Below, piece after piece: positions 1-20,673 of a stretch of DNA of 20,673 bases. The stretch is from a virus: IMG/VR virus record IMGVR_UViG_3300020185_000311, positions 1 through 20,673 of that record, one strand, 5' to 3'. Each line of letters opens with the position of its first letter. Position 1 is the first letter of the stretch. The notes beneath the pieces were generated by a model. It worked only from the letters and a program-made list of their open reading frames with translations. It was not told the origin of the DNA and ran no database searches. The translations under genes were made by a program, and so were the position numbers.

Positions 1-135
1 CTTGTAGAAAGTGTGATTGTGATATCGTGAGTGCAAGTCGCAAACCAAATTAAATTCGGCTGGGGAGATGACATCGTTTTTTCCCATTCTAAATTTTGAC
101 CAATCTTCATAATCTATTTTTTTAAAGTTTACCAT
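1..135 (-). CDS. Small hypothetical phage protein, 3' end cut by window edge
   Basis: Forty-five codons are open from an ATG at 135 to the left edge, with no stop inside the window. The start overlaps the end of the preceding small gene in the arrangement ATGGTAA, which is typical of coupled translation in this block. The visible part is polar, with an aromatic and His-rich segment (CDLHSRYHNHTFYK). From memory, Bacteroidota phages often carry a short protein here that continues into a Cys-rich segment, so a metal-binding protein is possible, but that part is outside the window. The function is unknown. Confidence 0.6.
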   Translation of the reverse strand, partial: MVNFKKIDYEDWSKFRMGKNDVISPAEFNLVCDLHSRYHNHTFYK

Positions 136-275
136 CTTTTTATTTTTAAATTGTTAAGCTTTTTCCTGCGCTTATCACAGTTGCATTTAGTGCCTTTAAA
201 AGCGTGATAGGTTTCTACAATATACTTAATGCCGGTATATTTAGTTATGTAGTAAATAATATCTCCTAGTTTCAT
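129..275 (-). CDS. Small CNCDKRR-motif phage protein (48 aa)
   Basis: The reading frame encodes 48 residues and begins MKLGDIIYYITKYTGIK. Near the C-terminus it has the motif KCNCDKRRKKLN. Short proteins with a KLGD start and a C-x-C-D-x-R motif are, from memory, widespread in Bacteroidota phages, where their role is unknown. The start lies 4 bases inside the end of the nuclease-like gene upstream (stop at 272-274) and the end overlaps the next gene, so it is embedded in a tight operon. Two closely spaced cysteines beside a basic stretch could bind metal or nucleic acid, but this is inference. Confidence 0.7.
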   Translation of the reverse strand: MKLGDIIYYITKYTGIKYIVETYHAFKGTKCNCDKRRKKLNNLKIKRW

Positions 276-667
276 ATCTTTAATTTATTAATGTTCCAAA
301 ATTTGCCCAGCTCATTTAGCACAAAGTTAAAGTCTGTATTACCTTTCCTCATGCGCCATTGGCCTTTGTAATAATATTTAAAAACCTTACACTCGTGCAA
401 GTGTATAAGTTTGCTGCTATTATACTGTTCATGCGTTACAAACAATACTATAGCTTTTTTAGTATGCCAGCTATCGCATATTCTTTCTAACACTAATTTT
501 TGCCCAGTAGCCATAGCATTATTAATTCTTTTTATTTCAATTAAAATTAATACCTCATTATCAAACTCTAAAACAGCATCAATATCTGTAGGGTGTATAG
601 GGCCGTTCTGTACTCCGGTAAAATCTACTCCCTGTTTAATTTGTCCGCTGTTTCTTATTAATGTCAT
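272..667 (-). CDS. PD-(D/E)XK-superfamily nuclease-like protein
   Basis: The 131-residue product has the core signature of the PD-(D/E)XK nuclease fold. A PTDIDAVLEF segment around residues 26-35 supplies the acidic residue, and an IEIKR strand around residues 43-47 supplies the E-x-K pair. A GQKLVLERICD helix follows, then a strand ending in VTHEQ. These small nuclease-like proteins are common in Bacteroidota phages, and related folds act as Holliday-junction resolvases or structure-specific nucleases. The ATG at 667 overlaps the sigma-like gene's stop as ATGA, so translation is probably coupled. With the NinG-like protein and SSB in the same cluster, a role in recombination or DNA processing is likely. 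The exact substrate cannot be read from the sequence. Confidence 0.7.
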   Translation of the reverse strand: MTLIRNSGQIKQGVDFTGVQNGPIHPTDIDAVLEFDNEVLILIEIKRINNAMATGQKLVLERICDSWHTKKAIVLFVTHEQYNSSKLIHLHECKVFKYYYKGQWRMRKGNTDFNFVLNELGKFWNINKLKI

Positions 668-1161
668 AGTATTTTTTTAAGTTTATCTTTTACTTTTTTA
701 TATGTAAAATAAAGTGCATAGTATTTAATTTTAGATATCCTAGAAAACTCTGCTATAGATTCTCCATCATTTATTATTTCAAAAACCTTTCTATCATACC
801 AGTACATTTTAGCCAGTTCCTTTTCTACCTTATCGTAAGTTTCCTCATAATTAACATCGCTGTAACCATAATAAGTATCCCCATAATTAGCTATATGCTC
901 ATCTAAATCAATAATTTTTATATTCTTTTGTTTTCTTTTTAAATCAATAAATAACGTTTTAAGCGTTTTAAATATATAATAGTAATTTATTTCATCTTTA
1001 TACATTATATCTAAGCCGCCTTTTTCTAATTGTAACTGTATTTTTATATACATTTCCTGCGTAATATCCTCAGCTATTCTTCTAGTGCAGCCAAACGTGC
1101 AAACTATATCAACCCATGTTTCATGCTTTTTAGCTATTAATATTATTTTATCTTGGACCAT
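664..1161 (-). CDS. Sigma-70-like transcription factor (putative)
   Basis: The 165-residue protein resembles small sigma factors. An AEDITQEMYIKIQ segment (residues about 30-42) matches the core-binding helix of region 2, which typically contains D-x-x-Q-E. A following aromatic, basic stretch (about 60-80: YYYIFKTLKTLFIDLKRKQ) fits the rest of region 2. The C-terminal 50 residues (YDRKVFEIINDGESIAEFSRISKI, then Tyr and Lys-rich) look like a region 4 helix-turn-helix. Proteins of this type are often annotated as sigma-like in Bacteroidota phages. The start shares one base with the helicase stop (TAATG) and the end overlaps the next gene as ATGA. It is a candidate to read the unusual promoter-like elements upstream of the structural genes, but this is inference. 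It could instead be another HTH regulator. Confidence 0.6.
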   Translation of the reverse strand: MVQDKIILIAKKHETWVDIVCTFGCTRRIAEDITQEMYIKIQLQLEKGGLDIMYKDEINYYYIFKTLKTLFIDLKRKQKNIKIIDLDEHIANYGDTYYGYSDVNYEETYDKVEKELAKMYWYDRKVFEIINDGESIAEFSRISKIKYYALYFTYKKVKDKLKKIL

Positions 1162-1997
1162 TACGTTTTTAAAGGGTCATACAAATCATTTACTATTGTA
1201 GGCAGGCCAACTTCATTAACCTCAAAGCTAAACGTATTAAAAGCATAACCCCTGCTCCTTTTACATTTAACCGTTACCCACTCTTTATTTACAGTATTTG
1301 CTTCTAACTCGATATGAGTTTCACATTTTTTTTCTAGAAAACTACCTAAATGTCCTGTCATTTTAGTAGTACCGTAATTGTGATGAATTACGTTAATTAT
1401 ATGACAGTTAAACTTGGCAGACCATTCCATTAGCTTTTGCACTACTGCATTAGATTCCTCTAAACTGTTTACATCACTTACAAGGTCGGCAATTCCATCA
1501 ATAATTACAAGTGAGGGAGTGTTTATTTTCTTTTGTAAGTAGTACTCAATAAACTCTAAACGTGTTTTATATCCTATAGCACGCAGGCCAAAAGTGTGAT
1601 AAATATTAGGGTCTATATCTTTATCCATGTCGTAAACCCTTTTGAATACTTTTTGGCAATGCCATAAGCCCTGCTCAGTATCTATGTGTAATAAGTGGCC
1701 TAATCCCCTGTGGCCTTTTATATTGCCACCATATATATTAGAGCCGCTTAAATAAACAGATGCTAGTAAACTAATAAAAAAGGTTTTTTTTGTTTTAGGG
1801 GGAGCGCTTACACAACTGAGGTTACCGTAAGTGCCGATGGGTATTGGAAAGCTTTTCTCTCCTGTTTGTTGTTTAATTGTCTTTTCGCCTAAGGATAAAG
1901 CTACTGGGGGATACTCTATACTTTGTTTTGTATTTACATAGCAGTCTTCTAAAATAAACTGCATAAGCATATCATGCTCTAATTGTTTTTCTGTCAT
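1161..1997 (-). CDS. RecA-fold AAA ATPase, RepA-like replicative helicase (putative)
   Basis: The 278-residue protein has a RecA-type ATPase core like the AAA_25/RepA helicase group. The Walker A region is SAPPKTKKTFF at residues 64-74, a degenerate loop in which the usual glycine before K-T is lysine. Walker B is LVIIDGIADL at 163-172. A third conserved strand carries NVIHHN at 202-207, with two histidines where such ATPases have a sensor residue. The C-terminal part (VTVKCKRSRGYAF) matches the terminal beta segment of the fold. It probably unwinds or loads at the phage origin, working with the SSB-like protein encoded just upstream. A terminator hairpin lies between the two genes. No primase domain is visible. 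A RadA/Sak4-like recombinase is an alternative. Confidence 0.7.
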   Translation of the reverse strand: MTEKQLEHDMLMQFILEDCYVNTKQSIEYPPVALSLGEKTIKQQTGEKSFPIPIGTYGNLSCVSAPPKTKKTFFISLLASVYLSGSNIYGGNIKGHRGLGHLLHIDTEQGLWHCQKVFKRVYDMDKDIDPNIYHTFGLRAIGYKTRLEFIEYYLQKKINTPSLVIIDGIADLVSDVNSLEESNAVVQKLMEWSAKFNCHIINVIHHNYGTTKMTGHLGSFLEKKCETHIELEANTVNKEWVTVKCKRSRGYAFNTFSFEVNEVGLPTIVNDLYDPLKT

Positions 1998-2008
1998 AGG
2001 TTAGGTAT

Positions 2009-2046
2009 AAAAAAAAAGGGTACGTAAAAATAAACATACCCTTTTA
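2009..2046 (-). terminator. Intrinsic terminator after the SSB-like gene
   Basis: Read on the minus strand, AAAAGGGTATG and CGTACCCTTTT form a stem (with one G:U pair) around an AT-rich loop of about 10 bases, followed by a run of T. It sits in the short gap between the SSB-like stop and the ATPase start, so it should reduce readthrough into the ATPase and sigma genes. Confidence 0.75.
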
Positions 2047-2066
2047 TAAAGTTAAGTAAAAGGCTA

Positions 2067-2402
2067 TTAAAATGGCAAATCAGAGTTTTCAACTACATGA
2101 GCTGATTCTGTGCCTGATATAATATCAAGCTTTTGTTCCTTTTCTGCTAATTTAATTTTTCCGGTATCCCCTACTGCATCTTTAATCCAAACCACCTTTC
2201 CATTACCTAAGTAGGTTAAAGGCTTACCAGCTTCCTTTTCTTCCATTGTACGGCTATCAGTTACAGAAACATTGTTCCCATAACGTGTATCATCGTTAAT
2301 AGATATTGTAAAGTTATACCAAACGTTTCCGTCCTTTCCTTTTACAAATTTTTCTTTTGGCATTTTTGCCACATTAATACTCGCATTAATAATTGCACCC
2401 AT
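2067..2402 (-). CDS. Single-stranded DNA-binding protein-like (DLPF tail)
   Basis: The 111-residue product ends in ENSDLPF, which matches the acidic-hydrophobic C-terminal tip of bacterial SSBs (usually DDDIPF) that recruits partner proteins. The N-terminal 90 residues are beta-rich (INASINVAKMPKEKFVKG, then WYNFTISINDDTRYGNNVSVT) and fit an OB-fold, although the protein is shorter than a classical SSB. It would coat single strands during replication or recombination. The ATPase gene follows after a terminator, and a possible annealing-protein gene precedes it. The leader is AT-rich with no Shine-Dalgarno site. The tip is the strongest evidence; the OB-fold itself is inferred from residue pattern. 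Confidence 0.7.
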   Translation of the reverse strand: MGAIINASINVAKMPKEKFVKGKDGNVWYNFTISINDDTRYGNNVSVTDSRTMEEKEAGKPLTYLGNGKVVWIKDAVGDTGKIKLAEKEQKLDIISGTESAHVVENSDLPF

Positions 2403-2444
2403 AGTTTTTAATTTTTAGTTATTTATAAAGTTAATGATTTTTTT

Positions 2445-2828
2445 TTATTTCTTAAAATTATCCGATTCATCTTCGCCAAAAACTCCAAGTTCATAAAAGC
2501 CGGTAAGCTTTAGTACTGCTCGGCTCATGGCCCTTTTCTCAGCCATTTCTGCAACGTACCAACTGTTACAATTACCATCCTTATAGTTATCGCCTTTAAG
2601 CGCACTTCCAAAGGTTTCAATACTTTTACCTTCCTTAGCTGCATTAGCTTTAAATACTGCAAACTGTGGTTCGCATTTAATTACATCGTAATTTATTTGT
2701 ATTTGCTCTATGGCCTGTATCTTGTCTATTCCCTGCCTAGTTATAATAACGTAGTGCTGGTGTTTAAATACATCATCTTTTGTTAAGTCATATTTTTTAT
2801 ACAACTCTAATAGCTTATCTCTTTTCAT
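2445..2828 (-). CDS. Conserved phage protein, possible recombination or annealing protein
   Basis: The 127-residue product has a conserved C-terminal motif, WYVAEMAEKRAMSRAVLKLTGF (residues about 90-111), after an ETFGSALKGDNY segment. The A-E-x-R-A-x-x-R-A pattern recalls the helix that ends the core of some single-strand annealing proteins (Erf/Rad52-like). The N-terminal half, with HQHYVIITRQGIDKIQAIEQI, would form the first strands and helix. Its position directly upstream of the SSB-like gene and near a NinG-like nuclease supports a recombination role. Homologues known to me are mostly labelled hypothetical, so the assignment is only a suggestion. A short gap with a small upstream gene suggests cotranscription. 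Confidence 0.5.
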   Translation of the reverse strand: MKRDKLLELYKKYDLTKDDVFKHQHYVIITRQGIDKIQAIEQIQINYDVIKCEPQFAVFKANAAKEGKSIETFGSALKGDNYKDGNCNSWYVAEMAEKRAMSRAVLKLTGFYELGVFGEDESDNFKK

Positions 2829-2836
2829 GTTTTATG

Positions 2837-2986
2837 TTATTTTAAATTATTATTATCTGATACTTCTAGCATGGCTTCTAACCACATTACCCTAGCCTGT
2901 AAAGCTTCTACTCTGTATTTATATTCTAGTAATAAAGTATCCTTTGTTTGGTGTGAGTAGTTTGTTCTTACGTTATCTACATCCAT
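2837..2986 (-). CDS. Small helical hypothetical protein (49 aa)
   Basis: A 49-codon frame begins at the ATG at 2986 and ends in TAA. The product is polar, with a helix-forming stretch (LLLEYKYRVEALQARVMWLE) that could make a short coiled coil, and a polar DNNNLK tail. The start overlaps the end of the preceding 52-residue gene (ATGGATGTAG), so the two are probably translated together. It ends 8 bases before the start of the possible annealing-protein gene. The function is unknown. Without these two genes the interval 2829-3267 would be an unexplained gap. Confidence 0.6.
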   Translation of the reverse strand: MDVDNVRTNYSHQTKDTLLLEYKYRVEALQARVMWLEAMLEVSDNNNLK

Positions 2987-3135
2987 TGTAAAGTGTCTAA
3001 GAGTGATTTCTTTTCTTGCAGCTTTTTGTATAAATCCATTTGTGAAAATGCATCGCCAAATAAGGCAGCGTGTTGTAGCTGTAGTTCTAATAACCTAACC
3101 TCAGCCCTTACTTCATCTAATTGTGTTTTTTTCAT
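2977..3135 (-). CDS. Small coiled-coil hypothetical protein (52 aa)
   Basis: A 52-codon frame starts MKKTQLDEVRAEVRLLELQ and stops at TAG. The composition is strongly helical (two amphipathic halves joined by a FGDAFSQMD turn), suggesting a helical hairpin. It is the first gene after the terminator at 3199-3234 and overlaps the next small gene by 10 bases. The leader is A-rich with no Shine-Dalgarno site, as elsewhere in the window. A TATATTAG box about 35 bases before the start is one mismatch from the Bacteroidota -7 box TAnnTTTG, but no good -33 element is seen. The function is unknown. Confidence 0.6.
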   Translation of the reverse strand: MKKTQLDEVRAEVRLLELQLQHAALFGDAFSQMDLYKKLQEKKSLLDTLQWM

Positions 3136-3198
3136 TATTCTATTTTTATGTTCACAGCTAATATATAAACATTTTTGTTAATAAAAAAATGATAGGGC

Positions 3199-3234
3199 AA
3201 AAAAAAAGGCTGTTTATTAAAACAACCCCTTTTA
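3199..3234 (-). terminator. Intrinsic terminator after the NinG-like gene
   Basis: On the minus strand, GGTTGTTT and AAACAGCC form a stem with one G:U pair around a short A/T loop. The outer AAAA and TTTT extend it past a two-G bulge, and a run of nine T follows. It lies about 30 bases beyond the stop of the NinG-like gene. Confidence 0.75.
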
Positions 3235-3267
3235 TTAACATAAAACAGAATACGTAAATATAGTCAA

Positions 3268-3657
3268 TTACATTTTATCTACAAAGTTTTTGTATTTAAT
3301 TATTAATTCTTCTATTTCAAAGTTTGCAAGCTTAACTGTTTGCTGCGCTTTAATATGTAACCTATTTGCTGTACCTTTTCCATACTTACTATCAAGATTA
3401 TTAGCAAAAAGAAACTGCTCTCCTGAGTTCCAAATATTGCATTTTGGGCATTGGACTTGGCAGTTTATTTCATCCCACCTAGTAGAATAATGTTTACGTG
3501 ATTGAAAATGTCCGTTTTGTAACGCCTTCCATTCATCAACCTTGCCGCATGTAAAGCACGTGGCCATTCCTTCTATTGCGTTTTTTCTTCTTATATATTG
3601 ACTAAATATAGTATCAAGCTTCTTTACAAGCTTGCTTCTTGTAAGTTTTTTTGGCAT
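3268..3657 (-). CDS. ninG: NinG-like recombination protein (HNH/zinc-binding nuclease type)
   Basis: The 129-residue product matches the phage lambda NinG (Rap-like) family. A CFTCGK knuckle (C34, C37) is followed by LQNGHFQSRKHYSTRWDEINC (H50, C66), then QVQCPKCNIW (C70, C73, N74). The Cys residues would bind zinc and the GH...N pattern gives the HNH-like centre. NinG proteins act on branched recombination intermediates. A basic N-terminus (MPKKLTRSKLVKKLD) suits DNA binding. The gene starts immediately after the stop of the upstream 79-residue gene, and a strong terminator follows it. It is shorter than lambda NinG, as is usual in Bacteroidota phages. Confidence is good for the family and lower for the precise activity. 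Confidence 0.8.
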   Translation of the reverse strand: MPKKLTRSKLVKKLDTIFSQYIRRKNAIEGMATCFTCGKVDEWKALQNGHFQSRKHYSTRWDEINCQVQCPKCNIWNSGEQFLFANNLDSKYGKGTANRLHIKAQQTVKLANFEIEELIIKYKNFVDKM

Positions 3658-3897
3658 TTAATTATCTTGGTGCTGTAAAAAATTGTTACCTAAAGCCTTA
3701 TCAATTTTCTTTATGGTTTTATATATATACCTGCTATTTTTCTTAACAGTTTCTTTTTCAATCTCTGTGCTATCTTTTCCTAAATTGGTATATTGGCATG
3801 CATCTATTTCGAGTAACCTATCAATTTTATCTTTTGTAGTAATGCTGGTAAAATTGTATATTTTATCTACTTTTGCCTGTGAGTATTCTTTCCGCAT
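3658..3897 (-). CDS. Small basic hypothetical phage protein (79 aa)
   Basis: The 79-residue product has a conserved-looking core, LLEIDACQYTNLGKDSTEIE, and a Lys-rich helix (VKKNSRYIYKTIKKIDKAL) before a polar QHQDN tail. From memory, similar proteins are found beside NinG-like genes in Bacteroidota phages, with no known function. The stop is directly followed by the NinG-like ATG, so the two form one translational unit. It is the first gene after the long AT-rich spacer and is therefore the likely promoter-proximal gene of this block. Confidence 0.7.
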   Translation of the reverse strand: MRKEYSQAKVDKIYNFTSITTKDKIDRLLEIDACQYTNLGKDSTEIEKETVKKNSRYIYKTIKKIDKALGNNFLQHQDN

Positions 3898-3972
3898 TTT
3901 CTAAAATACAAAAAAAAAATTAGGTATATACAGAAAAAAGTAATAAATTTAGAATTTTTATATATTAGTATA

Positions 3973-4000
3973 ATAAACTATTTATAATTAATTAGTACAA
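3973..4000 (-). promoter_or_regulatory. Weak candidate promoter for the DNA metabolism block
   Basis: The 136-base spacer 3898-4033 has no gene and is extremely AT-rich. Within it the minus strand reads TTTTG, then 17 bases after TTG comes TAGTTTAT, a partial match to the Bacteroidota -33 (TTG) and -7 (TAnnTTTG) boxes. A TAAATTTA box further downstream is an alternative. In such AT-rich DNA chance matches are frequent, so only the position supports it. Confidence 0.3.
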
Positions 4001-4033
4001 AATATAGTATTTATAAAAGTAATGCGGTTGGGA

Positions 4034-4468
4034 TTATTTCCCTATTGCTTTAAACTTCTCAGCACCTCTAGAACCAAAGTAGGCTACATATACTGTAATA
4101 AGTAGAGATTTAAGTAGGGATATCCATTCGCTGTTTACACCAAATTCAATATTTAAAGAATCTAGTAATACTAAAAATATCATAGATACGGTTAAGAATA
4201 TTAAAGTAAGTGGCCTAGTGTTTTTAGATAACCAGCTATCAGATTTCATGTCAGATTCCCACCTTTTAGAAATTTCTTGCATTTCTGCAATATCTATATC
4301 TAATAGCTTTAAAGCCATTTCTTTATCAGCAGGTGTAAGTTTACTATCTTTACTAATTAAGTTTCTTAAAACGCCTAAATAACCGCTATCAGGTAATGCT
4401 TCTCCTAATTTAGAGCCTGCTTTAATTAAAAACTTACCAACCCTAGTTTCTGAAAATTTCTTTTTCAT
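4034..4468 (-). CDS. Holin, GTA-type 3TM-holin family (putative)
   Basis: The 144-residue product matches the general layout of the GTA_holin_3TM family. A soluble N-terminal half has an amphipathic segment (KFLIKAGSKLGEALPDSG). An acidic helix ends in RWESDMKSDSWLSKNTRPL (residues about 69-87), the family's most recognisable stretch. Two clear membrane segments follow (about 88-107, LTLIFLTVSMIFLVLLDSL, and about 118-134). The tail GSRGAEKFKAIGK is basic. It would permeabilise the inner membrane so that the endolysin reaches the wall. It is the last gene of the lysis cassette, and its ATG overlaps the preceding 26-residue gene as ATGA. Confidence 0.7.
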   Translation of the reverse strand: MKKKFSETRVGKFLIKAGSKLGEALPDSGYLGVLRNLISKDSKLTPADKEMALKLLDIDIAEMQEISKRWESDMKSDSWLSKNTRPLTLIFLTVSMIFLVLLDSLNIEFGVNSEWISLLKSLLITVYVAYFGSRGAEKFKAIGK

Positions 4469-4545
4469 TTTTTATTATGTTTATATGCAAAATATAAAAT
4501 TATAGTTATTGCAATACATACTGGGCATGGGTGTAATAAAGTCAT
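4465..4545 (-). CDS. Membrane micropeptide with CPVC motif (26 aa)
   Basis: A 26-codon frame starts MTLLHPCPVCIAITIILY and ends in a short basic HNKK tail. It is almost entirely one membrane segment, preceded by a C-x-x-C pair. The stop overlaps the holin start as ATGA, and the ATG lies 3 bases after the stop of the 49-residue membrane gene. The exact fit between two other lysis genes and the membrane-like composition argue that it is translated. It may adjust holin timing or help cross the envelope. The CPVC pair could be redox-active or bind metal. No function is known to me. Confidence 0.6.
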   Translation of the reverse strand: MTLLHPCPVCIAITIILYFAYKHNKK

Positions 4546-4547
4546 AG

Positions 4548-4697
4548 TTATTTTTTCTTATTCAGTAAATACCATTTTTGAACTGTATATCCGATAGTAA
4601 CGGTTAGCAGTACTATTTTTAATATTATATCGATATCAGTCATCGTGATAGTAAAGGTGCTTGCATTTATTAGTATTGTATTGTAGTCGTATTTCAT
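4548..4697 (-). CDS. Small single-span membrane protein of the lysis cassette (49 aa)
   Basis: A 49-codon frame starts MKYDYNTILINASTFTIT and contains one strongly hydrophobic segment (DIILKIVLLTVTIGYTV, residues about 23-39) followed by a basic QKWYLLNKKK end. The start overlaps the stop of the upstream 154-residue gene as ATGA, so coupled translation is expected. An internal ATG at residue 20 would give a 30-residue form that keeps the membrane span, an arrangement reminiscent of dual-start holin/antiholin genes, but this is speculative. Its position between the endolysin and holin genes points to a lysis role. Confidence 0.65.
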   Translation of the reverse strand: MKYDYNTILINASTFTITMTDIDIILKIVLLTVTIGYTVQKWYLLNKKK

Positions 4698-5158
4698 TTC
4701 TTATCTATTTGTTCTAGTTTTTTACTAGCCCAGTTAATTCCGCTAGTTCCTCCCCAGCCTAACCATGCAACATATCCTTTATCTTTCCAAGGGGTGTCCT
4801 CAAACTCCGAATTTACCTCTGCATTTTTTTTGTGTCTTTGAAAAGCACTCATTCTAGCAATCGTTTCTCGACTTATCTTTTCTCTTTTTGCTAACTGGTT
4901 TGCCCTTACCCAGCCTATACGTGTCATTCCTTTTACCTCATCGCCATACTTATCACGCCACCTAAGGGCCTTTTTAGCGTTATTGCTGGCACTTTTTGGA
5001 TAATCGTTATAAGTCTCTAGGTTAATCATTTTACCCTGAAAAGAGCGGTAACAAATAGCTATAGCCTGCGACTTATCATGGTACTGCATCATCTGCGGTA
5101 CACACCTCATCATGTAGTCGCTTTGTTTTTCTCCGCTTTTTTTGTTAGGTATTGGCAT
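4694..5158 (-). CDS. Conserved phage protein with YPxSASNNAKKAL domain (154 aa)
   Basis: The product has two parts. Residues 1-45 (SGEKQSDYMMRCVPQMMQ, then KSQAIAICYRSF) resemble a short element often found near phage head protease proteins. Residues 52-150 carry YPKSASNNAKKALRWRDKYG, then RIGWVRANQLAKREKISRET and a C-terminal GYVAWLGWGGTSGINWA. From memory this second domain recurs in many phage structural and protease-fused proteins, with no established role. Here it lies between endolysin and membrane-protein genes in the lysis cassette, with a 3-base gap upstream and an ATGA overlap downstream. It may be a virion or host-interaction protein rather than a lysis protein. I do not assign a function. 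Confidence 0.65.
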   Translation of the reverse strand: MPIPNKKSGEKQSDYMMRCVPQMMQYHDKSQAIAICYRSFQGKMINLETYNDYPKSASNNAKKALRWRDKYGDEVKGMTRIGWVRANQLAKREKISRETIARMSAFQRHKKNAEVNSEFEDTPWKDKGYVAWLGWGGTSGINWASKKLEQIDKK

Positions 5159-5161
5159 AAC

Positions 5162-5635
5162 TTAACAGGTTTTACAATTTTTATCTTCTGGCCAAGTTAT
5201 AAACCTGCCTTTTCTTTGGCATATTAAAACCCTTTTTCTATTAGCTTTTTTACTTACATAAGAAACATGTATCCACTTTGGATTTTCTAATCCAAATTCC
5301 CAAATTAATTGGTCAAAATCTAAATTATCTTTTATATAATAAAATATTTCAGAGTTTGTTTTTTTACCCATAGTAGTAATATCTATGGCGTTGCCGGTTA
5401 AATGCTGTGATTTATATGCGCCCTTTATTTCTGTATTTAAAGCTTCAGACCTGTAAAAACTATTAACACGTATAGGTCCACCCACCCACTCACGCAAAGG
5501 CTCAAATAACTTTTCTGCTATTAGCTCCATGTTTTTTACATGCTCTGCTTTAGGCTTATTAGTTATTTTTTTGCGTTTTGCTGTTTCTGAGTAAGTAGCT
5601 TCTTTATACGATATGTTTTTACTTATTTTCTTCAT
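5162..5635 (-). CDS. Endolysin, M15-family peptidase
   Basis: The 157-residue product matches the M15_3 peptidase group used as phage endolysin. The zinc motif is SQHLTGNAID (H78, D85), and the third ligand is in WIHVSY (H123). Typical flanks are present: PIRVNSFYRSEALN before the motif and DFDQLIWEFG after it. There is no signal peptide and no separate wall-binding domain, so it depends on a holin for release. The enzyme would cut peptide stems of peptidoglycan (L-Ala-D-Glu or D-Ala bonds; the exact bond cannot be read). It overlaps the end of the 79-residue coiled-coil gene by 17 bases and leads the lysis cassette. Confidence 0.88.
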   Translation of the reverse strand: MKKISKNISYKEATYSETAKRKKITNKPKAEHVKNMELIAEKLFEPLREWVGGPIRVNSFYRSEALNTEIKGAYKSQHLTGNAIDITTMGKKTNSEIFYYIKDNLDFDQLIWEFGLENPKWIHVSYVSKKANRKRVLICQRKGRFITWPEDKNCKTC

Positions 5636-5858
5636 CTTTTATAATTTCATAAGAACCATCCTTTAAATCAATATTAATTTTTCCGTATGATTCTTCTAGT
5701 TCAGTTTTTGATTTTTGTTGCTCAACCATAAGCTCTGCGTACATGTGATTTAAACTGTGGATTTGAGTTTGTAGTAATCCCAAGTCGTGCAAAATTGCTC
5801 CTTTTTTTTGCTCTTGTTCTTGTAAAACTTTTAATTCTGATTCTTTAATTTTTGACAT
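5619..5858 (-). CDS. Small coiled-coil phage protein (79 aa)
   Basis: The 79-residue product is almost wholly helical up to residue 60 (LKVLQEQEQKKGAILHDLG and a following heptad-like stretch to KTELEESYG) and ends in a short acidic segment (INIDLKDGSYEIIKDEE). This is a common small protein in Bacteroidota phages, with unknown role. It follows the tail fibre gene and overlaps the endolysin, and it is the first gene behind a promoter-like TATATTTG box. It might be a tail fibre assembly or lysis-control factor, which is a guess from position. Confidence 0.65.
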   Translation of the reverse strand: MSKIKESELKVLQEQEQKKGAILHDLGLLQTQIHSLNHMYAELMVEQQKSKTELEESYGKINIDLKDGSYEIIKDEENK

Positions 5859-5884
5859 TTTATTATATTTTTTAAGTTATAAAA

Positions 5885-5892
5885 CAAATATA
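5885..5892 (-). promoter_or_regulatory. Candidate Bacteroidota -7 box upstream of the lysis cassette
   Basis: The minus strand reads TATATTTG, a perfect match to the Bacteroidota -7 consensus TAnnTTTG, just past the tail fibre stop and about 27 bases before the start of the coiled-coil gene. No convincing -33 TTG is visible at the usual distance, so this is a partial promoter match. It would let the host sigma factor transcribe the lysis genes separately. Confidence 0.4.
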
Positions 5893-8800
5893 CTAATTTT
5901 TACATTTACATTCTTGCTTTAATAAATCTACTTCTGCTTTTAGTTCTTGTATTGACTTAACCAACAAGGGAACTATTTTAGAATAATCAACTGTTTGTGT
6001 ATTAATTTCTCCATTTTCTTTAATAGCATTTTTTTCTCCACCCACTGCTTGTGGTAAAACTTCTTGCAGTTCGTGAGCCATAACACCATAACTTCTTCTA
6101 CCATTTGTTTTCCATTTAAAATCATAGACTTTAATGTTAGAAACTTTTTCTAAACCATTAAAATTTTGTAAATCTTCTTTTAATCTATAATCAGAACTTG
6201 TTGTAAATAAAGTTGCAGTTCCATTAGTTTGTATTTTACCAACAGCACCATCAGTATTAAAATATTCTTGTAAATCAGTTAAATTATTATTATCAGATGT
6301 TTGAACCAAAGTCATTCTTGATTTTGAATCAAATTTAAATCCACTACCAACTAAATTAGATGCACTTGGTACAGATGTCCCTCTAAATAAAATATCCCCC
6401 CCAGATGTTATACGCATTCTTTCTACTGCTGAAGCACCTGTTGCATTAGTAGCAAATATCATATCCTGACCATTAGAGCCACTTGTGTTTATGGTGCTTA
6501 TATAAGAATATCTGTTTGAACCTACATCATCATTTGTATTTGCAGCAAAACCTAACCTTGCTTCTGTGCCAATAGTTGTGCTTTCGTTAACTATAAATAA
6601 AGGCACTGTAGGTTGACCCGCATTAGTACTATGAATTTGAAGTTTTGCAGATACATACTCCGTTCCAATTCCTACTTCCCCCCCAGATGTTATACGCATT
6701 CTTTCTGTGTTATTAGTGCCAAAAACTAAAGGTAAAGCTGATTCAGTTTGCAAACCAGTAGAGCTATTATTGCTGTATAACGAAGCACTTATTGTTCCTC
6801 CATATGATAAATCTACTCTACCAACTGATGTACCATTTATTGTTAAACTTGTATGATTTGTAATACTTCTGGGCGAATCAGTTCCAATTCCTACATTTCC
6901 GTTCCATTGAATCCTCATTCTTTCTGCCACATCCGCTTGACCTCTTGTTGTAAAAGTCATATCATTTCTTAAACCAAACGGGTTTTGATTTACAACTTCT
7001 ATTTTACCCACCTCAAAATCTGCTCCGTGGTCACTATCATCACTTGTAAAACTTATTGTACCAATTATACCTCCAATTTGTGTTACACTATTTAAATCAC
7101 TTGCAAGTATTAATTTACCTGAAACATTAGCAACTTGAGTACGAGGTTTAGACCTTATTATACCATTAACATCAATAGGGTAATTAGGGTCATCAGTACC
7201 TATTCCTACATCCCCTGAATCATCCATCCATACTCTAGTTTGACCACCAGAAACTAAAAACAATTTATCAGTTAAATGTGTATATCCAATTCCACCTCTA
7301 TATTGTTCGTTTCCACTTGTTCCATCAGCAAAATATAAAGCACCACTAGTATCATTTGCAGTAACTATACTCATTCCACCTTCTCCACTATCTTGTTTTA
7401 TAACCAAGTTATCTGCTCCAGAATAATAACTTGTAGGTGTGTCAGTCCCAATAGCTACGTTTCCGTTTCCTGTAACAATTAAATCTGTATTTCCTGAATC
7501 ATCTCTAACTTCAAATGTTTTTCCACTTGCACTATTTCCACCACCTTTAACTAATAAACCATAAGAAGTAGCAGTTGAACCACTATTATTTTCTATTGAA
7601 ACTAAAGGAGAACCTGATGCTGCTGCACCAAGAAATGTTGCACCAACTCCAGTTATATTCCCTGCAAAAGTTGAGTTTCCAGAACTGTCTATTCTTAATC
7701 TTTCTGTGCCACCACCTGAAGCAAAAATCAAATCGTTTGTTGCTCTAACAGCAAAGTTAGTATTACCTGCTGATGCTAAAGAATTAGCATTACCAACAAA
7801 ACCTAAAGTTGCGTTAGTAGTATTTTTCCAAACTGCATACGGTCCATCAGTATCTGTTGTATTTATAGTGAGGGCATCTTGACTACCATTTACAGCTACG
7901 TTTCCTGCAAAAGTTGCATCGCCACCATTTAATATTGAAAATTTTGAAGCTGCTGCAGTGTTATAAACTTCAAAACATTTTGTAGATGTTGCACCTATTA
8001 AACCCCTATTTGTTCCAGCTATATTTAATCCAATTAGAGCAGTTGCACCTCCTGTTCTATTTATAGTTAACGGAGTGACTGAACTTGTAACATTTACTGC
8101 TCCACCAAAAGTTCCGTTTCCAGAAGTTGTTATACTTCCTAAAACATCTAAAACTCCTTGTACATTAGCGCCTGTTTGATTTACAACTAATCTATAAGCA
8201 CCACCATTTGAATCTGCTCTAAAAACTTCTCCTGTAGTTGCTAATACTTCTAACTTTGCATTTCCTGTTTGACCTATTCCTACATCTCCTGAAAAGGATG
8301 CGTTTTGTGAAGTGTCTAAAGTAAGTGCAGTTGTATTATTGGTTAAAAAAGTTAAATTATTAGAATCAGATGTTTTTATATTAAATGCTTTACCTGTAGA
8401 AACTATGTTATGATTAACTGCAGTTAAATTTGTTACAACACTAAAAGAACCCCTGTTAACTGACAAAATATCGCCATCTCCTGTAAAGTTACCTGTACTA
8501 GCTTCAAATCCTGCAACTTGTAAATCTGCTGCTACATAACCTGCACCACCAATATCAACAGTTGTTGTAGGCTCTACTGTTGTGCCTTTAAATAGCTTAA
8601 ATTTATTAGAATCTGATGCGTCAGAAAACAATCCTAAGAATCTATCTGTACCATCATTGTAATCTCCATATAATCCAATGTCTAAACTATTAGCTGTATT
8701 GTCTTTCGCTAATTGTATCAATGGGTCTACTACTGCTAGTGTTTGACTGTTTACAGTTGTTGTTGTTCCGTTTACAGTTAAATCTCCTGCTATTGTAACA

Positions 8801-10641
8801 TCCCTACCAAAACTTGCATCAGCATTTCTTGATATTGTTAATGCTGTTGTGTCTAGTGCGTTTGCATCAGATACTTTAAATAATATTGATTTTGTTACAG
8901 CAGCTTGATTTATATATAAATCTCCTGTATTGTTTTTTAAATAACTATTTGTTGCATCGTGTCCTATTCTTAAATCTCCTGCATCTCCTGCTCTAAACTC
9001 GTTTCCATCATAAACAAAAATACTGCCACCTACAGCTTCTATACTTCCTGATACTTGTACTCCTATGTTTGTAGTTTCAAACTTTTTAGATGCACTATAA
9101 TATAAACTAACTGAACCACCTTCAATAGCAGTTAAATAATTTTCTCCATTAGATGCCCATAATCTTAAATTTGTTCCTTGTAACCTTAATTCTCCTGTGC
9201 CATTATCAACAATCCTACTATTACTACCATCGTGATATATTTCAAGGTCAGAACCTGCACCATAAATAGACTTTACATTATCTCCGTGTAAAGTATCGCC
9301 TGTCATAGTTCCACCTGCTAATGGTAAGAACGAGCCACCACTACCTGTAATTGTGCCTGTTACTGTTAAATCTCCTGTAACTACAGCACCTGCATTACTT
9401 GTATAAAATCTTTCAGTATTATTAAAATATAATTTTACACTAGAATTTTCTATTGCTTGTAATTGTATTTTATTACCTGCTGCATTTGTTATTCTAACTT
9501 CATTAGACCTTATATTTAATAAGCCTGTTCCAGTATCTGCAATAAGTGAATTAGAACCATCGTGGTAAATCTGTAAATCAGAACCTGCACCGAATAAAGC
9601 TTTTCCGTTATCTACAAAAGTTGCATTTGCTCCTACTGATACATTTGTTGTAGTAGATAAAGCACCTGTAATTGCTACACCTGTTGATGAGGTTACTAAT
9701 TTTTCTGCGTTATCATAATAAAGTTGAACAGAACCATTTTCATTAAACCTACCCATAAACTCATCAGTAGTACTTCCTTTAATTCTTACGCTACCAGAAC
9801 CTAATATATTTAAACTTCCAGTACCAACATCTTTAATATAACTACTTATTCCATCGTGAAATATCTCTAAATCACTACCTGTTCCATATATGCTTTTAAC
9901 ATTGTCGTTTAAAACAATATTACCTGTCATTGTACCCCCTGCAAGTGGCAAGAATGAACCACCTGCTCCTGTGATAGTTCCAGTAACTACAAGATTTCCT
10001 GTTACTTTAGAGCCATCTGTTAAAGTTTCAAATCTTTTAACATCATCATAATATAAACTTACTGCACCATTAGTTGCAAAAGTTGCTAAAGTTTCTGTTC
10101 CACTATTAGACTGTATTTCTAAGTCGTTAGTCCAAATTTTTAAAAACCCAGTTCCTACTTCATTAATATAAGAATTAGAGCCATCGTGATAGATTTGTAA
10201 ATCACTTCCTGCTCCGAATATTGCTTTACTAGAATCAGTAAACGTAATGTCATCACTAGCGCTTACTACAATATCATTTCCACCTGTTGTATTTCCGAAA
10301 GATAAAACTTCCTGTAAAGTATCTGAAGTAGCAAATTTACTATCTACATATAGTTTTACAGCAGCACTTGTAGGAAGTGAAGTATTATTATCAAAGTTTT
10401 CTATTCCATCAGTAGAAGTTACGTAACGTGTTATAGTAACGCCTGTGCCTGTATCTTTTAATGAACCCCATTCTAGTATATTACTTACTTTAAAGTCCCC
10501 TGCTGTGTTTAAAAACAGCCCTGATAGGTTGCCTGAGCCATCAGATAGTTCCCTTAATGTAGCATTTAGTACCGCATTATCTACAGTCTTTAATAGGCCT
10601 TCATACGTTGCGGATATTTTAGTGTTAAATAGAGTTGCCAT
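5893..10641 (-). CDS. Tail fibre or spike with S74 intramolecular chaperone
   Basis: This 1582-residue protein is the largest in the window. A short N-terminal segment (about 1-85) would attach to the tail. Five tandem modules of the form GSDLQIYHDGSNSYI with a following GTG-L-I strand lie near residues 152, 261, 360, 470 and 560. A duplicated GGSFLPLAGGTMTG segment lies near 225 and 440. After about 780 it is rich in beta-strand phrases such as VGIGTD-P and ERMRITSGG, typical of trimeric fibres. The last 100 residues are a Peptidase_S74 chaperone. SDYRLK places Ser1483 and Lys1488 at the spacing of the endosialidase Ser-Lys dyad, and MAHELQEVLPQAV plus a C-terminal coiled coil follow. The chaperone should trimerise the fibre and then cleave itself off before Ser1483. 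It would recognise the host surface. Confidence 0.9.
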   Translation of the reverse strand: MATLFNTKISATYEGLLKTVDNAVLNATLRELSDGSGNLSGLFLNTAGDFKVSNILEWGSLKDTGTGVTITRYVTSTDGIENFDNNTSLPTSAAVKLYVDSKFATSDTLQEVLSFGNTTGGNDIVVSASDDITFTDSSKAIFGAGSDLQIYHDGSNSYINEVGTGFLKIWTNDLEIQSNSGTETLATFATNGAVSLYYDDVKRFETLTDGSKVTGNLVVTGTITGAGGSFLPLAGGTMTGNIVLNDNVKSIYGTGSDLEIFHDGISSYIKDVGTGSLNILGSGSVRIKGSTTDEFMGRFNENGSVQLYYDNAEKLVTSSTGVAITGALSTTTNVSVGANATFVDNGKALFGAGSDLQIYHDGSNSLIADTGTGLLNIRSNEVRITNAAGNKIQLQAIENSSVKLYFNNTERFYTSNAGAVVTGDLTVTGTITGSGGSFLPLAGGTMTGDTLHGDNVKSIYGAGSDLEIYHDGSNSRIVDNGTGELRLQGTNLRLWASNGENYLTAIEGGSVSLYYSASKKFETTNIGVQVSGSIEAVGGSIFVYDGNEFRAGDAGDLRIGHDATNSYLKNNTGDLYINQAAVTKSILFKVSDANALDTTALTISRNADASFGRDVTIAGDLTVNGTTTTVNSQTLAVVDPLIQLAKDNTANSLDIGLYGDYNDGTDRFLGLFSDASDSNKFKLFKGTTVEPTTTVDIGGAGYVAADLQVAGFEASTGNFTGDGDILSVNRGSFSVVTNLTAVNHNIVSTGKAFNIKTSDSNNLTFLTNNTTALTLDTSQNASFSGDVGIGQTGNAKLEVLATTGEVFRADSNGGAYRLVVNQTGANVQGVLDVLGSITTSGNGTFGGAVNVTSSVTPLTINRTGGATALIGLNIAGTNRGLIGATSTKCFEVYNTAAASKFSILNGGDATFAGNVAVNGSQDALTINTTDTDGPYAVWKNTTNATLGFVGNANSLASAGNTNFAVRATNDLIFASGGGTERLRIDSSGNSTFAGNITGVGATFLGAAASGSPLVSIENNSGSTATSYGLLVKGGGNSASGKTFEVRDDSGNTDLIVTGNGNVAIGTDTPTSYYSGADNLVIKQDSGEGGMSIVTANDTSGALYFADGTSGNEQYRGGIGYTHLTDKLFLVSGGQTRVWMDDSGDVGIGTDDPNYPIDVNGIIRSKPRTQVANVSGKLILASDLNSVTQIGGIIGTISFTSDDSDHGADFEVGKIEVVNQNPFGLRNDMTFTTRGQADVAERMRIQWNGNVGIGTDSPRSITNHTSLTINGTSVGRVDLSYGGTISASLYSNNSSTGLQTESALPLVFGTNNTERMRITSGGEVGIGTEYVSAKLQIHSTNAGQPTVPLFIVNESTTIGTEARLGFAANTNDDVGSNRYSYISTINTSGSNGQDMIFATNATGASAVERMRITSGGDILFRGTSVPSASNLVGSGFKFDSKSRMTLVQTSDNNNLTDLQEYFNTDGAVGKIQTNGTATLFTTSSDYRLKEDLQNFNGLEKVSNIKVYDFKWKTNGRRSYGVMAHELQEVLPQAVGGEKNAIKENGEINTQTVDYSKIVPLLVKSIQELKAEVDLLKQECKCKN
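9180..10240 (-). repeat. Tandem protein-coding repeats in the tail fibre
   Basis: Four strong copies of a roughly 100-residue module centre on codons for IYHDGSNS or a variant (near 10184, 9857, 9560 and 9230), and a weaker fifth (IGHDATNSYL) lies near 8960. The first four are spaced about 300-330 bases apart. The modules differ in sequence, so they are old duplications, but they keep matching blocks that could recombine. Confidence 0.7.
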
Positions 10642-10729
10642 TCTTAGTGTTTTTTAATTTGTTTTTTTTTATTTTTTTTAAGAAAACTTTTAATTTTTCT
10701 ATATTTTTTTCTTTTACTTTATATTTCAT
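10625..10729 (-). CDS. Possible lysine-rich micropeptide (34 aa)
   Basis: A 34-codon frame starts at an ATG that overlaps the stop of the connector-like gene as ATGA and runs 17 bases into the tail fibre gene in another frame. The product is extremely basic (MKYKVKEKNIEKLKVFLKKI, then more Lys). The interval 10642-10725 is A-rich, so a Lys-rich frame could arise by chance. The ATGA overlap is the only real support. It may serve simply to couple translation of the fibre to the genes before it. Confidence 0.35.
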   Translation of the reverse strand: MKYKVKEKNIEKLKVFLKKIKKNKLKNTKNGNSI

Positions 10730-11235
10730 AACACCCAGCCGTTAAACGTTGCATCATAACTTGGATAAATATCATCATTTATGTTACTCGTGTACTCCGG
10801 ATAGGTTGTTTGGTTAAAACTCATGAAATCAATAAACCTTCTTGAATACCATTCTGCGTTAGTTCTTGCTTTTTCTGTTAAAAAATCTACTTCTTCCTTG
10901 CTTACTGTATCTGCGTTCTCGCTACGGTGCTTATACATTCCACCGTTTCGTATTTGATATGCACTAAAGGGAATATAATCTACCTGTGAAAACCATATAA
11001 GCATAGGCACTACATAATCATCTAATAGCGTTTTCCACCTAGCATTAGCTGGTAAATCAATACCTGCTACTATAGCCGCTGTTAGTGCGTTATACATTTT
11101 AGTTCCTAAATAGTTTTGAATATGAATTTCCTGCGCCAGTTTAATGAATTGTATATACTTATCTGTATCTACATTTCCATCAATTATTGAGTTTCTAACT
11201 AAATCTGTTCTATTTATAAAAAGTACTGTTGCCAT
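10726..11235 (-). CDS. Head-tail connector-like protein (putative, DUF6712-like)
   Basis: The 169-residue product has a helical N-terminal core (VDTDKYIQFIKLAQEIHIQN followed by YLGTKMYNAL) and a second helical region (WKTLLDDYVVPMLIWFSQVDY). It ends in a conserved-looking tail with RTNAEWYSRRFIDFM and a tyrosine-rich PEYTSNINDDIYPSYD. This pattern resembles small head-completion or connector proteins found next to portal genes in Bacteroidota phages, which I believe fall in DUF6712. It starts 2 bases after the portal stop. The role would be to bind under the portal and join the tail. The family assignment is from memory and moderate. Confidence 0.55.
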   Translation of the reverse strand: MATVLFINRTDLVRNSIIDGNVDTDKYIQFIKLAQEIHIQNYLGTKMYNALTAAIVAGIDLPANARWKTLLDDYVVPMLIWFSQVDYIPFSAYQIRNGGMYKHRSENADTVSKEEVDFLTEKARTNAEWYSRRFIDFMSFNQTTYPEYTSNINDDIYPSYDATFNGWVL

Positions 11236-11237
11236 AA

Positions 11238-13367
11238 TTATTCTCCTTGAGGGTTTCCGGGCAAAAAGCCCTTGTTTGGTAAGTTTCTAGGTTGTATAGA
11301 TACCTGATAGGGGTTAGTAACCTTATAGCCTAATATAGCGGCCTGTCTAGTACCTATAATATCCTGTGCATCTTTTGTGTTAATCTTTGCGGATTTGCTT
11401 TTATAAGTAACTCTACGCCATGAATGATGACAGTTACCTCCGCCTTTCCAAAGCCATATAGAATACGTATCAGCTCCCTCAGGACCCCAGCCCGGATTCA
11501 CTTTTTGTGTACCCATAGCTATTATATCTTTTTTACGGTATAATTTATTAGCTTGTTTCATGGCCCTGCAAAACTTTCTAGCATTTGCTCCTACTTTTCT
11601 AGGTGCATAATAGTATCTAACTCTAAAATAGTTTTCGCCAATCTTTTTATCTTGCTCAGATTTAGTGTTAGGGTATGCGCTACCGGTACTTACTACAAAT
11701 TTCCACATCTTACCTAGCAATGATAATTTTTCTTGGCTCTGTGCGTTTAATTCATGTATTACCTCATCTATTTTATCATCCTTAGTATAATCTACAGCTT
11801 GGTCATATATAGGTTCCCACTTACTCTCATCTATATCCTCGCCTAAAGCTATTAACTTGGCTGCTACTTCTTCATCATCATTCTGTTCATCTGCTGAGCA
11901 GCATAACCTTTCTACCTTAGACTGCTCTATGCAGTTAGGAACTTCTTTACCATCTTTAATTTTAGTGCCGTATTGTTCGTATCCATCCCAGCATGGCGCT
12001 TTTAACTCCTCGTGGTTCTCGCATGGCATGTAATATACTACACCCTCAACCTCGTGTTCATGGTATCCTTCACATCCTTTTTCTTCTGCAACCTTAATTG
12101 CTTCTTCTTTAGTATCGTAAGCCGTTTTACCATCAATAGTTTTAAGCTCTACCTTAGCAAGCTTACTTTCCATTTCAACACCTGTTTCTTCTTCTATTGT
12201 TTCTTTGTCTTGTATATCAGTATCAACCTCAGTAAACTCTAACGGCTGTAACGTAGTAAAGTATAGGCGTAAGCTTATATCATTGTACGATAGTAGTTTA
12301 TCAAAGCAATCAATTAAAAGCTCTTGAAAGGGCCTTATAACGGTATTATCCATTAATAAACTAGCAGTCTTTATTTCATCTGCATTATTACCCAGTCCGC
12401 TTTGGTCTTTAATACCTAAAAGCATAGGCGATACAATACGATGCGCTACCATTATCTTTTTAGTACTCTCCTCGCTTAGAAACTGATACTGGTTATGTGC
12501 ATCACTAAGCTGTACTGGCGTTATTTCTGCTGAGCTTTCTTTATTATCGTTAAAAGCTAGTATAAACTTACCAGCATTACTAGAGCCTGAGAATTTAGCA
12601 GCTATTTTGTTTTCTATTAATTGCCTTTCCTCTTGATTTGGAGTACCATTATTGAAATTTATGAGCATACTAGGGCTAAGGCCATTCAGTATATTGTTTA
12701 AATGATAGTTACTTACTTCTTCTTCTAGCTCTGCATACTGTAATCCACCTTGATAATCGACAGGACTATAGTAGTAAAAACCTGATTTGTAAGGTTTTAT
12801 GTAATATATTTCTATATTTTCTTTTGACATACCGTAAGCTGGTATTCTTAAAGGCACATCACTACGTTTTATATTAGGCCAATCCTTAAAATAATAATAA
12901 GCCGGCACTTCGCCATCTTCATTAGCCTTTTCAGCCCTTAGGGTTTCTATTGGCATGTGTTCTAGCTGTGCTATTCTTTTTCTATCCTTTGTATAAATAA
13001 CTTGTATAGCGCATTGGCCCATTAACTTTAAATCGTAACACAGTTTTCTTACTACATCTTTTTTAAATAAAGTAATCATTTGCGCATATTCGTTGGGCTT
13101 TTTATTTGCATCTGTAGCATTTAACCCTTTGCCGTAAATAGCCTGACTAATACCGTTGATGGCTGCATTGTTGGTTGGACTACCATTATATCTGTCTATT
13201 AGATACTGGAAATAGTTATTGTCTGCGCCATATTCTATCCAGTCTTTGCCGTTTACTTCTTTTATTTCTGGGCTTGTATATGTGCTTAAATTTACAAAGC
13301 CAAACTGTGATAATTTAGAAGCCTTTTTAAACTGGCCTTTATCATTTCTTAATCGTGTTTTTTTCAT
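11238..13367 (-). CDS. Portal protein with Cys/His-rich C-terminal extension
   Basis: The 709-residue protein begins with a portal-like core (about 40-385): WIEYGADNNYFQYLIDRYNG, NNAAINGISQAIYGKGL and the stretch KKIMVAHRIVSPMLLGI. A dodecamer of this would form the DNA gate at one capsid vertex. After an acidic linker comes an unusual extension. Residues 408-452 include GCEGYHEHE and MPCENH (C432, H436, H438, C449, H452). Residues 458-480 carry CWDGYEQYGTKIKDGKEVPN. Residues 575-655 carry YFRVRYYYAPRKVGANARKF and WGPEGADTYSIWLWKGGGNC followed by HHSW. These are not part of a normal portal and could be a metal-binding or head-internal domain. The start overlaps the 143-residue gene as ATGA. 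Confidence 0.75.
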   Translation of the reverse strand: MKKTRLRNDKGQFKKASKLSQFGFVNLSTYTSPEIKEVNGKDWIEYGADNNYFQYLIDRYNGSPTNNAAINGISQAIYGKGLNATDANKKPNEYAQMITLFKKDVVRKLCYDLKLMGQCAIQVIYTKDRKRIAQLEHMPIETLRAEKANEDGEVPAYYYFKDWPNIKRSDVPLRIPAYGMSKENIEIYYIKPYKSGFYYYSPVDYQGGLQYAELEEEVSNYHLNNILNGLSPSMLINFNNGTPNQEERQLIENKIAAKFSGSSNAGKFILAFNDNKESSAEITPVQLSDAHNQYQFLSEESTKKIMVAHRIVSPMLLGIKDQSGLGNNADEIKTASLLMDNTVIRPFQELLIDCFDKLLSYNDISLRLYFTTLQPLEFTEVDTDIQDKETIEEETGVEMESKLAKVELKTIDGKTAYDTKEEAIKVAEEKGCEGYHEHEVEGVVYYMPCENHEELKAPCWDGYEQYGTKIKDGKEVPNCIEQSKVERLCCSADEQNDDEEVAAKLIALGEDIDESKWEPIYDQAVDYTKDDKIDEVIHELNAQSQEKLSLLGKMWKFVVSTGSAYPNTKSEQDKKIGENYFRVRYYYAPRKVGANARKFCRAMKQANKLYRKKDIIAMGTQKVNPGWGPEGADTYSIWLWKGGGNCHHSWRRVTYKSKSAKINTKDAQDIIGTRQAAILGYKVTNPYQVSIQPRNLPNKGFLPGNPQGE

Positions 13368-13795
13368 CTTACTGTATAAGTGTTATTATAACCGCTATAG
13401 TGCGTGTATTGGCCTTTATTTAGTTTATAGTAATCATTTTGATTTAATTGGTCCACATCTTGGTCTGTGCAGAAAATTTTATCGTTATAAATATCCACCA
13501 TTTGCCCTTCATCTTCATTCCATTTAACCTCATAAAAATTCCAAAGACTATAATTAGTGTTCCAAAAATTAAAGTCAATATAAAGTCTTAAATCAAAAAA
13601 ATGGTTTTCTACTAAAACTGGATTGAAAACATTATCAAACGTTAAATAATTACCAGCAATAGTAGCTGCGAATATATCGTATTGCTTTACTACATTAGTA
13701 CTATCATCCCTAATATCCATGCTAAAAGAAGCACTATATTCTCTAGGAATTACTGAAAGCGTTTGAGCCGCAGCCGAAGTAGTTAAAATTATCAT
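13364..13795 (-). CDS. Beta-rich structural protein next to the portal (143 aa, unknown role)
   Basis: The product starts MIILTTSAAAQTLSVIPREY and is beta-rich with many aromatic residues (FFDLRLYIDFNFWNTNYSLW), a composition typical of virion proteins. It ends in a short polar segment with the stretch KGQYTHYSGYNNTYTVR. Related short proteins with a MIxL-TT start sit beside portal or connector genes in other Bacteroidota phages, from memory. It is the first gene of a separate transcription unit, because a terminator and then a TACAAA-N17-TTATAT element lie directly upstream. The element ends 6 bases before the ATG. Its stop overlaps the portal start. It may be a tail-completion or capsid decoration protein. 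Confidence 0.6.
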   Translation of the reverse strand: MIILTTSAAAQTLSVIPREYSASFSMDIRDDSTNVVKQYDIFAATIAGNYLTFDNVFNPVLVENHFFDLRLYIDFNFWNTNYSLWNFYEVKWNEDEGQMVDIYNDKIFCTDQDVDQLNQNDYYKLNKGQYTHYSGYNNTYTVR

Positions 13796-13801
13796 ACACT
13801 T

Positions 13802-13830
13802 ATATAACGTAAATAATAGGGTTATTTGTA
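13802..13830 (-). promoter_or_regulatory. Phage promoter-like element TACAAA-N17-TTATAT (copy 1)
   Basis: On the minus strand TACAAA and TTATAT are 17 bases apart, with CG directly before TTATAT. Two other copies share this layout. The element lies between the terminator at 13843-13874 and the start at 13795, as expected for a promoter that restarts transcription. The A of the ATG is the seventh base after TTATAT, so a transcript would have essentially no leader. Confidence 0.6.
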
Positions 13831-13842
13831 GAAGTGTCCACC

Positions 13843-13874
13843 TAAAAAAAAAAGCACCCTATAAAGAGTGCTTA
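13843..13874 (-). terminator. Intrinsic terminator after the tail tube gene
   Basis: On the minus strand AAGCACTC and GGGTGCTT form a stem with one G:U pair around a short AT-rich loop, followed by about ten T. It lies about 30 bases past the stop of the tail tube-like gene and divides the structural genes into two transcription units. Confidence 0.8.
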
Positions 13875-13903
13875 ATTTACTAACTAAAAATTAATGATTA
13901 TTA

Positions 13904-14446
13904 TTATGGTATTACCGGCACACCAACTGGCGTTGGGTCTATTTGTGCTGGGTCCCCTGTTACTGCTGATGCTAAGAAATACGGTGCGTATTCTTCTAAG
14001 CCTTCAAAAGTAAGTGTAAATCCTGATAAATCTCCAGCCGCTGCTCCTGTTACAACAGTTCCGCCTGTGCATTCCATTCCATTTTCAAATCCGCATAAAA
14101 AGCTATTTCCGTAATAATCTTCTACAACTATGTAAGGTCTAGCTACTGCAAGCACTTGTAATTCTGCTTGAGTTTGTGCATCTAAGAAAGTTAATGTTAA
14201 ATTAAGTGTTTGGGTGTAAAAAGTAGTTCCATTCTCTCTACTGCTTGTAACAGTAGTTTCAAGGCTAGAATTTCCCTTTACATCATATTCGTAATAAGTA
14301 GGGCTACCTGTAACAGTAGCTTCTTTAGTAGTTGAATCAATACTTACTCCTGTTAATGAGCCAAAGTCAGCGAAATATACTTTTTTTATTCCGCCAAAAG
14401 CTGATTTACAAGGTATTTTTCTACCTGTTGTTAATGTACATGCCAT
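13904..14446 (-). CDS. Major tail (tube) protein (putative)
   Basis: The product is about 180 residues from the start chosen here. It begins MACTLTTGRKIPCKSAFGG and continues with beta-rich stretches (VYFADFGSLTGVSI, TTFYTQTLNLTLTF), a GNSFLCGFENGMECTGG segment and a terminal SGFTLTFEGLEEYAPYF. This pattern is common for proteins downstream of the capsid gene in Bacteroidota phages, and I regard it as the tail tube protein that polymerises around the tape measure. A longer frame starts at 14500, but its extra 18 codons overlap a hairpin and do not look conserved, so I prefer 14446. Four cysteines are present, which is unusual for a tube protein. Confidence 0.6.
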   Translation of the reverse strand: MACTLTTGRKIPCKSAFGGIKKVYFADFGSLTGVSIDSTTKEATVTGSPTYYEYDVKGNSSLETTVTSSRENGTTFYTQTLNLTLTFLDAQTQAELQVLAVARPYIVVEDYYGNSFLCGFENGMECTGGTVVTGAAAGDLSGFTLTFEGLEEYAPYFLASAVTGDPAQIDPTPVGVPVIP

Positions 14447-14470
14447 TTGATATATATTTTGTAACCTACA

Positions 14471-14498
14471 GAGTATCAGGTTTTTACGCCCAATACTC
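14471..14498 (-). other. Hairpin in the leader of the tail tube gene
   Basis: GAGTAT pairs with ATACTC, and after a two-base mismatch GG pairs with CC around an 8-base loop. It lies between the capsid gene and the preferred tail tube start. No T-run follows, so it is not a terminator. It might stabilise or process the mRNA to adjust the capsid-to-tube ratio. Confidence 0.4.
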
Positions 14499-14518
14499 AT
14501 TCAGTTGATTAATTAATT

Positions 14519-15499
14519 TTAAGCGTACTCAACAATGTCAGAAGCGATTCCAAATTGTACCGCAGAAGTAAATCTCATTACCATTCTCACATTATTTGAA
14601 GCATCTAAATCCTGCATATCAAGAACCTTGATAGCATTTGTGTCATTTAGAAGTCCAGTTCCAAAATATAAGTTGCTACGTTGTGCAGCATACATTTTGT
14701 TCGCTGAAAGACCCGGACAAACAAAGATTTTAACTCCGTTTACAGTTAGTGAACCGTTGTTCCACCATTGCGTACCTTGTGCGTTTGTACCATTCGCTCC
14801 TAATCCGTTTGCTGCAAATCCTCCTAATGCTTGTACGTAAAATTTCGCTGCTGCACTACCTATGTATAAGAATAAATCTTCCTTACCATATAGGGCTGCT
14901 GGAATTGCATCTACAACCTTAGATAATTCTGCTATGATATTTCCTGCATTTAATCCACCTGCTACTGCTGCAACTTGTTGTCCTGCTGGAATATCGCCTG
15001 CTGCTGCTGATGCTGCAATAAGTTTTTCAAAACCATCAAAAGAGTTATTTGTTGCTGCTGCTGTATCTCCTTGCCATATACAGAACTCTGTATTTTGCGC
15101 TACTTCTGCTGCAACATGTGCAATAAGGAAGTCAGAGAATTTAGGCGGTAAAGATTGTCCTAAACCAAATCCCATTTGCTGACTTTCCCAGTCATTTACA
15201 AAGTCATATTTACATAACTGTAGATTAACTTGTAATTCAACTGGTTGAATAATTCTTTCTGTAAGTGTTACAGAACTGTTTGGTGTAAAGTCGCATGATG
15301 CTGGGCTTACTAAAGCTCCAGTAGCTAGTTTTTTAATTACTTCTTTAAAAGCGATATTTGCTTTTACAGTTAAACCGCCGTCATCGATTGTCGAAGCCGA
15401 CAAAAGAGCTGCTGCGATGTACTCCCCTGCGAATTGACCGGCATAAGTCGTTGTGATATTTACCGCTGTCGCTAATTTTACATTTTTAAGATTGCTCAT
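14519..15499 (-). CDS. Major capsid protein (HK97-fold, putative)
   Basis: The 326-residue product fits a major capsid protein in length and position, directly after protease and scaffold-like genes. It starts MSNLKNVKLATAVNITTTYA and contains long Ala/Gly-rich helices (FEKLIAASAAAGDIPAGQQV), an aromatic KYDFVNDWESQQMGFGLGQS segment, and a C-terminal VRMVMRFTSAVQFGIASDIV typical of the P domain of HK97-like capsid proteins. It also has a GVKIFVCPGLSANKMYAAQR strand-turn-strand. It would form the icosahedral shell. The gene begins 7 bases after the scaffold-like stop and ends 18 bases before the longer tail tube frame. Confidence 0.8.
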   Translation of the reverse strand: MSNLKNVKLATAVNITTTYAGQFAGEYIAAALLSASTIDDGGLTVKANIAFKEVIKKLATGALVSPASCDFTPNSSVTLTERIIQPVELQVNLQLCKYDFVNDWESQQMGFGLGQSLPPKFSDFLIAHVAAEVAQNTEFCIWQGDTAAATNNSFDGFEKLIAASAAAGDIPAGQQVAAVAGGLNAGNIIAELSKVVDAIPAALYGKEDLFLYIGSAAAKFYVQALGGFAANGLGANGTNAQGTQWWNNGSLTVNGVKIFVCPGLSANKMYAAQRSNLYFGTGLLNDTNAIKVLDMQDLDASNNVRMVMRFTSAVQFGIASDIVEYA

Positions 15500-15506
15500 T
15501 TTTTTA

Positions 15507-16148
15507 TTATTTGTTTAATTTATTTAATACTCTATCTAGTGTTGTGTTAAACCTACCTTTTGCAAATTCAACTTTTTTTGTATTGCTAACAGCTTCCGGA
15601 TTATGCTTAATTGGTTTTGCTGCTGGTTCCTCAGAAAATTCTTCTTTGATAGTTCTTGATTTTGGTTGTCTAGAAGTTTCATCTTCCATTTCTACTTCCT
15701 TATCTTCTTCTTCCATTTTATTTTCCTTATCCCCTTTTAAGTCAGCTATAGCATCTTCAAGGTTTTGTATCCTTTTTTCCATGCCTTCCCAGTCTCCTAC
15801 TTCTGCCATTTTCTTTTCTTCTTTGTCATCTCCGTACTCATCTTCATCTTTTAAATCAGAAGTAATTTCTTCTCCTTCTTTATCTTCTTTAGCTGGTACT
15901 TCATCTGAAACTTCTCTAACATCATCTATTCTTCCTTCCTCAGCAACAACAACTAAGCGGCCATCTTCTAATAGGTATTCTCCTACTGGCATGGCTACTT
16001 TCTCATCATCTGTTACAATGAAAATTTCTTTGCCTTTTTCAAAAGACTCTGCACTTACTATAGTGCCGTTTTCTAGTTTTGTTTCTTCAAGTTTTACTTC
16101 TATGTTTAGAAGCGTTTTAATTTGATTTAACATTTCGGTTGATTTCAT
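15507..16148 (-). CDS. Acidic scaffold-like protein
   Basis: The 213-residue product has an N-terminal domain (LENGTIVSAESFEKGKEIF, then VAMPVGEYLLEDGRLVVVAE) found, from memory, beside capsid genes in many Bacteroidota phages. A very acidic region (about 85-165) includes a coiled coil (WEGMEKRIQNLEDAIADLKG). A basic C-terminal end (FNTTLDRVLNKLNK) could bind capsid protein. Charge pattern, coiled coil and position between the maturation protease and capsid genes suggest a capsid assembly scaffold that the protease removes. The listed start has a promoter-like element 8 bases upstream. An ATG five codons later is possible and would give a short leader. Confidence 0.65.
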   Translation of the reverse strand: MKSTEMLNQIKTLLNIEVKLEETKLENGTIVSAESFEKGKEIFIVTDDEKVAMPVGEYLLEDGRLVVVAEEGRIDDVREVSDEVPAKEDKEGEEITSDLKDEDEYGDDKEEKKMAEVGDWEGMEKRIQNLEDAIADLKGDKENKMEEEDKEVEMEDETSRQPKSRTIKEEFSEEPAAKPIKHNPEAVSNTKKVEFAKGRFNTTLDRVLNKLNK

Positions 16149-16155
16149 ATTATAT

Positions 16156-16184
16156 ATATAACGGTTATTAATTACTATTTTGTA
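16156..16184 (-). promoter_or_regulatory. Phage promoter-like element TACAAA-N17-TTATAT (copy 2)
   Basis: The minus strand carries TACAAA and TTATAT exactly 17 bases apart, with CCG before TTATAT. The next ATG is 8 bases from the box, at the start of the scaffold-like gene. AATACAAAAT at the upstream end is identical to copy 3. Confidence 0.6.
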
Positions 16185-16193
16185 TTTTCAGTT

Positions 16194-16355
16194 CTAAGTT
16201 CTTGTAATAACTCCTATACCTTGCGCTCGCATAGAACCATCGCAGCACTTAATAGAATAGGTGTTTGTATCCCAACACAAACAGGCCCTACTGCTTCCAA
16301 CCGGACTAGTTCTACTGGGTATAAATACGCCTTTACTTTTGTTATTCTGTCGCAT
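16194..16355 (-). CDS. Cys-rich small phage protein (53 aa)
   Basis: A 53-codon frame starts MRQNNKSKGVFIPSRT and carries RACLCWDTNTYSIKCCDG, followed by SMRAQGIGVI. Four cysteines in C-x-C and C-C pairs suggest a small zinc-binding or disulfide-linked structure. From memory, related short proteins (CxC...CCDG...QGIG) occur among structural genes of Bacteroidota phages, with unknown role. The start lies 14 bases inside the end of the protease gene, so translation is probably coupled, and the stop is just upstream of promoter-like copy 2. Position between protease and scaffold genes suggests a minor virion component. Confidence 0.7.
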   Translation of the reverse strand: MRQNNKSKGVFIPSRTSPVGSSRACLCWDTNTYSIKCCDGSMRAQGIGVITRT

Positions 16356-16956
16356 TATTATCGTTTGTTAAAAGCTCTTTAATTTTATTAAGTATAATAT
16401 CATTTTCTGAAAAATCCTCTTTAATTTTTTCTTTAGGTCTTTCCATTTTATCAGCAAAATAGCCTTCTATTGAGAATCCTTTTACCTTATTTGTTTTAAC
16501 ATATTCACTCCATACTTCATCGTTATTTACTTTTACAGCACCCATCCAAGTTCCTACTGGAACATTAAGCCCATACTTTCTAGACTTATCTTGGGTTTCA
16601 CTTTCAACTATCCAACTCTCAACTAACGTCAAACCATTCAAGGCCTGAGCGTGTTCAAGAGTTGAATTGTTTTGGTAACCGTTTTTTAAAAACATTTGCG
16701 ATGCTTTTACTATTGTATCTTTAGAAAAGAAAATGTAGTATTCTTCTCCTTCATCTCCTTTTCTGTATATTGGTTTATTAGGTATCAATAAAGCACCTAA
16801 TAATATTTTTTTCTCTTTATCTATTTCTGCTAGCTTTATTTCTTCTGAATTTAAAGCAACAAAATCAGACTCTATGGCAGGGCTTTCAACTATACTTATA
16901 GCTTCTATTCCTGCATCCTCTTGTTCCTCATCTAATATTAATTCTACTATTCTCAT
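16342..16956 (-). CDS. Capsid maturation protease, XkdF-like (S78-type)
   Basis: The 204-residue product matches the XkdF/Peptidase_S78_2 family. An N-terminal segment (GIEAISIVESPAIESDFVAL) is followed by the protease core: GALLIPNKPIYRKG, EEYYIFFSKDTIVKA, NNSTLEHAQAL with the likely catalytic His102, LVESWIVESETQDKS, VPVGTWMGAVKVNNDEVWSE and VKGFSIEGYF with the likely nucleophile Ser162. It would cleave scaffold and capsid proteins during head maturation. The acidic tail (IKEDFSENDIILNK) may be a scaffold-like part. A TACAAA-N17-TTATAT element sits 4 bases before the ATG. The Cys-rich gene overlaps the end by 14 bases. Confidence 0.85.
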   Translation of the reverse strand: MRIVELILDEEQEDAGIEAISIVESPAIESDFVALNSEEIKLAEIDKEKKILLGALLIPNKPIYRKGDEGEEYYIFFSKDTIVKASQMFLKNGYQNNSTLEHAQALNGLTLVESWIVESETQDKSRKYGLNVPVGTWMGAVKVNNDEVWSEYVKTNKVKGFSIEGYFADKMERPKEKIKEDFSENDIILNKIKELLTNDNNATE

Positions 16957-16960
16957 AATT

Positions 16961-16989
16961 ATATAACGTATTTAAAATTCAATTTTGTA
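16961..16989 (-). promoter_or_regulatory. Phage promoter-like element TACAAA-N17-TTATAT (copy 3)
   Basis: The minus strand reads TACAAA, 17 bases, then TTATAT, with CG directly before the second box. It fills the gap between the tape measure stop and the protease start, whose A is the fifth base after TTATAT. Confidence 0.6.
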
Positions 16990-16990
16990 T

Positions 16991-19153
16991 TTAATCTATA
17001 GTAGCACCTGTAACAATGTTACGGTCTAAGCTTTGCGCAGTACTTACATCGTTAGCTACTACAAAAGTTTGTATAGGCTGCTGTGATTGCCCACCTATTG
17101 CATCTGCTAGCTGATTTGTGCTACCTGCTCCAACTATATTAAAAGCTGGCGGAATAGATGCTGCTGCTGGTGCTGCTGGTGCGCCACCCCCTGTGCCTGC
17201 TGCTGGGTTACCTCCACCACCCCCTCCGGTTGCTTTTGGATTTGTTTTCATTATATCCTTTACAGACTTGAAACCTATACTAGCTATAGTAGCTATATTG
17301 GCTATTTTAAGGGCTATTCCAAACGGTGTAGCGGTCTTTGTTGCTAATTCGGCTGTTATACCTTGATAAGTATTTATAAGCGCTGCTGCGGCTGCTGCTG
17401 CTTTACCTGCTTTTGAGTTTTCTCCTAATAGGCCTGCTACAGTTGCAAAGGTTTGTTTTGCCATATCCAGCTCTGCCTTAGCTTTTATATCATCTGCTGC
17501 TATTTCTTGGTCGTTATAAAACTTAATAATAGCTAACCTTTCTGCTTCTGTACCTTTTAGCCTTTGCAATTCTTCTAAGTCTTTAGCTTTTTGCTCTGCT
17601 AAGGACATTTCTTCTTCCTCTAGTTTAGATGCTAAGAACGCTTCTTTTTCTTCTGCTAATAAAGTTGCTTCTTCTTCTTCTATTATTTTCTTTTTCTCTT
17701 TAAAAGCCTGCTCTATATCTAAAAGCATTTGTTCTTCTTCTTCCTTAGATAGTTTAAGTTCTTCTAACGCTAATATTCTAGCTTCTTTTTCTGCTTCTAT
17801 TTCAGCAAACTTATTTTCTTTGTCTTTAATTTTTAAAGAATCCTTAAAGTCTTGTACAGCCTGAGCGTTTGCTATTTCTTCATCTGCAAGTGTTTTTGCA
17901 GCAGTTGCAGCTTCTGTGTTTAAAGCTATAATTTGTGTTGTAACCTCTTTTGCTTTTGTAAGCTTAGCTGTTTCCAAGTTTATAAGCTCAGCTTTTAATG
18001 CAGCTTCTTCTTCTAAATCTTCTTTTGTACTATCGCCTAAAGCGTTTTCAGCTATTTTAGCATCTAGCCTTAGTTGGGCTGCTTCTATTTCTTTTGCAGT
18101 TATTTCATCCTCTAACCTACCGGCTTCCTGTAAAAAATCTATACGTTCCTGTAAGCTAAACTTTTCTTTATCTACTGCCTTATTAAGTAAATCAGCACGT
18201 TCTTTATTTGCCTTAGCCCTATCTACTACAATTTGTCTATCTAATTTATCAGCTTGCGCTCTTTGGTCTGCTATTTGGCCTGCTATTTTACCTTCCTCTG
18301 TAATTTCTTTTATTAATTCCTTTGTACTATTAACTAAAGCTTCTGTAGCTATTACTGCTGGATTTAAAGCCCTGTTTAAACCTACAATTCCTTTTCCTGC
18401 ATCATCTAAAGCACCACTAAAATCGCCACTAAACAGCTTAGATATGGCTGAACCCATGAAACCTAAACTTTCAATAGCTAGGTCAATCTTATCCATTACA
18501 AATTCTTGAATACTATTGCCAAAACCTTTTAAAGTTTCTATAGGGTCTGTAAACAAACTAATTAAACCACGCCCTAAAGCAGCTAGCCTGTCTGTAAATA
18601 CACCAACAGTAGCGCCTATAACGCCCATTAATTTATTAAACTGGTTTTGCCCTTCCTCAGAGCTTGTAAAAGCTTTTCCTAAAGCTAAAATAGCTATTAA
18701 TAAAGCACCTATTCCAGTTCCTATTATAGCAACCTTCATTAAGTTAAGGCCCTTAGTAGCGCTGCCTACACTTTTAGTCATACCTTGTAAGCCTGATATA
18801 ACTCCACCTGTTTTAGAGTCTATCATGCCCAGCACACCGCTATAATCAGCAGCAGCTTCTTCCGCATCTTTCATTTCTTGCGTTGCAACCTTTCTATCTT
18901 TATTAACTTGTTTTAAAGCTATCTTTTCATCTACTAAACGCTCTTTAGTTACTTTAATTTTATCGTTTAAATCTTTACGTTTAGCTAAATCTGTTGCTGA
19001 GGTTTTGTTAAGCTCCTTTTGGTATTGCCTAAGTTCTTTTTCAATATCATCTATTAAGCCCTCTTGTAGCTCTAGTGATTTGTTAAGCTCATCTATATTC
19101 TTTTGCGCTTGCTCTGTGGTTAGCTTTAAGCTATATTCTCTTACTTCGCCCAT
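16991..19153 (-). CDS. Tail tape measure protein
   Basis: The 720-residue product is a typical tape measure. Residues 1-100 form a coiled coil (KNIDELNKSLELQEGLIDDI and following heptads). A hydrophobic segment lies at about 139-160 (LMKVAIIGTGIGALLIAILA), with more weakly hydrophobic Gly-rich sequence to about 270. A long charged coiled coil covers about 290-560. The C-terminus is Gly/Ala/Pro-rich (a poly-Gly run, then PAAGTGGGAPAAPAAA). It would set tail length. By the usual rule of about 0.15 nm per residue this gives a tail near 108 nm. The gene starts 13 bases inside the preceding 47-residue gene. It lies upstream of the capsid genes, which is not the usual order. Confidence 0.88.
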   Translation of the reverse strand: MGEVREYSLKLTTEQAQKNIDELNKSLELQEGLIDDIEKELRQYQKELNKTSATDLAKRKDLNDKIKVTKERLVDEKIALKQVNKDRKVATQEMKDAEEAAADYSGVLGMIDSKTGGVISGLQGMTKSVGSATKGLNLMKVAIIGTGIGALLIAILALGKAFTSSEEGQNQFNKLMGVIGATVGVFTDRLAALGRGLISLFTDPIETLKGFGNSIQEFVMDKIDLAIESLGFMGSAISKLFSGDFSGALDDAGKGIVGLNRALNPAVIATEALVNSTKELIKEITEEGKIAGQIADQRAQADKLDRQIVVDRAKANKERADLLNKAVDKEKFSLQERIDFLQEAGRLEDEITAKEIEAAQLRLDAKIAENALGDSTKEDLEEEAALKAELINLETAKLTKAKEVTTQIIALNTEAATAAKTLADEEIANAQAVQDFKDSLKIKDKENKFAEIEAEKEARILALEELKLSKEEEEQMLLDIEQAFKEKKKIIEEEEATLLAEEKEAFLASKLEEEEMSLAEQKAKDLEELQRLKGTEAERLAIIKFYNDQEIAADDIKAKAELDMAKQTFATVAGLLGENSKAGKAAAAAAALINTYQGITAELATKTATPFGIALKIANIATIASIGFKSVKDIMKTNPKATGGGGGGNPAAGTGGGAPAAPAAASIPPAFNIVGAGSTNQLADAIGGQSQQPIQTFVVANDVSTAQSLDRNIVTGATID

Positions 19154-19284
19154 TTTATGTTATTTTTAATAAGTTTTGTTGCGCTTTTAAGCGTTTTAGG
19201 CAAAGCATATTTACCCTGTGCTATCCTAATATTATCAGTTTCTCCCTTTGCTATTTGTAGCAATTCTATTATATTTTTTATCAT
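19141..19284 (-). CDS. Small protein upstream of the tape measure (47 aa)
   Basis: A 47-codon frame starts MIKNIIELLQIAKGETDNIR and ends in a basic TLKSATKLIKNNIKWAK stretch. It begins 9 bases after the stop of the preceding tail gene and overlaps the tape measure start by 13 bases, so translation is likely coupled. In many phages this place holds a tail assembly chaperone, usually longer and frameshifted. This protein is too short to be one with confidence, and no slippery run is obvious. The function is unknown. Confidence 0.6.
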   Translation of the reverse strand: MIKNIIELLQIAKGETDNIRIAQGKYALPKTLKSATKLIKNNIKWAK

Positions 19285-19293
19285 AATTTTAAT

Positions 19294-20673
19294 TTAAGGT
19301 TGGCCACATGCTATAGCTGTTATTACTCCGTTAGTGCCAATAATCATAGACATAACAAAACCTGTATCACAATACCTAGTTGCATCATTATCTACACCTG
19401 TTTGAAAGTATGTACCTGCTGTTGGGAAGGCAGTTAATGCTTTGTTTGTACACATTATATCTCCAACAGACAAGTTTCTAACTGCACCAATAGATGACCT
19501 GTAATATAAAAAACCTAGAGAACCTTGATATGAAACATTATCAATAGTTCCATAAAAAAGGCTGACTTTGTTTAATAGCTCCATGCTGCTTTTACCGTTT
19601 TGTAGGTTTGTAGTTATTGAATTAATTATATAATCTCTAGAGTTTATAGTAAAGGTGTCATTTAACTTAAAGTTGTATAATATTTTTAATGGTAAAAACG
19701 CAGTTATTTTAGTTATTCTTCTGCTAGTGTTAAACACATCTATTATGTATTGACTGTGAAAGTCTGCAAATAACGTATCAGTAAAAGCCTGTGTAGGCTC
19801 ATACTCGTTCAACTCTTGTCTAAAGTTTAAGTTTGTTTGGCTAGTTGTTGCACTTAAAGCTAAGCTGTTTGATGGTATCCAGTAAGAGTTTACAAAAGTT
19901 ACCTGTGTAGTACTTCTTTGAAAGCTTAAATTAGTTCCGGCTACTTTTCTAATAGCATAAAAAATTAATGGCTTACCTATAAATGGCTGTTGATTTTCAT
20001 TTACACTCCATCCCCATTGTATATCTGTATTAGCTCCACCGTTTCCATTTAGTAATCTTTCATATTTCATGTGTTCAAAAGGCACAGTTAAATTATAAAC
20101 TTCTGTAGATGCGTTATAGTTTACACCCCCTGAGCCATCGCTTTCTGTTCCACCTATATAACCTAACGAACCCCAGTTAGTGCCGAATAGTTGATTATGC
20201 TGTTTAGCAAAAAACGTTCCTGTTCCTTCATACTTATACAAAATTTCTTTATATGGTAAGGCTACATTAACTTGACTTGCTGTAACATCTACAAATTCTG
20301 ATATATTGTAATTTACAGGCGCATCATTACCGTTAATATCAGCAGAGGTATAAAAGCTATTACTCACACCTTGCGAGCCATCTAAAGGCCTTACAACTAT
20401 TGTAGCGCTATCATCTACATAAGCTACTAAATTAAACATTTTAAAAAGCCCTGTAAGGAATGACATTATACTTACATCAGGTATCTGTTCGGCAGTAACA
20501 AATTCAAAAGTAGCTGCGCATGTAAACTGTGATATTGTAGCAGTATCATTGTAGCCTGTTGGCGGCTGGGAATCTCCATATCTTATAATTCCCTCAAAGT
20601 TCCAAGCTATAGAACTTATAGTCATAGCTGCTGGGTGTATTATACTTACTGAATAAACGCCATTAGCGACTAA
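19294..20673 (-). CDS. Tail tip or baseplate hub-like protein, 5' end cut by window edge
   Basis: The frame is open from the right edge to the TAA at 19294, giving 459 residues. The first Met inside (20625) is preceded by 16 in-frame codons without a stop, so the real start is outside. The protein is beta-rich. A segment near residues 300-350 after that Met (RITKITAFLPLKILYNFKLN, then RDYIINSITTNLQNGKSSME) looks like the end of a tail hub domain, in which INSI...L..G...EL is a recurring pattern in phage tail proteins. The end carries YFQTGVDNDATRYCDTGFVM and ACGQP, resembling adhesin-like tails. It is probably a tail tip, baseplate or adhesion protein, consistent with the adjacent tape measure gene. 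Confidence 0.5.
   Translation of the reverse strand, partial: LVANGVYSVSIIHPAAMTISSIAWNFEGIIRYGDSQPPTGYNDTATISQFTCAATFEFVTAEQIPDVSIMSFLTGLFKMFNLVAYVDDSATIVVRPLDGSQGVSNSFYTSADINGNDAPVNYNISEFVDVTASQVNVALPYKEILYKYEGTGTFFAKQHNQLFGTNWGSLGYIGGTESDGSGGVNYNASTEVYNLTVPFEHMKYERLLNGNGGANTDIQWGWSVNENQQPFIGKPLIFYAIRKVAGTNLSFQRSTTQVTFVNSYWIPSNSLALSATTSQTNLNFRQELNEYEPTQAFTDTLFADFHSQYIIDVFNTSRRITKITAFLPLKILYNFKLNDTFTINSRDYIINSITTNLQNGKSSMELLNKVSLFYGTIDNVSYQGSLGFLYYRSSIGAVRNLSVGDIMCTNKALTAFPTAGTYFQTGVDNDATRYCDTGFVMSMIIGTNGVITAIACGQP

Follow-up and report, generated by a model that had tools for sequence, protein, structure and literature searches.

A putative two-box promoter class abutting the start codons of virion genes in marine flavobacterial phages and its candidate phage-encoded ECF-type sigma factor

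Phage-encoded sigma factors are known to control middle or late genes, as exemplified by gp55 of T4 and gp28/gp34 of SPO1 (PMC9429907), and the phages phiEco32 and 7-11 encode ECF-like sigma factors with promoters of their own (PMC4331800, PMC7881722). In general, ECF-dependent promoters are marked by AAC in the -35 box and CGT in the -10 box, EcfG being associated with AAC and CGTT, and ECF sigma factors recognise one flipped-out base at -10 (PMC8103513). Leaderless genes whose open reading frame (ORF) directly adjoins a -10 box have been described in Deinococcus-Thermus and were detected in one of 37 Bacteroidetes/Chlorobi genomes (PMC12340547; PMC3160421). ECF-like sigma factors of phages are thus not without precedent; of a promoter class of Bacteroidota phages that combines two boxes with direct adjacency to the start codon, no description was found in the literature searched, which comprised papers available without subscription.

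The window, i.e. the whole stretch of 20,673 nucleotides analysed here, is a 20.7 kb virus record that represents a fragment of a marine flavobacterial phage, with genes including those for a protease, a portal protein, an endolysin and a holin. The window portal was matched in three bins, one of them assigned to Flavobacteriaceae and another to Polaribacter, and these assignments give a hint of the hosts. A sequence-only reading of the window had pointed out three copies of TACAAA-N17-TTATAT on the minus strand, and these were found exactly at the proposed sites and nowhere else in the window, at a chance expectation of 0.01 in dinucleotide shuffles, none of which (0/100) reached three copies. 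Copy 1 (16961..16989, with TACAAA at 16984-16989 and CGTTATAT at 16961-16968) lies 4 bases upstream of the ATG at 16956, copy 2 (16156..16184) 7 bases upstream of that at 16148 and copy 3 (13802..13830) 6 bases upstream of that at 13795, each counted from TTATAT. Each of these codons is indeed the first possible start of its frame, there being no earlier start codon in the three reading frames. Likewise, CG directly precedes TTATAT in 3/3 copies, and the common upstream-end sequence ascribed to two of them was recovered as AATACAAAAT in the 16156 and 16961 copies. When two mismatches were allowed, 20 matches were obtained in the window versus 12.6 by chance, which is only marginally above expectation; thus, the signal resides in the strict form. 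That the elements do not match the Bacteroidota housekeeping promoter could also be confirmed, since TAnnTTTG, its box at -7, occurs in none of the three, and a search for TTG-N17-23-TAnnTTTG gave no match in the window.

The genes behind the three elements are likewise encoded on the minus strand and would be organised in three transcription units. The first would be opened by the gene of the head maturation protease (Peptidase_S78_2; 16342..16956) and the second by that of a putative scaffold (15507..16148), followed by the gene of the probable major capsid protein (14519..15499), which matches phrog_11320 and phrog_1623, a virion structural protein, and by that of a phrog_19091 protein of unknown function (13904..14500). 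The third unit would consist of a small conserved gene, henceforth termed the pre-portal gene (13364..13795), and the portal gene (11238..13367). The family phrog_24921 is matched by the protease in its own positions 10-182 and by the scaffold candidate in its positions 204-276, both counted along phrog_24921. The last gene of the second unit lies upstream of a terminator-like intrinsic hairpin with a T run (13852..13873, minus strand), which would end this unit directly upstream of copy 3, in keeping with the earlier claim that one copy follows a terminator. The position of the T run is conserved in most relatives, and GGGTGC precedes it wherever the compared sequence extends that far. Between the protease gene and copy 2, a small ORF (about 53 aa, MRQNNKSKGVFIPSRTSP...) was read by eye at 16191-16352 of the window on the minus strand. 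Furthermore, an ORF of 1582 residues (5893-10641, minus strand) contains repeated 'DLQIYHDGSNS'-like motifs and displays a C-terminus resembling a tail-fibre chaperone domain.

Searches with the window portal and with the gene at 664-1161 retrieved about 160 related, uncultured contigs. In these relatives TACAAA-N17-TTATAT is frequent at the N17 spacing and oriented with the genes, and CAAA-N15-CGTTATA occurs at 123 distinct sites, as opposed to 0-4 sites at control gaps of 10-14 and 16-22 and five sites at gap 15 in the reversed control. An ATG start is located 4-8 bases past CGTTATAT in 114 of 118 sites. When the sequences upstream of homologous starts were read with no motif required, three non-homologous genes proved to be preceded by [AG]CAAA and, after a 15-base spacer of drifting sequence, by CGTTATA immediately upstream of ATG. 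In addition, a matrix was built from 112 homologous sites selected on CGTTA, so that its first -10 columns are fixed by construction, and a scan of ten related records with this matrix detected 3-5 sites each versus 0-1 in reversed sequence. These sites nearly always precede the same four genes, namely the protease, putative scaffold and pre-portal genes as well as, in most records, a 216-residue gene opening the tail block. In one record (G012), four sites split a single co-directed block downstream of the terminase genes, which proceeds from tail genes via protease, scaffold, capsid and portal to the fibre. In the window, the fourth promoter, upstream of the first tail-block gene, would be expected past the right end of the fragment. 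The element is thus conserved in front of structural genes of related phages, and the motif does not exceed control level in shuffles, in reversed phage sequence and in 100 Flavobacteriaceae genomes. Among the matches listed in an exact scan of viral contigs for TACAAA-N15-CGTTATAT, 52 of 88 distinct sites are of this typical kind, and most of the remaining ones look like chance matches. In distant records, CGTTATA-N6-ATG with one mismatch was not separable from the reversed control because the boxes vary there. Two side observations from the related contigs concern CAAA-N9-CGTTATA, which has 15 distinct sites at this gap of 9 versus two in reversed sequence, and weaker extra copies of the element (G001:27518 and G010:4786) upstream of two genes (195 and 197 aa) whose first residues look ParB-like.

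The alignment of homologous sites also affects the box boundaries: the copies and their spacing stand as proposed, but TTATAT does not hold as the -10 box, and the first bases assigned to the -35 box vary, with either A or G before CAAA. Since CAAA and CGTTATATA are invariant or nearly so, and the gap of 15 is fixed, in the matrix of 112 homologous sites, the -10 box is to be read as CGTTATA(TA) instead. Judged by these aligned sites, the element is better described as [AG]CAAA-N15-CGTTATATA-N3-7-ATG.

Beyond the window group, the element occurs in variant forms. In Nonlabens phage P12024S, for which no promoter description was found in the literature, AACAAA-N14-CGTTAATATA-ATG precedes four genes, with departures in two of the four, and other subgroups have variants of their own, often with AACA at -35. 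Among 17 subgroup representatives, protease and pre-portal promoters are more similar within genomes (mean 19.8) than between genomes (12.6), a result reached in 0 of 20,000 permutations. The similarity of the two promoters exceeded that of shuffled sequence at p < 0.05 in 11/17 subgroups, and a significant shared element was not seen between the two promoters tested in 6/17. As variant elements common to unrelated promoters of one genome point to a common trans-acting factor, this co-variation of sequences supports such a factor without naming it, with a contribution from the shared ancestry of neighbouring subgroups, several of which share CGTTATAT. In one relative without a detected sigma homologue (L249, record G043), two late genes are preceded by another repeated element, CCACTAATAAA. 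GTACAAA-N15-CGTTATATA was also encountered in unrelated large phages, namely in 12 copies in G049 (IMGVR_UViG_3300028591_000094, 168 kb), nine in G050 (29 kb) and at least one in L381. The copies in G049 and G050 are mostly located 18-77 bases upstream of ORFs, the reversed control of both records being free of copies, and G049 encodes two sigma-70 proteins, both larger than ECF size. This suggests a convergent or shared promoter grammar. Moreover, because a near-identical element exists in unrelated phages whose sigma genes are not of ECF size, the element alone cannot identify its reader.

As reader of the elements, a gene at 664..1161 on the minus strand is proposed, which is missing from the sequence-only reading and encodes a candidate ECF-type sigma factor of 165 aa with predicted sigma2 and sigma4 domains. 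Sequence searches with the protein itself in Pfam, PHROG and PDB were without match. It is conserved among 35 orthologues, 11 of which gave weak matches to Pfam Sigma70_r2 (best 8.6e-4), and P12024S gp33 shows Sigma-70 region 2 above the Pfam cut-off. Its AlphaFold model (mean pLDDT 81, pTM 0.46) matched ECF sigma factors first among known structures, including E. coli sigmaE (1or7, Z 10.5), and was superimposed on sigmaE region 4 on DNA (2h27) with Z 9.7 and 1.7 A over 63 residues; the best E-value in Foldseek was only 1.1e-3. ECF sigma factors comprise only sigma2 and sigma4, connected by a linker of fewer than 50 residues, and in the model helices 2-76 and 105-164 correspond to sigma2 and sigma4 of sigmaE, with a linker of about 28 residues between them, the arrangement of the two domains being uncertain owing to the pTM of only 0.46. 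The sigma gene is present in 15 of 19 related records; in the wider group, a homologue was found in 12 of 26 records, for the most part longer ones. Fragments can lack the gene by chance. Searching GTDB genomes with the sigma profile gave no confirmed relative. Many, though not all, ECF sigma factors are co-transcribed with an anti-sigma factor and regulate themselves positively. The neighbours of 664-1161 are a gene for an AAA_25 ATPase and an ORF in the position of the VRR-NUC gene, neither of which is named as anti-sigma. Regarding positive autoregulation, no element was found upstream of 1161, and the matrix has only three matches in the window. No single-subunit phage RNA polymerase (PF00940) was detected in 14 records, a result of little weight as the control was also without match, and none is annotated in the first 25 kb of P12024S.

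In the proposed mechanism, the phage ECF-type sigma factor encoded at 664-1161 would bind host core RNA polymerase, with its sigma4 domain reading the -35 box [AG]CAAA and its sigma2 domain melting the -10 box CGTTATA, 15 bases from the -35 box. Transcription would then start at, or a few bases from, the A of ATG, so that each unit, i.e. protease, scaffold with capsid, and pre-portal gene with portal, the last one behind the terminator, would open with a leaderless or nearly leaderless mRNA. If the second T of CGTT corresponds to the flipped-out base, an alignment we presume from E. coli sigmaE, the A of ATG would be placed between -1 and +4, which we infer to leave a leader of about 0-3 bases. 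With respect to ECF hallmarks, CGT is present in the -10 box of upstream sequences that had not been selected for it, and the box spacing is fixed at a gap of 15; AAC is absent from the -35 box of the window group, which carries [AG]CAAA, while AACA is found in P12024S and several other subgroups. Judging from their sequence and position, the elements are almost certainly active promoters. The view of a phage-specific promoter class is sustained by conservation before structural genes and by the lack of host enrichment, and the attribute late, which derives from the genes served, is very likely to be correct. That the 664-1161 sigma factor reads these promoters is reasonably likely, and a leaderless start may be expected with the same degree of confidence; as a whole, the explanation of a virion-gene promoter class read by a phage ECF-type sigma factor and giving rise to (nearly) leaderless mRNAs appears likely.

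The near-identical GTACAAA-N15-CGTTATATA in G049 and G050, neither of which was found to encode an ECF sigma factor, would fit promoters read by an alternative sigma factor of the host, or by host polymerase together with another phage protein, in which case the sigma-like gene would serve other genes. Such a reader is unlikely, given that CAAA-N15-CGTTATATA is not enriched in the 100 Flavobacteriaceae genomes (15 matches, fewer than in the reversed control) and that changes of the element between phage subgroups are concerted; one CAAA-N15-CGTTATATA match, in G046, has phage-type sequence. Furthermore, a sigma homologue is present in most longer records of the wider group, and two records of 28-30 kb without homologue are also devoid of a CGTT element before these genes. 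In related records, host-type TTG/TAnnTTTG sites are located upstream of a number of small genes that do not belong to the virion block (96 matches versus 59 in reversed sequence, a modest contrast), as expected if early genes use host sigma.

Bacteroidota mostly lack Shine-Dalgarno signals, and an element only 4-8 bases from ATG might therefore act in RNA as a translation signal. This is very improbable, however, since conservation extends 30 bases upstream in the form of two boxes that keep a constant distance although the spacer between them drifts, genes inside the units are not preceded by the element, and a terminator is located directly upstream of copy 3. In addition, its occurrence 18-77 bases before ORFs in the unrelated phages G049 and G050 fits a signal in DNA and not one in translation. 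In principle, an operator function is conceivable for any bipartite site, yet binding sites for a regulator, a packaging or a replication protein would hardly be found exclusively at presumed transcription-unit starts with fixed orientation to the genes and fixed start-codon distance, which renders this the least probable of the explanations considered.

On a broader scale, chances are slightly in favour of a widespread lineage of flavobacterial phages that possesses its own ECF-type sigma factor and about four co-evolving promoters with a -10 box abutting the start codon and leaderless first genes, and in which sigma factor and promoters diversify together between subgroups. If true, this would provide a predicted sigma-promoter pair for an abundant and almost uncultured group of marine phages, with P12024S as one cultured relative where the pairing can be tested. 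The many natural variants constitute a data set on changes of -35 and -10 specificity in small sigma factors; the leaderless genes would represent a test case for leaderless translation in Bacteroidota, a phylum with poorly understood start signals.

Compared with described systems, the candidate sigma factor shares with T4 gp55 and SPO1 gp28/gp34 that it is encoded by the phage, although these belong to other sigma lineages with other promoter sequences. A close analogy is offered by phiEco32 and 7-11, where a small phage sigma factor brings host polymerase to promoters of the phage, the late ones before structural genes, as is proposed here. On the other hand, the described consensus of phiEco32 is a single box, TAATGTATA, in contrast to two boxes of other sequence with a 15-base gap, and the present phages infect Bacteroidota and have the -10 box abutting the start codon. 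Canonical ECF promoters are matched by CGT at -10 (CGTT as for EcfG), by fixed spacing and, in several relatives, by AACA at -35, while the window group deviates in its -35 core [AG]CAAA, no gene next to the sigma gene is named as anti-sigma and no autoregulation was seen. The -10 box immediately before the start codon is reminiscent of leaderless genes in Deinococcus-Thermus, which, however, are cellular genes with Pribnow-like boxes. Finally, in P12024S, gp33 with its Sigma-70 region 2 constitutes the positional counterpart of the window sigma gene, adjoining the VRR-NUC gene, whereas the sigma proteins are only 19-25% identical and the element of P12024S is spaced one base differently.
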